This document shows, one piece after another, positions 1-64,000 of a DNA stretch of 64,000 nt (within the stretch, counting starts at the first letter, position 1; each line of letters opens with the position of its first letter). The position numbers and the translations under genes are program-made. The notes below the pieces were generated by a model, which saw only the letters and a list, made by a program, of their open reading frames with translations, was not told where the DNA came from and searched no databases. Origin of the DNA: Phycisphaerae bacterium (GTDB lineage: Bacteria; Planctomycetota; Phycisphaerae; Phycisphaerales; SM1A02); the NCBI GenBank assembly GCA_002705085.1, contig PAHO01000044.1, forward strand, positions 1-64,000, read 5' to 3'.

Positions 1-1
1 G

Positions 2-130
2 GTCTGGGATGCCACCGACCCTGAGTTCATCGTGGGTGAATCCCGCTACGTCATGATTGTCGACCGATCAGGTGTTGATCGCCCGGGCGACGAACCTCGC
101 ATTCTCATGCTCGCCCCAGTTCGGAATTAA
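2..130 (+). CDS. C-terminal end of an unidentified protein (partial)
   Basis: An open frame runs in from the window edge and ends at a TAA at 128-130. It encodes about 42 residues ending in ILMLAPVRN, with no stop before the edge. The TAA lies only four bases before the gpmA start, so the two are probably co-transcribed. The tail is too short to assign to a family. The codon usage and the tight spacing are what make it look like a real gene end rather than chance. Confidence 0.55.
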   Translation, partial: VWDATDPEFIVGESRYVMIVDRSGVDRPGDEPRILMLAPVRN

Positions 131-134
131 CCCC

Positions 135-878
135 ATGTCTCACGGAACTCTTGTCCTCGTACGCCACGGTCAAAGCGCGTGGAACCTTGAAAACCGCTTC
201 ACAGGCTGGGTTGATGTTGACATCACTGATGCTGGCAAGGCCGAGGCCGTCGCGGCTGGGCAAAGTCTTCAATCCTCTGGTATCGAATTTGACGAGGTGC
301 ACACTTCTGTCCTGCGCCGGGCCATCCACACTTCCTGGGCCATATTGGGCGAGTTGCAGATGTCTTGGCTTCCTACATTTCGATCTTGGCGATTGAATGA
401 ACGTCACTACGGGGGGCTTCAGGGACTCAACAAGGCCGAGACTGCAGCGGAACACGGTGATGATCAGGTTCACATCTGGCGACGCTCTTATGACGTACCT
501 CCGCCTGCGGCTCCAGCAGATGACCCCACTGTTCGCGACCGCAGATATGCCGGCGTCTCAGCAGGAGATCTCCCTCAATCAGAATCTCTTGCGCTCACTG
601 TGGCTCGAACGAAGCCATATCTGGACGCTGAGATCCTCCCCAAGCTCCAATCTGGAAAAAACCTGCTGGTGGTCGCCCATGGCAACAGCCTTCGAGGCAT
701 CGTGATGTCGCTCGACGGGATCACCTCCGACAAGATTCCCGGTGTCAACATTCCCACCGGATTGCCACTGGTCTATTCGTTTGATGACCGCGGCGATGTT
801 GCACAGCGAGCCTATTTGGGGGAGCCATCCAGAACCCAGTCCGCCCAATCCGAACTCGATGGAGCTCGCCCCGGATGA
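135..878 (+). CDS. gpmA: 2,3-bisphosphoglycerate-dependent phosphoglycerate mutase
   Basis: Interconverts 3- and 2-phosphoglycerate in glycolysis and gluconeogenesis in the cytoplasm. The 247-residue protein opens with the histidine phosphatase signature LVLVRHGQSAWN. His11 is the phosphorylated residue, and a second catalytic histidine sits in VVAHGNSLR near residue 182. NERHYGGLQGLNK is the family's substrate-binding stretch. The length is normal for the cofactor-dependent class. I start at ATG 135 because the upstream extension to 57 overlaps the preceding gene and is not family-like. The stop overlaps the next start (ATGA at 875-878). That neighbour is a secreted protein with no obvious link to glycolysis, so the pairing is probably just packing. 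Confidence 0.95.
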   Translation: MSHGTLVLVRHGQSAWNLENRFTGWVDVDITDAGKAEAVAAGQSLQSSGIEFDEVHTSVLRRAIHTSWAILGELQMSWLPTFRSWRLNERHYGGLQGLNKAETAAEHGDDQVHIWRRSYDVPPPAAPADDPTVRDRRYAGVSAGDLPQSESLALTVARTKPYLDAEILPKLQSGKNLLVVAHGNSLRGIVMSLDGITSDKIPGVNIPTGLPLVYSFDDRGDVAQRAYLGEPSRTQSAQSELDGARPG

Positions 879-3800
879 TTACCAATTCGCCATCCATCCA
901 TCGACTTTGTGCCAGAGACCGCCACCTGTATGCTCAGTGGGTGAAGTCCGCTGTCGCCACTCTTGCCTTCTTGGGCTCATCGGCCTTTGGCCAGGCTCCG
1001 GATGGCGCTGGCCTCCTTTCGGATGAGATTTCCCCAGCCCTTCCTGAGTCCTTCGCCATCTCGCCGGCCCTTCCTGACTCCGTCCACTACGGGAAATGCC
1101 TTGATTTGGCTGAACTGTCCGATGGCACCTTCATCATGATGGTCGGCGCTCCCGACGACGACGATCAAGGCCGCGCATGGTCCCAAGGCAACGCGGCCGG
1201 CTCGGTCTTCGTCTATCGAAGAGCTTCGGGCTCGTCCGAGTGGACGCCATTCCTTTTTGACGAAAAGCCTGGTGAAGAGCCAACTGACTTCAAGTTGTAT
1301 TCTCCCGACCCTCAACCCGCAGAACAGTTCGGATGGTCTCTTGATCTTGATGTCGATGAAGATGGGATCTGCCGGGCAGTCATTGGCGCGCCGGGGCGGA
1401 CGCATGAGATTTACTCCAACGGCGGAGAACGTCTTCCCGATGCCGGTGCGGCCTATGTGTTTCGGTTGGATGCGGACAACTGCTGGATCGTTGAGCAACG
1501 CCTCACTTTGGATATGACTGATTTTGATTGGTCCCAAGGCGGGGGGGCTGACAGCCTGCCGGGCTCAGGGACACTGGTCCAAGTCACTCCAATCACCGAT
1601 TGGCCTGAACGACTCCCCTTTGATGAACCTGGGAACGAGGACACGCTTGCCGAGCAACTTCGGATTGGGGTGAACGCGCCTCAGAATGAGGACTCCCCAG
1701 TTTCTCTCCCTGAGCCATTCAACGCCCCAAACGGCGCGCCAATGGCGCAAATTGTCTCTGTGCCTGGCGAACGGTTTGGCCACTCTGTTTCCATCGTTGC
1801 CGACACCATCGCGGTTGGTGCTCCTTTTCGAAATGTGCACCTGTTCGACCTTTACGATCAATTCGCCGGCGTGGAGTGCGATGGCACAACTCCCGGGCCT
1901 TGGGCAAGCGATCGGGACAATCGGCTTTGGGAATCGGGCGTCAGTATTTCTGAGTATCGGCTCGTCATTGACAGTTGCGTCCCCTTCTTCCCGGTAGGGA
2001 ACATCGGGGCTCCGGGCTCAGGCGGCGCCTTCTTGTTCAAGCGTGGGGGCGATGACGGCCAGCCCGATCCTTGGTGGATTGGGGGGGTAGATCCAGCCGA
2101 ACGCGACAAAGAAGCTCCAGCCTCATGGGAGGACGATTACTTCAGGGGCCGAATCCTCCACGATGATCTCGGCAACTCCCTAGCCTGGAACGTTTCTCTC
2201 GGCTCTGCGGTGAAGCTTGTTGTGAGTGATCCCGACCCCGATGAGGGCGCCGATCCGCTGATTGACCTTGTGGTTTCTGCCACCCAAGCAGACTTCACAT
2301 TCACCGGCATGACTCACGTCTATCGCGACGTGTGGAACCGCCCGCCTCACACGCGTTCAGATGTCTCGATCCGAGACGCCACCGCATCATTCAATTCGCC
2401 CGGCAAATATGGCTTCGATCTGGACGCTTTCCCTATTGATGAGGGTGATGACGGCTACCTCCTTGCCATTGGCCAGCCCGGCTTTAACTTTGCCGGCTAC
2501 CCCGGCTTCAGTTGGAACGGCACTGCTCATACGTATTTCGTCCCCAACAAAGACGATTCGGACATTGAGGGCACTGACATTGATGAGTCATTGCTTCCCG
2601 TCGACGGGTTCTCATTCTCAATCCCGCGGCTCCCAGCACCGGTACAAGTTGCCTGTGGCGATGACAACGTGCTTCTTCAACTCCCAGCTTGCACCAACTG
2701 CGAGGTCCAGGACGTCTTTGACCTCGATGGGGATGGCAACATTGAAGAGCTTGCGGCCCCGATCTGCCTGACCGGTGGCGACCCTTACAACCTCCAGTTT
2801 GGTGGGTTTGGCATGTCGGTCGACCTGGTGGACGTTGGCGATGAAGATGCCCCAGTTCTCTTGGTCGGCGCTCCAAGATCCAAGTATCTCGAAGACTTGC
2901 CGGAGCCCATTGAGAAGGGTGATCTGCCCGCCCCTGAAGGGGAAATGAGTGGCGTCGTCTACAGCTATCAACTCGACATCGAAGTGGCTTCGCCAGTTGG
3001 CTTCCCCCCAACGGCCTCGACCGCCATCGTGCCAAAAGAAGTCCTCAGGAGCGAAGAGGATCCGGAGCAATATCAACTCCTCGGTCAATTCGTAAGAGGT
3101 ATTCAGGACGGCGACGACATCCTCCTTGCCGCCTCGCAGCCGACGAGAAGTCCAGACCAGTTTGTCGACACCGGGTTCCGAACACGTATTGGCTCGGTGG
3201 CCGTCTTCGACCTCGACGATGATGGTGATGATCAAAGTTCTGATGACAACCTTGCCACCAGCCTGGTCCGTCCTCAAGCCTCATCGCTCGCCGATCGATC
3301 CAATTTCGGTCAAGCCATTGATATCGGTGGCGGCACAATGGTCGTTTCTTCCCCGTATGCGACCCTGCCCCTGTCCGGGGAGGCTTTTGAACAGTATGAG
3401 TTCATGAACTCGTTCCCGCCTGAATCGGCTTTCCCGACCTTCAGCGGCATTTACGGGCTCTTCGGTGCGGCCGATCGCATGGGGGAAGTCCGGGTCTACT
3501 CTCGGAACGGCGGATGCGCAGAAATTGGCGAATCCCCGGGCGCATGGACGCTTACCAGTGTCATTCGCCCTCCCGAACTTGACGCACTCGCTGCCGACCC
3601 TTCACGCAGACGCCTTGCGCCATTTGTGACCCCAAATATGGGCTTCGGCACCTCTCTTGAACTCAGCGACAATGGTCGATTCCTGATCGTTGGTGCCGAG
3701 CGGGGCGGTTGGCGTCGTCCTGAAGATGCCATCTCCGGCGAGAACGCAACCGGCGGAGCCTATTTGTACGACTTGCGTGATCCATGCAACCCTCTGTTCC

Positions 3801-5317
3801 TTGGGATGCCAGGTCGCTACCTCGATGAGTTTGGTCAGCCCAAACAAGGCGCTTTGGGATCGAGGCAGGGGAAGGCCGTCTCGGTCGAAAATCGTGGAAA
3901 CATCGGATTTGCCCTTGTCGGTGCGCCGAGCAGTTCTCTTGGTGGGACCCTTTCCGGTTACGCAACCCTCTCAGAAATACAATCCACGCAGCTCTCGTTT
4001 GCCGACCCCATTCGACTCCCACCCAATGACATCAGCTTTGCTGGGGTTGGACTTCCTTTTGAACGGGGCAGGAAACCATTTGATTTCACCGGAGACGCGG
4101 TCGCACTCAGCCCAGTGAAGCCAAACTTGGGGGTTATTTCCAGCCCCAACCGCCGATACGTTGATGCGATCTTGGGAGGATTTCTCGGGGTTCGCGGCCG
4201 AGTCAGCGGCTTCTCGACTTCACCCCTCGGCAGCACCGCAACCCTCCTTCCCACTTTGGGCATGGAGAACTTCGGAGGCTCACTGGCCATGAGCAACACT
4301 CGGTCGCTCGTTGCGATTGGTCTTGATACCGATCGTCGCGGGATGCCTGGCGTACGCTCGTCTACCTGTACTGATTTCGGTGGGGCAGTGCAGGTTCGGT
4401 CGTTCCGAGGCGCAACTTGGGACTCTGATTTCATCTCTCTCCCCTTCCTCATCTCAGATGATCCAACCTTCTGCCTACCTGAACCGGAAGTTGAAGACAC
4501 TGGCACATGCTTCGACCCGTCGCTCAACAGCCTCTTCTGCTTAGACGATTGCTCTGACCCTGTGCTCTGTGATGTGCCAATTGGTGATTGGTCCAACAGC
4601 TTCAGTCCCGACTACGGATCATCGCTCAACTTCTCGTCCGATGGCCGGCTCCTGATGATTGGCGACATGGGGCGAACCAACCGTGGGTTGTGCCTTCAAA
4701 GTCCCGACACCACCGATGCAAGCGGGTTGTACGACGCTTGGTACCGGTCCGGCACCACCGGCGAAGACTTCTGCGATTGGTCTCGCGTGGGGATTGGTCA
4801 CATCTGCGACGGACGGGCGGGTCAAAGGCTCGCCTGGGATGTTGCCATTGACGCCGAAACTGGAGACTTCTATGCCTCCGCCTTCTCAACGTCACCGACA
4901 CCCGGACCCATCGCCCCTGATCTCTGCGATCCTCAAAGTTTGGAAAGCCGCTCAGCCCTGCTGATCTTTTCCCCGGCGGCTCAGGATTGCAATGCCAACT
5001 GCATCGACGATGAGCTTGAGCTTGGAGACCAGGGGGCCGATTGCGATCTGGACGGCACTCTGGATGAATGCCAAATTCGCGACAACGCTGAACTCGATCT
5101 GAATCTTGACGGGATTCTCGACTCGTGCCAATGTCTCGCAGACGTCACTGGAGATGGTGTCGTTGACCAGGCAGACGTCGACGACGTTCTCCAATGGATT
5201 CAAGACAACCAAGACAACCCGACCTGCTTCGGATGCCCACAGGATGTCAATGGCGATGGATTGGTCGATATTGCCGACATCGTCGAGATCAATCTCAACC
5301 TCGGAGCGTGCCCATGA
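875..5317 (+). CDS. Large exported FG-GAP repeat protein with C-terminal dockerin
   Basis: A 1480-residue protein with an N-terminal export signal (hydrophobic run VATLAFLGSSAFGQA near residues 27-41). The body holds repeated FG-GAP-like units of a beta-propeller, for example FGHSVSIVADTIAVGAP, FGWSLDLDVDEDG and FGTSLELSDNGRFLIVGA, spread over roughly residues 60-1370. These units bind calcium and resemble integrin alpha blades. The last 100 residues contain a DCNANCIDDE-type calcium module and then two dockerin-like halves, DVTGDGVVDQADVDD and DVNGDGLVDIADIVE, ending in CP. In Phycisphaerae such GC-type dockerin tails are common on exported proteins and probably act as a surface or sorting anchor (inference). 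Function is unknown; adhesion or a surface structural role is plausible. It overlaps gpmA by four bases and the following protease by four. Confidence 0.85.
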   Translation: MITNSPSIHRLCARDRHLYAQWVKSAVATLAFLGSSAFGQAPDGAGLLSDEISPALPESFAISPALPDSVHYGKCLDLAELSDGTFIMMVGAPDDDDQGRAWSQGNAAGSVFVYRRASGSSEWTPFLFDEKPGEEPTDFKLYSPDPQPAEQFGWSLDLDVDEDGICRAVIGAPGRTHEIYSNGGERLPDAGAAYVFRLDADNCWIVEQRLTLDMTDFDWSQGGGADSLPGSGTLVQVTPITDWPERLPFDEPGNEDTLAEQLRIGVNAPQNEDSPVSLPEPFNAPNGAPMAQIVSVPGERFGHSVSIVADTIAVGAPFRNVHLFDLYDQFAGVECDGTTPGPWASDRDNRLWESGVSISEYRLVIDSCVPFFPVGNIGAPGSGGAFLFKRGGDDGQPDPWWIGGVDPAERDKEAPASWEDDYFRGRILHDDLGNSLAWNVSLGSAVKLVVSDPDPDEGADPLIDLVVSATQADFTFTGMTHVYRDVWNRPPHTRSDVSIRDATASFNSPGKYGFDLDAFPIDEGDDGYLLAIGQPGFNFAGYPGFSWNGTAHTYFVPNKDDSDIEGTDIDESLLPVDGFSFSIPRLPAPVQVACGDDNVLLQLPACTNCEVQDVFDLDGDGNIEELAAPICLTGGDPYNLQFGGFGMSVDLVDVGDEDAPVLLVGAPRSKYLEDLPEPIEKGDLPAPEGEMSGVVYSYQLDIEVASPVGFPPTASTAIVPKEVLRSEEDPEQYQLLGQFVRGIQDGDDILLAASQPTRSPDQFVDTGFRTRIGSVAVFDLDDDGDDQSSDDNLATSLVRPQASSLADRSNFGQAIDIGGGTMVVSSPYATLPLSGEAFEQYEFMNSFPPESAFPTFSGIYGLFGAADRMGEVRVYSRNGGCAEIGESPGAWTLTSVIRPPELDALAADPSRRRLAPFVTPNMGFGTSLELSDNGRFLIVGAERGGWRRPEDAISGENATGGAYLYDLRDPCNPLFLGMPGRYLDEFGQPKQGALGSRQGKAVSVENRGNIGFALVGAPSSSLGGTLSGYATLSEIQSTQLSFADPIRLPPNDISFAGVGLPFERGRKPFDFTGDAVALSPVKPNLGVISSPNRRYVDAILGGFLGVRGRVSGFSTSPLGSTATLLPTLGMENFGGSLAMSNTRSLVAIGLDTDRRGMPGVRSSTCTDFGGAVQVRSFRGATWDSDFISLPFLISDDPTFCLPEPEVEDTGTCFDPSLNSLFCLDDCSDPVLCDVPIGDWSNSFSPDYGSSLNFSSDGRLLMIGDMGRTNRGLCLQSPDTTDASGLYDAWYRSGTTGEDFCDWSRVGIGHICDGRAGQRLAWDVAIDAETGDFYASAFSTSPTPGPIAPDLCDPQSLESRSALLIFSPAAQDCNANCIDDELELGDQGADCDLDGTLDECQIRDNAELDLNLDGILDSCQCLADVTGDGVVDQADVDDVLQWIQDNQDNPTCFGCPQDVNGDGLVDIADIVEINLNLGACP

Positions 5318-6945
5318 TCGCCCTATTGACCGTAGTCTTTGCCCAGTCGGTATCCACCGCTCCACACATTGAGGCCACGGACCAACCCACTGTTGGGGAA
5401 CCGTTTGCTGTCGAACTGGGGGGGACGAGAATTGCCGGTCGAGTCCACCGCGCCGAAATTGTTGATTTTGGGCTCGAGGTTTCAGGCACCACCAAAACTG
5501 GCTGGTTCGCGTATCGCCATGACCGCTTCGGCAAGATCGCTGTTTCCCACAACGGGCCCGAAGTCACCCGCTTTCTGCAAACAACATCAGGCCCGCAAGT
5601 CTTTGTGGATGACATCTCTGACCTCCCCGGGTGCGGCGGCAGCATTCAAAGCAAGACTGACATATCCGCCATCGGCGGGATTTGTGACTCGGTGAATTCG
5701 ATCGACGTGTTGATTCCGATCACTCCAGAGGCCGTTGATGTTGCTGGTGGCGACCAGACTTTGGTCACCTCTGCGGTTCAAGCCGCCGTTCTGACCAGCA
5801 ACGAGACGTATTTCAACTCTGAGCTCTCACTTCGGGTTCGTGCCGTTCATTTTCTGTTCCTTGAGGACGCAGAGCCTGAAGGAGTAGGCACGCTTCTCGG
5901 GGCAATGTCCGACCCCGCGGATGGGGTTTTCGACGAAATACAAGTCGCCCGCGACGAGTATCGGGCCGACTTGGTCGCCCTGATATCAGGCAACAACTAT
6001 GGCTTCTGCGGGGTCGCTTTCCTTGGCCCTGCCCCAGGCTCCGTATGGTCGCAGACCCTCTTTGGCTGCCTCGCCGGCTACACCTTTGTCCACGAACTCG
6101 GGCACAACATGGGCTGTTGTCATGCGCCAGGCGACGGGGGGGGATGCGATGGCTTCGGCGGCACCGCCCAAGGACACCGGTGGACCGGTGATTCAGGCTC
6201 ATTGTGGCGGACTGTGATGGCCTACTCGCCTGGTTCGCAACTTCCGCACCTCTCCAATCCCTCGGTCCTGTACGACGGGGTGGCGACCGGCATTGTTGAC
6301 GAGCGTGACTCGGTCGCTCAAATCTTCCAGTCCAGGGTGGAGATCAGCGGCTACCGCTGTCGCGAAGATGGGTTAGGAGACGGCCTTCTTCAATTTGATG
6401 TGGCGAGCACCGCTCCCTGCGACAATGAAGCCACTGCAACCCTGCCCGTCCGATGGACCTGCGAAACAGCGCAAGGGGCCGGTTTCCAGTTCACGATCCC
6501 TGGCGCAGCGATCAGCGAAATTTCTCTCGGTGACGAAATTGATGGCACGTTCGTGACGTACCTGGTCGGCGATACCGGGCTCATTTTTGCCGAAGGCCAA
6601 ATCGACGAAGACCTGCCTGGCGTTGATCCGACGCCGCCTGAAGGCGTGGTCTTGGCTGAACTCACCGTAGGCGGTCTTGGCGCGGACATCGGGTTCACCA
6701 ATGCTCGGGTCATCTCTGTCGCAGGGCGCGATATCCCGACCGACGCCTCCGATCTCACAACGCTTCCGACCGAGTGCATCGGTGACGTGGACGGCGATGG
6801 CGAAATAGGCTTCCCTGACTCGGTGGCGATCCTTTCACAGATCGGCCAGAAGTGCAACGAATGCCCTTTTGATTTGGACTGTGATGGCGAAGTTACTTTT
6901 CAGGACTTCCTGTTGATCCAGGCAACGTTCGGACCCTGCCCCTGA
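5314..6945 (+). CDS. Secreted metzincin zinc protease with dockerin tail
   Basis: A 543-residue exported protein starting at ATG 5314, which overlaps the upstream stop; a short hydrophobic signal (MIALLTVVFAQSVSTA) follows at once. Residues 260-270 read HELGHNMGCCH, the complete HExxHxxGxxH zinc site of metzincins (reprolysin/M12-like or peptidyl-Asp metalloendopeptidase-like). The conserved Met-turn is VMAY near residue 302, so the catalytic domain looks intact. A cohesin-like or beta-sandwich stretch follows (about residues 360-480). Two calcium-binding dockerin halves, DVDGDGEIGFPDS and DCDGEVTFQDFLL, end in GPCP. It is probably co-expressed with the upstream FG-GAP protein, which it may mature or accompany. 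Its 3' end overlaps the opposite-strand DUF1475 gene by 53 bases. Confidence 0.85.
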   Translation: MIALLTVVFAQSVSTAPHIEATDQPTVGEPFAVELGGTRIAGRVHRAEIVDFGLEVSGTTKTGWFAYRHDRFGKIAVSHNGPEVTRFLQTTSGPQVFVDDISDLPGCGGSIQSKTDISAIGGICDSVNSIDVLIPITPEAVDVAGGDQTLVTSAVQAAVLTSNETYFNSELSLRVRAVHFLFLEDAEPEGVGTLLGAMSDPADGVFDEIQVARDEYRADLVALISGNNYGFCGVAFLGPAPGSVWSQTLFGCLAGYTFVHELGHNMGCCHAPGDGGGCDGFGGTAQGHRWTGDSGSLWRTVMAYSPGSQLPHLSNPSVLYDGVATGIVDERDSVAQIFQSRVEISGYRCREDGLGDGLLQFDVASTAPCDNEATATLPVRWTCETAQGAGFQFTIPGAAISEISLGDEIDGTFVTYLVGDTGLIFAEGQIDEDLPGVDPTPPEGVVLAELTVGGLGADIGFTNARVISVAGRDIPTDASDLTTLPTECIGDVDGDGEIGFPDSVAILSQIGQKCNECPFDLDCDGEVTFQDFLLIQATFGPCP

Positions 6946-7240
6946 TCAAGAGCAGGCCAACCCAAATGGCCACCGCTGGGTGCCCCCCCAGAACAAACAA
7001 GATGGACCAAGCGAGTTTGGCTCGCCATCTCCCCGGGGAGCACCACAGCACGCCCATCGCCAGCAGGACCCCAAGGTACAAGTCCGCCAAAGTGATCAGG
7101 AACCATGGCTCGTCGATCAGACCTGAGATGCCCAAGGCGCCACGTGGCCCCAAAAAGCCGTAGGCGACGAAGCTGATGACAATCGCGGACGCCCCCAGAC
7201 ACACCCAACCAAGAACCTGTTCCTCACGTCGGCCGTCCAT
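6893..7240 (-). CDS. DUF1475-like small membrane protein, last gene of lipid operon
   Basis: A 115-residue integral membrane protein with three or four hydrophobic segments. The central pattern, EPWFLITLADLYLGVLL, resembles the DUF1475 family (PWFIATLFDAYFGF-type core). No enzymatic residues are apparent. I start at ATG 7240, which shares one base with the TGA of the upstream methyltransferase, so it is translated as the last gene of the seven-gene lipid operon. A longer reading upstream lies inside that methyltransferase. The C-terminal 18 codons overlap the convergent protease gene. By position it probably supports the membrane reaction, for example as a lipid-access subunit, but no function is proven for the family. 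Confidence 0.7.
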   Translation of the reverse strand: MDGRREEQVLGWVCLGASAIVISFVAYGFLGPRGALGISGLIDEPWFLITLADLYLGVLLAMGVLWCSPGRWRAKLAWSILFVLGGHPAVAIWVGLLLIRGRVRTLPGSTGSPEK

Positions 7241-8322
7241 CACTTGCGCATTCTGACGTGTACCACGCCCCACTGCTTCCCTTCGTCGTATCCAAAAGTT
7301 TCGGCACAGGCCATAAAAAAGACCCGCCAACGCCTCAACATGACTTCGGGTGAGACGCCAGATGTGTGGGGGAGCGCGTTGATCCCCGCTTTCTTGTTCT
7401 GATCAAGATTCTGGAGCCATTGCTCACTGGTCCGTGCGTAATGACGACCGTCCCACCACCAATCGTCCTCTACTTTGAGGGTATCGGGGAACTGGTGAAA
7501 GAGATCCCGGGAAGGCATGATTCCGCCTGAGAAAAAATGCTCACCCATCCAGTTGCCATACCCGCCTGATTGTCCGGAGTCATGGTGGTTTTCGAACACA
7601 TACGGATGGGATCGGTGGGCAAAAACATGGGCAAAGAAGCGGCCGTCATCATGCAGCCATTCCCGAATCCGCTGAAGGAGCCGGCGCCAGTTCCGCATGT
7701 GTTCAAACATTTCAATGGAAACAACTCGGTCAAAGCCATGCAAAGGCGTCCGGTCCGGGCTGACGACTCTTGGATCGAAATCATTCATGTCGCAGGTGAC
7801 GATTTCGAGGTTCTGAAGTTGCCGCGCATCCGCGATCGCCATGATGTGGTCTCTCTGCGAATTTGAGTTTGAAACCCCCGTGATCTTGGAATTGGGGAAG
7901 CGAGACGCCATCCACAGAGACCACGAACCCCAGCCGCAGCCGAGTTCCAGCACATGCTGGCCATCTTGAAGCAAAGCGTGGTTTGCACTGTGTTGGAAAG
8001 CAGCCTCCTCGGCTTCATCGAGAGATTCTTCAAGCGTAGGGTAGAAGCACGACGAGTACTTCTTTTGAATCCCAAGGCACGCGTTGTAAAAAGAGGCGGG
8101 GACTTCGTAGTGTTGTTCGTTTGCTTTTTCTGGAACGGGCGCGATGCCATCAAAGTTGTCCATTTGATCCAAGAATGCCGCCATGCATGTGTCGCGCGGT
8201 GCAGACTGGACAGACGACTGCAGGCGCTTTCGGAGAAGTCTGCGAATGCCCATACGGGTGGCACAATCTGGCATGAGCCCGCGATCGATCATCGTGGTGG
8301 CAAGTTCGTACAGGATGTTCAC
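7240..8322 (-). CDS. Cyclopropane-synthase-type SAM methyltransferase (short form)
   Basis: About 360 residues. The SAM-binding motif VLELGCGWGSWSLWMASRF is followed by TGVSNSNSQRDHI and the acidic VSIEMFEHMRNW, which place it in the cyclopropane-fatty-acyl-phospholipid synthase superfamily. It lacks the separate N-terminal domain of true Cfa enzymes and has instead a short helical start (ILYELATTMIDRG). The likely reaction is methyl transfer to an unsaturated or already modified acyl chain of a membrane phospholipid. The start is GTG 8322, giving a GTGA overlap with the DUF2878 stop; the longer upstream reading is out-of-frame sequence of that gene. It is the second methyltransferase of the operon, and its divergence from the first suggests a different substrate or position. 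Confidence 0.85.
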   Translation of the reverse strand: MNILYELATTMIDRGLMPDCATRMGIRRLLRKRLQSSVQSAPRDTCMAAFLDQMDNFDGIAPVPEKANEQHYEVPASFYNACLGIQKKYSSCFYPTLEESLDEAEEAAFQHSANHALLQDGQHVLELGCGWGSWSLWMASRFPNSKITGVSNSNSQRDHIMAIADARQLQNLEIVTCDMNDFDPRVVSPDRTPLHGFDRVVSIEMFEHMRNWRRLLQRIREWLHDDGRFFAHVFAHRSHPYVFENHHDSGQSGGYGNWMGEHFFSGGIMPSRDLFHQFPDTLKVEDDWWWDGRHYARTSEQWLQNLDQNKKAGINALPHTSGVSPEVMLRRWRVFFMACAETFGYDEGKQWGVVHVRMRK

Positions 8323-8816
8323 CGGGAGGTCCCTTTTGACAAATGGACGAGGAGCGGGAACACGAGGCCCCACATCAGTCCAACGGTTGCGACCATGGTC
8401 ACTCGGCCGGCGGACCCGATATCGACCGCCCCAAAAGAGCTCGCACTTGTATACGCACCAACACCTCCTAGCACGCCAAGTAGCGGAGCGATCCACATCC
8501 TTCGCGTGAAGAAGCTTGCAAAGACCGGCAGTGTCGTCCCAAAGGCCAGCCACAGTCCGCCCATCCAGAAGGGAACCGGGAGGAACTGGACGCCAGTCGT
8601 GAACTCAAGGCCTCCGAGGGCGACGACAGCACCATCGCCGGCAATGCCTACGAACAAGGCCACCGCCCCCATACGGAGTGAGCAGCCAGGATCCATCCGC
8701 AACGCCAGAAGTGTTGTCAATATGGAAAGCAACGCGGCCAGCCATACAAACCCCTGGGCGGCGCACGCGACCACGGCCAGCCAATTGATATGAAGGAGGA
8801 TTCCTAGCCTTAGCAC
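8319..8816 (-). CDS. DUF2878 family integral membrane protein
   Basis: A 165-residue, strongly hydrophobic protein with about five predicted membrane helices. The segment FLPVPFWMGGLWLAFGTTLP matches the DUF2878 core (PLWMxxLWxxFATTL type). The start is GTG 8816, inside the end of the cfa gene (seven-base overlap); there is no other start before residue 41. The family is of unknown function but recurs beside cyclopropane synthase, DUF1365 and FAD oxidoreductase genes in proteobacterial operons linked to membrane lipid modification (established association). Here it sits between the two methyltransferases, which argues for a partner role at the membrane. Confidence 0.8.
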   Translation of the reverse strand: MLRLGILLHINWLAVVACAAQGFVWLAALLSILTTLLALRMDPGCSLRMGAVALFVGIAGDGAVVALGGLEFTTGVQFLPVPFWMGGLWLAFGTTLPVFASFFTRRMWIAPLLGVLGGVGAYTSASSFGAVDIGSAGRVTMVATVGLMWGLVFPLLVHLSKGTSR

Positions 8817-10039
8817 GTGCGATTTCCGGGGGCCGCAAAGGCGAGTTGAGAGAGGCCGATGGATCGTTCCCGGAAGCCGGCCTCACAATAAGACAGGTAA
8901 TACTTCCAGAATCTCAGGAACCGGTCATCGAATCCAAGCTTGCGGATATCAGCCTCATTGCGAATGAAGTTTTCCTGCCAATGCCAGAGCGTTTGGGCGT
9001 AGTCCTCGGCGAAATCGGACTGTCCAACCATTCGTAACTTTGAAGTCTCAGCGGTCGCTTCGAGGATCGCTGCCAGGGAAGGGCAGCATGAACCAGGAAA
9101 AACATACCGGCGGATAAAGTCGGTGCTGTGGAGATAATCCCTATAGCGATGAAGGGGCATTGTGATCGCTTGAACCGCGGCCCTTCCATCTGATGCCAGC
9201 AACTGGCCAATGGTGCGGAAGTAGGAGTGGAGGTGCTCGTGTCCTACCGCCTCGATCATCTCCACCGAAACCAGCCGATCGAACGTTCCTTGGAGCTCGC
9301 GATAGTCCGTCTTCAGGAGCTGAATCCGGTGTTGCAGACCTCGGGATTGGATCAACTCTTCGGCGTAACTGAATTGCGCATCACTGATGGTGGTCGTAGT
9401 GACAAAGACATCATGCTGCTCGGCCAGATACACCGCGAAGCCTCCCCAGCCGGTTCCGATTTCCACAACCTTTTGGCCCGCCTGGATATCAGCGATTGCT
9501 GCCATCCTGGCGTACTTGGCTTTCTGGGCTTGGGCAAGTGAGAGATTCTGCCCCCCGAAGAGCCCACTGGAGTATGTCATGGAGGGGTCCAGCCAGAGTT
9601 TGTAGAAATCGTTGGACAGGTCGTAGTGGTCCAAGATGTTCTGCTTGGCTCGATCGACAGTCCCTGAACGGGCCGATTGCCAAACTCGGCTCCTCCATTT
9701 GCTGAACCACGCCCGATCGGAGAGTGCATATTGCACTTCAGATTCTCGAGCAAACATCCGCAAGAGCCCGGTCAAATCTGGGGTGGTCCACCAGCCCTCA
9801 ACCCATGCCTCGGCGGCGCCATTGGCGCCGCATTTCATGATGGACGCCCAAAATCGATCGTCGAGGACTTGGATTCGGGCAACGTGTTCGCCGTGGCCAT
9901 AGCGACTGATCTGACCATGCTCGGTCACTTCAATCATGCCGGCTGACAACCGGTTAAAGCGAGCAAGGACCAGCTTCTTCGCCAATGAAGATGTGCGAAC
10001 CTGCATTTGTGCGGGAACGATGGCGGGGGACTGCGTCAT
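8810..10039 (-). CDS. cfa: Cyclopropane-fatty-acyl-phospholipid synthase family methyltransferase
   Basis: A 409-residue full-length Cfa-type enzyme. The N-terminal lipid-binding domain (about residues 20-120) precedes the SAM fold VVEIGTGWGGFAVYLAEQH. The active-site region VSVEMIEAVGHEHL and the late YYLSYCEAGF and RRYVFPG motifs keep the Glu, His and Cys typical of Cfa enzymes. It transfers a methylene or methyl group from SAM to the cis double bond of phospholipid acyl chains. In operons with FAD and DUF1365 partners, related enzymes can instead make methyl-branched, furan-precursor chains. ATG 10039 overlaps the DUF1365 stop (ATGA). The operon's own desaturase would supply the unsaturated substrate. 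Confidence 0.92.
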   Translation of the reverse strand: MTQSPAIVPAQMQVRTSSLAKKLVLARFNRLSAGMIEVTEHGQISRYGHGEHVARIQVLDDRFWASIMKCGANGAAEAWVEGWWTTPDLTGLLRMFARESEVQYALSDRAWFSKWRSRVWQSARSGTVDRAKQNILDHYDLSNDFYKLWLDPSMTYSSGLFGGQNLSLAQAQKAKYARMAAIADIQAGQKVVEIGTGWGGFAVYLAEQHDVFVTTTTISDAQFSYAEELIQSRGLQHRIQLLKTDYRELQGTFDRLVSVEMIEAVGHEHLHSYFRTIGQLLASDGRAAVQAITMPLHRYRDYLHSTDFIRRYVFPGSCCPSLAAILEATAETSKLRMVGQSDFAEDYAQTLWHWQENFIRNEADIRKLGFDDRFLRFWKYYLSYCEAGFRERSIGLSQLAFAAPGNRTC

Positions 10040-10791
10040 GCGGCTGACTCCTGCAATTGGTGGGTTCCTGGATGCTTGATGTATGGATTCCCCTTTCGCC
10101 AGACTTGCATCGCTTGCCAGTAAATGCCAGCGACGACTCGTACCGTGGCGAGTGGGGTGCCCCAGAGGCATCGGCTCAGACCCTGTGCGGTCAGAGGCGT
10201 TCTTGTGGTCACAAAGGTTGCGTCGAACTTCCGCTCATCCTCGATCTGGTTTTCCATGTGAACCGCAAATGATCGGGGCGTGCAATGGAATCTCCAGTGG
10301 TGACGCTGATTCATTTCAAGGAAGGGTGAAATGTGGAACTTCTTGTCGAAGTCAAAAGCACGCCTGCCATTGGAGCAATCGTGCACATAGGCATGGCGCT
10401 CGCCCCAGGGGATGTTCGTGATTTCGGTCACAATGGCTTGCAGATTTCCCTCAGCACTGTGTGCAAAGTAGAAGGACACAGGATTGAATTGGTGGCCGAA
10501 GTATCGTGGGTGAGCAAGCAAGTAGACATCAGCGATGTCTGTGATCCCTAGGACGCGATCGATCCGTTCGCGGACTTCCGCGCCGATGGATTGATGCTCT
10601 TGGAATCCAAAGTCGCGTTGGTGCCAAGTGGCCAAATTTTCTTGATTGGCCGACCAAAATGAGGACAAGTTGCAAACGTCTTCGATGCGATCGACGTTGA
10701 TGCACGGCATGCGGAGTCTCATCTGAAACTGATGCGGCTTTCGTCCGTACCTGCGGTGGCGTACAACGCCTTCGTGAATCCAGCCAAGCAT
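10036..10791 (-). CDS. DUF1365 family protein
   Basis: A 251-residue protein with the DUF1365 pattern: an N-terminal HEGVVRHRRYGRKPHQFQ, the central HPRYFGHQFNPVSFYF and the late KKFHISPF. The family has no demonstrated biochemical activity but is almost always found next to a COG2907-type FAD oxidoreductase and a Cfa-type methyltransferase. Its histidine- and aromatic-rich core suggests a lipid or cofactor-binding role (inference). It is preceded by a 46-base gap from the FAD gene, one of the larger gaps in the operon, and a possible internal -10 (TAGTCT) lies six bases before its ATG. Its stop overlaps the cfa start. Confidence 0.9.
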   Translation of the reverse strand: MLGWIHEGVVRHRRYGRKPHQFQMRLRMPCINVDRIEDVCNLSSFWSANQENLATWHQRDFGFQEHQSIGAEVRERIDRVLGITDIADVYLLAHPRYFGHQFNPVSFYFAHSAEGNLQAIVTEITNIPWGERHAYVHDCSNGRRAFDFDKKFHISPFLEMNQRHHWRFHCTPRSFAVHMENQIEDERKFDATFVTTRTPLTAQGLSRCLWGTPLATVRVVAGIYWQAMQVWRKGNPYIKHPGTHQLQESAA

Positions 10792-10797
10792 GACCGA

Positions 10798-10803
10798 AGA
10801 CTA
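10798..10803 (-). promoter_or_regulatory. Possible internal leaderless promoter (-10 TAGTCT)
   Basis: On the minus strand the hexamer TAGTCT ends six bases before the DUF1365 ATG, in the 46-base gap after the FAD gene. No Shine-Dalgarno is present. The spacing fits a -10 element whose start point is at the start codon. No clear -35 is visible. Confidence 0.35.
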
Positions 10804-10837
10804 GGACTCCGAACCGCCTGTGGGGCAAAAAATGGGG

Positions 10838-12124
10838 TCAATCTGGACGATTTGAATCATTTTGTGCACGGAGTACAGGGGGGTCGCAAACCCCGAAGGC
10901 CGCCGCCACCGCTTGTCCGCTCGCGCAGCCGTCCTCGTGAAAGCCCCATCCCCACCAAGCGCCGCAAAATGAGGTCCGCCGCCGCCGGCAAAACTCCAGT
11001 TGACGCCGCCGCGCCGACATCGAACCTGGCATGAATTCCGGGTGCTCATATTCCACGGTTCGTGCAACGGTGCTTGGGTCGATATCCCGAACGTCGTTGA
11101 GGGTCACCGACCAGTCCCGTTCAGCGGGCAAATTTTGGAGAATGTTCATCCCGTAGGTCACGGATGGGGGGGTGCCAGATGGATCACCGGCCCGAAAGTT
11201 CCATGCCGCGTGGCAGCGACGAGTGGAAGGCAGTGCCCTAGCGTCGTGGTGAAGACGAGCAAGATTTTTACGGAATGGAATGGAGGAAAGAACCTGTGAT
11301 TCCTGCTCGTCAGGGTCATCAAGCATGGCCAAGCACTGGTCAGCATGGCAGGCCAAAATGACCTCATCAAATCGGTGCCGCTCTCCGCGGGCCATCAGGC
11401 TGACGGAATCTTCAGCGCGAGTGACAGATTCGACTGGAGCATCAAAATGGATGGGGGGGAGGTGTTTGACCAATGAGCGGACGTACGTCCGTGAGCCACC
11501 TTGGACTGTTCGCCACTTGGGCCGCCCGCGGATCGCCAACATGCGGTGGTGCTTCATGAAGTCCAGGACGAACTTCATCGGGAAGTCCAAGAACGCCTGG
11601 CCGGAGCAGCTCCAGACGGCAGCGCCAAACGGAATCAAGTAATCGTCCCGGAATGAATCGCCAAGATTGTGCCGCTGCAGATATTCCGATACCGAGCACC
11701 GATCATCAAGCGTGGGCTGATCGTGTAAGGCGACCCGGTGGAACTTCAGCATGTCCTTCAGCATCATCCAGACACGCGGGGAAAAGATGTTTCTTCGTTT
11801 GGCAAACAGTCCGCCAAGTCCTGAAGATTCCCATTCCAATCCAGTCTGTGGCCGACGGACCGAAAATGACATGCTTGACGGCTGCGTGCTCACACCCAAG
11901 TCGTCGAGCAACGTCATAAAGGTTGGGTAGTTGTCGGGGTTGCAGACGATGAACCCTGTATCGATGGCGAGGCGGCCCTTCGGATCTTGAACATCAAAGG
12001 TGTCGGCATGTCCACCAGGACGAGAGTCTGCTTCAAAAATGGTGAGATCCGCATGGTTTCGCAAGCGAAAAGCGGCCGTCAGCCCGGCGACGCCCGTACC
12101 CACAATGGCGATCTGAGGCTTCAC
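10838..12124 (-). CDS. FAD-dependent oxidoreductase (COG2907-type amine-oxidase fold)
   Basis: A 428-residue flavoprotein. The N-terminus has the dinucleotide-binding fold IAIVGTGVAGLTAAFRL, then the FAD ribose acid in TIFEADSRPGGHADTF. The C-terminal FCGAWWGWGFHEDG is the family's characteristic final FAD contact. Members occur with DUF1365 and Cfa proteins and are thought to oxidise or desaturate methylated acyl chains (the role of such flavoproteins in furan or branched fatty acid pathways is only partly established). The start is GTG 12124, overlapping the desaturase stop as GTGA. The chain is full length with no visible damage. Confidence 0.88.
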   Translation of the reverse strand: MKPQIAIVGTGVAGLTAAFRLRNHADLTIFEADSRPGGHADTFDVQDPKGRLAIDTGFIVCNPDNYPTFMTLLDDLGVSTQPSSMSFSVRRPQTGLEWESSGLGGLFAKRRNIFSPRVWMMLKDMLKFHRVALHDQPTLDDRCSVSEYLQRHNLGDSFRDDYLIPFGAAVWSCSGQAFLDFPMKFVLDFMKHHRMLAIRGRPKWRTVQGGSRTYVRSLVKHLPPIHFDAPVESVTRAEDSVSLMARGERHRFDEVILACHADQCLAMLDDPDEQESQVLSSIPFRKNLARLHHDARALPSTRRCHAAWNFRAGDPSGTPPSVTYGMNILQNLPAERDWSVTLNDVRDIDPSTVARTVEYEHPEFMPGSMSARRRQLEFCRRRRTSFCGAWWGWGFHEDGCASGQAVAAAFGVCDPPVLRAQNDSNRPD

Positions 12125-13026
12125 GAGGAAGTCTGAATGCGCTGTTTCTGAACGTGTTCAGGGACGCCTTTGAGATTTTTGACAAGCCCGATCGACTTCA
12201 TCGCGCACAAGATCCACCAAGTGGGATCAAGTTCCCACCACCGAAATCCTTGGCGCACCGTTGCGGGGTAATGGTGATGGTTGTTGTGCCACCCTTCGCC
12301 GAGCGTGATGAGTGCCAGTACAAAATTGTTCCGTGAGTCATCTTTGGTCTGAAAATCTCGGCGGCCCCACACATGGGCAAGGGAATTGATGGTGTAGGTG
12401 CCGTGATAGCACAGGACAGTGGATACGAAAAAACCCCACACCAAAGCTTGACCGGCCGTCAGTCCAAGGGATGGCAACAGATGGGCGGCCAAGGCGCCGG
12501 CGCCGAGCATCAGCACGGCGGTGGCGACCACTGGCACATGGTGGTTGCGGTCCAGCCACACCAGTTCAGGAAACTTCATCCAATCTCTGACCAAACGCAC
12601 TCGAACCGGAGCTGCTTCTTTGCAGAGGAACCAGCCACAGTGGGATTTCCAGAAACCATGCTCCTTGGGCGAGTGAGGGTCAAGATGGGTGTCTGAATGG
12701 GAATGGTGATCACGGTGGTGTGCCGCCCACCAAATGGGGCCGCGCTGTACGGCCGAAGTCCCCAGCAGCCCCATTAAAAATTGGACGGGGCGGCTGGTGC
12801 TGAAGGTTCGGTGACTGAAATAGCGGTGATAAAAGCCAGTAATGGCAAACATGCGGACGATGTACATGGCCAGGCACAGTGCAAGTGCGGCCCATGAAAA
12901 TCCAACCCAAAAGACCGCGATGCAAGCTACGTGCAAGAGGATGTAGGGGATGGCCTCGACCCAGCGGATTTTCCACTTGGACACATCTGGCTCATGGTCA
13001 GCTTCTTCGATGAAATGATCACCCAT
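12121..13026 (-). CDS. Membrane acyl-CoA/acyl-lipid desaturase
   Basis: A 301-residue stearoyl-CoA-9-desaturase family membrane enzyme. The three diiron histidine clusters are complete: HRYFSH (residues 67-72), HRDHH (104-108) and HNNHH (247-251), set among four membrane helices. It introduces a cis double bond into acyl chains using oxygen and an electron donor. It heads the operon, so its product is the natural substrate for the downstream methyltransferases. Three in-frame ATGs exist (13053, 13035, 13026). I choose 13026 because a TAGCAT hexamer ends exactly seven bases before it, as at other probable leaderless genes here. Starting further upstream would only add a few non-conserved residues. 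Confidence 0.88.
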   Translation of the reverse strand: MGDHFIEEADHEPDVSKWKIRWVEAIPYILLHVACIAVFWVGFSWAALALCLAMYIVRMFAITGFYHRYFSHRTFSTSRPVQFLMGLLGTSAVQRGPIWWAAHHRDHHSHSDTHLDPHSPKEHGFWKSHCGWFLCKEAAPVRVRLVRDWMKFPELVWLDRNHHVPVVATAVLMLGAGALAAHLLPSLGLTAGQALVWGFFVSTVLCYHGTYTINSLAHVWGRRDFQTKDDSRNNFVLALITLGEGWHNNHHHYPATVRQGFRWWELDPTWWILCAMKSIGLVKNLKGVPEHVQKQRIQTSS

Positions 13027-13033
13027 ACGAGGC

Positions 13034-13069
13034 ATGCTAGACCACCTGTGCACTGGAAGTGCCTAGAGT
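13034..13069. promoter_or_regulatory. Divergent promoter and possible operator of the lipid operon
   Basis: This interval separates the desaturase (minus) from the membrane protein (plus). A minus-strand -10 (TAGCAT, 13034-13039) ends seven bases before the desaturase ATG. A plus-strand -10 (TAGAGT, 13064-13069) ends five bases before GTG 13075. Between them lies the perfect inverted repeat GCACT-GGA-AGTGC (13050-13062), which would overlap both -35 zones and is well placed as an operator. The protein that binds it is unknown. Confidence 0.45.
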
Positions 13070-13074
13070 CGAAT

Positions 13075-13491
13075 GTGGCAGTGAACGTTCTTGATTTGTT
13101 GTTGGCGGGAGCCCTGGCCGGTCTCTCCTGGACCTGCTCGATGGTTCATTACCCGCTTCTTTCGGATCTCCACACGGAGAACGCAAGTTCCGTCCATTTC
13201 CAGCGTCATGTCCGGAGGATCTTCCCGTTGGTGGGAGTCCTTATGGCTGCGGAACTTATGGTTGCATCCTGGCGATGTTGGTCTGAATCCTCAGTCCCGA
13301 ACATGGCCTCATTGGGTGTCATTCTGATTGTTTGGTTGCTCACGGGGATGTTTGCCGCTCCAGTGCACCAGATGATGTTGGCGGATCAGGCGTCCAGAAA
13401 GCACGTTTCCCGGCTGATGGCGATTCACCACGTGCGAACCGGCTGCTGGACACTCAGGTGCGGGATTGTGGCCCTCGGGGGTGTTGCATGA
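13075..13491 (+). CDS. Small four-helix membrane protein paired with DCC oxidoreductase
   Basis: A 138-residue membrane protein with four hydrophobic segments. Conserved-looking features are SMVHYPLL near the first helix, the middle APVHQMM and a late IHHVRTGCWTLRCG. Similar small proteins with VHYPL and RT-x-x-W patterns lie next to DUF393 genes in many bacteria (recognised from memory; no family name assigned). GTG 13075 is five bases after a TAGAGT hexamer; GTG 13081 is the other candidate. Upstream in-frame codons overlap the desaturase control region. The stop overlaps the next ATG (ATGA at 13488). Its divergence from the lipid operon across a shared control region suggests a related role. 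Confidence 0.65.
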   Translation: MAVNVLDLLLAGALAGLSWTCSMVHYPLLSDLHTENASSVHFQRHVRRIFPLVGVLMAAELMVASWRCWSESSVPNMASLGVILIVWLLTGMFAAPVHQMMLADQASRKHVSRLMAIHHVRTGCWTLRCGIVALGGVA

Positions 13492-13928
13492 GAACGGTGA
13501 CTGATCGATCAGGTGGAAGTGGCCCGGCCGTCTACACCCTGCTCTACGACGGGAAGTGCCCGCTCTGTCGTCGAGAAGTTGATTGGCTCTGCCGCAGAGG
13601 GAAGCAGGCCCTGAAAGCTGTTGATATTGCCTGCGATGAATTTCACGCCGAACACTACGGACTGCGTGACGAGGATGTGCACCGGGAGCTGCATGGCATC
13701 AAGGCCGACGGCACCGTCACCACTGGTATGGATTCTGTTCGCGAGGCCTATCGGGTCATCGGGCTGGGGTTCCTGGTCGGCTTCACGGCGTACTGGCCCT
13801 TCAGGCCAATTACCGACTGGGCGTATCGACGCTTTGCCGCAAACCGATTGAGGGTTGGATCTTGGCTGGGGCGGGAAGAATGCGCATCAGACGCCTGCCA
13901 GAGACCCTCTGAGCCCCCCTCACCCTGA
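13488..13928 (+). CDS. DCC family thiol-disulfide oxidoreductase-like protein (DUF393)
   Basis: A 146-residue protein with the DUF393 signature LLYDGKCPLCRREVDWL near residues 19-35. The DxxCPxC motif is the predicted thioredoxin-like redox site. The middle (DEDVHRELHGIKADG) and the C-terminal FRPITDWAYRRFAANR also fit the family. Members are assumed to be thiol-disulfide oxidoreductases, often near membrane lipid or photolyase genes, with no known substrate. Translation is coupled to the upstream membrane protein by an ATGA overlap. A longer upstream reading is rejected because it only covers that gene. Confidence 0.88.
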   Translation: MRTVTDRSGGSGPAVYTLLYDGKCPLCRREVDWLCRRGKQALKAVDIACDEFHAEHYGLRDEDVHRELHGIKADGTVTTGMDSVREAYRVIGLGFLVGFTAYWPFRPITDWAYRRFAANRLRVGSWLGREECASDACQRPSEPPSP

Positions 13929-13975
13929 ATTCGACATAACACGCATTATGGGACTGGGCAGGGGAGGCGGCCTGA

Positions 13976-15016
13976 TCAGGCGGTCTCCAGCAGGTTGTCG
14001 ATTCTTCGTACGGCGACCGGCGCTTCGGCGGCCCCGAGGTGCCAACGGATCGCCTTGATCACCGCCTCGGGATCTGCTGGTGGCGATGCTGGAGAAAGTC
14101 CACGACCGGCAGCGGGAAGAAGCTCTCGGTAAGACAGCCCGTTCGGGACCCATGGAAGACAGCCTGAGAACATCGCTTCCACCACAGACAGGCCAAAGAA
14201 CTCATGGCGAGCGGTGGAGCACACCCAGTCGGCGGCACCCAGTATTGATTCATAGATGGCACGGCCTGGATATCCATCAAAAACAATGCGATCAGCAAAC
14301 TCATCTCGAAAAATCTGCATGGACTCTGGTGCACGTTCAAATCGTTCGCCAAGCAGTGCCCATCGGATCGGAAGCTCGCGGTGCGTCCTCGCCAGTGCCA
14401 ACAACTGGTCTGGCCCTTTGTCGTGTTCGTGTCTATGGGGCCAGACCACAAGTGGCGAATCAGCACCCTGTATCGGGCATGGCGCTTCGGGTTGGGGCAC
14501 TTGAACTGGACACCATGCGACGTTGCTGCGCCGACGAATTTCGGACTCCAAGTCCCCCAGCGAGAGCCCCCGTGAATGTTGCAGCACGCTCGCGATCCCA
14601 TCAATAAAGGACTCAAGATTCCAGCGGCTGTTCCACACGACCAGATCAGAAGCAAAAATCGAATTGAGGTTGGTCAGGGCAAAGTGGTGGTCACGCGGGT
14701 CCTCATCACGTGCGGGATCTGCTGGGTATTCGGCTTGATTCTCGTGCATATAGAGCACTGTGGGAACCCTCCGCCCAAGCTGGGCCTCAACCCGCACCCG
14801 CATCACCGCAACGTCGAGGAGACTCGTGCAGAAGAGAAGATCAGCATTGGGGCACTGATCAAGCGATGGTGAAAGCCCGCCGGACCTCATGGCCCACTTC
14901 CACGGGGCCTGATCATTGGTGATCCAATGCCAGTCATGAGCACTGTGTCTCGTAACAATTTCACGAAAATGGCGGTGAGACCCCCGATCGAACGATTCCA
15001 TCGCAATGATCTTCAT
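13976..15016 (-). CDS. tRNA-queuosine mannosyltransferase-like glycosyltransferase (DUF3524)
   Basis: A 346-residue GT-B glycosyltransferase. The start MKIIAMESFDRGSHRHF, followed by WKWAMRSGG, matches the DUF3524 domain of QTMAN, the enzyme that adds mannose to queuosine in tRNA-Asp of animals. The C-terminal half has a GT4 fold with HEFFGLSVVEAMFSGC, the nucleotide-sugar-binding acidic region. Bacterial members exist but their tRNA target is not established, so a sugar transfer onto a queuosine-type nucleotide is inference. I start at ATG 15016 because TACCAT ends seven bases before it; ATGs at 15019 and 15025 are also possible. The neighbours (divergent Fur homologue, DCC gene) do not explain it. 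Confidence 0.82.
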   Translation of the reverse strand: MKIIAMESFDRGSHRHFREIVTRHSAHDWHWITNDQAPWKWAMRSGGLSPSLDQCPNADLLFCTSLLDVAVMRVRVEAQLGRRVPTVLYMHENQAEYPADPARDEDPRDHHFALTNLNSIFASDLVVWNSRWNLESFIDGIASVLQHSRGLSLGDLESEIRRRSNVAWCPVQVPQPEAPCPIQGADSPLVVWPHRHEHDKGPDQLLALARTHRELPIRWALLGERFERAPESMQIFRDEFADRIVFDGYPGRAIYESILGAADWVCSTARHEFFGLSVVEAMFSGCLPWVPNGLSYRELLPAAGRGLSPASPPADPEAVIKAIRWHLGAAEAPVAVRRIDNLLETA

Positions 15017-15023
15017 CATCACC

Positions 15024-15033
15024 ATGGTAGATT
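15024..15033. promoter_or_regulatory. Overlapping divergent -10 elements between DUF3524 and Fur-like genes
   Basis: On the minus strand TACCAT (15024-15029) ends seven bases before ATG 15016. On the plus strand TAGATT (15028-15033) would give a leader of about 15 bases holding the AGGAG at 15045-15049 of the Fur-like gene. The two elements overlap, so the promoters probably exclude each other. Confidence 0.35.
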
Positions 15034-15054
15034 GGCAATACTTCAGGAGTAAGC

Positions 15055-15498
15055 ATGACCCAGCCCCCCGGCCCATTGTGTGCGCTTTTTCGTCGACATC
15101 TTCGTGATGTCGGACTGAAGTACACCCCCGAGCGAGCCAAGACCCTTGACGCCGCTTTTCACCTTGGTCGAGCTTTCGAAGTCGAAGATTTGATGCTTGA
15201 ACTTTCAGCGCGCGGTGGTGGCGCGTCCAAAGCGACGGTGTACCGGACAGTGCGACTCATGGTCGATGCTGGAGTTCTTGAGCAAATTCTCATTGATCGC
15301 GACCGTGCCCATTACCGAATTTCTACGGGTGATGGCAGCAGCACGACGTTGATCGACCCCGAGTCTGGACAAATGCTCCCTGTGGACGACCCGCAACTCA
15401 ACAGCATCTGCCGTGAGATTGCGACGAAGAGTGGTTGGTCATACCGAGGCTATCGAATCCACATCATGGCCAACTCCCCTGAGAAGAACCATTCATAA
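15055..15498 (+). CDS. Fur-family regulator lacking the usual metal ligands
   Basis: A 147-residue winged-helix protein. GLKYTPERAKTLDAAF and KATVYRTVRLMVDAGVL are the Fur DNA-binding domain, including the ATVYR recognition helix. In the dimerisation domain the normal HHHDH and CxxC positions are replaced: the aligned stretch reads SSTTLIDPESGQ, with neither the HxH nor the cysteine pair. One histidine remains in YRIHIMA. It should therefore bind DNA, but probably not iron or zinc in the classical sites; it may respond to another signal or act constitutively. A clear AGGAG precedes ATG 15055. The 3' end overlaps tsaE by six bases. Confidence 0.8.
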   Translation: MTQPPGPLCALFRRHLRDVGLKYTPERAKTLDAAFHLGRAFEVEDLMLELSARGGGASKATVYRTVRLMVDAGVLEQILIDRDRAHYRISTGDGSSTTLIDPESGQMLPVDDPQLNSICREIATKSGWSYRGYRIHIMANSPEKNHS

Positions 15499-15903
15499 CA
15501 CGCCGTCGGGCAAGAAAGCGGTACGCCCTGATGGGGAGTGTTCCAGCGTTACGACCAGAGCTGGCTGGGGCCACCATTCCTCGCAAGCTCTCTCTGGCCA
15601 TTCCACAACCAGGCAAAGACACTCTGGGCATGCCGTATCGGATTCACCTGCATCTCCTCGCCAGGCATCTCGGTGGAGCAGCACCCCCCCATTCACGTCG
15701 TAATGGTGCTCGAGCACATACGAGGGGGAATGCACATCGCCCGGGTTCCCTCCAAGCGCGTGCACCATGCCTCGAACAAGGGTGGTTTTTCCCGCCCCCA
15801 AGTCTCCTTGCAAAGCAAGGGTCTTCCAAGCGATCTTGCTTTGCAAAGCAAGTCGAGCCCCGAGCGCTTCGGTCTCGATGGGGCTGGCCAAGTGGACTTT
15901 CAT
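15493..15903 (-). CDS. tsaE: tRNA threonylcarbamoyladenosine biosynthesis ATPase TsaE
   Basis: A 136-residue P-loop protein of the t6A pathway, which modifies A37 of ANN-decoding tRNAs together with TsaB, TsaC and TsaD. The Walker A motif GDLGAGKTT is at residues 33-41. SPSYVLEHHY and VVEWPE are the family's switch and Walker B regions. The length is typical. Its ATG at 15903 overlaps the thiL stop, and it is the last gene of waaA-thiL-tsaE. A TsaE next to ThiL is a common bacterial arrangement. Confidence 0.93.
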   Translation of the reverse strand: MKVHLASPIETEALGARLALQSKIAWKTLALQGDLGAGKTTLVRGMVHALGGNPGDVHSPSYVLEHHYDVNGGVLLHRDAWRGDAGESDTACPECLCLVVEWPERACEEWWPQPALVVTLEHSPSGRTAFLPDGVL

Positions 15904-16829
15904 GCCTCGTGACTCCAGCCTTTGTGCCCGACCTCAACATCAGGGCCATCCGAATCGCAGACGGTGACACTCGGTTGGGCATCAAGCACGACGCCAATTT
16001 CACGCGCAGGAACTGGGATGTCTTGGGGCTCAATTTCTCGTGACACGGTGAACAGCAACTCGTGGTCTTCACCATCTTGGATCGCATCTTTCCAAGTTGC
16101 TCCCGGATGGCAAGGAATCGAATCTTTCTGAATCTCAATTTTGACACCACTGGCCAAAGCAATGGCCATGGCATCCTTCCCAAGGCCATCGGAAACATCC
16201 ACCATGGCGTGCAACCCGTCTCGCAACTGGTCACGCAGGCGCAATGCCTCTTTGATTCGAACCGGTGGCCTGAGGTGTCGTCCTGAAGCAAACGATCCTC
16301 CTAATTGTCCAGTGACGAAAAGTCGATCGCCTGGCGTTGCGTGGGACCGAAGTGCGGGATGTTGCGCGTGGCCTATGACGGTCACGGACAGATGAAGGCC
16401 GGTTAGACCCTGACCCTTCCGGATGCATGTGTCGCCACCGACCAAAGGGCATTCGAGGCGTTCAGATTCGGATTGAATGGATCGGTACAAGCAAATGGCA
16501 TCGTCGTGAGCCATTTCCGGAGGAAGCAGCGCTGTCGCGACTAAGCCAAGGGGGGCAGCAGCCATGGCTGCAAGGTCCCCCGCTGCCCTGCGTACGGCCT
16601 TCACGCCGACCTGTTCGAGGTCCGTCCCCGTAAGAAAGTGGAGGCCCTCGATGCACTGGTCAACGCTTACGACCAAGGGGGAATTGACAGGAGACAACAC
16701 GGCCGCGTCGTCACCGGGACCGACCAGTACCCCGCTGGGGGTCGAAGCAAAGGCCTCAATCGCGTGAAGAATCTGGTCCTCTTGAACGTTATGCCCCGAA
16801 AAGTGGCCACATTGATCAATCCTGTCCAT
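15900..16829 (-). CDS. thiL: Thiamine-monophosphate kinase
   Basis: Phosphorylates thiamine monophosphate to the active cofactor thiamine diphosphate using ATP. The 309-residue protein has the PurM-like fold with GPGDDAAVL near residue 40 (nucleotide and magnesium binding), VSVDQCIEGLHF and VGGDTCIRK. The late VDVSDGLGKDAM is the second metal-binding acidic motif. I start at ATG 16829, which overlaps the waaA stop by 14 bases; an ATG at 16862 is an alternative, and any longer start lies deep in waaA. Downstream it overlaps tsaE. Confidence 0.93.
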   Translation of the reverse strand: MDRIDQCGHFSGHNVQEDQILHAIEAFASTPSGVLVGPGDDAAVLSPVNSPLVVSVDQCIEGLHFLTGTDLEQVGVKAVRRAAGDLAAMAAAPLGLVATALLPPEMAHDDAICLYRSIQSESERLECPLVGGDTCIRKGQGLTGLHLSVTVIGHAQHPALRSHATPGDRLFVTGQLGGSFASGRHLRPPVRIKEALRLRDQLRDGLHAMVDVSDGLGKDAMAIALASGVKIEIQKDSIPCHPGATWKDAIQDGEDHELLFTVSREIEPQDIPVPAREIGVVLDAQPSVTVCDSDGPDVEVGHKGWSHEA

Positions 16830-18108
16830 CTTCGCCCCCACTTGCCGATGAATAAATTGCATCTCGATGCACCGACTCTTCTTTCTCCTCTGCGCCGCCC
16901 CGGTCTCTCCGGGGCGGCTGCGTGTATGCGGCAACTTTTGCCGCCAACCTGGACGCAACGCCTTGAGCTGAATGAGCGACCTGCATTCCGGCTTCGCCCA
17001 TTTGCATCCGACCCTGCGGATTGTTGAGCAGATTTGCCAGGCGATCCTTCAATTCGGAGTCTTTCACCACTTTGAGGGCGCCTGCTTCTTGCAAGGCTGA
17101 CACTGCGGGCAGGAAGTCTGAATGCATCGGGCCAATCAAAACCGGCTTTCCTGCTGCCGCCGGCCCCATGGGGTCGGAACCGTGACGATGTCCAAATGAC
17201 CTCCCCATGACCACAACATCCGCCAAGCCAAAGACGAGATCAAGTTCACCAAGGGTGTTTAAGACCACGGTGTCACCGAGGCCTTGTACATCAGTGCGTA
17301 GGCGGGACGGTGCAAACGACCGCGAGGCATCGTCGAACCACTCGGGACGGCGCGGGGCGACCACGACCTGACATTGTGATGGAGCGGATTCAGCAAAAAG
17401 TTTGTGCTCCTCTGGTGCCGATGATGCAAACAGAACCAAAGGTCGGTCGGCGTCGAGTCTGAGATCCAACCTCATGGCCTCAACGGCCGCAGGTTCAACT
17501 GAGGGGCGATCCCACTTCAAGTTGGGGCAAACAGACAACCGTTCGCGTGCCACTCCCATGCGAATAAAGCGATCAAGATCAGCCTCAGATTGTGCAAAGA
17601 CTTTCGTCAGGTTGACGTACCCGTCACGAAGGAGGGCGGGAATGCGTGCGGACTTCCGCATTGATCGGTCACTGATTCGTCCGTTGACAACAATCACTGG
17701 GATGCCGCGGTTTTTCGCAAGAGAAACCAACGTCGGCCAAACTTCAAGTTCCACCAGGACCAAGACATCGGGTTGAACCTGGTCAAGCCACCGATTGCAA
17801 CAGTGGCTGATGTCAAGAGGCCATTCCACTTGTTCAACGCTTGGATGCAGAGCCTGTGATCGCTGCCGACCGGACACCGTTGTGGATGAGCAAACAACAT
17901 CGACTCCAAGCTGGCAGAGCTCTCGGACCAGTTGGGCCGCAGCGTTGACTTCACCGAGACTGACAGCATGAACCACCACCCGGGGGCCTGATTTCGATTT
18001 CAGATGTATGGACTGGGCCAGACGGGACAGGTGCCTTCTGGTGCGAGGTCTCCACGGAGCCACCAAGACGAGGAGCGTCAACATGATGAAATCGCGCAAG
18101 AGCCTCAC
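16816..18108 (-). CDS. waaA: 3-deoxy-D-manno-octulosonic acid transferase
   Basis: Transfers Kdo from CMP-Kdo onto lipid A precursors at the inner membrane. The 430-residue GT30 enzyme has a short N-terminal membrane segment (FIMLTLLVLVAPW), the acceptor-site Glu in HAVSLGEVNAA, PDVLVLVELEVWP in the N-terminal lobe and GRSFGHRHGSDPMGPAAAGKP in the C-terminal lobe. With kdsB at 43.8 kb it indicates a genuine lipopolysaccharide pathway. The GTG start is preceded at six bases by TAGCAT, suggesting a leaderless message. The last 20 or so residues are charged and non-conserved, where the frame overlaps thiL. Confidence 0.93.
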   Translation of the reverse strand: MRLLRDFIMLTLLVLVAPWRPRTRRHLSRLAQSIHLKSKSGPRVVVHAVSLGEVNAAAQLVRELCQLGVDVVCSSTTVSGRQRSQALHPSVEQVEWPLDISHCCNRWLDQVQPDVLVLVELEVWPTLVSLAKNRGIPVIVVNGRISDRSMRKSARIPALLRDGYVNLTKVFAQSEADLDRFIRMGVARERLSVCPNLKWDRPSVEPAAVEAMRLDLRLDADRPLVLFASSAPEEHKLFAESAPSQCQVVVAPRRPEWFDDASRSFAPSRLRTDVQGLGDTVVLNTLGELDLVFGLADVVVMGRSFGHRHGSDPMGPAAAGKPVLIGPMHSDFLPAVSALQEAGALKVVKDSELKDRLANLLNNPQGRMQMGEAGMQVAHSAQGVASRLAAKVAAYTQPPRRDRGGAEEKEESVHRDAIYSSASGGEDGQD

Positions 18109-18114
18109 GACAAA

Positions 18115-18120
18115 ATGCTA
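18115..18120 (-). promoter_or_regulatory. Leaderless-type -10 (TAGCAT) for waaA
   Basis: The minus-strand hexamer TAGCAT ends six bases before the waaA GTG, and no Shine-Dalgarno is present. The same hexamer with six- or seven-base spacing occurs before the desaturase and the second FHA gene. Confidence 0.45.
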
Positions 18121-18159
18121 CATTTAACATTCCTCTGATGAATCAAGACATGTCCAGAA

Positions 18160-18897
18160 ATGCCCATTGAATCTCCTTACAAACTCGTGGTTGCCGCCAA
18201 GGATGGCACGGTGGTCAGAACCGTTGATCTGGCCCATCGGCGTGCCCTGAGCATTGGCCGGAGCCCTCGGTGCGACTTAACCATCGACATCGATTCGATA
18301 TCACGCCGACACGCCACACTGATCTTTCTTGAAGGTCTTTGGACCATGGTTGATTGCGGTTCAAAGTCCAAGTTTAAAGTCGACAACGAAAAGGTTGATC
18401 ACGCAGTGTTGTCCGAGGATCGTCCCATCCATTTGGGTGGGGCCTACTTCTGGCTTCAGGCCGCTCCAGCCTCTCCAGTTCGGCCGACGCCCCAAGCATC
18501 GTCCGCCACTGAAGAGCTCTGGTCCCCCCCCGCTTCGCCAACGACCGGGGCATCATTGACCATCATGGACTTGGAAGCACGCCCACTGCATCAGATTTCT
18601 TTGGAAGGTGAAGTTCGTACGCTTGGCACCTCACCTCTCGCCGATTGCCCCGTAGATCTTGATGGATGGGGTTCGATCCAGCTCGCGGTGGTTCACGAGC
18701 AATCAGGTCCGGCCTTGCTTGATGTCGGGCAAGAGAATCTCCTACGCCACCAAGCCGTCGCGTGCCGACGATGGGCCGGTCACCAACGAACGATTCTGCG
18801 CTGCGCGGGGTGCTTGTTGGAGTGGGAGGCGGAACAGCCAAATACGGACACTCAAACAGGCTTGTGGGAATCAATTCAAGATGATTCTCTTGGTTGA
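18160..18897 (+). CDS. FHA domain protein
   Basis: A 245-residue cytoplasmic protein. Residues 25-95 form a forkhead-associated domain, with LSIGRSPRCDLTI and SISRRHATLIF giving the GR and SxRRH phosphothreonine-binding residues. The second half (about 130-235) has a weaker FHA-like pattern (VRTLGTSPLADCPVDL) that lacks the SxxH motif, so it may be a degenerate second copy. It stands first in a run with another FHA protein and a rhomboid protease, suggesting Thr-phosphorylation-dependent signalling, but no kinase is visible in the window. The start at ATG 18160 has no strong Shine-Dalgarno; a TAACAT at 18125-18130 could be its -10. Confidence 0.85.
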   Translation: MPIESPYKLVVAAKDGTVVRTVDLAHRRALSIGRSPRCDLTIDIDSISRRHATLIFLEGLWTMVDCGSKSKFKVDNEKVDHAVLSEDRPIHLGGAYFWLQAAPASPVRPTPQASSATEELWSPPASPTTGASLTIMDLEARPLHQISLEGEVRTLGTSPLADCPVDLDGWGSIQLAVVHEQSGPALLDVGQENLLRHQAVACRRWAGHQRTILRCAGCLLEWEAEQPNTDTQTGLWESIQDDSLG

Positions 18898-18911
18898 TGC
18901 CGTGGATGGAG

Positions 18912-18917
18912 TAGCAT
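18912..18917 (+). promoter_or_regulatory. Leaderless-type -10 (TAGCAT) for second FHA gene
   Basis: TAGCAT ends six bases before ATG 18924. A weak TTGGTT lies about 16 bases further upstream, and no Shine-Dalgarno is present. The gap to the preceding gene is only 26 bases. Confidence 0.45.
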
Positions 18918-18923
18918 GATTCC

Positions 18924-19223
18924 ATGCTCGAACTTCATGTGTGTAACGCTGATGGTGCAATGCTGAAAGCATACGCGCTTGGCGAAAAAGAAGAAGTTCT
19001 GATCGGCCGTGATGAGGGTTGCGACATTCAAATCTCCAGTCGGGCAATCTCCAGAGAGCACTGCGTGATTGAAAGGACAAGCGAAGGTCTGGTCTTGAAG
19101 GATCTTGACTCATCCTCAGGCACTTTTGTAGACGGGAGCCGGATCACCAACATCGATCTGAAAAGCGGGATGGAGGCTCGAGTGGGTCCGGCCATTCTTC
19201 GCTTTTACGAAGCAAGCCTGTGA
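18924..19223 (+). CDS. Single FHA domain protein
   Basis: A 99-residue protein that is essentially one FHA domain. VLIGRDEGCDIQI, AISREHCVIE and DLDSSSGTFVDG hold the GR, SxxH and loop residues. The usual Asn in the NGT loop is Ser here (SGT), which may change ligand choice. It should bind a phosphothreonine peptide on an unknown partner. Its stop overlaps the GTG of the rhomboid gene (GTGA at 19220-19223), so the two are translated together. This makes the rhomboid or its substrate the most likely partner (inference). Confidence 0.88.
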   Translation: MLELHVCNADGAMLKAYALGEKEEVLIGRDEGCDIQISSRAISREHCVIERTSEGLVLKDLDSSSGTFVDGSRITNIDLKSGMEARVGPAILRFYEASL

Positions 19224-20188
19224 GGCCCTCGCCTACCCATGCCGTTCTCTTTGTCAGCGGTCTGCTCACCCTTTGGTATTTCGCGGATCCTGGAGCGGCC
19301 AGTCGGCTACTGGCCGTCCATGGCGTTCCTCGCAGTCAACTCTTTGGTCAACCGTGGCGAATCTTCACCACTGCCTTGCTCCATGGCGGAATCCTTCACT
19401 TTGTATTCAATGCCCTCTGGGCGATCAGGTTGGGCCTCCCATTTGAGTCGAGATATGGCAACCGGGCCTCTCTGTATTTCCTGTTTGCGGTTACCCCAAT
19501 GACGGTGGCATGCACGGTGATGTTTGGAAACGCCACCATCGGCCTCTCCGGCTGGGGCTTTGCTCTTGGCGGGTGGATGCTGGTCAGTCGTAGGTACGAC
19601 GAACGGCTTCGCTTGTCCGTGAGCGATGAGAGCATGGGAACACTGATCGTGTGGTTCGCACTAGGTTTTGTTTTTTCTTGGCTTAAGGTGCTTCCCATTG
19701 ACAACGTTGCTCATGCCGCGGGAGCGGCGCTTGGTGCCACTGGCGCGTTGTTTGTGTACCGCGCTGAGTGGCTTCAAGGCCGAAGCCTCAAGGCCAGGAG
19801 AAAAGCTTGGAAGAAGTCACTGAGCCATGAACGTGGACACAAGCCTGACCCTTTCAGTGTTGCACTCCATCGGCGAGATTTGAACGCCATGGCCCCAGCA
19901 TTTGATGCCCCAGAGCTCGTTCAGCACACGTCAGTTGAGGCTTGGGACCAATGGACGGAAGAGTTGATCGCCGCGGGCGATGAGACCAACGCAAAGCGAA
20001 CACTTTCGCTCGCCATTTCCATCTCAACACCTGCCGACCTTCCGGTCCGTCTGATGCGTTTGTCCAATCTGCAGCATCGAAGTGGGAATGAACACCTTGC
20101 CTTTGAGACACTGATGAAGGTGAACAAAAGCCACCTCCGCTTTGAGGAGAAGCAGCTTTATGATGACCTCCGAAAGCGGTATCCATGA
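19220..20188 (+). CDS. Rhomboid family intramembrane serine protease with helical C-terminal domain
   Basis: A 322-residue membrane protein. About six helices lie in residues 1-195. FTTALLHGGILHFVFNALW is the rhomboid helix 1-2 region, IGLSGWGFALGG carries the catalytic Ser of the GxSG motif, and DNVAHAAGAALGA carries the catalytic His, so activity is likely. Rhomboids cut transmembrane segments of substrates. Residues 200-322 are soluble and alpha-helical with a TPR-like look (WTEELIAAGDETNAKRTL), perhaps for substrate recruitment. It starts at a GTG overlapping the upstream FHA stop and overlaps trpF at its own stop by four bases. Confidence 0.85.
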   Translation: MRPSPTHAVLFVSGLLTLWYFADPGAASRLLAVHGVPRSQLFGQPWRIFTTALLHGGILHFVFNALWAIRLGLPFESRYGNRASLYFLFAVTPMTVACTVMFGNATIGLSGWGFALGGWMLVSRRYDERLRLSVSDESMGTLIVWFALGFVFSWLKVLPIDNVAHAAGAALGATGALFVYRAEWLQGRSLKARRKAWKKSLSHERGHKPDPFSVALHRRDLNAMAPAFDAPELVQHTSVEAWDQWTEELIAAGDETNAKRTLSLAISISTPADLPVRLMRLSNLQHRSGNEHLAFETLMKVNKSHLRFEEKQLYDDLRKRYP

Positions 20189-20796
20189 CCAAAGTGAAGA
20201 TCTGTGGCTGCCGAAGTGCAGCCGACATTGAAGCTGCTGCCGCCGCCGGGGCTGATTTTGCTGGCATGGTGCTGGCGCCTCAATCAGTGCGGTTCGTGCC
20301 TCAGGAATCCCGATCCCGCATCGTCGAAGCAGCCCGGTCGTGCAGCATCACATTGGTTTGCGTGCTGAGAAATAACCCAAAGCCGGCCGATCCAGCTGAG
20401 GCGGAACGCTGGTATCCAGGCGATATGGTTCAGTGGCATGGTGACGAAGGCTCTGAGTGGGCGAGCCTTGATCAGAGGCCGGCCATCCGCGCGGTATCCG
20501 GCGCAGATGGGCTTCGAAAGCATGGCAAGTTTCCATGCCGCCACCTGCTTGTTGACCATCCTGAGCCCGGATCAGGGCAAACATGGGACTGGGCCGCACT
20601 TCAATCAGACGCTCCTGAGGGCGACTGGTTCCTCGCCGGAGGGCTGGATGCCGAGAACGTTGGCGACGCAATACGGGCGCTCAATCCCTGGGCTGTCGAC
20701 GTGTCAACAGGGGTAGAGGCATCACCTGGTGAAAAGTGCCCCCAAAAGATCCGAGAGTTTGTGGAGGCGGTCAGGCGCTCTGTTCGTCAGGCGTAA
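20185..20796 (+). CDS. trpF: Phosphoribosylanthranilate isomerase
   Basis: Catalyses the Amadori rearrangement of phosphoribosylanthranilate in tryptophan synthesis. The 203-residue TIM barrel starts with VKICGCR (catalytic Cys7) and has the catalytic Asp in LLVDHPEPGSG. The phosphate-binding end FLAGGLDAENVGDAI and VDVSTGVE is intact. The start overlaps the rhomboid stop. Its last 26 bases overlap the trpE 3' end on the other strand, so two genes of one pathway converge here rather than sharing an operon. Confidence 0.94.
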   Translation: MTKVKICGCRSAADIEAAAAAGADFAGMVLAPQSVRFVPQESRSRIVEAARSCSITLVCVLRNNPKPADPAEAERWYPGDMVQWHGDEGSEWASLDQRPAIRAVSGADGLRKHGKFPCRHLLVDHPEPGSGQTWDWAALQSDAPEGDWFLAGGLDAENVGDAIRALNPWAVDVSTGVEASPGEKCPQKIREFVEAVRRSVRQA

Positions 20797-22210
20797 ACAT
20801 CTGCTCGGCCACCTCCACCGCCCGAGCAGAGGCGGCGGACTTCGATCGTGTCTCTTCAAATTCTGCTGAAGGGACGCTGTCTGCGACGACACCGGCTCCC
20901 GCTTGCAGCTGGACTCGCCAAGGGGGGCCGTCCGCTGGGATCACCATGGTTCGAAGCGCGATGGCCATATCGGCGTCACCATCCAGCCCCACAACCCCAA
21001 AACCACCAGCAAAGGGGCCGCGAGGGTGGGGCTCAAGCTCATTGATAATTTGCATGGCCCGAATTTTTGGCGCGCCGCTCACGGTGCCGACCGGAAGTGT
21101 GGCCGCCAACAAGTCCCACGCATCGAGCTCTGGACGCAGCGCGCCTTCCACCGTCGATGAAAGGTGCATGACGTGGCTGAAGCGTTCGACTTCTGCTTGC
21201 TTGGTGACTTTGATGGACCCAGGGACACACACTCGCCCCAAGTCGTTTCTTCCCAAATCAACAAGCATCGCGTGTTCGGCGTTTTCCTTCGCGTCCTGCC
21301 GGAGCTCCTGCTCGTTCCTGATGTCCTCGGCAGGAGTTGCCCCACGCCGGCGGGTCCCCGCAAGTGGGCGGTTGACCACATGGCGTCCTCGAGCCTGACA
21401 CAAAATTTCGGGACTGGCCGCAACCAAAACCACGTCTCCGCCCTGGAGGTAGCCCATGTACGGACTCGGGTTTGTAATGCGAAGGGCGCGGTAAATCTCA
21501 AAGGGATCGACGTCAGTTTGAACTTCAACCGAACGCGAGAGGACGACTTGAAACGCGTCACCGGCAGAAATGAACTCTTGGGCAGCGCCAACCGCGTGTT
21601 CGAAGGACGCTCGCGGGAAAGCCCCTTTGTCATCAACGCATGGCCGACGGTTGAGATCGTCTGGGACCAGTCCTCCCGGAATCGAAGTTGCGGGACGGCG
21701 AATCGCCTGCTCAAGTTCATCAAGAGCCTCTTCGCTCTGTGCTTCGGACTCGGAGTCGATGGCGACGTGTTGAAGGTGAACCACCTTGCGAACATGATCG
21801 AAGGCGACGGTGTCGACATACAGCCCAAAGGCCAAGCCTATTTGGTCTGGGTCGACCTGAATGGCGGTGGGCTCGGTCCATGCCGCAGCTTCATAGGCCG
21901 TCCATCCGACCCACCCCCCCCTGAAGGGAGGAGAATCTGGATTGTCAGAGCGAAGCAGTTCAAACGATGCGGCCCGCAATCGGTCCCATGGTGGCGGAGC
22001 CCCCAGCCGCGTCTCGACCACAGCTCGAGGGGAAGCGCCGAGGTAACTCCATCGCCCCATGACTCCCCCGACCTCGACAGATTCGAGAAGAAATGAAGGG
22101 GCATGGCGCTCATCGGGCGTGACCAATCGCCGATAGGCCAAAATTGGGGTGAGATCATCAGAAGGGATGGTTCTCGAAACAATCCGGGCCGTAGGTGACT
22201 GCGAAGCCAT
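20771..22210 (-). CDS. trpE: Anthranilate synthase component I
   Basis: Converts chorismate to anthranilate with ammonia from the glutaminase subunit (TrpG, not in this window). The 479-residue chorismate-binding enzyme has the full C-terminal core: GTRRRG, DLGRNDLGRVC, FSHVMHLSSTVEG, LPVGTVSGAPKIRAM and LQAGAGVVADS. The N-terminal regulatory region includes LESVEVGGVMGRWSYLG, the LLES tryptophan feedback site. It starts divergently from ruvC with only 29 bases between the starts and no Shine-Dalgarno. Confidence 0.95.
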   Translation of the reverse strand: MASQSPTARIVSRTIPSDDLTPILAYRRLVTPDERHAPSFLLESVEVGGVMGRWSYLGASPRAVVETRLGAPPPWDRLRAASFELLRSDNPDSPPFRGGWVGWTAYEAAAWTEPTAIQVDPDQIGLAFGLYVDTVAFDHVRKVVHLQHVAIDSESEAQSEEALDELEQAIRRPATSIPGGLVPDDLNRRPCVDDKGAFPRASFEHAVGAAQEFISAGDAFQVVLSRSVEVQTDVDPFEIYRALRITNPSPYMGYLQGGDVVLVAASPEILCQARGRHVVNRPLAGTRRRGATPAEDIRNEQELRQDAKENAEHAMLVDLGRNDLGRVCVPGSIKVTKQAEVERFSHVMHLSSTVEGALRPELDAWDLLAATLPVGTVSGAPKIRAMQIINELEPHPRGPFAGGFGVVGLDGDADMAIALRTMVIPADGPPWRVQLQAGAGVVADSVPSAEFEETRSKSAASARAVEVAEQMFTPDEQSA

Positions 22211-22219
22211 GATGTCGAG

Positions 22220-22231
22220 AATCTATAGGAT
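22220..22231. promoter_or_regulatory. Symmetric bidirectional -10 region between trpE and ruvC
   Basis: The 29-base gap contains the near-palindrome GAATC-TATAG-GATTC. On the plus strand TAGGAT (22226-22231) ends eight bases before ruvC. On the minus strand TAGATT (22220-22225) ends nine bases before trpE. Two start points could share one melted region. Confidence 0.45.
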
Positions 22232-22239
22232 TCACCACA

Positions 22240-22755
22240 ATGACGAACGGCCGGAACGCGCCAATTGTGCTTGGAATCGACCCTGGTTCTCGAAGATCCG
22301 GATACGCCGTGCTTTCGTCTAATCAAGATCGCCCTCACATCGAAGAGGTTGGCGTCATCGAATTGGACGGCTCCTTGGAGCTTGAAGACCGACTCGTCGT
22401 CCTCGCCGATGAGATTTCCGCCATCATCGATCAGCACCAGCCAGACTGCGCCGCACTTGAAGGCGTTTTCAGTCACGGAAAGTTTCCCAGATCAGCACTG
22501 ATCTTGGGCCACGCGCGAGGTGTGTGCCTTCTCGAGTGTCGAAGACGTGACCTCTCTGTGCTGACCGTAGCTCCTGCAGAAATGAAGAGGGTGATCGCAG
22601 GGTCTGGGCGCGCTGGCAAGGCTCAGGTGCAGCGTTCAGTTGCAGCGTGGTGCGGACTCGCAGCTCCCCCGGAGCCAAACGATGCCGCTGACGCGCTTGG
22701 CCTGGCCTTGTTCCAGTTGAGAAAACTCAGGCCTCAGGTTCGGGCACGAGCGTAA
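22240..22755 (+). CDS. ruvC: Crossover junction endodeoxyribonuclease RuvC
   Basis: Resolves Holliday junctions with RuvAB in recombination and fork repair. The 171-residue RNase H-fold nuclease keeps the four catalytic acids: Asp14 in GIDPG, Glu74 in ALEGVFS, and Asp148 and Asp151 in NDAADALG. Length and motifs are normal. ruvA and ruvB are not adjacent. Its last 29 bases overlap the convergent lipoprotein gene. Confidence 0.94.
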   Translation: MTNGRNAPIVLGIDPGSRRSGYAVLSSNQDRPHIEEVGVIELDGSLELEDRLVVLADEISAIIDQHQPDCAALEGVFSHGKFPRSALILGHARGVCLLECRRRDLSVLTVAPAEMKRVIAGSGRAGKAQVQRSVAAWCGLAAPPEPNDAADALGLALFQLRKLRPQVRARA

Positions 22756-23389
22756 ACCGAAGGACGACTTGTGTTCCTGGTGGTGGCATCAGGTCCGGGT
22801 TCGGCCGGAACACGGTTCCCGCCTGTTCAACCAAAGCACTGACGGGCTCCGAGTACGCCACGAGTTCATCGCCAAATGTTGCGAGGCCGACCACTGAACC
22901 TTCGTCGTCAGCCAAATACCTAGAGACGCCCTGCCACTCGACGAACATGCTCCCAGAGAAGACAAAGTGGCCGCTCAGGGGCCGACCGGTGCGGTGGTCG
23001 ATCACCAGGTCCTCCAGTTTGACGACGCCACCGTCATGCGCCATCAGCACTTCAAGTCGTGAACCCGATGGGCGCTTGGCCGGCTGGTCAAGTGCCGGAG
23101 GAGCCCCGGGACAGCCAGGGACGCCACCAGCCAACAACAGGGCCGCGTGGAGCTCTGAGGGGGGAACCAGAAGGGCAAAGAGGCTTTCGTGAGTCCGGGT
23201 CTCGGGAGTGCACACCGCCTGCTCAAGCCAGCCAGATCGAAGCAGGGCGACCGCCGGGACATGCACCTGACCTCTGGCCCGGACAACCGTGATGCCATTT
23301 GGAAATCGAACCTCATCATGGCGCGAGGATGGGGATTGGCATCCGAGGAAGAAAAGGACGCTTAAGCAGGTGAACCAACGCGACTTCAT
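22727..23389 (-). CDS. YdjY-domain-like lipoprotein
   Basis: A 220-residue exported protein. The N-terminal MKSRWFTCLSVLFFLGCQS is a lipoprotein signal with the lipobox cysteine at residue 17. The body (THESLFALLVPPSELHAALLLAGGVPG) matches YdjY-type domains found in planctomycete lipoproteins. Function is unknown; it probably sits on a membrane facing the periplasm. TAGGGT ends nine bases before the ATG with no good Shine-Dalgarno. The start lies almost back to back with the PTPS-fold gene on the plus strand. Confidence 0.75.
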   Translation of the reverse strand: MKSRWFTCLSVLFFLGCQSPSSRHDEVRFPNGITVVRARGQVHVPAVALLRSGWLEQAVCTPETRTHESLFALLVPPSELHAALLLAGGVPGCPGAPPALDQPAKRPSGSRLEVLMAHDGGVVKLEDLVIDHRTGRPLSGHFVFSGSMFVEWQGVSRYLADDEGSVVGLATFGDELVAYSEPVSALVEQAGTVFRPNPDLMPPPGTQVVLRFTLVPEPEA

Positions 23390-23414
23390 CTCGATGCGAC
23401 CCTATCGTATTTCT

Positions 23415-24176
23415 GTGGTTGAACTCACTCGTATCGTTCGATTTCACTTTGACGGAAGCCCTCGGCCCCTCGGGAGCAACGGCTACGCCGGTAGGCCGTC
23501 GATTTCGGGGCTCGCGCCCATGGTCGAGGTGCAAATCACCCTTCGGGGCGAGCCCGACCCCAAATCCCATTATGTGCTGGACATCAAGGTGTTTGACCGC
23601 TGGGCCAACGAACATGTGTTCCCCGCCTTCACGAATCCACCCGGCACCTCCAGTATTGAGGACGTCTTTCGTCGAGCGTTTGCAGGCGGCGATGTCCTCC
23701 CCCATGAGCTCATCGCCATCACCCTCAAGTTGACCCCCTTCGCTTCTCTTACCTTGGAAAAGTCAATGTCCGACACTCGCCCCACCCTGACCTACTCCCA
23801 GTCGTATGACTTTGCCGCCGCGCACTATCTGTGGGCCCACGAAGCAAATGAGGAACGCAACCGTGAGTTGTACGGAAAGTGCTCCGGCATTCACGGGCAC
23901 AATTACCAGGTGGAAGTCGTGGTGGAGCCCGAAGCCCAAAACCCCATACCATCTGGGGTGCTCGATCAAGTGGTCAACGAACACCTCTTGGATGCTTGGG
24001 ATCACCGGGTGCTCAATGACTTGGAAGATTTTCAAGACGTCCCGCCCAGCGTCGAGAGAATTGCCCAGAAAGCCGCAGACCGGCTGGCTGCCCCCCTGGC
24101 CGCCTGCAGCCTGAAGTTGCGGGAAGTTTCGGTGAGCGAAACAGATCGAACTCGAGCGCGGGTGCGTCTTGGGTAA
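23415..24176 (+). CDS. Tandem 6-pyruvoyl-tetrahydropterin synthase-fold protein
   Basis: About 253 residues with two PTPS/QueD-like halves. The N-terminal half (ELTRIVRFHFDG through FPAFTNPPGTSS) lacks the zinc histidines. The C-terminal half keeps them: FAAAHYLWAH and GIHGHNYQVEV hold the HxxxHGH-type ligands, and DHRVLNDL the later motif. The likely reaction is on dihydroneopterin triphosphate, giving a carboxy- or pyruvoyl-tetrahydropterin for queuosine or pterin synthesis. A degenerate N-terminal copy is unusual. I start at GTG 23415, which has TATCGT six bases upstream; ATG 23394 is the alternative, but it lies only five bases from the opposite gene's start and has no Shine-Dalgarno. Confidence 0.75.
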   Translation: MVELTRIVRFHFDGSPRPLGSNGYAGRPSISGLAPMVEVQITLRGEPDPKSHYVLDIKVFDRWANEHVFPAFTNPPGTSSIEDVFRRAFAGGDVLPHELIAITLKLTPFASLTLEKSMSDTRPTLTYSQSYDFAAAHYLWAHEANEERNRELYGKCSGIHGHNYQVEVVVEPEAQNPIPSGVLDQVVNEHLLDAWDHRVLNDLEDFQDVPPSVERIAQKAADRLAAPLAACSLKLREVSVSETDRTRARVRLG

Positions 24177-24208
24177 GATAATGAATCGGACATTTTGGAG
24201 AGCCAGAC

Positions 24209-25513
24209 ATGCTTTGCACTCAATCCACCCTTGTTGCCCTTTTCCTGACCTTTCATGCTGTGGGGGCGGAATCTGAAACCGAACTCATGGATGCCTTCGC
24301 GAAGTGCCGTGGGAGCCTGACCAACCTCAGATCGCTCAATGATTCCGATCGCGCGGCTGTCAGCGACCTCCGCGACCTTTTTGATGCCGCCGCCACAGAA
24401 GGTCTTTCCACCAAATCAGCTGCGGCAAGACTGCAACTCTCCCTTTGGATTGAAGATGCTGCATCAGAATCGGGCCAGGGTCGAATTCAGGAAGACTGGA
24501 AGTCATTGCTGTCAACCGCCCCAGACAATGGCGCCTTGGCCAGTGGCTACATCAGTTGGCAGGCCAAGATGGGGTTGCTTGAGGGCCCTGCTCTGTTGCA
24601 AGCACGGCGGGCCTTGTTGGACCAATTCCCGGGCTCACTGGAGACTGCGATGGAGGTCGCCAATGGGCTCCGCCGGGAGATCGACTGTCAAGGGGCAATC
24701 GAAGTGTTGACCGCTCTTGGGGCAGAAGCGCCGTCCAAGGCGCAAGTCCTGTTGGCACAAGCGTATTTTGACGAGAACATGTTCAACCAGGCCTCCGAGC
24801 TGCTTGCCTCGATGAACCTCGAATCCATCGAGGACGTCGCTGTCCGAGCCCAAGCCAACAACATTGTTCGGCAATGCGAGGAAATCAAGCCACTCTGGGA
24901 GACTGAGCTCGCCGTGCGGGCCAAGGAGGAGGAGGCGGACGATTTGCCCAGAGTGCAGATCAAGACTGCAAAAGGAAGCATTCTCATCGAGCTCTTTGAA
25001 GACGATGCACCAAACACGGTCGCAAATTTTGTTTCCCTCATCCGCTCCAACTACTACGAAGGGATCACCTTCCACCGCTTCGAGCCGAATTTTATGATTC
25101 AAGGCGGATGCCCCAACACGAAGTCAGGCGAAGGCGCTCCCGGATCTGGTGGTCCGGGGTACACCATTGACGACGAGTGCAAAGGCGACAATGCCCGAAT
25201 GCACTTTGCCGACTCAGTCGCGATGGCAAAAACCAGCGCCCCAAACACCGCCGGCAGCCAGTTCTACCTCAACCACCGTCCAACCACGTGGCTGAACAAC
25301 CGCCACACCGTCTTCGGCCGGGTGCTTGAAGGCCGTGATGTTGCGTGCAAGCTTCGCAAGGATGACGTCATCGAAGGCATCGAAATCATTCGCCTTCGGG
25401 ATGGATCCTCTTACACTCCGAAGACTTCGCTTGATGCCGATGAATCGCCAACCGAGCAAAAAGGTCTTGGCGGCGCTGAAAGCCTCGACGCAGAAGCCAA
25501 GGAAGGGTCTTAA
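24209..25513 (+). CDS. Exported cyclophilin-type peptidyl-prolyl isomerase with helical N-domain
   Basis: A 434-residue protein with an N-terminal signal (TLVALFLTFHAVGA). Residues 30-235 are helical with a repeat-like look. From about 245 to 400 lies a cyclophilin domain: VQIKTAKGSILIELFEDDAPNTVANF, GITFHRFEPNFMIQGGCP, SVAMAKTSAPNTAGSQFYL and HTVFGRVLEGRDV. The catalytic Arg of HRF is present. It should assist folding of exported proteins in the periplasm. A GGAG-like site sits nine bases before ATG 24209, with possible -10 elements in the 32-base gap. The acidic tail after residue 400 is disordered. The stop overlaps the convergent ACT gene by four bases. Confidence 0.88.
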   Translation: MLCTQSTLVALFLTFHAVGAESETELMDAFAKCRGSLTNLRSLNDSDRAAVSDLRDLFDAAATEGLSTKSAAARLQLSLWIEDAASESGQGRIQEDWKSLLSTAPDNGALASGYISWQAKMGLLEGPALLQARRALLDQFPGSLETAMEVANGLRREIDCQGAIEVLTALGAEAPSKAQVLLAQAYFDENMFNQASELLASMNLESIEDVAVRAQANNIVRQCEEIKPLWETELAVRAKEEEADDLPRVQIKTAKGSILIELFEDDAPNTVANFVSLIRSNYYEGITFHRFEPNFMIQGGCPNTKSGEGAPGSGGPGYTIDDECKGDNARMHFADSVAMAKTSAPNTAGSQFYLNHRPTTWLNNRHTVFGRVLEGRDVACKLRKDDVIEGIEIIRLRDGSSYTPKTSLDADESPTEQKGLGGAESLDAEAKEGS

Positions 25514-25998
25514 CCTGCGTTACCCGGGGGCGGGACAAGGTCGGCTTCGCCAAGCAGATCAAACCCTCTTCTCCGGAGGACTTGGCCGGCAAAAACGTGG
25601 TCGTCTACGCTGATGGCCATGGTTGCTTCGTTGACCCTGCCCGCAAGGAGTGGGTAGGCGAACCTGAGGTTGAGTTCTACCGACAGAAGAGCCAGGCACA
25701 GACCTTCAATGGTCTGCCCCGACTGGAGGCGAACAACCAAAAGGTCGGTCGCTGTAAACGCCCAGCCGTCTTCTCTCAGAAGGTCGGAGGCCAGTTTGAT
25801 ATTGGTTGAGATCAGCCTGACAACCGAGTGTTCGCTGGCCTCAAGCACGGACAAAGCGCAGAGTTCAAGCCCTGGCTCGCGTTGAAAGACTTCGAGCATG
25901 TCGTGAAGACGGCCAACCTTGTTTTCAAGGAAGACTGAGAGTTGGCGAACCACAGGAGGCGTGTATCCCAGACCGGTTTCGGGAGGTAATGCACTCAT
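25510..25998 (-). CDS. Tandem ACT domain protein
   Basis: A 162-residue cytoplasmic protein with two ACT-like units. The first is VRQLSVFLENKVGRLHDMLEVF, with VRLISTNIKLASDLLREDGW as its second helix. The second runs from CLALLSVELNLRFAYPLL to GFDLLGEADL. ACT domains bind amino acids and control metabolic enzymes; no catalytic domain is attached, so it may be a free regulatory subunit. The target enzyme is not adjacent. TAAGGT ends nine bases before its ATG. Confidence 0.8.
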   Translation of the reverse strand: MSALPPETGLGYTPPVVRQLSVFLENKVGRLHDMLEVFQREPGLELCALSVLEASEHSVVRLISTNIKLASDLLREDGWAFTATDLLVVRLQSGQTIEGLCLALLSVELNLRFAYPLLAGRVNEATMAISVDDHVFAGQVLRRRGFDLLGEADLVPPPGNAG

Positions 25999-26055
25999 TT
26001 ATGTCCTACCTTACTGAAAGGGGTGGGGCGTGCACGTCCAAAAAGAGGCACCTCG

Positions 26056-27516
26056 CTACGGAATCAATCCCTGAAGTTCCCGGCGTTGAACCTTGCCAGT
26101 GGGATTTCGGGGCAGGGAGGCCACCACGAGAACCTCTCGAGGGCACTGGTAAGGCGCAAGGCGATCTGCGGCCCATGATCTCAAATCTGAAGGATTCACT
26201 GAGGCTCCGTCTTGAAGTTCAACAAACGCCACCGGGACCTCCCCCCGCTTTTCGTCAGGCCGGCCCGTGACGCCGCACGCTTGAACTTCTGGGTGCGCCT
26301 CGAGGACAGACTCGATTTCACGGGGGAAGACATTCTCCCCCCCGACGATGAGCATTTCTTTGATTCGCCCTGTGATGGACAAATATCCCTCGTCATCCAG
26401 CTGCCCCATGTCTCCGGTATGGAACCAACCATCTTGGTCGAGAACTTTTGCGGTTTCTTCGGGCATCCCGTGGTACCCCCGCATCACGTTTGGCCCACGC
26501 AGTTGCACCTCGCCGTCCTCTCCGGGCGGGAGGATTTCACCGGTTGGGGCGACGATACGGGTCTGGACTTCAGGAAGAGCTTGCCCAACCGTGCCCAGCC
26601 TAGAAGCCCAGGGGAGGGAGATGTGGGCGGCAGGACTTGTTTCGGTCAAGCCGTACCCTTCATGGATCTCGACGCCGAACCGATCAAGAAATTGTTCTCG
26701 AACCGTTGGCGGAAGAGCTTCACCGCCGCTGACCGCAATGCGGACCGAAGCAAACATTTCACGAGTCGCTTTCCGGTCCCGGGCCAAGGCCGCGTACATG
26801 GACGGGATCATGACCAGGAATGTCGGCTTGTGCTTTTGCATCAATGACAGAATTCTGCCGGGGACAAATTTGGCCGAATACACGGCCTGGCAACCAATCG
26901 TCATCGGAAGCAGAGTGAGAACGGTAAATCCAAAGGAATGAAACTGAGGAAGGACACCGAAGATGCAATCATCCCGAGTGAATTTCGCTGCTCGCATGGC
27001 CTGACTGACGTTGGCATTGAGGTTGCGATGGGTGAGCTCAACCCCCTTTGGCTTTCCGGAGGTGCCCGAGGTGTACAGCAAGGTTGCCACATCATCGGGG
27101 GTCTGCCGGGTAGGCATGAGCCCATTCCACAGACGCTTTGGCAGGTCTTCGAGATAAATGGTTCGGACTCCTGGTGGTGGAGGCCCAAACATTTCGACCA
27201 TTGGCCTGACGGTCACACATGCATCGGCACCGCTGTCCTTGAAAATATGAGCACGATCTTCGGCGGAAACCAAGAAGTTCAAGGGGACGACACGCCGTCC
27301 GGTGCGCCAAATCCCGAGCATGGCCAATGGGGCCAATCCGGAGGTTGGCAGCATGAACGCTGTGGCAGAAGAGCAGTTGATCTTGTCCAGGTGCTTGGAG
27401 AGTGACGCGCTTCCCGCAAGCAATTCGATGTTCTTCCAACATCGTTGGTCGTCGGTCAGCGTTGACCTGAGTGGTCGCTGCCGAAGTTTGCGGAGAAGTT
27501 GAGAAGCAATCAGCAA
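26056..27516 (-). CDS. Long-chain acyl-CoA synthetase family (AMP-forming) ligase
   Basis: A 486-residue adenylate-forming enzyme. The P-loop motif YTSGTSGKPKGVELTHRN, the A5 motif GYGLTETSP, GWFHTGDMG and the C-terminal PRNPTGKVQRRELQ lysine motif are complete. It activates a carboxylic acid, probably a fatty acid, to acyl-AMP and then acyl-CoA. The N-terminus is short, consistent with bacterial FadD13-like members. It starts with TTG 27516, supported by a strong AAGGAG eight bases upstream (27525-27530). The leader begins directly at the 3' end of tRNA-Ser, so the two are probably co-transcribed. Confidence 0.9.
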   Translation of the reverse strand: MLIASQLLRKLRQRPLRSTLTDDQRCWKNIELLAGSASLSKHLDKINCSSATAFMLPTSGLAPLAMLGIWRTGRRVVPLNFLVSAEDRAHIFKDSGADACVTVRPMVEMFGPPPPGVRTIYLEDLPKRLWNGLMPTRQTPDDVATLLYTSGTSGKPKGVELTHRNLNANVSQAMRAAKFTRDDCIFGVLPQFHSFGFTVLTLLPMTIGCQAVYSAKFVPGRILSLMQKHKPTFLVMIPSMYAALARDRKATREMFASVRIAVSGGEALPPTVREQFLDRFGVEIHEGYGLTETSPAAHISLPWASRLGTVGQALPEVQTRIVAPTGEILPPGEDGEVQLRGPNVMRGYHGMPEETAKVLDQDGWFHTGDMGQLDDEGYLSITGRIKEMLIVGGENVFPREIESVLEAHPEVQACGVTGRPDEKRGEVPVAFVELQDGASVNPSDLRSWAADRLAPYQCPREVLVVASLPRNPTGKVQRRELQGLIP

Positions 27517-27533
27517 GATGAAGGCTCCTTAAG

Positions 27534-27624
27534 CGGACAGGGCGGGATTCGAACCCGCGGTAGGGGCTAATTCCCCTACGTCGGTTTAGCAAACCGGTGC
27601 ATTCAGCCTCTCTGCCACCTGTCC
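27534..27624 (-). tRNA. tRNA-Ser (GCT)
   Basis: A 91-nucleotide class II tRNA on the minus strand. The acceptor GGACAGG pairs with CCTGTCC, the discriminator is G, the anticodon GCT sits at 27588-27590 in the loop TTGCTAA, a long variable arm (TAGGGGAATTAGCCCCTA) follows, and the T-loop is GGTTCGAATCC. It reads AGC/AGU serine codons. CCA is not encoded. Confidence 0.96.
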
Positions 27625-27689
27625 GTGGGTCTCCTATCTTACTGGATCAATCCAAGGAGGAAAGGGGCGGGGACGCGTTGGGCTTCGGA

Positions 27690-27723
27690 AAACAAAAGCC
27701 GGCCGCAGCATGCTGCGGCCGGC
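27690..27723 (-). terminator. Rho-independent terminator after HU gene
   Basis: A perfect 13-bp inverted repeat (27698-27723; GCCGGCCGCAGCA and its complement) is followed on the minus strand by TTTTGTT. It lies about 50 bases past the HU stop, and upstream of tRNA-Ser on the same strand. Confidence 0.85.
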
Positions 27724-27772
27724 TCGTATATTGAGAATCGATGCGAGGCTGGGGCAAGGCCCCAAAACCCGA

Positions 27773-28186
27773 TCAGATCTTGTCGTTCAAGGTCTTCAAA
27801 GCACGCACTTTGACGGCCTTTGAAGCAGGTTTGGCCTTGAACATCATCTCTTCACCAGTGAATGGGTTGATGCCTTTCCGGGCCTTGGTGGCTGGCTTCT
27901 TCTTCACGGTGAGCTTCATTCCCATGAACTTCACGTCGGTGCCCTTCTTGAGGTCGGCGACGGTGAGGGATTCCAGGGCTTCAAAGACAGTGTTCACCTC
28001 TTTGCGGGTCATGCCGGTGGCATCGACAATGCTGTTGGTGATTTGGCTCTTGGTGCGAACAGATGCAGAGCCAGGAATACGCTTCACAGCACTAGCAGCA
28101 GCCTTCTTTGGTGCGGCTTTCTTGGTGGTCTTGCGAGCGGTGGACTTTTTGGCAGCTTTCTTTGCTGTCTTCTTTCGGGTAGCCAT
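27773..28186 (-). CDS. HU-family DNA-binding protein with lysine-rich N-terminal tail
   Basis: A 137-residue nucleoid protein. Residues 1-40 are a Lys/Ala-rich tail (TAKKAAKKSTARKTTKKAAPKK) like histone H1 tails. The HU fold follows, with TGMTRKEVNTVFEALESL and the C-terminal GINPFTGEEMMFKAKPASKAVK arm. HU bends and compacts DNA; the tail probably adds sequence-independent binding. I start at ATG 28186 because AAAGGA precedes it, and the longer reading is in the leader. It has its own promoter (28265-28294) and terminator. Confidence 0.9.
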   Translation of the reverse strand: MATRKKTAKKAAKKSTARKTTKKAAPKKAAASAVKRIPGSASVRTKSQITNSIVDATGMTRKEVNTVFEALESLTVADLKKGTDVKFMGMKLTVKKKPATKARKGINPFTGEEMMFKAKPASKAVKVRALKTLNDKI

Positions 28187-28264
28187 CGTGGCGAATCCTT
28201 TCTTGGTCGGAGACGGGAGGGCGATGGGTGATCGATCCGTCGATCTGCACTCCGTTGGAGGGAA

Positions 28265-28294
28265 AAAATACCGACGAAATCTGCTGGTCGGCAA
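28265..28294 (-). promoter_or_regulatory. Sigma-70-like promoter of HU gene
   Basis: On the minus strand TTGCCG (28289-28294) and TATTTT (28265-28270) are 18 bases apart. They predict a leader of about 70 bases with AAAGGA before the HU start. The rest of 28187-28330 shows no other feature. Confidence 0.55.
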
Positions 28295-28330
28295 GTCGTT
28301 TTCGGGAAAAACCCTAGAAAAATCGGCTTT

Positions 28331-30364
28331 TTATGGGAAACAATGCCCCAGAAGAAAGTCCCACATCCGGCGGGAGCCGTCCGGGGGGAGCCCGTGGCCG
28401 GAGTCGGGGTAAATCATCACTTCAAATGGGGCCTGCTCCTGATGGAGTCGGTCCATCAAAGCGAACGCATTGGTGACATGAACGTTGTCATCAACGGCCC
28501 CATGGATCAACAGCATGGCCCCGATGGGCTGACCAGAAACGTGCTGGAGGCATGATCCCGCTTGGTAGCCCACCTCATTGTCAGACGGAAGGCCCATGTA
28601 CCGCTCGGTGTAAATGGAATCGTAATACCGCCAGTCAACCACCGGAGCGCCAGAGACACCGAAACCAAAGACATCGGGGTGCTTCAGCAGGCCCAGAGCC
28701 GACATGTATCCGCCGTAGGAGAATCCAAAGATGCCAATACGACCGCTGTCGATGTCATGTCGCTCCCCCACCGATGCGGCCAACGCCACTTGATCGGCAA
28801 GATCAACTTGGCCAAGCTTGCCATAAACCGCATCTTGAAAGGCCTTGGAGCGGCCAGTGGTTCCACGGCTGCCAACTTTTAAAGTTGCGATGCCCAAGAG
28901 GTTTTCAGCTCGAACAGGGTTGAACTTTGGATCGAAGCCACGGCTATGCGGGCCTCCGTAAACGTCAACCAAAAGCGGGAATGGGCCAGCCCCCTGTCCG
29001 ACGGGCACATGAAGGACGCCAAAGATCTCAGTGCCACCCACCATGGTCGAAACAAGATGAGGTTCGGCACTTCGAGAGCTCGGCTCCACAGCCGCGCGAT
29101 GGCGAAGGACATGGATCTCGCCGTTCGGGGCATACATGCGAATCTCTGGCGGAGTGGTGACAGATTGATGCGTGGCGACAAATGCGGATCCGACAGGGGC
29201 GTGATTGATGAGGTGGTGGCCAGGCTCAGGAGTCAGACACCTGAGGTTGGATCCATCAAGCTGAACCTCAAACAGTTGCTGGTGCAGAGGGAATTCGGGC
29301 TGATTGGCCCCGAGAAATCGAACCCGGTTGCCAGCTTCGTCAAGTTGGACAATCTCACCCGCAACAAGCCCTTTTGGCGTGAGATTGACCGGTTCGACAT
29401 CAGCATCGAGGGAGCACAATTGCCACGACAGCCATCCGGATTGCTGTGTCTGATGAAGAAAGGAACTGCCGTCAGACAGGAAGAGCCGCTCGGGGTTGTT
29501 TTCGTGCCAACAGCTTTGCTTTTCAGTGAGAACAACCCTTGAATCACGAGTGGCCAAGTCGACCCAAACCAATTCCCAAACCTGCTGGCGACGATCAGTG
29601 CGGTGAAAGAGCAGTTCATGGTCGCGGTGCGACTTCACCCCGAAGACGTACCACGGCTCATCACCCGCATGCTCGGGTTGGGTGGGAAGAATCCACCGTT
29701 CACCGGTCTCGAGATCAAAGCACTCGAGGTCCGCCCGAGGGTTGGGGTCACCTGGTTTGGGGTAGGCCTCGGTAGAAAGCGTGGGGCGGGTCGAGGTCAT
29801 CTCCAAGGTGAGTGGATACCGAGGAACTCCACTCTCATCAAAGCGGTAATACACCAGGCCCTTGCTGTCGCCACGCCACCACATGGCTTCCTGAACATCA
29901 AGCTCTTCGCCGTACACCCATGATGCGGTACCGAATTTCAACGAGTCATGGCCTTCAGAGGTGACGGCTTGAGAAGAGCCACTATCAGTGCGCTCGAGGA
30001 CGATGTTGCCATCCCGAGAAACGGCTTTCCAAAGGGCATCTGGGCTGGGCGCAGTATCAAGTTGCCGCCCGCGGCGGGGACGGTTCCGCGGAGCATCCGC
30101 GACACGTTCAGGGGCGTCGCCCGGGGCAGAACGACCGTCGAGGCTGTAGATCCGCTTCGTGTCACCCCCGAGCCAGCATGAACGTCCATCAGACGACCAT
30201 CGGATGGGAACTCGGAAGGTGCCTCGCTCGCTCCATGCGGCTCGTTGTGCTTGGAAATACTGCTGCGAGGACGGACGATCAGCCGGACTGTCGTTTGCTA
30301 CTTTTTGAACGTGCTGGCAGCCAAGAATGGAGAGTGCCAGGCATCGAAGGGTGGCACGACTCAT
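28331..30364 (-). CDS. Prolyl oligopeptidase family (S9, DPP-IV-like) lipoprotein peptidase
   Basis: A 677-residue exported peptidase. The N-terminal LRCLALSILGCQ is a lipoprotein signal, so it should be tethered at a membrane. A beta-propeller region covers about residues 60-420. The alpha/beta hydrolase domain has the nucleophile elbow GFSYGGYMS (Ser549), the acid in GAVDDNVH (625/626) and the base in DSGHGLP (His657). It probably trims peptides, such as X-Pro dipeptides, taken up from protein breakdown. ATG 30364 overlaps the sugar kinase stop (ATGA). A longer start at 30376 lies in the kinase gene. Confidence 0.9.
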   Translation of the reverse strand: MSRATLRCLALSILGCQHVQKVANDSPADRPSSQQYFQAQRAAWSERGTFRVPIRWSSDGRSCWLGGDTKRIYSLDGRSAPGDAPERVADAPRNRPRRGRQLDTAPSPDALWKAVSRDGNIVLERTDSGSSQAVTSEGHDSLKFGTASWVYGEELDVQEAMWWRGDSKGLVYYRFDESGVPRYPLTLEMTSTRPTLSTEAYPKPGDPNPRADLECFDLETGERWILPTQPEHAGDEPWYVFGVKSHRDHELLFHRTDRRQQVWELVWVDLATRDSRVVLTEKQSCWHENNPERLFLSDGSSFLHQTQQSGWLSWQLCSLDADVEPVNLTPKGLVAGEIVQLDEAGNRVRFLGANQPEFPLHQQLFEVQLDGSNLRCLTPEPGHHLINHAPVGSAFVATHQSVTTPPEIRMYAPNGEIHVLRHRAAVEPSSRSAEPHLVSTMVGGTEIFGVLHVPVGQGAGPFPLLVDVYGGPHSRGFDPKFNPVRAENLLGIATLKVGSRGTTGRSKAFQDAVYGKLGQVDLADQVALAASVGERHDIDSGRIGIFGFSYGGYMSALGLLKHPDVFGFGVSGAPVVDWRYYDSIYTERYMGLPSDNEVGYQAGSCLQHVSGQPIGAMLLIHGAVDDNVHVTNAFALMDRLHQEQAPFEVMIYPDSGHGLPPDGSRRMWDFLLGHCFP

Positions 30365-31278
30365 GAGAATGAACACAGTTCTCGAAAGTCCTGAAGTCGA
30401 GCGCGAATGCCTTCCCCGCCAGCATCACGAAGAGCTTGGGTTGCAAAATCAGCGATGGTGAAGCTGGCCGTGACCGTTCCCAAAGCCGCCGCATTCCGAA
30501 GTTCGGAAAGTGAGGGTGAGGGGCAGCTCGGCAATGATGCCATCATGGCACCGACAAAGGTGTCTCCCGCACCAGTCGGATCACGAACTTCAGCAGCCAA
30601 GGAGGGCCACGCAGGAAGGACCGCGAGCCCCTCCCGGGCGGCCACGATGCAGCCATGTTGGCCCTTTTTGACCACCGAGAAGTTTGGCCCGAGGTCGAGA
30701 AGTTTGAAAGCAGCGTCCACCAGCGAAGGGGCGTTGGTAAAAGCAGCCGCTTCTTCTTCGTTCATCACCACGCCGTGAACTCGACCCAGTAGAGCTTCAA
30801 GGTCAGGTCGGGCGACGTCAATCCACAGCCCCATGGTGTCCGCTACGGCCAGATCGACCGAAGGCATCGCGTCGAGCAGCGCCGATTGGTGAGCAGGATG
30901 AGAATTTCCCAGCAAGAGCTTTGGGGCTTCGGAGACTCTTGATGGCACTGGAGCGGGGGCGCCTTCGAGGACGCCCAGGATGGTGAAGTCCGTGGTCCGC
31001 TGGTCGGGGTTGTCCCCGTAGCACCCCCCCCACTGGAAGGTCTCCTCTCCTGGGCGAACATCAAGGCCCTCAAGTCCGACCCCAATCGCTCTCAAGGCTT
31101 CGGTGTGTGCCGTTGGAAAATCTTCGCCGACCGCACCAACAAGTTCAACGCCATCAGACAAAAGGGCGGCGGCGGTGGCGGCATAGGACGCTGAACCGCC
31201 GAGGACTCGATCAGCAGAGCCCCACGGAGCACGAATGGTGTCGATTCCGATGGTGCCGCCAACAACCAGCCCACTCAC
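30361..31278 (-). CDS. PfkB/ribokinase family carbohydrate kinase
   Basis: A 305-residue kinase. The glycine-rich N-terminal [14 protein letters not shown] is the sugar-binding region, and the C-terminal [14 protein letters not shown] holds the catalytic Asp and anion hole. GTIGIDTI is the first strand. The substrate cannot be told: it may be ribose, fructose, a nucleoside or similar. It lies in acnA-kinase-S9 peptidase order, with a GTG start (31278) overlapping the acnA stop and a stop overlapping the peptidase start. Confidence 0.85.
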
Positions 31279-33965
31279 GATGCTTGCCCCGCCAAATGGG
31301 TCGAAGCAATCCGGCGCAGTACGGTGTGCAAGATCCCGCCCTGGTTCCAGTACCCAACTTCAACTGGCGTATCCAATCGGCAGACAGCATCAAAGTCGGC
31401 GACATTGCCATCGGAGCTGGTCGCCCGAATTGAAATCGAGCAGCCAGGGGTCAAATCGTCCGGAATCGTAATGTCGAACGCCTCGTGTCCAGTCAGGCCC
31501 AATGAGGAGGCTGACTCACCCTCGGCAAAGCACAGCGGAAGGACTCCCATGCCCACCAAGTTGGAACGGTGAATCCGCTCAAAACTCTCGGCAATGACAG
31601 CCTTCACGCCGAGCAGGAACGTGCCCTTGGCGGCCCAGTCTCGACTGGAACCCATCCCGTAGTCCTTGCCGGCCAGAACAATCAACGGAGTCCCCTCCGC
31701 TTTTGCTGATGCGGCAGCATCGAAGATTGACGTAATCTGTCCGGTAGTGAAATCCGTGGTAAACCCGCCTTCAGCGCCCGGAGCCAACTCATTGCGAACG
31801 CGAACGTTGGCAAAGGTGCCGCGAGTCATGATGCGATCGTTGCCCCGCCGAGATCCATAAGAATTAAACATGGAGACCGGGACACCACGGTCAACCAGCC
31901 ACTGGCCAGCCGGAGAATCTGTTTTGATGACCCCGGCTGGAGAAATATGGTCGGTCGTCACGGAATCTGCAAGTTTTGCGAGGACCCGGGCCCCTTCAAT
32001 GTTTGATCGTTCGGAGACATCACTGCCAAGATCAGCAAAGAAGGGTGGATTCTGGATATAGGTGGAATCTTCATCCCACTGGTATCTCGCACCACCTTCG
32101 ACATCAATCCCTCGCCAAGCGTCAGACCCTTCAAAGACCGTGGCATACTCGGATTCGAATTGATCGCGCTGGACGTGCGCTCGAACGGCCGCATCGACTT
32201 CTTCGGGAGTCGGCCAGACTTCTGAGAGCATCACCGGACGACCTTCAGAATCAAAACCGATGGGTTCGGTTTCGAGATCAATATCGACTGTTCCCGCCAC
32301 GGCATAGGCGACGACAAGTGGGGGCGAGGCGAGCCAATTGGCTCGAATATCAGCACCAATTCGGCCTTCAAAATTTCGGTTGCCCGAGAGGACCGAACAG
32401 GCGACCAGATCGCTGGCATGAATGGCTTCGCGGATGGGGTCGGGAAGAGGCCCAGAGTTGCCGATGCATGTGGTGCAGCCGTACCCCACCGTGTGGAAGC
32501 CCAGCGACTCCAACCCATCCATCAGACCGGCAGATTCGAGATAACTGGTGACCACTCGTGAACCTGGGGCCAAGGATGTCTTCACCCATGGCTTACGCCG
32601 CAGTCCGCGCTCTACCAATTTCTGGGCCAACAGGCCGGCGGCCATCATCACCGAAGGGTTTGAAGTGTTGGTGCAACTGGTAATCGCCGCAATGACCACG
32701 GACCCATCGCGAAGCGTTTCAGGCCCATTTTCAAGCGAAGCGTCGGCCGACCGGCCCTCGCCAGGCTCACGGCCGAACTCATTGACCAGGACATCGCGCC
32801 AATTGCTCTTCATCGCGCTCAGGTCAACCCGGTCCTGTGGACGGCGAGGCCCGGCCAATGCTGGCTGGACCGTGCTCAGGTCGAGCTCAAGGATTTTGGT
32901 GTACTTCGCACATTTTTCAGGGTCGTGCCACAAGCCCTGCGCTTTGCAGCACGCCTCAACAGTTTCGCAGAGAGACTCTGGCCGACCGGTCGCCCGCATG
33001 TAGTCCACGGTGCGTTCATCGACGGGGAAGAATCCCATGGTGGCGCCATACTCTGGCGCCATATTGGCGATCGTGGCCCGGTTCGCCAAGGGCATAGCCG
33101 TCAATCCGGGGCCAAAGAATTCGACAAACTTGGAGACAACGCCTTCGGCCCGGAGGATTTCGGTAATGCGCAACACCATGTCGGTGGCGGTGGCCTCTTT
33201 GGGAAGCTGGCCGGTCAATCGCATGCCGATCACTTCGGGCAAAACCATCGAGACGGCCTGCCCAAGCATGACAGCTTCAGCCTCAATCCCTCCCACGCCC
33301 CATCCAACCACGCCAAGCCCGTTGATCATGGTGGTGTGGGAATCTGTCCCTACGAGTGAATCTGGATAGATCCAATGCCCATCATCCATCACCACCGTGG
33401 CAAGATGCTCGAGGTTGACCTGGTGCACAATGCCCATGGCTGGGGGCACGACACGGAAGTTATCAAACGCCTGCTGCCCCCATTTCAAAAATCGATAACG
33501 CTCGCCATTTCGCTCGAACTCAAGATTGCCGTTGATGGTGAGCGCTTCTCCAGAAGCGAAGGCATCGACTTGGACGGAGTGATCGATGACCAAGTCACAT
33601 GGCACCAATGGGTTGACCAGCGACGCGGCCTCGGGATCGCCGGTCATTCGGACGATGGCGTCACGCATTGCAGCAAGATCGACCACAGCAGGAACCCCGG
33701 TGAAGTCCTGGAGGATTACGCGGCCTGGAGCAAAGGGGATCTCAACTTGCCCGGCTTTGCCTCGAGCCCAATCAAGGATGTTCTCGACGTCCTCGGCAGT
33801 AATGGTCGCCCCATCGCACTTCCTCGCAGCGGCTTCAAGCAAGACTCGGATCGAGTACGGCAATTCGTCAAGACGATCCCCGGCCAATGCGGGAAGATCG
33901 ATAAAAGCGCGGTCACCGGACTCGGTGGACATCGTGCCTCGGTGCGACTGAGGTTCGTGCGTCAT
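31275..33965 (-). CDS. acnA: Aconitate hydratase A
   Basis: Isomerises citrate to isocitrate through cis-aconitate in the citric acid cycle. The 896-residue protein has the 4Fe-4S ligands in [10 protein letters not shown] and [12 protein letters not shown]. The early [19 protein letters not shown] and the C-terminal swivelling domain [17 protein letters not shown] are complete. ATG 33965 and an internal ATG at 33932 are both possible; the upstream 55-base gap shows no strong Shine-Dalgarno. Confidence 0.96.
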
Positions 33966-34020
33966 GGAGTATTTCTTTCAGGGAAAGGGGATCGTGGATA
34001 GAGGCTGGTCAGAATCCCGA

Positions 34021-35418
34021 TCAGGGACGAAGCATCTCGGCAAATGGGCGGAGCTCTGCCGGCCACTGGGACGGTGGCAGGATCATGATGCTCCAAGGGT
34101 CCAAGAGGCCGTCACGGTCAAGGTCCCATTCCACAGGTGCTGGGGATGGCTTGGACACGGAGGAGGCGGAAAGGAGCTGAAGCAAATCCTCTACGGCGTC
34201 ATCAAGACGAGCTTGTTCGACATCGGGCGCGGCGGGCGGCTGCTGACCGGAACGAAGCGAATGTTCAACCGCCGCCACGTCATCTCGGGACGTCTGGAGT
34301 CCTGCGGCACCAAGGGCCACCACCTGCTGGTCTTGAGAAAGATCAATAGCGATCGGGCTCTGGGCCATCGTGTCGGCTTGAGAAGAAGACTCTCTGGTCT
34401 CTTGCACAGGAGGCGATGAGACGCCTTTGAGCGGCGCAATCTCGGCTTCACACCCGGTGCCCAAGGCAGCATCCATGACGGCATCGAGGTCAGCCTGGTC
34501 AATGACATCCTCGGATCCAGCGGATGTTGCATCGACATTTACAGCGTCGCCGGCGTTGGCTGGTTCACCCCATGAAAAGAGCAAGGTGACAATATCTTCC
34601 AAGTCAACTCGGTCGTCACCATTGATGTCGGCGATGCACTCGCAGTTGTCAGCCAGCCCATTTGCATTCAGGTCTCCGGCCTCGCAGAGATCAAGAATGT
34701 TGTTGTTGTTGCAGTCTGTGGCCGTTCCTGAATTGAGGACGACCAGGAATTCATCGACAGTGTCACATTCTGGAGCAGCGGGAAGCAGCGAAGTATCAAT
34801 GGCAAAAAAGGCGATCAGTGAGTCGCTGCCACCAGCAAGGGTGTAGTTGACGGTGCCATTGAAGATGAAGTCGTCGCCGTCAGGGAGGGTGAACTGGGCG
34901 AGAAAAACGGCCTGCCCTGTCTCTTCATTGCCTCCAGGGTTGTTGCTGATGATGCCACCGGCCTCGTCCCCAGATGACCAGGAGGAACCTTCCACGGCGA
35001 CTTGAGGCGTCGCGTTGCAAAGCACCCCTGGCGTGAAGCCAACATCCGGATTCGCGGCTGGACCAATTGGATCGCCAATGGCGGGGAAAGGACTGAGAGA
35101 ATCAACCGACCGAATCGTGAGGAATGAATCAGCCGGGCCAGTAAGGCCGTTTCCGAGGATGCTGTCGAAGTTGCAGCCGATGGCGAAATCGTCTTGAATC
35201 AGGTTCCCGCCGGTAGAGGCGAACTCCAAAGGAAAAGCAGGCGGCAAGCCCGCCAACGCAATCACCTTGTCTCCAGGATCATCGAAGATCGCGAAAACGC
35301 GATACGTCGTCGTGCCAGGGAAAGAGGGGACGTTCCCACGCTCAACGAACATGGAGACATACTCGGCCGAGGCCGAGGCAACAAAGAAAGAGAGCGTGGA
35401 AAGGGCGGCGAGACGCAT
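34021..35418 (-). CDS. Exported dockerin-bearing protein of unknown function
   Basis: A 465-residue secreted protein. MRLAALSTLSFFVASASA is a signal peptide, starting at ATG 35418 with AGGAG nine bases upstream. Residues 20-230 look like a beta-sandwich (PEP-CTERM-type or cohesin-like). Near 240-300 lies DCNNNNILDLCEAGDLNANGLADNCEC, then the dockerin halves DINGDDRVDLEDIVTLL and VIDQADLDAVMD. A disordered Gln/Ser-rich tail of about 150 residues follows, with no dockerin at the very end, which is unusual compared with the other three proteins. Probably a cell-surface protein. Confidence 0.75.
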   Translation of the reverse strand: MRLAALSTLSFFVASASAEYVSMFVERGNVPSFPGTTTYRVFAIFDDPGDKVIALAGLPPAFPLEFASTGGNLIQDDFAIGCNFDSILGNGLTGPADSFLTIRSVDSLSPFPAIGDPIGPAANPDVGFTPGVLCNATPQVAVEGSSWSSGDEAGGIISNNPGGNEETGQAVFLAQFTLPDGDDFIFNGTVNYTLAGGSDSLIAFFAIDTSLLPAAPECDTVDEFLVVLNSGTATDCNNNNILDLCEAGDLNANGLADNCECIADINGDDRVDLEDIVTLLFSWGEPANAGDAVNVDATSAGSEDVIDQADLDAVMDAALGTGCEAEIAPLKGVSSPPVQETRESSSQADTMAQSPIAIDLSQDQQVVALGAAGLQTSRDDVAAVEHSLRSGQQPPAAPDVEQARLDDAVEDLLQLLSASSVSKPSPAPVEWDLDRDGLLDPWSIMILPPSQWPAELRPFAEMLRP

Positions 35419-35531
35419 ATCTAGGTTCTCCTGAGCGGGCCGAGGCCCAGTCTTCACGAACCTGATTATAGCAGCGACGCTTCTCGTTCTCGCAGATGGG
35501 GGGTATTGAGCGAGAAGGATTCAGCGGAAAA

Positions 35532-35605
35532 TGGCGACGGGCGGACTTGAACCGCCGACCTGAGGGTTATGAATCCTCCGCTCTCACCAACTGAGCTACG
35601 TCGCC
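35532..35605 (-). tRNA. tRNA-Met (CAT)
   Basis: A 74-nucleotide cloverleaf on the minus strand. The acceptor GGCGACG pairs with CGTCGCC, the discriminator is A, the anticodon loop TTCATAA gives CAT, and the T-arm is GGCGGTTCAAGTCCGCC. The anticodon stem GGAGGA/CCCTC fits elongator Met rather than initiator, but Ile (lysidine) cannot be fully excluded. It starts 11 bases after the pyrG stop, so it is probably processed from the pyrG transcript. CCA is not encoded. Confidence 0.92.
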
Positions 35606-35616
35606 GAACGAATGAT

Positions 35617-37482
35617 TCAGTGTAGCGGCTGCGTAGATGAACCGGGCGCACCGGCCGTTGATTCGGAGGCAAGCCAACGTGACCGCACGCCTTCGAGGGC
35701 AAGAGTGGGGTAAGCGTGGCGGATGGCAGCGGAGAGGAGACCCATAAACATGGGCTGTGGGCTCAGCGGGCGGCTGACCAGCTCGGGATGGCTTTGGGCG
35801 GCAAAGAAGAACGGGTGCTGATCCAAGGGCAACTCAAGCATTTGCATAATTGGGCGTTCGGGATGCCGGCCAGAAAAAATGAGCCCATGCGATGCAAAGC
35901 GTTCAATGTGAGCCGGCTCAACCTCATAACGATGTCTGAACCTCTCGCGAACCCTGTCTCGGTCAAAGAGCCAGTGGGCAAGCGTGCCTGGCGTCAAAGA
36001 AACGTCCTGCCCGCCCAGTCGCATCGTTCCGCCAAGACCTTCGATGGCTTTTTGCTCTGGGAGTTCAGAAATCACCGAGGTGCCGGCTTCGGAAAATTCA
36101 GAACTGTGGGCGTCACGGAGTCCGGCCTGATTTCGAGCAAATTCGATGACTGCCATTTGGAAGCCAAGACAGATGCCTAGGAAGGGGACGCGACTTTCAC
36201 GGGCATAACGGACGGTCTCAATCTTCCCCTCAACGCCGCGGTCCCCAAACCCCCCGGGGACGATGATGGCGTTGAGATCAAGATCAGAAAGAACGGAACC
36301 GAGCTTCTCAGGCTGGTGCTCGGAGACGTCGACCCACAGCAGTTCGGGGCGGACGCCTAAATGCGTAGAGGCGTGCTCGATGCTCTTCTCAATCGAAGCG
36401 TAAGCGTCCCTCAGGCTGGCGTACTTGCCAAGGATGCCGACGCGGACCGATTCTTCGCGAGGAGAGACAATCGCGGTGGCGTAGCTAGACCACGATTGCC
36501 GAGCGGCATCTTCGGCCGCGACATCTACTCGCCCATGCAGGTCGAGGATGGAAAGGACTTCGCGGTCGAGGCCTTCAGCTCGCAGCGCGTCGGGAATCAC
36601 ATAAATGGATTCTCGGTCGTGCATGCTGAACACCCGATGCATGGGCACATTGCTGAACATGGAGATCTTTTCCATGGCACTGTTCGTAACTGGATTCTCG
36701 CAGCGGCAGGCAATCAGATGCGGCTGGATCCCAGCCTGCATCAGCAACTTGATGCCCAGCTGCGCGGCTTTCGACTTTTGCTCGCCGAGAATCTCGGGTT
36801 CGATGACGTAGGTCAAAGCGACAAAGCAGACTGAGGAAGGCCCCTCTTCGTACGCGAGCTCCCGAAGGGCCTCGATGTAGAAGCCGTTTTCGTAGTCGCC
36901 AACCGTGCCGCCAACTTCGACAAAAACGACGTCAGCCGCCCCTCCGTTCTCACCTCCCGTCATGGCGAGGCGTCGCAACCGATGCTTCACTTCTCCGGTG
37001 ACGTGAGGAATCATTTGAACATCACGACCGAGGTACCCCCCACGACGCTCACGCTCTAGGATCGTGGAGAAGATTTGCCCACTGGTGGCAAAGTTCTGAC
37101 GAGAGAGGTTTTGGTCAAGCATGCGCTCGTAGGTGCCGAGATCCATGTCGGTCTCAGTGCCATCATCAAGAACGAAAACCTCACCGTGTCGATAAGGGTT
37201 CAGGGTTCCAGAATCAATGTTGAGATAGCCCTCCAATTTGATTGGAGCGACCGAGAGCCCTTTGTCCTTGAGAAGTTTGGCGAGCGATGAGGAGAAGATC
37301 CCTTTACCTAAACCGCTCATCACAGTGCCTAGGACCGCAACGTATTTGGTGCGGCCCTTTTGATACCCATCGGGAATGGCGCTCAGGAACTCAGACTGAT
37401 CCAGTGTCGATTTCCCATGGGATGAAAGGTCAATGGCATCCTGGGGAGCACTTGAAGATTGGCTGTCCGTGAATGGGGGCAT
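35617..37482 (-). CDS. pyrG: CTP synthase
   Basis: Aminates UTP to CTP with glutamine or ammonia. The 621-residue enzyme has the synthetase domain (GTVMSGLGKGIFSSSLAKLL, DLGTYERMLD, FVEVGGTVGDYE) and a C-terminal class I glutaminase. In the latter, FLGICLGFQMAVIEFARN holds the catalytic Cys in an ICLG motif and SHPELVSRP the His/Glu. An N-terminal extension of about 43 residues precedes the usual start and is Ser/Gln-rich. TAAGAT lies five bases before ATG 37482, with no Shine-Dalgarno; a GTG at 37497 is the other option. tRNA-Met follows closely. Confidence 0.94.
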   Translation of the reverse strand: MPPFTDSQSSSAPQDAIDLSSHGKSTLDQSEFLSAIPDGYQKGRTKYVAVLGTVMSGLGKGIFSSSLAKLLKDKGLSVAPIKLEGYLNIDSGTLNPYRHGEVFVLDDGTETDMDLGTYERMLDQNLSRQNFATSGQIFSTILERERRGGYLGRDVQMIPHVTGEVKHRLRRLAMTGGENGGAADVVFVEVGGTVGDYENGFYIEALRELAYEEGPSSVCFVALTYVIEPEILGEQKSKAAQLGIKLLMQAGIQPHLIACRCENPVTNSAMEKISMFSNVPMHRVFSMHDRESIYVIPDALRAEGLDREVLSILDLHGRVDVAAEDAARQSWSSYATAIVSPREESVRVGILGKYASLRDAYASIEKSIEHASTHLGVRPELLWVDVSEHQPEKLGSVLSDLDLNAIIVPGGFGDRGVEGKIETVRYARESRVPFLGICLGFQMAVIEFARNQAGLRDAHSSEFSEAGTSVISELPEQKAIEGLGGTMRLGGQDVSLTPGTLAHWLFDRDRVRERFRHRYEVEPAHIERFASHGLIFSGRHPERPIMQMLELPLDQHPFFFAAQSHPELVSRPLSPQPMFMGLLSAAIRHAYPTLALEGVRSRWLASESTAGAPGSSTQPLH

Positions 37483-37487
37483 AGACC

Positions 37488-37493
37488 ATCTTA
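37488..37493 (-). promoter_or_regulatory. Leaderless-type -10 (TAAGAT) for pyrG
   Basis: The minus-strand hexamer TAAGAT ends five bases before ATG 37482. The gap to the preceding stop is 53 bases. No Shine-Dalgarno is seen. Confidence 0.4.
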
Positions 37494-37535
37494 GCACGAA
37501 AGAACGTCAGGAAAAATGAGCCGGAACTGGAATTC

Positions 37536-40500
37536 CTACAACTCGCACGGCCCATAAGCATCAAGGACCAGCAGCAAGTCGTCCAAGTCAACCATTCCAT
37601 CGCCGTTGATGTCGGGCAGACCGTCAGGTGAGGTCATCCACTGCCCCAGCAAGACGACAACGTCGAGCAAATCGACGAATCCATCGGTGTTGAGATCTTC
37701 AATGCACTCACACTCGTCTGGAATCATGTTGCCATTTTGGTCAAGGGCTCCATCGGCCACTTCGCAGGCATCAGGGATGTCATTGTGGTTGCAATCAGAG
37801 GATGTCCCGTCACGAAGTTGACATTCGTCAGGAATGTCGTTGCCATCACAATCTGAAGAGAACCCACTTGAGACGTCGCACAAATCTGGGATGCCATTGC
37901 TGTTGCAGTCGGACTTGGGATTCAGGACATCGCATGCATCCAAGGTCCCACTGTTGTCACAGTCGAGCGATGGATCCGCTGCAATTTCACACTCATCAAT
38001 GATCATGTTGCCGTCACAGTCAAAATCTGAGCCGGCATAGAGTCCGTCGGTCAATATGGAATCGATAAGCCAGCGATTTCCAGAATCGGCAACTCTGACC
38101 GACGAGATGCGAGTATCACCGTTCGCGTCGACGCGGAGGGTTCCAGGCCCAGATTGGTTTCCCGCATCTCGGGTGTTTCCTGGCTGGACATCTCGTGAAA
38201 TCTCTGCCCCTGAGGCGTCATAAGCTGTCAGCGTGAGATCTGAATACGAGCAATACCGAAGCTCGAAAAAGGACGCCCCAAGTGGAATGTTGATCAGGCC
38301 GTCATTTCCGCTCTTGTCAAAAGACGTGGTGGCGAAGACAAAGTCACAGATCCAATACAGGCCCGTGCCCCAGACCAAGCCTGTATCAGCCTCGTTTGCA
38401 CAGTCCCATGAAGAGACGTTGTAGTCGCCAGAGGTAACGTCACGGATAAGCCATGGCGCACCCTGTGTACTGCCAACAAACTCAAGCCCGGGAACTTCAT
38501 CGGAAAGGGCGAGCTGGTCACTGCCGAGGAAATCCTCGAAGGAGACGGCAATAGCCTCACCCCCGCCAACCAATCCGAGGTCGCATTCGTCTGGTACGCC
38601 GTTGGCATTGCAGTCGTCAAAATCGTCGCCTTGAATGTCGCACACGTCGAGAACGCCGTTGCCATTGCAGTCAGCCCCCCCGTCAGCAAGATCACACTCA
38701 TCCGGCACCCCGTTGGCGTCGCAGTCTTCGCTGGACCCTTTGGCAATATCGCAGTCGTCCGGCACCCCATTCACGTTGCAGTCCGTCTCGCAACTGTCAG
38801 GGATCAGGTCGCCATCGCAGTCTGGCTGGCACTCGTCTGGTACGCCGTTCTGATCACAATCATTCTGATCAAGCTCGCACTCATCCGGAACCCCAGACAA
38901 GTTGCAGTCATTGTTCTCGAGGTCGCATGCGTCAGGGATGCGATTACCGTTGCAATCAGCAAAGTCTTCGCACTCGTCCGGTGTGCCATTGGCGTTGCAA
39001 TCGACCAACTCCTGACAGTCCTCGGGGATCCCGTCGGCGTTGCAATCTCGTTCGCAGGCATCGGGAAGGCCGTCCCGATCACAGTCTGAATCACAGTCAT
39101 CAGGGACACTGTTGCCATCGCAGTCGTTGCCCGGAAGGTCGCATTCATCCGGGACGCCATTTTGGTTGCAGTCATTGCCCACCAATTCGCATTCGTCAGG
39201 GATCGAGTTGCCATTGCAGTCTTCAAAAGACTCGCACTCGTCGGGCTGCCCATTGGCGTTGCAGTCCGGCAAGTTCTCACATGAATCAGGGATGCCATTC
39301 ATGTTGCAGTCCGCTGCGCCTTCTGCAATGTCGCAGGAGTCCAGCTTGCCATTCCCATTGCAGTCTGGGCCGGTTTGCCCGCAAGAGCTGGCATCGCAGC
39401 CATCCTCAATGCCGTCACCATCATCATCCAAGTCGCAAGCGTCGATCAAGCCATCGTTGTCGCAATCAGGCTGGCAGTCGTCTGGGATGCCATTTCCATC
39501 ACAGTCTCCAATTGACACCAGATCGCACGGCGCATCGGGAATGCCATTGTTGTTGCAATCGGGCCCCTCCTCGTCGGGGTCACAGATGCCGTTCAAGTTG
39601 CAGTCTTGGCGAGGGTTGAGGACGATTACATCTCCGGAGAACTCATCCGGCAGGTAAAACAGGCCGCTTCCGTCGGCGTACACATCGCGGATGCGCCCAA
39701 AGAATCCGTCCGTAATCATGCTGTCAGGCAGGCCGTCCACAAAATCTGCCCGCCAAAGGGCCGCATGCCCATTTTGAAAGCCCGTGGCACAGACGTGGAA
39801 ATCATCACCAGCAACCGACAAGCCAAATCTGGCATTCGGCAGGGATCCGGCCGGGGCTTCATAGGTCATGTTGGGATTTGGCAGCCCATCCTGGATCGCG
39901 AACCTGTAGGCCTCTCCAAGGTTTGATGCGCCGACTCGAGGAGCACCAACAAAGAGCGTGCTGTTGTGCAAAAAGACCGACGCACCGAATTGATCACCCT
40001 GGGAGTTCCCTTCAAGGAATCCCCGGTAGGCGAAGGACGTGCCGTTTCGATCAAAAATATGCACCCGCCCGGCGCCAACTGTTGGCGCCCCAACCACCAG
40101 AAACGATTCGTTCAGATCAAGCGATGCCCCAAAGAAGGAGTCGGGCTCCCCTCCATCAGAAACCCTCCCGACATACTGGGAAGCATCAGATCCCCCGAAA
40201 GACCAGAGGTCCACCGCCCCAGCGCCGGCGGGGAATCCGCCAACCACCCCGGGCACACTGACGGCAACCACCCCGTTTGAGGCGGCGATCTGATATCCAG
40301 CAAAGAACTGGTCGTCCCAGTCTGGGCGCGACAGCAACTCGGGGGATGACCATGTGTCCGGAGCCAACTGTCTCCAGACAAGCACCCCGCCGACATTTCC
40401 GTTGAATCCTTCCGTTCGACCGGTACATGATGCAAAGGCGAATCCACCAGAAATGGCAACATCGGATCCAATAAGGAAGCCGGACTCTTGGGGCAGCATG

Positions 40501-40730
40501 GGCAACTCGACCAAGATGCCATCTGCGTTCGACACCAAGACGAGGCCATGCTCAAACAACCCGTCGAGGGAGGCGTTAGGCACGCCCACGACGACTTGTC
40601 CTCCGTCTGCGGCAAGGCCAGAGCCGAACAGATCTCCCGACCGATCAGGCCATGGAATCAGATCTGATTGACAATCTGCGGAAGCGTTTGGAGCCACGCT
40701 CAGAAGAACAACTGCTGCACAAGTACGCAT
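37536..40730 (-). CDS. Exported FG-GAP and DCNxNGIPDECE repeat protein with dockerin
   Basis: A 1064-residue secreted protein. MRTCAAVVLLSVAPNASA is the signal (ATG 40730). Residues 20-370 are FG-GAP beta-propeller units (FGASLDLNESFLVVGAP, FGASVFLHNSTLFVGAP). From about 375 to 720 run 22 calcium-binding repeats of about 12-16 residues (DCNANGVPDECD type). A 180-residue beta-sandwich domain (GEAIAVSFEDFLG to SNRWLIDSILTDG-like strands) follows, then six more repeats and a dockerin (DLNTDGFVDLLDVVVLL, DINGDGMVDLDDLLLVL) at the very end. Probably a calcium-rigidified stalk with an adhesive head. Upstream readings beyond 40730 are rejected as leader. Confidence 0.85.
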   Translation of the reverse strand: MRTCAAVVLLSVAPNASADCQSDLIPWPDRSGDLFGSGLAADGGQVVVGVPNASLDGLFEHGLVLVSNADGILVELPMLPQESGFLIGSDVAISGGFAFASCTGRTEGFNGNVGGVLVWRQLAPDTWSSPELLSRPDWDDQFFAGYQIAASNGVVAVSVPGVVGGFPAGAGAVDLWSFGGSDASQYVGRVSDGGEPDSFFGASLDLNESFLVVGAPTVGAGRVHIFDRNGTSFAYRGFLEGNSQGDQFGASVFLHNSTLFVGAPRVGASNLGEAYRFAIQDGLPNPNMTYEAPAGSLPNARFGLSVAGDDFHVCATGFQNGHAALWRADFVDGLPDSMITDGFFGRIRDVYADGSGLFYLPDEFSGDVIVLNPRQDCNLNGICDPDEEGPDCNNNGIPDAPCDLVSIGDCDGNGIPDDCQPDCDNDGLIDACDLDDDGDGIEDGCDASSCGQTGPDCNGNGKLDSCDIAEGAADCNMNGIPDSCENLPDCNANGQPDECESFEDCNGNSIPDECELVGNDCNQNGVPDECDLPGNDCDGNSVPDDCDSDCDRDGLPDACERDCNADGIPEDCQELVDCNANGTPDECEDFADCNGNRIPDACDLENNDCNLSGVPDECELDQNDCDQNGVPDECQPDCDGDLIPDSCETDCNVNGVPDDCDIAKGSSEDCDANGVPDECDLADGGADCNGNGVLDVCDIQGDDFDDCNANGVPDECDLGLVGGGEAIAVSFEDFLGSDQLALSDEVPGLEFVGSTQGAPWLIRDVTSGDYNVSSWDCANEADTGLVWGTGLYWICDFVFATTSFDKSGNDGLINIPLGASFFELRYCSYSDLTLTAYDASGAEISRDVQPGNTRDAGNQSGPGTLRVDANGDTRISSVRVADSGNRWLIDSILTDGLYAGSDFDCDGNMIIDECEIAADPSLDCDNSGTLDACDVLNPKSDCNSNGIPDLCDVSSGFSSDCDGNDIPDECQLRDGTSSDCNHNDIPDACEVADGALDQNGNMIPDECECIEDLNTDGFVDLLDVVVLLGQWMTSPDGLPDINGDGMVDLDDLLLVLDAYGPCEL
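37698..38026 (-). repeat. Second block of DCNxNGIPDECE coding repeats (about 6 copies)
   Basis: Six diverged copies of a 36-45-base unit encoding DCDGNDIPDECQ-like calcium loops, between the inserted beta-sandwich domain and the dockerin. They are recognisable on the plus strand by repeated TCATT-GGNAT and GTTGCAGTC stretches. Confidence 0.8.
38579..39605 (-). repeat. First block of DCNxNGIPDECE coding repeats (about 22 copies)
   Basis: Twenty-two copies of a 36-48-base unit, each encoding DC(N/D)xNGxPDxC plus 0-4 linker residues. On the plus strand the recurring core is CCGTTG-CATTGCAGTC-like. Copies are diverged at the DNA level but keep every Asp, Asn and Cys, which points to purifying selection on calcium and disulfide positions. 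Confidence 0.85.
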
Positions 40731-40792
40731 AATCACCCTCGAAATATCCCTGGAGTCTGGATGGGTCCAGTATGGGAAATGTAAGGAAACGG

Positions 40793-40808
40793 GCGATCGT
40801 CGGATCGC
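40793..40808 (-). terminator. Possible weak terminator after fmt
   Basis: Inverted repeat GCGATC-GTCG-GATCGC in the 100-base gap between fmt and the repeat-protein gene. The following minus-strand sequence is CCGTTTCC, so the T-tract is poor. The remaining gap has a GAGGGTG before ATG 40730. Confidence 0.35.
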
Positions 40809-40830
40809 GCCGACCCTCACCGCAAATTCC

Positions 40831-41763
40831 TCAATTGGTGGACAAATCAGGGGTGGCGATCTTCTGAGGCCATGCGCAGGCGAGGCCTCGGGCGAAGTCT
40901 GTGAATGGCATCGACTTACGACTTTCCGGCTGGATGTCGGTCAACCGGATCCAACCGTCCCGGCATCGCAGTTGTCCGAATTCATCCACGAGTCCTACAC
41001 ATTCAGGCCCCTGCTGAGCAAAGGTCGCCCGGCGAAGTTGTACCCGGACGCCCGCGATGCTCGCGGCGCAGCGCGGCCATGGTTCGAGTCCGTGGATACG
41101 GGCCAGGCTCATGTCAGCAGGGAGGCCTGATTCGAATTGGCCCTCGGTCTTCGCGAGCTTTTTGGCGTGGGTTGCTGATTCGGAATCTTGGAGCACTGGA
41201 GCCAATGATCCGGCATGAAATCGATCGAGTGTGCTCAGAATGAGTTCGGGCCCCCATCCGGACATGAGGTCGTGCCACTCTCCGGTGGTGAGCAATGGAT
41301 CTCTAGGGACTTGCTTTGTGGCAAGAATCGCGCCGGTATCCATTGAAGAGGCCAGCTCGATGACCGAAGCACCAATCTGTGGATCGGCCGCAAGCACCGC
41401 CCGGTGGATGGGGGCAGCACCCCGCCAGCGAGGCAAGATCGAGGCATGAAGGTTGCAAGCAAATCTCCCGTCCAGCACCCGCCGGGACAACAGTCGCTCG
41501 TAAGCAATCACCACGAGGGCCTCTGGTGATTTCTGGTTCAGCCAGATCTGGCTCGATTCACTGTTGATCGATTCCGGAGCGATCACCTCCAGCCCTAGGT
41601 CTGTGGCAGCATCAAAGATGGGCGTCGGCCGCACACTTTGCCCCCGACCAGCTGGCATGGCTGGCTTGGTCACGACCCCGGCCAATTCATGCGTCGAGGA
41701 GTGGGCAAGGGCCCGAAGGGTCGGCACGCCAAATGCTCCGGAGCCAACGAAGACAACTCTCAC
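40831..41763 (-). CDS. fmt: Methionyl-tRNA formyltransferase
   Basis: Formylates initiator Met-tRNA. The 310-residue enzyme has VVFVGSGAFGVPTL at the N-terminus and the catalytic region FACNLHASILPRWRGAAPIHRAV (N-x-H with SLLP variant), then MDTGAIL. The C-terminal tRNA-binding domain (PADMSLARIHGLEPWPR) is present. GTG 41763 overlaps the def stop as GTGA. A longer reading to 41787 is unlikely. def-fmt is a conserved pair. Confidence 0.93.
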   Translation of the reverse strand: MRVVFVGSGAFGVPTLRALAHSSTHELAGVVTKPAMPAGRGQSVRPTPIFDAATDLGLEVIAPESINSESSQIWLNQKSPEALVVIAYERLLSRRVLDGRFACNLHASILPRWRGAAPIHRAVLAADPQIGASVIELASSMDTGAILATKQVPRDPLLTTGEWHDLMSGWGPELILSTLDRFHAGSLAPVLQDSESATHAKKLAKTEGQFESGLPADMSLARIHGLEPWPRCAASIAGVRVQLRRATFAQQGPECVGLVDEFGQLRCRDGWIRLTDIQPESRKSMPFTDFARGLACAWPQKIATPDLSTN

Positions 41764-42320
41764 TGGATGTCGTACACCTTCCTCCATCGCTTCACGGTGG
41801 GGGCATCAACTGGCTGAGCCAAATCAAAGATCAGGCGTGCCTCAAGATGATCAAATTCGTGCTGCCAGACCCGGGCCATCAATCCGCTGCCGGACAGTTC
41901 AAAAGAGTCTCCATGGAGATCCCGGGCCGAAATTCGGGCCCCCATGGGGCGAAGAATCTCCAAACGTAAATCTGGAAGAGAGAGGCATCCCTCCTCATAG
42001 GGCTGGGGAGGTGATCCGCAGAGATCAAGCTCAATGGCGGGATCGACAAATACACGATCCACAGGATCGGCGTCGGGGATAAATGTCACAAACATTCGCC
42101 AGGGAAGACCGACTTGAGGGGCAGCAAGACCAATGCCCGCCGCATCATGCATCAATTCGATCATGCGAGGTGCGACAAGCGAGGCCTCTTCCACTGAGGG
42201 GACGTGAGTGGCTCGCATCCGGAGGCTGAGGTCTGGCCAAGAGACGATGTTCAAGTCAGAAGGTTCGATTATCTCAGTGTATGGGCCGACAGGCCTCACT
42301 GAGCGAATCTGAGGCAACAT
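41760..42320 (-). CDS. def: Peptide deformylase
   Basis: Removes the formyl group from nascent N-termini. The 186-residue metalloenzyme has all three motifs: GIGLAAPQ (residues 62-69), EEGCLSLP (Cys112) and QHEFDHLEA (His154, Glu155, His158), which bind the Fe(II) or zinc. It is first in def-fmt and divergent from the TPR gene across 37 bases. Confidence 0.95.
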   Translation of the reverse strand: MLPQIRSVRPVGPYTEIIEPSDLNIVSWPDLSLRMRATHVPSVEEASLVAPRMIELMHDAAGIGLAAPQVGLPWRMFVTFIPDADPVDRVFVDPAIELDLCGSPPQPYEEGCLSLPDLRLEILRPMGARISARDLHGDSFELSGSGLMARVWQHEFDHLEARLIFDLAQPVDAPTVKRWRKVYDIQ

Positions 42321-42324
42321 CTCG

Positions 42325-42330
42325 TATAGT
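42325..42330 (+). promoter_or_regulatory. -10 (TATAGT) for the TPR-kdsB operon
   Basis: TATAGT lies in the 37-base gap between def and the TPR gene. It predicts a start near 42337 and a 20-base leader containing GATTGAGG before ATG 42358. Confidence 0.5.
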
Positions 42331-42357
42331 GAACTTCTTCAAGATTGAGGTTTTGCC

Positions 42358-43839
42358 ATGTTCTTCGGAAAGAAAAAGCCAAAAGATTCTGCCGAATCCA
42401 CAACGAACGATGCGCCAGCTTCTATCAGTCCAAATCCCGCCAAGGCGGACCCCTGGTTTCGGCACGCAGAGAATGCGAAAGATTCACTGCAGCACGCTTA
42501 CGCCTTGAAGCTTTTTGCCAGCGGCCTCTCATTCGACAACACCAGAGTCGATCTCGCGGACCCAATCTGGTCGTGCGCGGCTGCCCACCGAGACCAAGGT
42601 GGCAAATCTGCACCCTCGGCCGAGAAGAAGGAAATCGACAGCATGGGGCCCTACGGCAAGTTTGCCAGCGCGTATTACGCATGGCTGCGTGACCTCGGCA
42701 GCATCAAAGTAGCGGTTGAATTTATGCGCCAAGCACTTGCATTTGACTCCAAACAGTGGGCAAACCACCACGCAACCACCATCTTCAAGATGCACCTCAG
42801 TACCAAGACGTCCAAAAAAGGGTGGGTTGAATTGATGCGTTTGTGTGGCGAAGCAAACCACTGGGATCTGGCCCAGCAGGCCGGCGCCAAGGCTCGAGAA
42901 CTCGATCCCACTGATGGAGATCTCGACACCGAACTGAAAGACCTCGCCGCAGCCCGGGCCATGACCGAAGGCGGATACACCGAAGCAGCCGGAAGCGAGG
43001 GCGGGTTCCGGAAGATGATCAAAGATGCGGACAAGCAGAAGGAACTGCAGGAGGAAGAGACGCTAGCCGGTGGAGCCGAGACGGCTGCGGCTCCTCTTGA
43101 GCGGGCCCGACAAGCCTACGAGGCCAACCCATCCGACACCAATGCGGTGGCCAAGTTGCTCCAGTTGCTCCGACGAGTTGGAGACCAAGAAGCTCTCACT
43201 GAGGCGAAGCGAGTGGCCCTTGCAGCGTTCAATACAACCTCCGAGTACCGGTTCCGAATGTTTGCCGGAGACTTGGAGATAAAAGCCGCCGAGCAGCGCG
43301 TCGAGGACCGCAGGAAGGCGTCCGCCGAGGATCCTGACAACGACCAACTCATCCTGCAGCTTGAAGAGGCTGAGCGGAGCCTTCAAGAATTGAAGCTTTC
43401 GGAGTACTCCGAAAGGGTTGAGAAGTATCCAACCGACAGAAAGCGGAAGTATGACCTCGGGACCATCCTGTTCCGGCTCGGCAGAACGGAGGAGGCGATG
43501 GCCCAATTTCAGGCCGCAAAAGACGAGCCTCGCCTTCATGCGGATGCCGCCCACAATTTAGGACTCTGCTTCCACGCTGAAGGCTGGTTCATTGAGGCTG
43601 TTGCGGAGTTCGATGAAGCTTTGGCCCGAGTCGAGGCGTCGGAGCGTGAAAAGATTTTGGACATGAAATACGACCTCATGCTCGGCCTTATTGAGGGCGC
43701 CAAGTCTGAAAATGACGCAGAGATGGCGCAACGAGCCAAGTCGATCTGTTCTGAAATCGCCAGAACAAACATTGCTTACCGGGACATTCGGGATCGCCGC
43801 CGAGAAGTCGACGAAGTCATAGGCAAAATCAACGGATGA
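42358..43839 (+). CDS. Large TPR-repeat protein, unknown function
   Basis: A 493-residue soluble protein, mostly helical. TPR-like units are visible from about residue 115 (YAWLRDLGSIKVAVEFMRQAL) and again at 335-430 (YDLGTILFRLGRTEEAMAQFQAAK, HNLGLCFHAEGWFIEAVAEFDEAL). The N-terminus MFFGKKKPKDSAES is charged and disordered, and the centre has a coiled-coil-like QEEETLAGG and EEAERSLQEL. There is no signal peptide or enzyme motif. It is probably a scaffold; kdsB follows with a four-base overlap, so a link to envelope synthesis is possible but unproven. Confidence 0.8.
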   Translation: MFFGKKKPKDSAESTTNDAPASISPNPAKADPWFRHAENAKDSLQHAYALKLFASGLSFDNTRVDLADPIWSCAAAHRDQGGKSAPSAEKKEIDSMGPYGKFASAYYAWLRDLGSIKVAVEFMRQALAFDSKQWANHHATTIFKMHLSTKTSKKGWVELMRLCGEANHWDLAQQAGAKARELDPTDGDLDTELKDLAAARAMTEGGYTEAAGSEGGFRKMIKDADKQKELQEEETLAGGAETAAAPLERARQAYEANPSDTNAVAKLLQLLRRVGDQEALTEAKRVALAAFNTTSEYRFRMFAGDLEIKAAEQRVEDRRKASAEDPDNDQLILQLEEAERSLQELKLSEYSERVEKYPTDRKRKYDLGTILFRLGRTEEAMAQFQAAKDEPRLHADAAHNLGLCFHAEGWFIEAVAEFDEALARVEASEREKILDMKYDLMLGLIEGAKSENDAEMAQRAKSICSEIARTNIAYRDIRDRRREVDEVIGKING

Positions 43840-44582
43840 TCGGCGAGCAAAGGGTCCTGATTGTCCTTCCGGTCCGTCTCGGGTCCACCCGCCTGCCCCA
43901 GAAGGCAATCCTCAGTGAAACCGGAATGCCACTGGTAGTCCATGCCGCACAGAGGGCGGCGCAGTCCACGCATGTTGACCAAGTTGTCATCGCCGGAGAC
44001 CACGAGCTCATCGAAGAGGCCGTGAAGCCCTTTCGAATGACGTACGTCAATACCGGCGATCACCACACATCGGGGTCCAGCCGCTGTGCCGAGGTTCTGG
44101 AATCCCTAGATGCGGACATTGTCGTCAACGTCCAAGGGGATGAGCCTGAGGTCTCGCCTTCGCATATCGACGCCGTCATCGAGTCCATGGCTGATCCCAG
44201 CGTGGAGTGCGCAACCTTGGCCTGCCCATTGGACCCAGATGACCTACACAACCCAAACGTTGTGAAAGTCGCGCGGTCATTCGACGGTCGGGCGCTGTAC
44301 TTCAGCCGCTCGCCAATCCCTTTTGACCGAGACGGCACTGGTTGCATGCACTGGCGTCACGTTGGCCTCTACGCGTACAGGCCTCAGATACTGCGGGAGT
44401 TTTGCCAATGGGCCCAGAGCCCTCTTGAAAAAATCGAACGACTCGAACAACTCCGCCTGCTTGAACATGGGATCTCTATTCGAGTTGTCACCCATGGCGA
44501 GCCATCTCCCCCAGGAGTTGACACCGCCGAGCAGTACCAAGCATTTGTTGAGCGATGGCGCAAAGAGAACATCGAATGTTGA
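43836..44582 (+). CDS. kdsB: CMP-Kdo synthetase
   Basis: Couples CTP and Kdo to CMP-Kdo, the donor used by WaaA. The 248-residue nucleotidyltransferase has LPVRLGSTRLPQKAI (nucleotide-binding loop), VNVQGDEPEV (metal-binding Asp) and YFSRSPIPFDRDG, then HVGLYAYRPQIL and KIERLEQLRLLEHG typical of KdsB. ATG 43836 overlaps the TPR stop, and its own stop overlaps the next ATG by seven bases. Confidence 0.94.
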   Translation: MIGEQRVLIVLPVRLGSTRLPQKAILSETGMPLVVHAAQRAAQSTHVDQVVIAGDHELIEEAVKPFRMTYVNTGDHHTSGSSRCAEVLESLDADIVVNVQGDEPEVSPSHIDAVIESMADPSVECATLACPLDPDDLHNPNVVKVARSFDGRALYFSRSPIPFDRDGTGCMHWRHVGLYAYRPQILREFCQWAQSPLEKIERLEQLRLLEHGISIRVVTHGEPSPPGVDTAEQYQAFVERWRKENIEC

Positions 44583-45535
44583 CCATCATTGGGCTCGATG
44601 AGGCAGGGTTTGGACCACTGCTCGGCCCTCTTTGCACCGGAGCATCATCTCTCAGCCTTGATTTCGACCCCGCCGACGGCCCTCCTGATCTTTGGGCCCG
44701 CCTTGATTCAGTCGTGGGAAAGAGTCCACGAACCTCTGACATTCCCGTTGCCGACTCCAAAAAGTTGAAAAGCAGTTCCAAGCTCCCCCTTCGAAACCTC
44801 CTTGCAGGGCTTGTTCCTTTTGTTGAAGTCGCCACCGAAACCGAAATCAAAACGGATGAAGATCTGCTGAACGCGGTCGGCGTCTGTGACTTTGGACCGT
44901 TCGCGGGCGAGGCGGTCGGCCTGGACGAACTTGATGGTCTTGACCATGGCCAAAGGTCCCTGCGACGAGCCAAACTTGATCGAGCTTTGACATCGTCAGG
45001 CATCGTCGTGGAAGCGGTTCAGGCCACCGCGACCCACCCCAGGCGGCTCAACGAACTTTTTGACGAACTCGGCAACAAATCTTCAGCCAACACCACCCTG
45101 CTTTTTGCGCTGCTTCGGGACGTGCTCGGCACGGAGAAGCACCATCCGAACCCTCGGGTGGTCGTCGACCGACAAGGGGGATTGATGCGGTACCACGCAC
45201 TTTTAACCACGAAATTCCACGGCGCTACCATCAACACGATTGCCGAATCCCCTGAAATCAGCCGGTACTGCGTCGAACGGCATGAAAAATCTCTTCACAT
45301 CGGATTTGAAACCAAGGCCGATTCGACACACTTGACCGTTGCCTTGGCGTCGATGGCCGCAAAGACGGTCCGAGAACTCCTGATGGGCCGCCTCAACACG
45401 TTCTTCGGCCAAAAGCGGCCCGACTTGAAGCCGACCGCGGGCTACGTTCAGGACGGTCGACGCTGGCTGGCTGATATCGGGGATCTCCCTGAACGACTCG
45501 GCATCCCACGACGGCATCTGGTCCGAGACCGGTGA
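44576..45535 (+). CDS. Enlarged RNase HII-like protein
   Basis: A 319-residue protein. The first residues, IIGLDEAGFGPLLGPLCTGA, with VADSKKLK 50 residues later, copy the RNase HII signature (Asp8 and Glu9). VVVDRQGG (Asp198) and ADSTHLTVALASMAAKTVREL (Asp249) supply the third and fourth acids of a DEDD site. Typical RNase HII is about 200 residues, so roughly 100 residues are inserted, mostly between the first and third motifs. It may remove RNA primers or ribonucleotides, or have a new substrate. It starts at ATG 44576 inside the end of kdsB; a longer start 21 bases upstream is less likely. Confidence 0.72.
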   Translation: MLTIIGLDEAGFGPLLGPLCTGASSLSLDFDPADGPPDLWARLDSVVGKSPRTSDIPVADSKKLKSSSKLPLRNLLAGLVPFVEVATETEIKTDEDLLNAVGVCDFGPFAGEAVGLDELDGLDHGQRSLRRAKLDRALTSSGIVVEAVQATATHPRRLNELFDELGNKSSANTTLLFALLRDVLGTEKHHPNPRVVVDRQGGLMRYHALLTTKFHGATINTIAESPEISRYCVERHEKSLHIGFETKADSTHLTVALASMAAKTVRELLMGRLNTFFGQKRPDLKPTAGYVQDGRRWLADIGDLPERLGIPRRHLVRDR

Positions 45536-45554
45536 ATCCTTCGCCGAGTTCCGC

Positions 45555-45560
45555 TAGAAT
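45555..45560 (+). promoter_or_regulatory. -10 (TAGAAT) of fusA
   Basis: TAGAAT in the 90-base gap before fusA gives a leader of about 60 bases. AAGGA lies eight bases before ATG 45626. No convincing -35 is seen. Confidence 0.5.
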
Positions 45561-45625
45561 CTTCGTTTCGCCGGAACGCCGTTCTGGCTCCCCCTTTTCT
45601 GACTTCATTCCCAAGGATCACATCC

Positions 45626-47734
45626 ATGGCACTCGATCTGAGCAAAGTCCGCAACATCGGCATTTGCGCCCACATTGACGCGGGCAAAACCACCGTGACC
45701 GAGCGCGTTCTGTACTACACCGGACGCAGCTACAAGATCGGCGAAGTGCACGAAGGCACCGCCACCATGGACTTCCTCGAAGAAGAACAAGAGCGTGGCA
45801 TCACGATCCAGTCTGCAGCAACCACCTGCTTCTGGACCAAGGATGATGTGAAGTACCACGTCAACCTCATCGACACCCCCGGCCACGTTGACTTCACCAT
45901 TGAAGTCGAACGCTCCATGCGGGTCCTCGATGGTGCTGTGGTGGTCTTCGACGGCAAAGAAGGCGTCGAAGCCCAGTCAGAAACCGTGTGGCGACAAGCC
46001 GACCGATACGGCGTCCCCCGCATCTGCTTCATCAACAAGATGGACAAGCTCGGAGCGGACTTTGACTTCTCTTACAACTCCATCAAAGAGCGTCTCGGTG
46101 TCATCCCAATTCCGGTGCAAATTCCAATTGGCGCCGGTGACACCTTTGAAGGCATGGTCGACCTGATCACCATGCGGGCCTACTTCTTCACCGGCGACAA
46201 GGGTGAAGTGGTCGAAGAGCGTGACATCCCTGCAGAACTGCAAGAGTCCGCCACCATGTACCGCTCCGAGATGATCGAAACCGCTTCGCAATTCGATGAC
46301 GATCTGATGGAGAAGTACCTCGAAGACGAAGATGGACTGACCGAAGCAGACATCCGCAAAGCCGTGCGAAAAGCGGTTCTGGGACAAGAGGGTTACGCAG
46401 TGTTCTGCGGATCCGCACTCAAGAACATTGGGGTGCAACGCGTTCTCGACGGTGTGATTGACTACTTGCCCAATCCAACCGAAGTCCCTGACGTGGAAGG
46501 CACCGACCCCAAGGACGAAGAAATCGCCTTGACTCGGCCCCACAACCCAGATGCCCCATTCTCCGCCTTGGTCTTCAAGATCGTGAACGACACCCACGGC
46601 GACCTGACCTACATGCGGGTCTATTCAGGCACCCTCGAGCGAGGCTCACGTCTGTTGAATCCTGGCAACAACAAGAAAGAGAACATCTCTCGAATCTTTG
46701 AAATGCACGCCAAGGATCGCGATGCACTCGACTCTTGTGAAGCTGGACAGATCGTCGCCGTGGTTGGTCTCAAGAACTCCATGACTGGAGACACGCTGTG
46801 CTCAGAAGCAGATCCAATCATCTTGGAGCGGATGCACTTCCCCGACCCTGTGATCTCGATGTCCATTGAGCCACAAACCGCCGATGACCGCAAGAAGCTT
46901 GGCGACGCGTTGGTCACCATTCGCCGCGAGGACCCCTCCTTCCGCTCGGAGTACAACGACGAGACGGGCGAGACCATCATTGCGGGCATGGGCGAACTTC
47001 ACCTTGAGATCATCAAGAATCGCCTGGTTCGTGATATGAAAATTGGCGTGAACGTTGGCCAGCCCAAAGTTTCCTACCGAGAATCACTCAGCGGCGAGGC
47101 CAACGAAGTTCGCGGCAAGTTCGTCAAGCAGACTGGTGGTCGCGGTCAATATGGCGATGCCGTGTTGACTGTGAAACCAATGACGCCTTCCGAAGCCGAA
47201 GAGCTTGGATTGGTGATGAAGGACGGCGTCGCCTTCCGTGACTCCATCTCACAAGGTGTCATTCCAAAGGAATACATCCCAAGTGTGGAATATGGCGTTC
47301 GGGAATGTGCCAAGAGCGGCGTTCTCGGCGGCTACCCCATGGTCAACGTCTTCGTTGACTTGGTGTTTGGCTCCTACCACGATGTTGACTCCAGCCAAGT
47401 CGCCTTCGAACAGGCCGGTCGACTGGCCTTCAAGCTTGCGTGCGAAGAAGCTGGCATCGGCCTGCTTGAGCCCATCATGAAAGTCACGGTCACCACCCCT
47501 GAAGACTTCTTTGGCTCTGTCTCGGGCGATATTTCGTCTCGGCGAGGTCAAATCGTTGATTCAGAACTCCGAGGCATTGTTCGAATCATCACGGCAGAAG
47601 TCCCGCTTTCAGAAATGTTCGGCTACACCTCCACGCTTCGAGGTCTCACCCAAGGCCGGGCATCGAGCTCCATGGAGCCACTTGAATACCGCATGCTTCC
47701 TCCGCGTTTGGCCGAGGAAGTGTTGAAGGGCTGA
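45626..47734 (+). CDS. fusA: Elongation factor G
   Basis: The GTPase that moves tRNA and mRNA through the ribosome. The 702-residue protein has G1 AHIDAGKTT (residues 15-23), the switch [16 protein letters not shown]3 [13 protein letters not shown] and G4 NKMDK. The domain IV stretch [11 protein letters not shown] and the C-terminal [28 protein letters not shown] are normal. ATG 45626 has AAGGATCAC before it. It is not in a str operon here: rpsL, rpsG and tuf are absent nearby. Confidence 0.97.
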
Positions 47735-47739
47735 AATTC

Positions 47740-48786
47740 GTGACCAATCAACACCAACCTGCCGCCCCGCCTCATTGCGGGGCGGCGGTTGTTTCTGAGG
47801 CGAGAGCCCTGGAATGGGCGGTCAGACTCGGCGCAAAGAGTTGGGTGAGCGCGCGGCCAAACCCTCCGGTTGGTTGCGTCGTGCTGACGCGTTCCGGGAA
47901 GTGTGTTGGCTATGGCCGACACACTTCTCCCGGAGAACCCCACGCAGAAGTAGTCGCTCTGCAAATGGCCGGGTCCCAGTCCAAGGACTCCACCGTCGTG
48001 GTCACCTTGGAGCCCTGCAACCACCACGGCCGGACCCCACCCTGCACAGAACGGATCCTCAAATCTGGAGTCCGTCGCGTCGTGTATGCCACCAAAGACC
48101 CGAACCCAGCGGCAGAAGGCGGTTCGGACTTCCTGAAGCATCACGGAATAGATGTGGAACACGTGCCGCACCGCCTCGCCGACCGTCTGAATGCTCCCCA
48201 CGTCACTTGGTCGATGAAATCACGCCCACATGTAATTGCAAAATGGGCCCAGTCCCCTGAGGGCAACATGTGCCCGCCGCCAACCCATGGGCAATGGATC
48301 AGTAGCGTCAGGTCGAGAATGGAAGTGCACCGAATCCGAGGACGTGTTGACGCTGTTCTGACCGGTATGGGCTCCGTGATTGCGGATGATTGCCTTTTGA
48401 GCCCAAGAAATCACAAGCGTCGACAGACCCCTTTGATCGCGGTGGCCTCACGATCCAGATCGCTACCCCCAACCGCCAGAGTTCTTGAAAACCCAAGCGT
48501 TGAACTGATCACGGAGGGAAATCCTCTGGACCAGTTGAAGGCGCTGCAGCGGCTTGGAGCCCACGTGGTGCTGCTTGAGGCTGGCCCAAGACTTCTTCAT
48601 GCGTATTGGAAGGCAAACCTGATCGACGAGGCTTGGATCTTCGTCGGACCAAAGCCGATGCCGGACGGAACCGGCCGTTCACCGGTGCCATCACCTGAGA
48701 AGAGGCTGCGGGGCCATCCGAAGGGCTTCACTATGGATCTTGGACCGGACCGGCTGTACCAGATCCCGATTGAATCCAAAGGATGA
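47740..48786 (+). CDS. ribD: Bifunctional riboflavin biosynthesis deaminase/reductase
   Basis: Two steps of riboflavin synthesis: deamination of the pyrimidine ring, then NADPH reduction of the ribose. The 348-residue protein has the zinc deaminase site PHAEV (His68, Glu70) and EPCNHHGRTPPC (Cys93, Cys102) in the N-terminal half. The reductase half has VDAVLTGMGSVIADDCLL and VVLLEAGPRLLHAYW. GTG 47740 is the only usual start upstream of EARALEWAV. The first 17 codons contain a strong GC hairpin (47761-47786). The 3' end overlaps the DUF4340 gene by 56 bases. It follows fusA by five bases. Confidence 0.9.
   Translation: MTNQHQPAAPPHCGAAVVSEARALEWAVRLGAKSWVSARPNPPVGCVVLTRSGKCVGYGRHTSPGEPHAEVVALQMAGSQSKDSTVVVTLEPCNHHGRTPPCTERILKSGVRRVVYATKDPNPAAEGGSDFLKHHGIDVEHVPHRLADRLNAPHVTWSMKSRPHVIAKWAQSPEGNMCPPPTHGQWISSVRSRMEVHRIRGRVDAVLTGMGSVIADDCLLSPRNHKRRQTPLIAVASRSRSLPPTARVLENPSVELITEGNPLDQLKALQRLGAHVVLLEAGPRLLHAYWKANLIDEAWIFVGPKPMPDGTGRSPVPSPEKRLRGHPKGFTMDLGPDRLYQIPIESKG
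47755..47790 (+). terminator. GC-rich hairpin inside the ribD start region, possible fusA terminator
   Basis: Perfect 10-bp arms GCCGCCCCGC and GCGGGGCGGC around CTCATT (47761-47786) can be extended by AACC/GGTT with one bulged base. GTTTCT follows. It begins 27 bases past the fusA stop but lies in the first codons of ribD, so it may stop or attenuate transcription between them. Confidence 0.5.
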
Positions 48787-49939
48787 GATCCTCGCTGGCC
48801 GGCAAGATTCGAGCAAGGCCCTCACTCCAGACCGCAACCTGCCCCGCTTCTGCTTGGATTTTTCCGGAAAAGAGAGTGGCCCCTGTCGCGTCGAAGGCTT
48901 CAACGATCATCCCCTCGGCCAAAGTGGAGGCCAGGGCGAAATTCGTGGCAGGAGTCAGCGTCAAAGCGTCAACCAGGGATTGCCCCATCGGGTCAAAGCG
49001 TCCTGACAGTGAACTCCGGCGAACGACTTGATCACCAACAGCAATTGATTCGACACGTTCTGGCGCAGTGGTGGTACAGGTAGGAATCAGGAACCGGGTC
49101 GGGCTGGTCAAAATGAACGCGGCATCATCAGAATCAACGACAAAGACCACGTCCTCACCGCGGACTTGGGCCAAACGGGAGCCATCGGCCAAGCGTTTCC
49201 CGAATCGAACCGAGCGGCTGCCCTGCCCGTCAGTCGCGAGCAAAGACAGTTCCGCAGCTACCGAGAAGAGTCCAGTCGCCAATCGATGGTCATTCGGATC
49301 GACCTCTCCGAGGATTGCAATGGCCAGTTTTTGTTCAACGGCGGCCAGCCAAGTCTGCACAGCGCCCGAATCCGCCGGGGCCAACAACGGCTCGTGTAAG
49401 GACCACGATGCGGCTTTTGAAAGTTCGAGGGCGGGCACGTCGCCGATGGTGATACGGATCTTGTCGGGTGAGATGGAAGGGGGAACAATTTGAAGCGTGC
49501 GAAATGGGGCGAGTCCGAAGCGAATCGGCTCGGCAACTTCAGAACTGGCAGCAAACCAGTTGCCTTCAATGCTTATTTTCACGGGCCCCTCTAGGTCGAA
49601 CCAGATCGGGAGATCTTTGGACAGTCCCAGTTCGGGAGATGAAAACCGAAGCGTGTGCTCCGACGAGGTCGCGGGAGGAAGGCACGGCTCGATTGTTTCA
49701 ACCTTCGCTATCCAATCTTCAACTTGAAAGTTCGAGAGGCGAGACCGGGCAGGGAATTCAGAGACCCAGCCGCCGGTGTTGACCATGCGCCACCCCGAAG
49801 GGCCTTGGAGATCAACACGGGTGTACTGCCCAAGATCGAGCCGGGGCACACTGCGGGTCGCCAAAGGACGGTCCCAGGCCGACCAAAAGACGCAGCCAGC
49901 GGTGAACAGAGCGAGAACGAAGGTGGATCGCCATCTCAT
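48731..49939 (-). CDS. DUF4340-like exported protein of ABC operon
   Basis: A 402-residue protein with an N-terminal membrane anchor (STFVLALFTAGCVFWSAW). The body has repeated beta-rich units of DUF4340 type: TLRFSSPELGLSKDLPIWF, DHRLATGLFSVAAELSLL, SRLAQVRGEDVVFVVDSD and AAFILTSPTRFLIP. Such proteins accompany Gld-type ABC transporters in planctomycetes and probably sit at the membrane as accessory subunits. I start at ATG 49939 (overlap ATGA with the permease stop), since the upstream extension lies in the permease gene. Its 3' end overlaps ribD by 56 bases. Confidence 0.72.
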   Translation of the reverse strand: MRWRSTFVLALFTAGCVFWSAWDRPLATRSVPRLDLGQYTRVDLQGPSGWRMVNTGGWVSEFPARSRLSNFQVEDWIAKVETIEPCLPPATSSEHTLRFSSPELGLSKDLPIWFDLEGPVKISIEGNWFAASSEVAEPIRFGLAPFRTLQIVPPSISPDKIRITIGDVPALELSKAASWSLHEPLLAPADSGAVQTWLAAVEQKLAIAILGEVDPNDHRLATGLFSVAAELSLLATDGQGSRSVRFGKRLADGSRLAQVRGEDVVFVVDSDDAAFILTSPTRFLIPTCTTTAPERVESIAVGDQVVRRSSLSGRFDPMGQSLVDALTLTPATNFALASTLAEGMIVEAFDATGATLFSGKIQAEAGQVAVWSEGLARILPASEDLILWIQSGSGTAGPVQDP

Positions 49940-52398
49940 GAGGAACGCCTCAAAGCAGAGCTGCACGCAGCGGCAAGCAACAGGAGGGGGATGGCGACGG
50001 TCGAAATCAGAACCCAAACAAGACGCTCCAGTGCACTCGGCTGGAATCGGCCGAGGGCTGCGTTTGGCCCCAAGCCGAGGGCGTCTTGGCCGTTGGACCA
50101 TCGCAGGAGCGAAGAAGCAAGCTCATAATTTCCGGATGTGGCAGCCGACGACGATCGATTCGCACGCAGGCCCGGATCAAGCCAACGAGCCGAACCAACC
50201 AAGGCGAGGCGCCTTCGGCCTTCATCCTTCAAGCGAACGAGCCCCATCGGGACCGGGTTGGGTACGACAGCGCCATTGGGAGTGGTCCAGTCCTTTACTT
50301 CGCCCCGGCGCGGCGACGGGAGCCATTGAAAGCATGCGCCTTCGGATCCTAGATCAACGGCGAGCGGGAAGCCGATCGGCAAACCCCCAACCGAACCAGA
50401 CACCGGGTGATCAGATCTCCAGTCTGGCTGGATGAGAAGATCGGTTTGACGAACGTTTCGTCGAGTTACAGACGACCCAAGCGCTGATTCAAGACTGGAG
50501 TTGACGCCGAGATCACGCAGAAGGTCTTCCCAGGGAGAATCCAAACCGAACCTCGAGCGAATGGAGGGCCCAACACAGAGGACGACGTTTTGCTGAGGAT
50601 CGCGGACAACATCAGCCACCTGGCGGAAGAACGCATAGCCCGCGGGGTCGGATTCGACCGCAAGGGGCGGATCAACAAGAGCAAGAACGACAGAGTCTTC
50701 ACGTTTGGACTGGAGGGGGGAAACCTGCAGACCACGAAGCTGCAATTCGTAGGCCACGGCTTGCACAAGTTCTTCTGAGCCGGTTGGTGCCAAGATCGCA
50801 ACCTGCGTGGACGGGCTCCCGGCAAACTCTTCAACAACTTGACTCAACACAGATTCGCTTCGCAAGGAAGTTCCTGATCCGAATTGGACCAGCAAGGCGG
50901 TGGAGGATCGGAATGCCTTCATCTCACCATCGACAAGAAACGCCATCCCCCCGCTGTCCGAAAACAACTTCGCCGCGGCGAGCTCCATTTCATCCGCCAG
51001 AATGAGCAGCTCCCGGGCCCAGTCCAGAGGTGCCCCGGAGCCAGGCCCGTCGCCCGCAGTGGCCGCAATTTGCTGGAGAGCAACGCTGAGTTGACCAGCG
51101 ATGGCGCCGAGATCTGGGAGAACACCCCTATTCAGGCCTGCATTCACGCGGCGGAGCGTCTCCGCCACCCCAACGATCACCTCCGCGTGGTCCTCTGGTG
51201 AAAGCAAATTGACCTGAGCTTCTAGGAAGGCCATGGCTTCGCTAATTTTCTGAGGCCGAAGAGCTGTTTCAGAGAATTGACGTTGCCATCTGGCGATCTC
51301 TTGGCTGGAAATCTCGCCCCTTCGAAGTTCCGCCAAGTCCACAACAATGACTTCCACCGGAGCGTTTTCGGCAGCCCGCTCCAAGATTCGGCGGGTAAAT
51401 CGAAGATCATCCGAAGGAACCTCATCGCCATTCAACGTGAGAAAGAGCGTCGACCCATCAGGCAACATCCCGAGTGCATCATGAAGTCTTGGCGATGGCA
51501 AAGCTCTGCCGAGCGGAGTCAGGTCTACGGATCCATGAAGGTTTCGGTTGGATGATGAACAGAAAGCAAGTGTGAGAAATCCCCATAGAAAAGCCCGAAC
51601 AAGAATGTGTCGGCGTAGCCCAATTTGACCGCTGAATGCCCGAGCGCGGAGGCCTCCTGAAGCAGCAAGGACCGCAACCGCACCCAAGATGGCCAAATTC
51701 AGCAGTGAGGCCAACTCCACTTGCCCGTCCAGAAGGCCTCGAGCCAAACGAACTGGGTGATTGCTGGCCAGTTGAACGCTCAGTCCGGTGATCGCCGTAC
51801 TCAGCCAGCCCAAGCCAGCCTCATCGATCCGGTCGGCGAGGAGTGGCAAAGCGGCAACCGCACCCAGACCGAGGGCAGGCACCAGAAGCGTGAAGAGCAA
51901 CGTGAGAAAAGTGGAGCGAAGCCAAAGAGTCGCCGCGAGCACCATGACGGTCCACGTCGCAAGCAAGAGAACGGCCACCACCAAGTTACCAAGCATGGTG
52001 ATGGCAGACGCCTGATGGAGAAGTGACACGCAGAGAATCGGCACCAAGGGCAAGGCAAACAGCGACAGTGCGCCGGCTGTGCTCAGCATCATCGACAGGA
52101 CAAGGCCGATGGGCCTCACCGGACCTGAGAGCCTCCACTCGAGCAGGCCGGTTCGATCAGGCTCGAGGACGGTTCGCATGACCAGCATCGGGACAATGAT
52201 CGCGGCGGAGAGGGTCCACAATTGAATGACTGCAGCCGCGTCGGCGGGAGCGCCAATGCAAAATCCGGCGTCAACGACTGGGGCGGCCAACCACCAGCCG
52301 AGTCCCCATAGGAGGGCAAATGAAGATGCCGCGAAGAGCGCCCCTGGCGAGCGCAAGGCCACCAATCCTTCGCGGATTCCAATGCGGATCGCGCTCAT
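49936..52398 (-). CDS. Gld-type ABC permease fused to GldG-like extracytoplasmic domain
   Basis: An 820-residue protein. Residues 1-290 are an ABC-2 type permease with six hydrophobic segments (LFAASSFALLWGLGWWLAAP, MLGNLVVAVLLLATWTVMVLA). From about 300 to 770 lies a soluble GldG-like domain (LGMLPDGSTLFLTLNGDEVPSDDL, VEVIVVDLAELRRGE, VALVDPPLAV), ending with one more membrane helix (VWVLISTVAIPLLLLAAAC). In gliding bacteria GldF and GldG are usually separate. It is probably an exporter of unknown cargo rather than a gliding motor. It is coupled by four-base overlaps to the ATPase and the DUF4340 gene. Confidence 0.78.
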   Translation of the reverse strand: MSAIRIGIREGLVALRSPGALFAASSFALLWGLGWWLAAPVVDAGFCIGAPADAAAVIQLWTLSAAIIVPMLVMRTVLEPDRTGLLEWRLSGPVRPIGLVLSMMLSTAGALSLFALPLVPILCVSLLHQASAITMLGNLVVAVLLLATWTVMVLAATLWLRSTFLTLLFTLLVPALGLGAVAALPLLADRIDEAGLGWLSTAITGLSVQLASNHPVRLARGLLDGQVELASLLNLAILGAVAVLAASGGLRARAFSGQIGLRRHILVRAFLWGFLTLAFCSSSNRNLHGSVDLTPLGRALPSPRLHDALGMLPDGSTLFLTLNGDEVPSDDLRFTRRILERAAENAPVEVIVVDLAELRRGEISSQEIARWQRQFSETALRPQKISEAMAFLEAQVNLLSPEDHAEVIVGVAETLRRVNAGLNRGVLPDLGAIAGQLSVALQQIAATAGDGPGSGAPLDWARELLILADEMELAAAKLFSDSGGMAFLVDGEMKAFRSSTALLVQFGSGTSLRSESVLSQVVEEFAGSPSTQVAILAPTGSEELVQAVAYELQLRGLQVSPLQSKREDSVVLALVDPPLAVESDPAGYAFFRQVADVVRDPQQNVVLCVGPSIRSRFGLDSPWEDLLRDLGVNSSLESALGSSVTRRNVRQTDLLIQPDWRSDHPVSGSVGGLPIGFPLAVDLGSEGACFQWLPSPRRGEVKDWTTPNGAVVPNPVPMGLVRLKDEGRRRLALVGSARWLDPGLRANRSSSAATSGNYELASSLLRWSNGQDALGLGPNAALGRFQPSALERLVWVLISTVAIPLLLLAAACSSALRRSS

Positions 52399-53108
52399 TT
52401 CGCCCCCTGTGGCAAAAGGGCTTCAACGAAGGCTTCATCCAAGTCGCCTCCACCCGAAAGAGCCAAAACGTGAGTGAGGGGTCCAGAAGCGCGCACCTCG
52501 CCATCGGACAGCAGGACCACCTCATCGCAAACCCGCTCTGCCTCATCAAGGAGGTGTGAACTCAAGAGGACCGAGCGTTCTGCCCCAAACTCCCTGAGGA
52601 GAGCGCGAAACCATCGCCGACGAAGTGGATCCATTCCGGTGGACGGTTCGTCAAGAATAAGCAGGTCAGGTTCGTGGGCCACTGCCGCCGCGAGGCCGAC
52701 CAATTGCCGCCACCCCTTACTGAGCACTCGAATCTCCCGCTCCGCGTAAAGGGCCAAGTCGCACCGGTCCAAAGCGGCATGGCCCTGCTTCACAGACCCG
52801 CCGCGGGACCGGCAGGCTTCGACCACCCAATCTCGCACCGTGCGATGGAGCGGGAGGGGATTGTGCTCAGGAAGCCAGCCGATACGAGCTCGGACTTCCA
52901 CTCGAGAGGGAGGCAGTTCGCCGACCAAAATTGATCCCGAATCCGGACGAAGCACTCCGGCGAGCATGCGAATCAACGTGCTCTTGCCGGCGCCGTTTGG
53001 TCCCAGCAATCCAACCACGCCCGATGCGGGAACGCGCAGCGAAACGCCTTTGAGGGCAACCCTTTTTCGAAAGGATTTGTGAACATTGGTGACGGAGGCC
53101 GCATCCAT
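52395..53108 (-). CDS. ABC transporter ATPase (GldA-like)
   Basis: A 237-residue ABC ATPase. Walker A is GLLGPNGAGKSTLIRML, the signature motif is degenerate (VLSKGWRQLVGLAAAVAH in place of LSGGQ), and Walker B is LLILDEPSTGMD, then LLSSHLLDEAERVCDEVVLL with the switch His. It powers the permease encoded next. TAGAAT six bases before ATG 53108 suggests a leaderless operon message. Confidence 0.9.
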   Translation of the reverse strand: MDAASVTNVHKSFRKRVALKGVSLRVPASGVVGLLGPNGAGKSTLIRMLAGVLRPDSGSILVGELPPSRVEVRARIGWLPEHNPLPLHRTVRDWVVEACRSRGGSVKQGHAALDRCDLALYAEREIRVLSKGWRQLVGLAAAVAHEPDLLILDEPSTGMDPLRRRWFRALLREFGAERSVLLSSHLLDEAERVCDEVVLLSDGEVRASGPLTHVLALSGGGDLDEAFVEALLPQGAK

Positions 53109-53114
53109 AGGGGA

Positions 53115-53151
53115 ATTCTACGAGCGAGAAGCACACCAAGACGCGTACACT
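53115..53151. promoter_or_regulatory. Divergent -10 elements between ABC operon and GAF-receiver gene
   Basis: Minus strand: TAGAAT (53115-53120) ends six bases before ATG 53108. Plus strand: TACACT (53146-53151) ends ten bases before ATG 53162. No Shine-Dalgarno precedes either gene. The 53-base gap shows no other element. Confidence 0.45.
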
Positions 53152-53161
53152 TCGAGAACGC

Positions 53162-54448
53162 ATGTCAGGGCACCCTACAAAACCACCCCTTCGCATCACC
53201 GAGGCAGACCGCCTTCCGGATGCGGTCCGGCAATTTTTGCTCGATCACTTTGAGGTGACCACGGATGCCCGGCCGCCCCAAGATCAATCAGCCCCGTTCA
53301 CCCAATGGGATCTGGGGCCAGAAAGGATTGCCCTGACGCGACTTCGTGAGGTTCATGAACACTCGGCGGGCATTCTTGAACTTGACGAACCCGGCCATGA
53401 GGGCGACACCATCGCTGGCCGACTCAAGATTCTTGACCGGCGAATTCGTTGCGCCATCGATGACTTGTTCCAATGGGACAGTTGGGAAGTGCGTCTCCTG
53501 CACCCGGAGACCAATCAACTCGAACTCTTTGTGAGCCACAACTTGGCTCCACTTCGGATCGGGGAGTCCATCTTTGCTGCCGCACGAGGCAATGGCATCA
53601 CCGGACGGGTCGCGGCCACCGGACAGTGTGTGCTCACACGGCAAGCTGACAGCGACGACGAGTATCTCCCCGGGCTTGAAGGAGCCCAATCCACCATGAC
53701 CCTCCCGCTGCAATTGGGGGCCCGGATTCTGGGGACGCTGAATGTTGAATCACGTGATCGCTCCGCATTTTCCGAGGCAGATCTCTCTGAGGCACTTCTG
53801 CTCGGCCGGTACATTGCGGCCGCCCTGCACTTCATAGAACTTGTGCTTCGAGAACGTTCCGCTGTCGATCGCCAGACCGCAAGCGCTTTCCGCGGAGCGC
53901 TCGCCCATCCCATCGAAAAACTCGAACGTCTCGGCCAATCCAGCCCCGAAGTCGAAGCCATTGCCACTGAACTCCGCGAGGCCATGGACGCGGCTGGCAC
54001 TGGACCCAAAGCCGTCCTCGCCACAGAACGTGATCTTCAGCCTGATGAACCCGACCCCGACCTTCAGGGGCGGCACATCTTGGTCGCTGACAATGAAGCC
54101 GTGGTCGTACAGGGCCTCACCAAACTGCTCAAAGCCAATGGTGTCACCGTGACCGCCTGTGACGGTGGAGCCGAAGCGATCACAGCCTTTACAGAGTGCC
54201 ATGCCAAGGGCCAGTGTCCGGATTTGGTGATCACTGATATCCGGATGCCCGATCGCAATGGGTATGAAGTCTTTCGGGGCGTTCGTGACTTGGCCCCCCA
54301 GATTCCCGTTGTGCTGATGACCGGATTTGGCTACGACCCCTCACATTCAATTCTTCGGGCGACCGAGGAGGGGATGCACGCGGTCCTGTTCAAGCCGATT
54401 CCAGTTCCCAGGCTTTTCGAAGTCCTGAAATCAGCCTTCACTGACTGA
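53162..54448 (+). CDS. GAF domain plus C-terminal receiver domain protein
   Basis: A 428-residue signalling protein. The GAF domain spans about residues 75-235 (RIGESIFAAARGNGITGRVAATG, SESRDRSAFSEADLSEALLLGRY-like end). The receiver domain is at about 305-425: HILVADNEAVVV (acidic pocket), VITDIRMPDRNGYEV with phospho-acceptor Asp359, MTGFGYDPS, and Lys in LFKPIPVP. There is no histidine kinase or output domain, so phosphorylation by a separate kinase is likely. Its 5' end faces the ABC operon, so co-regulation is possible. The 3' end overlaps prmC by 18 bases. Confidence 0.85.
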   Translation: MSGHPTKPPLRITEADRLPDAVRQFLLDHFEVTTDARPPQDQSAPFTQWDLGPERIALTRLREVHEHSAGILELDEPGHEGDTIAGRLKILDRRIRCAIDDLFQWDSWEVRLLHPETNQLELFVSHNLAPLRIGESIFAAARGNGITGRVAATGQCVLTRQADSDDEYLPGLEGAQSTMTLPLQLGARILGTLNVESRDRSAFSEADLSEALLLGRYIAAALHFIELVLRERSAVDRQTASAFRGALAHPIEKLERLGQSSPEVEAIATELREAMDAAGTGPKAVLATERDLQPDEPDPDLQGRHILVADNEAVVVQGLTKLLKANGVTVTACDGGAEAITAFTECHAKGQCPDLVITDIRMPDRNGYEVFRGVRDLAPQIPVVLMTGFGYDPSHSILRATEEGMHAVLFKPIPVPRLFEVLKSAFTD

Positions 54449-55498
54449 CTTCGAGGCACCGGGCCAAACTCCAAAAGTGCAACGAAGAAGCCCGTCCTCG
54501 TCAGGCAACGAGGCCACGTTCGAAAATCCTGCCTGCTCAAGCAGAAGAGCGACATCAGCAGCACTCTCGGATGCATGCTCAAGGCCAATGATGCCGTCAG
54601 ATCGCATCACTTGGTCGACCCAACCGACGAATGGACGAATCACATCAAGGCCGTCAGCGCCCCCGCGGAGCGCTGATTCGGGAGTAAAACCAAGGACGCC
54701 CGGGTCAATATTGTGCGGCCATTCTCGATCTGGGATGTACGGCAAGTTGCCGACCACAATGTCGTAGGCGCCAGAGAGGGGCACCTTCACATCATGAAGC
54801 ATCAGCTGCAACCGTTCAGCAACTCCCATTTCATGAGCGTTCTCACGGGCTAGGTTGAGGCATTCAGGCTCAACATCAACACCAACGCCAAGGGAATCTG
54901 GAAGCGACTGAAGCAACGAGACAATGACAGCACCACTCCCCACCCCCGCCTCGAGAACGTTGAGCGTCGGGAGCGATGGCTGGTGGTTCGACGCAGCCCC
55001 GGCCTCTTGTGACACATCAACGGCATCGACGGCGGAAGATTGCTGCTGAACCAGTCGGCTGTCGACTTCGTGAAGACCAGCAGCGGCGAAGTCGGGGTCA
55101 AAAGTGCTATCCGCAGCTCTTCGCCCATGGCCTAAGGCGTGTCCACGCTCCGCAAGGAGGGTGAGGGTGTGAGAAACAAGAAGCTCGGTGCATGGCTGAG
55201 GGATCTGCGTGCACGGGCGAATAAAGAACGTACCGTGCCAAAACTGGACCTGGCCAGTGATGTAATGCAAGGGTTCGCCGGAGAGCACGCGTCGAACGTC
55301 CTCACGAAGACACTCTCGCTCATCCGGTGAGGCGGGGCGTTCGGGATGCATGTGCAAATGCAAGCGAGAGCAAGCGAATGCCTTGGCCAACAGAGTTTCG
55401 GCGACAACGCGGGGGGCATCGATATCAGCCGCTTGGAAGCGACCTTTCATCCAGTCCAGCAGTTGTCGGCTCGACCATTCTGTCTGATCAGTGGACAT
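54431..55498 (-). CDS. prmC: Release factor glutamine methyltransferase-like (PrmC/HemK)
   Basis: Expected to methylate the Gln of the GGQ motif in peptide release factors. The 355-residue protein has the N-terminal helical domain (LLDWMKGRFQAADIDAPRVVAETLLA), the FWHGTFFIRPCTQIPQPCTELLV linker (normally RPETE), the SAM site VLEAGVGSGAVIVSLL and DIVVGNLPYIPD. The catalytic NPPY is NLPY here. About 55-60 residues (GHGRRAADST to SNHQPSLPT) are inserted before the SAM motif. The family is about 280 residues, so this is enlarged. TAGCCT ends nine bases before ATG 55498. Confidence 0.82.
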   Translation of the reverse strand: MSTDQTEWSSRQLLDWMKGRFQAADIDAPRVVAETLLAKAFACSRLHLHMHPERPASPDERECLREDVRRVLSGEPLHYITGQVQFWHGTFFIRPCTQIPQPCTELLVSHTLTLLAERGHALGHGRRAADSTFDPDFAAAGLHEVDSRLVQQQSSAVDAVDVSQEAGAASNHQPSLPTLNVLEAGVGSGAVIVSLLQSLPDSLGVGVDVEPECLNLARENAHEMGVAERLQLMLHDVKVPLSGAYDIVVGNLPYIPDREWPHNIDPGVLGFTPESALRGGADGLDVIRPFVGWVDQVMRSDGIIGLEHASESAADVALLLEQAGFSNVASLPDEDGLLRCTFGVWPGASKSVSEG

Positions 55499-55542
55499 TT
55501 GCCGGCGAGGCTACCATGTGTCGACTTGAGGGTCAGAACACG

Positions 55543-55959
55543 ATGAATGAAATCTACGAACAACTTCCCGAATGGCTCAAAGGTGTCGCCAAACTGACTG
55601 GTGATTCAATCAAGGTTCTCGCTCCCCACGATGTCGACGCTTGGTACTTGATCACTTCAGATCCCGCAGGCTGCGACCTTGCCCTCGTAACCAAGGATCG
55701 CTGGCTCTCAGAATCCATCGAGGGCGATCTTGAGCACACCGGAGACGAACTCGAAGAGCTCTATGAAGAAGAGCTGGTTGAGCTCGACTGGGAAGGCAAG
55801 ATCCCCAACTTTCGGCATTTCCGGAATGATGCTCGGGAATATGTCTTCTCATGCACTTGGCCGTCCACGGCCCCGAGTGAACTCGCCACCGCCCTTGAGG
55901 CCATGGTGAACATGTTCACCGAACTTGGGGACATGGGCGGAGAAGAAGAGGACGGCTGA
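55543..55959 (+). CDS. Small acidic protein, unknown function
   Basis: A 138-residue soluble acidic protein. It starts MNEIYEQLPEWLKGVAKL, has LYEEELVELDWEGKIPNFR in the middle and FSCTWPSTAPSELATALEAMVNMF before an acidic GGEEEDG tail. No family is recognised, and no motif suggests an enzyme. GAGGG lies about 12 bases before ATG 55543; an ATG at 55516 is possible. Its stop is joined to the glycosyltransferase start (TGATG at 55957-55961), so it probably works with that enzyme or is a chaperone for it (inference). Confidence 0.65.
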   Translation: MNEIYEQLPEWLKGVAKLTGDSIKVLAPHDVDAWYLITSDPAGCDLALVTKDRWLSESIEGDLEHTGDELEELYEEELVELDWEGKIPNFRHFRNDAREYVFSCTWPSTAPSELATALEAMVNMFTELGDMGGEEEDG

Positions 55960-57554
55960 TGCGGGTCCTGATGCTGGGCTGGGAGTTTCCGCCACTGATC
56001 ACCGGCGGACTTGGCACAGCGTGCGCGGGGCTGACTCGTGCTCTGGTCACCCAAGGCGCTCAAGTTGACTTTGTCCTTCCGCGGCCCGTCGACAGCGTTG
56101 AAGTGGATGGCGTGCGCGTCCTGTCCCCCGGCTGTGCGGACCTCAAGCCAAAATCCGCGCAGACTCTTCCTGAAACGTGTCCAACCATTGATCAGTCCCG
56201 GGCCACCCCATGTGTGCTAAAGGATCAGGTCGAAGGTATGGACGTGAGCGAACTCAACCGCACGCCATTTCTCGACCCTGTCCCAGGACTTCCCCCGTTG
56301 AGTGCGACAAAAGAACGTCATCTCGAAGACGCCGTGTCAACCAGATTTGGAAATCACCCTTACCCACGCGACACCACGCCTGAGCCAGTTGCAACCTTCC
56401 TCAAAGCCGCAAGCGGCAATCCCATTCGGGCTGCCAGAGCACTTGAGGACTTTGTCCTTGGAGGAGGCACTGTTCCAGAAGAGCAGAAACACATGCTTCG
56501 CCAGATGGCCCGAGAAGCATGGGCCGCGGCAAGTGAACCCACCACTCAGGCTTCCTGCCAAGTGTCGACCACTGACATCACGCCGATGCAGTCCGCGCCG
56601 CCCGTATCTCACGCGGACTATGGAGAAAACCTTCGAGAACAAGTTGAACGCTTCACTCAGTTCTGCGTTGAGTCACTCGCCACCCGCCACTTTGACGTCA
56701 TTCACGCTCATGACTGGATGACCTACGAAGCTGGCCTCGCATTGCGAGCCTTGACGGGAAAGCCGCTGGTGGTCCATGTCCACAGCACCGAGTTCGACCG
56801 GTCCGGGGAACACGGAAATCCCGAGGTCCTCGCCATCGAGTCCCGGGGCATTCGGGAGGCAGACCAGGTGATCTGCGTCAGCGCTCTGACTCGAAATCTT
56901 GTCGTGTCCCGCTATGCCGCGCCAGCCGAACGGTGCCGTGTGATCTACAACGGCGTTGAGCTGTCCGATGACAGTCCAGGCCCCTCTGAGATTCGGCGAG
57001 ACGACCGGATTGTGTTGTATTTCGGCCGAATCACATACCAAAAAGGGCCCGAGTTCTTTATGGCCGCAGCCAAAAAAGTGCTCGAGCACACCAGCAACGT
57101 GAAGTTCGTGGTCGCCGGCAGCGGAGATCAAGCGGAACGGATGATCCGGATGGCCGCGGAATTGGGCATCGGGGACCGGGTCCTCTTCACCGGATTCCTG
57201 CGTGGGCGTGACATATCTCGTGTCTTTTCGCTGGCTGATCTTTATGTCATGCCGAGCCGATCGGAACCTTTCGGCATCGCACCGCTTGAAGCCATGAGCC
57301 ATGGCGTGCCGGTGCTCATCAGCAAGACTTCAGGAGTCAGCGAAGTGCTCACCCATGCTCTCAAAGTTGACTTCTGGGACATTGAGGACATGGCCAGCAA
57401 GATTGTGGCTGTACTGAAGTACCCCCCACTTTCCCAACACCTCAAAGATCACGGCCGCTTCGAAGTTCGCCGCATCACCTGGGATGGGGCTGCTCAAAAG
57501 TGCATCCAGGTCTACAACAAAGTCTCTGACTCAAACCGGCACCTCCAGCCCTGA
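55959..57554 (+). CDS. GT4 family glycosyltransferase (glycogen-synthase-like)
   Basis: A 531-residue GT-B enzyme. MRVLMLGWEFPPLITGGLG is the nucleotide-sugar-binding N-terminal loop, VIHAHDWMT and VVHVHSTEFDRSG belong to the N-terminal domain, and YFGRITYQKGPEFFMAAAKK and PSRSEPFGIAPLEAMSHG form the C-terminal donor site with its Glu pair. Between residues about 55 and 220 lies an unusual, partly disordered insert. Related enzymes make glucans or transfer glucose; the acceptor is unknown. Translation is coupled to the preceding acidic protein. Confidence 0.85.
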   Translation: MRVLMLGWEFPPLITGGLGTACAGLTRALVTQGAQVDFVLPRPVDSVEVDGVRVLSPGCADLKPKSAQTLPETCPTIDQSRATPCVLKDQVEGMDVSELNRTPFLDPVPGLPPLSATKERHLEDAVSTRFGNHPYPRDTTPEPVATFLKAASGNPIRAARALEDFVLGGGTVPEEQKHMLRQMAREAWAAASEPTTQASCQVSTTDITPMQSAPPVSHADYGENLREQVERFTQFCVESLATRHFDVIHAHDWMTYEAGLALRALTGKPLVVHVHSTEFDRSGEHGNPEVLAIESRGIREADQVICVSALTRNLVVSRYAAPAERCRVIYNGVELSDDSPGPSEIRRDDRIVLYFGRITYQKGPEFFMAAAKKVLEHTSNVKFVVAGSGDQAERMIRMAAELGIGDRVLFTGFLRGRDISRVFSLADLYVMPSRSEPFGIAPLEAMSHGVPVLISKTSGVSEVLTHALKVDFWDIEDMASKIVAVLKYPPLSQHLKDHGRFEVRRITWDGAAQKCIQVYNKVSDSNRHLQP

Positions 57555-57570
57555 GAGAAATGGATCAGAA

Positions 57571-58386
57571 ATGACGTGCATCACCGATTGGGATGGCCGG
57601 CTCGAAGGGATGAGTCAACTTCTCGACCTGGCCGCCATAGAGACCCTCCCTTCGTTCCGGCAAGGCCCCAGCATCGCTAGTGCCAAGTCGGACGGGACTT
57701 TGGTCACCGAAGTCGATCGTCGAACTGAACAACAGATGCGGGCTTGGCTTGCGAACCACTTTCCTGAGGATGGCATTCTTGGCGAGGAGTGCCCTCCCCA
57801 AAAGGGCTCGTCCAGTTGGACTTGGGTTATTGATCCCATTGATGGCACTGCTTCATTCAGCCACCAAGTCCCACTGTGGGGAACGTTGCTGGCCCTCCGC
57901 CGACATTCGAAACCAGTCGCAGGGGCCTGCTCACTTCCGGCCCTCAATTTGGCGGCAAGTGGAACCCACACCAAAGCGCATACAAATGCAGATGGGGAGA
58001 CGCGTTTGATCACCGCCCGCCCGTCGATGCTCCCCCTTGAAGAGGCCACGCTGGTCACCACCGGCTGGGATTATTTTCGCATGGCGGGCGTTGAGGCGGC
58101 GTACCCAGCCCTCGCCCAACGGGCAGGACGAACCAAGGGGTGGAGCGACTGTTATGGGCTCTGGCTCCTTCTTGCCGGCCGGGTTGATGTTGTGGTCGAG
58201 CCGCTGCTGCACCCTTGGGATATTGAGTGGCTGGTTCCTTTGGCTCAAGCCGCAGGCATTCGGGTCACGGACTGGCATGGGGAAGACGCTTTGTCCCCGC
58301 ACCAATGCATCGTCAGCCACGGCGGGCCTCTGCACGAGCAAGTCGCTGAGGTGCTCAAGGAGCACGCTACGCCGCGTGTGAATTAA
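57571..58386 (+). CDS. Inositol monophosphatase family phosphatase
   Basis: A 271-residue metal-dependent phosphatase. GTLVTEVDRRTEQQ and LGEECPPQ hold the first metal ligands, WVIDPIDGTASF is the family's DPIDGT motif, and HPWDIEWLVPLAQAAG is the last (WD) motif. The substrate may be inositol phosphate, histidinol phosphate or a nucleotide such as PAP. I start at ATG 57571 after the glycosyltransferase stop; ATG at 57610 is a shorter alternative. A bidirectional terminator follows. Confidence 0.85.
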   Translation: MTCITDWDGRLEGMSQLLDLAAIETLPSFRQGPSIASAKSDGTLVTEVDRRTEQQMRAWLANHFPEDGILGEECPPQKGSSSWTWVIDPIDGTASFSHQVPLWGTLLALRRHSKPVAGACSLPALNLAASGTHTKAHTNADGETRLITARPSMLPLEEATLVTTGWDYFRMAGVEAAYPALAQRAGRTKGWSDCYGLWLLLAGRVDVVVEPLLHPWDIEWLVPLAQAAGIRVTDWHGEDALSPHQCIVSHGGPLHEQVAEVLKEHATPRVN

Positions 58387-58390
58387 AAAA

Positions 58391-58409
58391 CCCGGCCCAC
58401 AGGGCCGGG
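58391..58409. terminator. Bidirectional rho-independent terminator
   Basis: Hairpin CCCGGCCC-ACA-GGGCCGGG, flanked by TTT on the plus side and TTTTTT on the minus strand. It ends both the phosphatase gene (plus) and rplI (minus). Confidence 0.88.
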
Positions 58410-58434
58410 TTTCAAATCATTCAAAGTGAGGAAC

Positions 58435-59016
58435 TCATGACTCGTCGGAAGCTTCTGCCGACGCATCAGCAGCGGCTTCGGCAACATCACTGTCCTGTGA
58501 TGCTTCGACTGGAGCCTCAGCGGTGTCGGCCGGCGTGTCCTCGGCCATTTCCTCAATCACCGATTCGGACTCAACGACCACCGTGATGCTCTCTCGCAAC
58601 TCCTTGCCAAACTGAATCGGCACGTCGTAATTGCCCGTACGCCGAATGGCGACCGAGAGGCGAACCGCGCTGATCCCGACGTTAAAGCCACCTTGAACCA
58701 AAGCATCCGAGATGTCACGCTGGGAAACAGATCCGTACAAAATGCCCTTATCGTTGGTGGGACGACGCAGGGTCAGGACGATGCCTCCAAGCTTGCCGAG
58801 GATGGCCTCTTGTTCTTCACGCAGGGCATCAGCCTTGGCAGCGGCCTCAACCCGAGCCGATTGCAGTTCCGCGATGCGCTCATCGGTCGGGAACTCAGCC
58901 ATCCCCAAGGGAAGCAAGTAGTTCCGGGCGTAGCCTGCACGAACGCGAACGACCTCGCCGACCAAACCAAGGTTCTCAACCGATTCCACCAACAACAGTT
59001 CAATATTTTTGGCCAC
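58435..59016 (-). CDS. rplI: 50S ribosomal protein L9 with acidic tail
   Basis: A 193-residue L9. ELLLVESVENLGLVGEVVRVRAGYARNYLLPLG is the rRNA-binding N-terminal domain, a long helix joins it to the C-terminal domain (YGSVSQRDISDALV, LRESITVVVESE). Normal L9 is about 150 residues; the last 40 (DTPADTAEAPVEASQDSDVAEAAAD) are acidic and disordered. GTG 59016 is supported by AAGGAG seven bases upstream, which can be paired with an upstream anti-sequence (59060-59066). Confidence 0.95.
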   Translation of the reverse strand: MAKNIELLLVESVENLGLVGEVVRVRAGYARNYLLPLGMAEFPTDERIAELQSARVEAAAKADALREEQEAILGKLGGIVLTLRRPTNDKGILYGSVSQRDISDALVQGGFNVGISAVRLSVAIRRTGNYDVPIQFGKELRESITVVVESESVIEEMAEDTPADTAEAPVEASQDSDVAEAAADASAEASDES

Positions 59017-59020
59017 AATG

Positions 59021-59066
59021 GGCTCCTTTCGCTGTCCTCTTGATCAAAGGATCAAAGTGAGGAGCC
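59021..59066 (-). promoter_or_regulatory. rplI leader hairpin sequestering the Shine-Dalgarno
   Basis: In the minus-strand RNA, GGCUCCU (59060-59066) can pair perfectly with AGGAGCC (59021-59027), which contains the rplI ribosome-binding site. A 6-bp inner stem UUGAUC/GAUCAA (59040-59055) stacks inside. This fits a translational on-off switch, perhaps bound by L9. Confidence 0.55.
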
Positions 59067-59110
59067 GAGACGGCCTCGACCCCAACGGGTTGCTTGAAAA
59101 GCAAAGAGAA

Positions 59111-59116
59111 ATTGTA
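59111..59116 (-). promoter_or_regulatory. -10 (TACAAT) of rplI
   Basis: Minus-strand TACAAT with a TTTCAT 17 bases further upstream. It gives a leader of about 90 bases that carries the hairpin at 59021-59066. It lies in the 191-base gap between ssb and rplI, where rpsR would be expected but is absent. Confidence 0.5.
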
Positions 59117-59207
59117 GACGAATCAGCCGCCCAATGAAAGATGGGGGCTCGGAAGTCACTCAAATCGATGGCGCAGCGCCATCACCAATCCGCGTTCTAG
59201 GATGCGA

Positions 59208-59651
59208 TCAGAACGGGATATCTCCGTCTTCTGGGGTGCTGGACGGGGCCGTTGCCCCTGAACCGGAGGCAGATCGACTCCTGCTGGTCTCAATGGAGGC
59301 ACCTCCACCGGATTCTGCCCGACCGCCGATGAACTGGAAATTCTCCACGACCACCACCAATTTTGAGCGGTTGGCACCGGACTGCTTGTCCTGCCAGCGG
59401 TCCATTCGAAGTCGACCTTCCAGCATCACCTCACGGCCCTTGCCGAGGTATTGATGCATGACCTCGGCCTGCCGGCCCCAAGCTTCACAGTCAACGAACG
59501 TGGCCTCTTCATGGGTTTGACCCGATTGGTCCTTCCATTGGCGGTTCACGGCAACCGAGAAGTTGGCCACGGCCTGGTTGCTCTGGGTATGCCGCAACTC
59601 AATATCGCGAGTGAGATTGCCGAGAAGGATGACCTTGTTGAAATTGCCCAT
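59208..59651 (-). CDS. ssb: Single-stranded DNA-binding protein
   Basis: A 147-residue SSB. The OB fold (NKVILLGNLTRDIELRHTQSNQAVANFSVAVN to VVVVENFQFIG) binds single-stranded DNA as a tetramer. A Gly/Ser-rich linker follows and then the acidic tip DGDIPF, which recruits repair and replication partners. GGAGG lies seven bases before ATG 59651. It is between rpsF and rplI as in many bacteria, but rpsR is missing from the set. Confidence 0.96.
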   Translation of the reverse strand: MGNFNKVILLGNLTRDIELRHTQSNQAVANFSVAVNRQWKDQSGQTHEEATFVDCEAWGRQAEVMHQYLGKGREVMLEGRLRMDRWQDKQSGANRSKLVVVVENFQFIGGRAESGGGASIETSRSRSASGSGATAPSSTPEDGDIPF

Positions 59652-59664
59652 GAAATGCCTCCGT

Positions 59665-59752
59665 GATAGCGGAAACCTATCTTGGAAAAGGGATGGGCGA
59701 TTGATAAAGGGGAAAACGTTGACAAGTTGTCAGTCCGAGACTGACAACTTGT
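59665..59752 (-). repeat. Inverted repeats between rpsF and ssb
   Basis: A perfect 14-bp inverted repeat (59722-59735 and 59739-59752, loop CGA) is flanked by outer arms AACGTTG/CAACGTT. A second small hairpin GATAG-CGGAAAC-CTATC (59665-59681) lies just before the ssb ribosome site. The tail after the large stem is only CGTTTTCC on the minus strand, so it may be an attenuator or mRNA-processing site rather than a strong terminator. Confidence 0.6.
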
Positions 59753-59784
59753 GTCATCAACGTTCAGACCAGCAAATCTCGACT

Positions 59785-60336
59785 TTAGGCGTCGCCAGAG
59801 CCTCGATCAGCAGCCTCGGCCGCTTCTTCGGCTTTCTCTTCCTCGGCGGCTTTGGCATCAAGTTCAGCCTGCTGGGCCTTCTGGGCCTTGGTAACTTCAG
59901 CCTGTTGGGCCTCGAAGTCTTCCCGGCTGGAGATGGTCGACGCAACGGCTTCGGCCTCTTCGGCCGCTGCTCGCTCGACGATCTCTTGAGCGAGCTCCTC
60001 GCGAGCATCGGCGGCAGCAACGACGTCAGCTGGAACAAGATCAGCCTTCAGGATCATCGCCCGAAGGAGCTGCTCAGACAGATTGACCTGTCGCTCAATC
60101 TCAATGGCACCATCGCCGGTGGCTTTGAAGTAGGCCAAGAAGTAGAGACCTCGGCGGTTGCCTTTGATTTCGTAGGCCAAACGACGCTCGTCCCACTTGG
60201 CAAGGGAGATGATCTCGCCTTCACCACGCCCAATGATGTACTCAACGTGCTCTTGAGCAGCTTTCAGGTCGCTGGAGGCGATTTGCGGGAAGAGGAACAT
60301 GCCTTCGTAGGTGTTCATGGTTGCGGTTTCAGTCAT
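59785..60336 (-). CDS. rpsF: 30S ribosomal protein S6 with long tail
   Basis: A 183-residue S6. TYEGMFLFPQIASSDLKAAQEHVEYIIGRGEGEI and KWDERRLAYEIKGNRRGLYFLAYFKA form the ferredoxin-like fold that binds rRNA with S18. After residue about 110 there is an Ala/Glu-rich, charged extension of some 70 residues, absent from typical S6 (about 100-135). ATG 60336 has AGGAG eight bases before it. A GCCTC-GAGGC hairpin (60349-60365) lies just upstream of it. Confidence 0.94.
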   Translation of the reverse strand: MTETATMNTYEGMFLFPQIASSDLKAAQEHVEYIIGRGEGEIISLAKWDERRLAYEIKGNRRGLYFLAYFKATGDGAIEIERQVNLSEQLLRAMILKADLVPADVVAAADAREELAQEIVERAAAEEAEAVASTISSREDFEAQQAEVTKAQKAQQAELDAKAAEEEKAEEAAEAADRGSGDA

Positions 60337-60372
60337 CAATGTTCTCCTGCCTCGAAAAAAGAGGCGATTTGT

Positions 60373-60969
60373 TCAGTTTGCGTGTGGTTTGCTGTCCCGG
60401 CTCTCGGGCGTGTGGTACTTCTGGGCTGCGGCCTCGGTGCCCTCGTGCACCCAGTACTCCACGGCCTCTGCAGCGCGATCAAGCGCGGGATCCATAAGAA
60501 TTTGCTGTTCCGGGGTGAATTTTCCCAAGACATAACTGGCCTGAGGAATGCGTCCCGGTCGATCGATGCCGATACGAAGACGGGGCCATTGCTGCCCCCC
60601 CAACGCTCGAACAATGTCGGCCAGCCCGTTGTGACCACCAGTTCCGCCAAACTCGCGGAAGCGCAGTGAACCACAGGGGAGGGCGAGATCATCAACCACG
60701 ACCAGCAGATCATGGCGTACATCAATTTTTCGAAAGCGTGCGGCTTCCGCCAAAGCCTCACCGGACCGATTCATAAAGGTCGTTGGCTTCAAAAGCCAAA
60801 CTGACTCAGAGCCAATATGGCCCTCAAGCAACAGCCCTTGAAATCGAGCGCGAGGTGTGTCGGAAGCAAAGAATCGTCGCGCAAGGCGATCCAGAACGTC
60901 AAACCCGACATTGTGTCGAGTTCGATCGTATTCAGGTCCCGGATTGCCCAAGCCGACGACGAGCTTCAC
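60373..60969 (-). CDS. pth: Peptidyl-tRNA hydrolase
   Basis: Frees tRNA from prematurely released peptidyl-tRNA. The 198-residue enzyme has VGLGNPGPEYDRTRHNVGFDVLD (catalytic His19), KPTTFMNRSGEAL, LLVVVDDLALPCGSLR (catalytic Asp) and GGTGGHNGLADIV. The ATG overlaps the rplY stop (60966-60969). It sits in the conserved glmU-prs-ctc-pth order. Confidence 0.95.
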   Translation of the reverse strand: MKLVVGLGNPGPEYDRTRHNVGFDVLDRLARRFFASDTPRARFQGLLLEGHIGSESVWLLKPTTFMNRSGEALAEAARFRKIDVRHDLLVVVDDLALPCGSLRFREFGGTGGHNGLADIVRALGGQQWPRLRIGIDRPGRIPQASYVLGKFTPEQQILMDPALDRAAEAVEYWVHEGTEAAAQKYHTPESRDSKPHAN

Positions 60970-61532
60970 CCGCCCAACTCCGAGTTTTGCGCCACGACCG
61001 CAGAAGCGTCGGTGACGAGATCAACACCTTCGGGGAGCACGACTGAAGAGGCGGTAATCACCCCGTCAACCGCAGCATCACCACGAACCTCCAACGATTG
61101 GGGCATCACGCCAAGTGATGCTGCAATCTCGATGGAGGGCATGGGCTGGTCGATGGTCTTCGCTCCTGGAATATGGCCGACAACGCGCACCGGGACTTCA
61201 CGGTTGATCTTTTCATTCAAATCAACCCGAACAAAGTCAATGTGAAGCAGGTTGTCACCCAAGTGTCCAAATTGGAACTCTTGAACTTTGACATCCTGAG
61301 GCTCACCGCCCTCAAAGGAGAGGCGAAAGACTCGGAAGCCACGGTTCAGATACTTCATGGCTTCGTTTTCGTCCATGTGGACAGAGACCGAATCGCCATC
61401 ACGACCATAGATGACGGCCGGAATACGGCCCGCCTCACGCAGACGCTTGGAGTAGGTGGAGCCAACCCGGTCACGAACCGTGGCATCGAGTGGCTGAACA
61501 TTTGGAAGTTGCTGGAGCGTTGAATCACTCAT
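60966..61532 (-). CDS. rplY: 50S ribosomal protein L25 (Ctc-type)
   Basis: A 188-residue L25/general stress Ctc protein that binds 5S rRNA. RVGSTYSKRLREAGRIPAVIYGRDGDSVSVHM is the 5S-binding domain, and the C-terminal TL5-like domain (VPVRVVGHIPGAKTIDQPMPSIEIAAS) is present. GAGGGATA precedes ATG 61532. It lies between prs and pth. Confidence 0.94.
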   Translation of the reverse strand: MSDSTLQQLPNVQPLDATVRDRVGSTYSKRLREAGRIPAVIYGRDGDSVSVHMDENEAMKYLNRGFRVFRLSFEGGEPQDVKVQEFQFGHLGDNLLHIDFVRVDLNEKINREVPVRVVGHIPGAKTIDQPMPSIEIAASLGVMPQSLEVRGDAAVDGVITASSVVLPEGVDLVTDASAVVAQNSELGG

Positions 61533-61548
61533 GGGTGGTATCCCTCAA

Positions 61549-62535
61549 TCAAGAAGATGAATTAGCCTTTCCGGTCCGGAACAAGGCCGAGACCGACAAG
61601 TCGTGGTGGATTCGGTGAACGGCTTCGCCAAGCAAGCGGGCCGTTGAAAGAATTTCAAGTTTGTCGCGAATGGGGTCAAGACGGGGCCGATCCGGAATGG
61701 AATCGGTGATCAGGACCCGTTCAAAGACTGGATCAGACAGCCGCTCAATGGCTGGCCCGACGAACACGGCGTGGGTCGCGGCTGCCCAAACTCGGGTGGC
61801 CCCTCGTTCTCGGCAGAGACGGGCCGCTTCAGTGAGCGTGCCTGCAGTGGAGATCATGTCATCCACCATCAACACGGAACGGCCATCAACGTCACCAATA
61901 AGATTTCGACTCACGACCTTCTCGCCGCTCTGTCGACGCTTGTCAATGATGGCCAGATCGGCCCCCAACGCATCGGCGTAGAGATTGGCCGTCTTGACAT
62001 TGCCAACATCGGGTGAGACCAGCGTGAGATCGCCAAGTTCCTCACGGGCCTTCTCGAAGCGGCTGCGGAAGATGGGTACCGCGGTGACGTGATCTACGGG
62101 GATGTCGAAGAACCCTTGGATTTGAGCGGCGTGCAGATCGAGACAGAGCACTCGGTCGGCACCCGCTTCGGTCAACATGTTGGCCACCAGCTTGGCCGTG
62201 ATAGGGACACGCCCCTCATCTTTACGGTCTTGACGGGCGTAGCCGAAATATGGAATGACCGCGGTAATCCGGCGTGCACTAGCTCGGCGCAAGCAGTCAA
62301 TCCACACCAAAAGTTCGACCAGTCGATCATTCACCGGCTCGCAGGTGGACTGAACCACAAAGCAGTCACGGCCACGAACGTCTTCCTGGACCCGAACAAT
62401 CACTTCGCCATCGGGGAAGCGATCTGCGGATCCGCTGGACACTCGAAGATTCAAGTGTTGAGCCATGCTCTCGGCAAGACTTTTTCCGCCTGAACCGGCA
62501 AAGATTCGAAGGGTGTCACGGTCAGCAGCAGTCAT
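61549..62535 (-). CDS. prs: Ribose-phosphate pyrophosphokinase
   Basis: Makes PRPP from ribose 5-phosphate and ATP for nucleotide, histidine and tryptophan synthesis. The 328-residue protein has FAGSGGKSLAESMAQHL, PYFGYARQDRKDEGR (ATP site), DLHAAQIQGFFDIPVDH and the PRPP loop VLMVDDMISTAGTL. The ATG at 62535 overlaps the glmU-like stop by four bases. Confidence 0.96.
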   Translation of the reverse strand: MTAADRDTLRIFAGSGGKSLAESMAQHLNLRVSSGSADRFPDGEVIVRVQEDVRGRDCFVVQSTCEPVNDRLVELLVWIDCLRRASARRITAVIPYFGYARQDRKDEGRVPITAKLVANMLTEAGADRVLCLDLHAAQIQGFFDIPVDHVTAVPIFRSRFEKAREELGDLTLVSPDVGNVKTANLYADALGADLAIIDKRRQSGEKVVSRNLIGDVDGRSVLMVDDMISTAGTLTEAARLCRERGATRVWAAATHAVFVGPAIERLSDPVFERVLITDSIPDRPRLDPIRDKLEILSTARLLGEAVHRIHHDLSVSALFRTGKANSSS

Positions 62536-63338
62536 GATGGAGCTCCGGTGGCGTTTGATGACAGGCGGGATCGAAGAATGTCGTCCACACGTGAAAGTTG
62601 CTCAATCGTATTGATCGATAAGACGTCTTCCTGAGGGACCTCGTCCAGCAATTCAACGTGATGCCCTTGGCCTTTCAGGATTCCGGGAACGTCGGTGAGG
62701 TAATACTCCCCACCCGTGGCGTCGGGCCGAAGCCCATGAAGAGCCTCAAACAGAACATGTCGGCCAAAGCAGTAGTAACTGGGATTGACTTCGCAGATCT
62801 GCAATTGATCGGCGCTTCCGTTTTTTTGCTCGACAATTTCTGAGAACTGGCCATCCGAGTCCCGAACGATTCGTCCGTAGCCAGTGGGATCGTCGATACG
62901 CGCGGTGGCGAGTGAAGCTGCCGCTGAGGATTGGCGGTGAGATGCGATCAGCTGCCGCAGGACCGAGGCCCGAATGAGTGGGCCATCCCCCGCGAGGACC
63001 AAAACGTCGTCTGCATCTCCAACCGCAGATTCCGCACAAAGGGTGGCGTGGCCGGTTCCAAGCTGCTCCACTTGTTCCGCGAAAGCCACATTGTCCCTCG
63101 TGGACATCGCGTCACGAACCAACTCCTGGCCATACCCCACCACAAGGACAATGCGCTGAACGCCGGCCGCCTCAGCCGCATCAACGACCCAGTCAAGCAT
63201 TGATTTTCCGGCAACCTCATGCATCACTTTCGGCAAATCGGACCCCATGCGGGTGCCTTTGCCAGCCGCCAAAATGACCGCCGCCGATACTTGATCGGAA
63301 GGGTTGGTCACATGAGTTGGCTCAGGAGAAGCGTGCAT
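62532..63338 (-). CDS. GlmU-like UDP-GlcNAc pyrophosphorylase domain, acetyltransferase part missing
   Basis: A 268-residue protein corresponding to the N-terminal uridyltransferase half of GlmU. AAVILAAGKGTRMGSDLPKVMHEVAGKSML is the nucleotide-binding loop, EQLGTGHA and LAGDGPLI hold sugar and metal contacts, and EQKNGSADQLQICEVNPSYYCF and GGEYYLTDVPGIL are typical. The left-handed beta-helix that acetylates glucosamine-1-phosphate is absent, so that step must be done elsewhere. The start at ATG 63338 follows tRNA-Gln by 39 bases; GTG 63311 is an alternative. Confidence 0.85.
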   Translation of the reverse strand: MHASPEPTHVTNPSDQVSAAVILAAGKGTRMGSDLPKVMHEVAGKSMLDWVVDAAEAAGVQRIVLVVGYGQELVRDAMSTRDNVAFAEQVEQLGTGHATLCAESAVGDADDVLVLAGDGPLIRASVLRQLIASHRQSSAAASLATARIDDPTGYGRIVRDSDGQFSEIVEQKNGSADQLQICEVNPSYYCFGRHVLFEALHGLRPDATGGEYYLTDVPGILKGQGHHVELLDEVPQEDVLSINTIEQLSRVDDILRSRLSSNATGAPS

Positions 63339-63377
63339 CCGAACGTACCAAAGACGATGAATTCCGGCTCCCGGCAA

Positions 63378-63448
63378 TTGGCCCGCCAAGATTCGAACTT
63401 GGACAAGCAGTACCAAAAACTGCTGTGCTACCGTTACACCACGGGCCA
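63378..63448 (-). tRNA. tRNA-Gln (TTG)
   Basis: A 71-nucleotide cloverleaf. The acceptor TGGCCCG pairs with CGGGCCA, the discriminator is A, the anticodon loop TTTTGGT gives TTG, and the T-arm CCAAGTTCGAATCTTGG is intact. It reads CAA/CAG. CCA is not encoded. It lies between a promoter at 63684-63711 and the glmU-like gene. Confidence 0.95.
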
Positions 63449-63536
63449 GTTGCCGGAGGTCGGAACCTCAATGTCACCCCGTCGGGCCATGATCTTGACG
63501 GGTTCTGCCGTGCGTCCACGAGAGATCCGATGGGAA

Positions 63537-63610
63537 CCCGGAGCGATCCGGGGCGGCCCCACCGGTCAAGACCGGATGCGAACCGCGGCGAGTCGAGCTG
63601 GAACGTTCGC
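63537..63610 (-). ncRNA. Candidate structured RNA between promoter and tRNA-Gln
   Basis: No convincing gene lies in 63449-63723. The part at 63537-63610 has four adjacent potential hairpins: CCCGGA-GCGA-TCCGGG (63537-63552), GGGG-CGG-CCCC (63550-63560, competing with the first), CCGGTC-AA-GACCGG (63562-63575) and GCGAAC/GTTCGC around 21 bases (63578-63610). A good promoter upstream would transcribe it. Confidence 0.35.
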
Positions 63611-63683
63611 GTTGCCGCGATGGAACGCCCCATGTGGTGCAGACGGAATTCACCGCCCTCACCACGGCTCAAGAGGAAGAACC

Positions 63684-63711
63684 ATTGTAGAGGGTCCACA
63701 GGGACCGTCAA
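63684..63711 (-). promoter_or_regulatory. Strong sigma-70-like promoter
   Basis: Minus strand TTGACG (63706-63711) and TACAAT (63684-63689) with a 16-base spacer, the best promoter match in the window. Start predicted near 63677, about 230 bases before tRNA-Gln. Confidence 0.7.
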
Positions 63712-63723
63712 GCCAAGGGGGGT

Positions 63724-64000
63724 TCACACCGCTTCGGAGAATCTGGGGGCAGACTTTTCTTGAGAATCGCCACAGGGGCCGCCCGCCTGCAGGCTGGTGA
63801 CCGCGGAGCTCTGGAGATACTTTGAGACATAGTCAAGGATTGAGGAACAATTGGGAATATCCGGGTTGCTCGTCGGCCCCATAGGATCGAATCGCATCCC
63901 CTCAAACCTCTTGCAGGCCTCAGAAGTGGGGAGTCCAAACTGAAGACACAGACTGAATGCACGACAAAAACCTTGAATCAACCCCGAAAGGGTCGACCCC
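63724..64000 (-). CDS. nrdJ: C-terminal end of cobalamin-dependent ribonucleotide reductase (partial)
   Basis: About 91 residues of a protein that runs past the window edge. GSTLSGLIQGFCRAFSLCLQ, then FEGMRFDPMGPTSNPDIPN and SSILDYVSKYL, match the end of the barrel of class II (adenosylcobalamin) ribonucleotide reductases. The enzyme reduces ribonucleotides to deoxyribonucleotides. The final 30 residues (SAVTSLQAGGPCGDSQEKS) contain only one Cys. Many NrdJ proteins end with a Cys-rich zinc or redox module, which is not visible here. The stop is at 63724, downstream of which lies the promoter for the next transcript. Confidence 0.82.
   Translation of the reverse strand, partial: GSTLSGLIQGFCRAFSLCLQFGLPTSEACKRFEGMRFDPMGPTSNPDIPNCSSILDYVSKYLQSSAVTSLQAGGPCGDSQEKSAPRFSEAV

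Follow-up and report, generated by a model that had tools for sequence, protein, structure and literature searches.

The window analysed here, a stretch of 64,000 nucleotides from a Phycisphaerae bacterium, contains the gene rplI on its reverse strand at positions 58435 to 59016; all features described below are located on this strand. The gene encodes ribosomal protein bL9 with 193 amino acids, starts with a GTG codon at 59016 to 59014, and shows both Pfam domains L9_N and L9_C above their cut-offs. The next gene upstream is ssb (59208 to 59651; Pfam SSB), preceded by rpsF (59785 to 60339; bS6). The gene rpsR is found on a different contig of this genome, and rplI is thus detached from it. 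A sequence scan reveals a terminator-like hairpin 3' of rplI at 58389 to 58406. The original prediction placed a promoter at 59111 to 59116. The -10-like hexamer TACAAT is present at this position, with a predicted transcript start near 59104, and recurs at the matching place in the two nearest relatives, L002 and L003 (TACAAT and TATAAT); however, a promoter scan of the leader region yields no sigma-70 site of at least 9/12 and no good -35 element for TACAAT, which leaves the hexamer as the confirmed part of the claim. A small 5' hairpin, P0 (UUGCUUuucAAGCAA, 59090 to 59104), is retained with paired changes in L002 (UUGCC/GGCAA) and L003 (UUGCCC/GGGCAA).

The conserved element before rplI is a three-way junction spanning positions 59087 to 59030, built in the order P1, P2, UAA-type linker, P3, GA linker, P1. 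Comparison of the rplI upstream regions from 45 genera of the window's family gives the consensus CGCUG-GGGG...CUCC-UAAC-U...A-GGA-CAGCG followed by the start codon, in which CGCUG/CAGCG forms P1 and GGGG.../...CUCC forms P2, with the linker UAA, P3, and the linker GA after it. The P1 5' strand of the window is CGUUG (59083 to 59087), the last two bases of which, U and G, correspond to U2092 and G2093 of 23S rRNA, and its 3' strand is CAGCG (59030 to 59034), with C and A corresponding to C2226 and A2227; both strands are assigned through covariation and letter correspondence. P2 is the hairpin GGGGUCGAG-gccgu-CUCGGCUCC (59061 to 59083), the counterpart of 23S helix H76, and has 9 bp when the pair G59083-C59061, analogous to G2093-C2196 in 23S rRNA, is included. 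P3 is the hairpin CUUUGAUC-cuuu-GAUCAAgAG (59037 to 59057), the counterpart of H79; like P2, it is assigned by covariation. Between P2 and P3 lies the linker UCA (59058 to 59060), UAA in most relatives, which corresponds by its letters to U2197-A2198-A2199. The GA linker (59035 to 59036), the counterpart of G2224-A2225, is invariant in 75/75 aligned leaders. In several genera, a promoter-like stretch, CATACTGCxCGGCTCG, recurs 20 to 60 nt before P1 (L020, L045, L058, L085, and others), which suggests that rplI has its own promoter there.

The Shine-Dalgarno sequence of the family, AGGA (59035 to 59038), identified by its position relative to the start codon in other genera, is located within the junction. 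In most genera, the last bases of P3 together with the GA linker are formed by (A)AGGA, and the distance from the Shine-Dalgarno sequence and core to the start codon is ∼7 to 13 nt, most commonly 9. In one family of the order (f3; L244, L246, and L250), an AUG start codon lies within P1 itself, as CAUGUUG/CAACAUG or CAUGAUG/CAUCAUG. Overlap with the Shine-Dalgarno sequence or the start codon, a mark of autogenous ribosomal protein leaders, is therefore present in both forms. In locus L222 (assembly G613, 1423 to 1496), the P1 5' strand and part of P2 overlap the last codons of ssb.

All three helices covary. Among 51 leaders of the family, 87.6% of the cells are paired, and two-sided changes are found in 10 of the 16 pairs. 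The observed paired percentage, number of two-sided pairs, and covariation score are reached by none of 500 shuffled controls, and sliding the partners lowers pairing to 40 to 61%. A further 24 leaders, taken from loci elsewhere in the order that lay outside model building, show 86.8% paired cells and 11/16 covarying pairs in an alignment fitted to the model, the slid versions of which fall to 37 to 60%. Two-sided changes occur at 6/7 modelled pairs of P2 in both alignments and at 2/4 modelled pairs of P3 in each. P1 is found as CGCUG/CAGCG, CACUG/CAGUG, or CGAUG/CAUCA, and P2 as GGGG/CUCC or GAGG/CUUC in the family and as GCGG/CCGC in another family of the order (L105 and L230). From a MAFFT alignment, RNAalifold recovered just four pairs, all in P2, because the variable loops blur the other helices, and the named structure was tested instead.

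The leader model (R1) matches 79 of the 86 rplI loci of the family, in each case directly upstream of the gene; the other seven give no match. In the order outside the family, the leader is found at 24 of 30 loci with the model (E≤1) and at 28 of 30 including four seen by eye, and it is found at none of 27 rplI loci from the rest of the phylum, which represent other orders and classes. The rplI leader is the single strong match in its own genome. A search of 392 genomes from the phylum gives 16 matches, all immediately upstream of rplI, as are 24 of the 25 matches in 41 genomes of the order, the remaining one being a weak stray. Such a consistent place directly upstream of one ribosomal protein gene is a further mark of autogenous leaders. 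A set of 80 rplI loci fetched by name gives 19 matches in Phycisphaerales-type metagenome-assembled genomes (MAGs) and one more of alphaproteobacterial origin at chance level (E 0.98). Two public MAGs (L144 and L146) whose titles name Chitinophaga pinensis and Singulisphaera sp. carry rplI of the Phycisphaerales type together with the leader, and these titles look wrong. Assembly G043 contains two rplI genes, L003 on contig C13, 84% identical to that of the window, and L037 of the expected type on contig C26; C13 probably belongs to the window's genus and was mis-binned. An rpsR-like C terminus precedes rplI in several of the outgroups sampled. The leader thus occurs in an order whose rplI is placed after ssb, whereas the outgroups sampled lack it and often have rplI after rpsR. 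This pattern suggests that the departure of L9 from the unit regulated by S6:S18 was accompanied by the emergence of a new control.

Twelve letters, UG, CUAAC, and GGACA, make up the invariant leader core. An alignment of 23S segments from E. coli and, found by DNA search, from the window's order shows identical letters at U2092-G2093, C2196-U2197-A2198-A2199-C2200, and G2223-G2224-A2225-C2226-A2227, along with an equal helix order and equal linkers. The Rfam model of the large-subunit rRNA has UG, CUAAC, and GGAC strongly conserved at this junction, with the three helices alike. A pattern composed of the core letters and minimal P1, P2, and P3 helices matches E. coli 16S and 23S rRNA only at G2093/C2196/G2223, compared to 0.0185 matches per shuffled set. 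In the ribosome, H75/H76/H79 form a Family A junction with a Watson-Crick pair G2093-C2196, a Hoogsteen pair U2197-A2225, and a sheared pair A2199-G2224, while U2092 and A2198 pack on minor grooves and U2092 bonds with A2227 (PMC5309774). The leader keeps the residues that build this core and agrees with the Family A junction in its core letters, in the order of the helices, and in the lengths of the linkers, whereas its P2 and P3 are short hairpins without H76-H78 or H79 sequences and P1 replaces H75. L9 docks between H15 and H76 (PMC3335287), and its N-terminal domain toeprints just 5' of position 2231, according to the passage of PMC8730436 that cites Adamski 1996. Another mark of autogenous leaders, resemblance to the rRNA segment to which the encoded protein binds, is present with this location of bL9 (PMC8730436, PMC3335287).

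Since the Shine-Dalgarno sequence also accounts for the GGA in the core, only UG, CUAAC, CA, and the topology count as independent likeness. Against mimicry stands the variation in 23S rRNA itself, with A2227 replaced by C in 13/23 relatives and G2224 replaced by A in 6/23, the window's own among them. The 23S rRNA of the window genome (L031) reads AAC where most relatives read GAC; the window leader (59030 to 59087) has GAC but UCA for UAA. A covariance model built from the leaders gives no true match in 23S rRNA, as is expected from the length of H76 of ∼100 nt. Mimicry of the P-loop (H80), prompted by the letters CUGGGG, was dropped because the core pattern matches only H75/H76/H79. Assembly G457 contains two divergent 23S segments, L112 and L131 (86% and 75% identical to that of the window), which represent either contamination or divergent rRNA operons.

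On this comparative evidence, the leader copies the 23S junction beside which L9 docks, and surplus L9 probably binds its own message and represses rplI. L9 in excess of free 23S sites would bind the leader copy and clamp its three helices together, with the AGGA Shine-Dalgarno sequence enclosed. Bound L9 should therefore prevent initiation; the 30S subunit would then be unable to load, and rplI would be repressed with no effect on the upstream genes ssb and rpsF. In the window's genus, the start codon is shifted ∼10 nt downstream behind a second Shine-Dalgarno sequence able to pair with the P2 3' strand as well, so that a second fold competes with the junction. In ligand-free predictions, the junction is often disfavored (median P1 probability of 0.10). 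A junction that is often suboptimal without its ligand agrees with a leader staying open until L9 binds, a fit that does not prove this behavior.

The original prediction of an autoregulatory rplI leader rested on a different structure, a hairpin in which GGCUCCU pairs perfectly with AGGAGCC at the L9 start and hides the ribosome-binding site. This complementarity is present in the window. GGCUCCU (59060 to 59066) is made up of the P2 3' strand and the first linker base, and AGGAGCC (59027 to 59021) is contained in a second Shine-Dalgarno sequence, AAAGGAGCC (59021 to 59029), found in L001 to L003 only, and ends 4 nt before the rplI GTG. This pairing is part of the minimum-free-energy structure predicted for the 100-nt leader (-38.6 kcal/mol; z -3.06; 1/200 shuffles as good) and, with a predicted probability of 0.9997, dominates in the window sequence. 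The fold is predicted to be ∼10 kcal/mol better than the junction, and before AGGAGCC is made, the best predicted fold of the transcript has P1 and P2 of the junction. The three known members of the genus-level group (L001 to L003) all have the same seven letters on either side, and covariation therefore cannot test the pairing; five of the seven pairs (CUCCU:AGGAG) are near what any Shine-Dalgarno sequence yields against the conserved P2 CUCC(U). In L002 and L003, the hairpin has a mid-helix probability of 0.014 and 0.017, respectively, and hence is a disfavored fold. The group shows a 10-nt insert with the second Shine-Dalgarno sequence AAAGGAG, which separates the start codon from the core C by 18 nt compared to the usual 9, and no insert bearing AGGAGCC is found in the other genera compared. 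Across the order, the GGCUCCU strand covaries with the P2 5' strand and not with the Shine-Dalgarno sequence, and the compensating P2 replacements in other families indicate that CUCC is kept as a helix strand and not as an anti-Shine-Dalgarno sequence. A conserved anti-Shine-Dalgarno function was rejected on the basis of the GCGG/CCGC replacement described above. The pairing is at most a genus-level addition, and a role of the hairpin in hiding the ribosome-binding site, whether as the regulatory structure itself or as a brake that is intrinsic or depends on temperature, is very improbable. What stands of the original prediction is the leader itself, which is well supported by its covarying structure, its fixed place, the ribosome-binding site that it overlaps, and its likeness to the L9 site in rRNA; the covariation of the rplI upstream regions is found in the three-way junction, whereas the hairpin is confined to a single genus and differs from the structure that is conserved.

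A ligand other than L9 is distinctly unlikely. Other proteins also adjoin H75/H76/H79, with uL1 binding the far end of H76-H78 (PMC5309774), but this stalk head is missing from the leader, rplI lies directly downstream of every confirmed match except one weak stray, and the toeprint of the L9 N-terminal domain, as given in the cited passage of PMC8730436, adjoins the copied residues. Conservation of a Shine-Dalgarno sequence and of promoter or operator DNA, without RNA regulation, would account for AGGA and for the -10-like hexamer upstream, but compensatory changes in three helices, freely varying loop lengths, and the order-wide conservation of UAAC and CA outside the Shine-Dalgarno sequence speak against it; this reading is already contradicted by the covariation and is almost certainly wrong. 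As the junction and the anti-Shine-Dalgarno fold are mutually exclusive in the window's genus, it is conceivable, though unlikely, that L9 binding could free the second Shine-Dalgarno sequence there instead of hiding it, the 10-nt insertion having inverted the control or produced a two-state switch.

Autogenous ribosomal protein leaders that mimic rRNA are known for L1, S15, L20, and S4, among others, and were reportedly reviewed by Meyer in 2018. Such leaders are structured 5' untranslated regions before one ribosomal protein gene that copy the rRNA site of the protein and overlap the translation start. The rplI leader is alike and fits this class by every feature testable in sequence, with the difference that its ligand would be bL9. 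No family of Rfam 15 matches the window, at a permissive E value too for the window region, or 16 related loci, and identity with a known Rfam leader was rejected accordingly. No L9 leader or L9 autoregulation was found in the searched literature, in agreement with the original statement that a leader of this kind is undescribed. The 20 candidate leaders presented in 2020 include none for bL9 and name rplI only inside the S6:S18 operon (PMC7247131), and a 2024 review of ribosomal protein functions reports no L9 autoregulation (PMC10931766). In Pseudomonas aeruginosa, L9 binds the 5' untranslated region of the exsA mRNA and lowers its translation, as proposed for the rplI leader, but exsA is nonribosomal, and its site of 24 nt has no reported likeness to 23S rRNA (PMC8730436). 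The S6:S18 leader of the rpsF-(ssb)-rpsR-rplI operon also controls an operon that can include rplI. It sits before rpsF and answers to S6:S18, whereas the rplI leader sits between ssb and rplI, with rpsR elsewhere; its place before rplI and the lack of an Rfam match distinguish it from the S6:S18 leader.

The protein bL9 is found across bacteria, and to our knowledge, no autoregulation has been described for it. The rplI leader would supply bL9 with such autoregulation. With ∼60 nt, the leader is a stand-alone copy of the three-way junction around which the L1 stalk pivots, making both L9 recognition and the behavior of this junction testable outside the ribosome.
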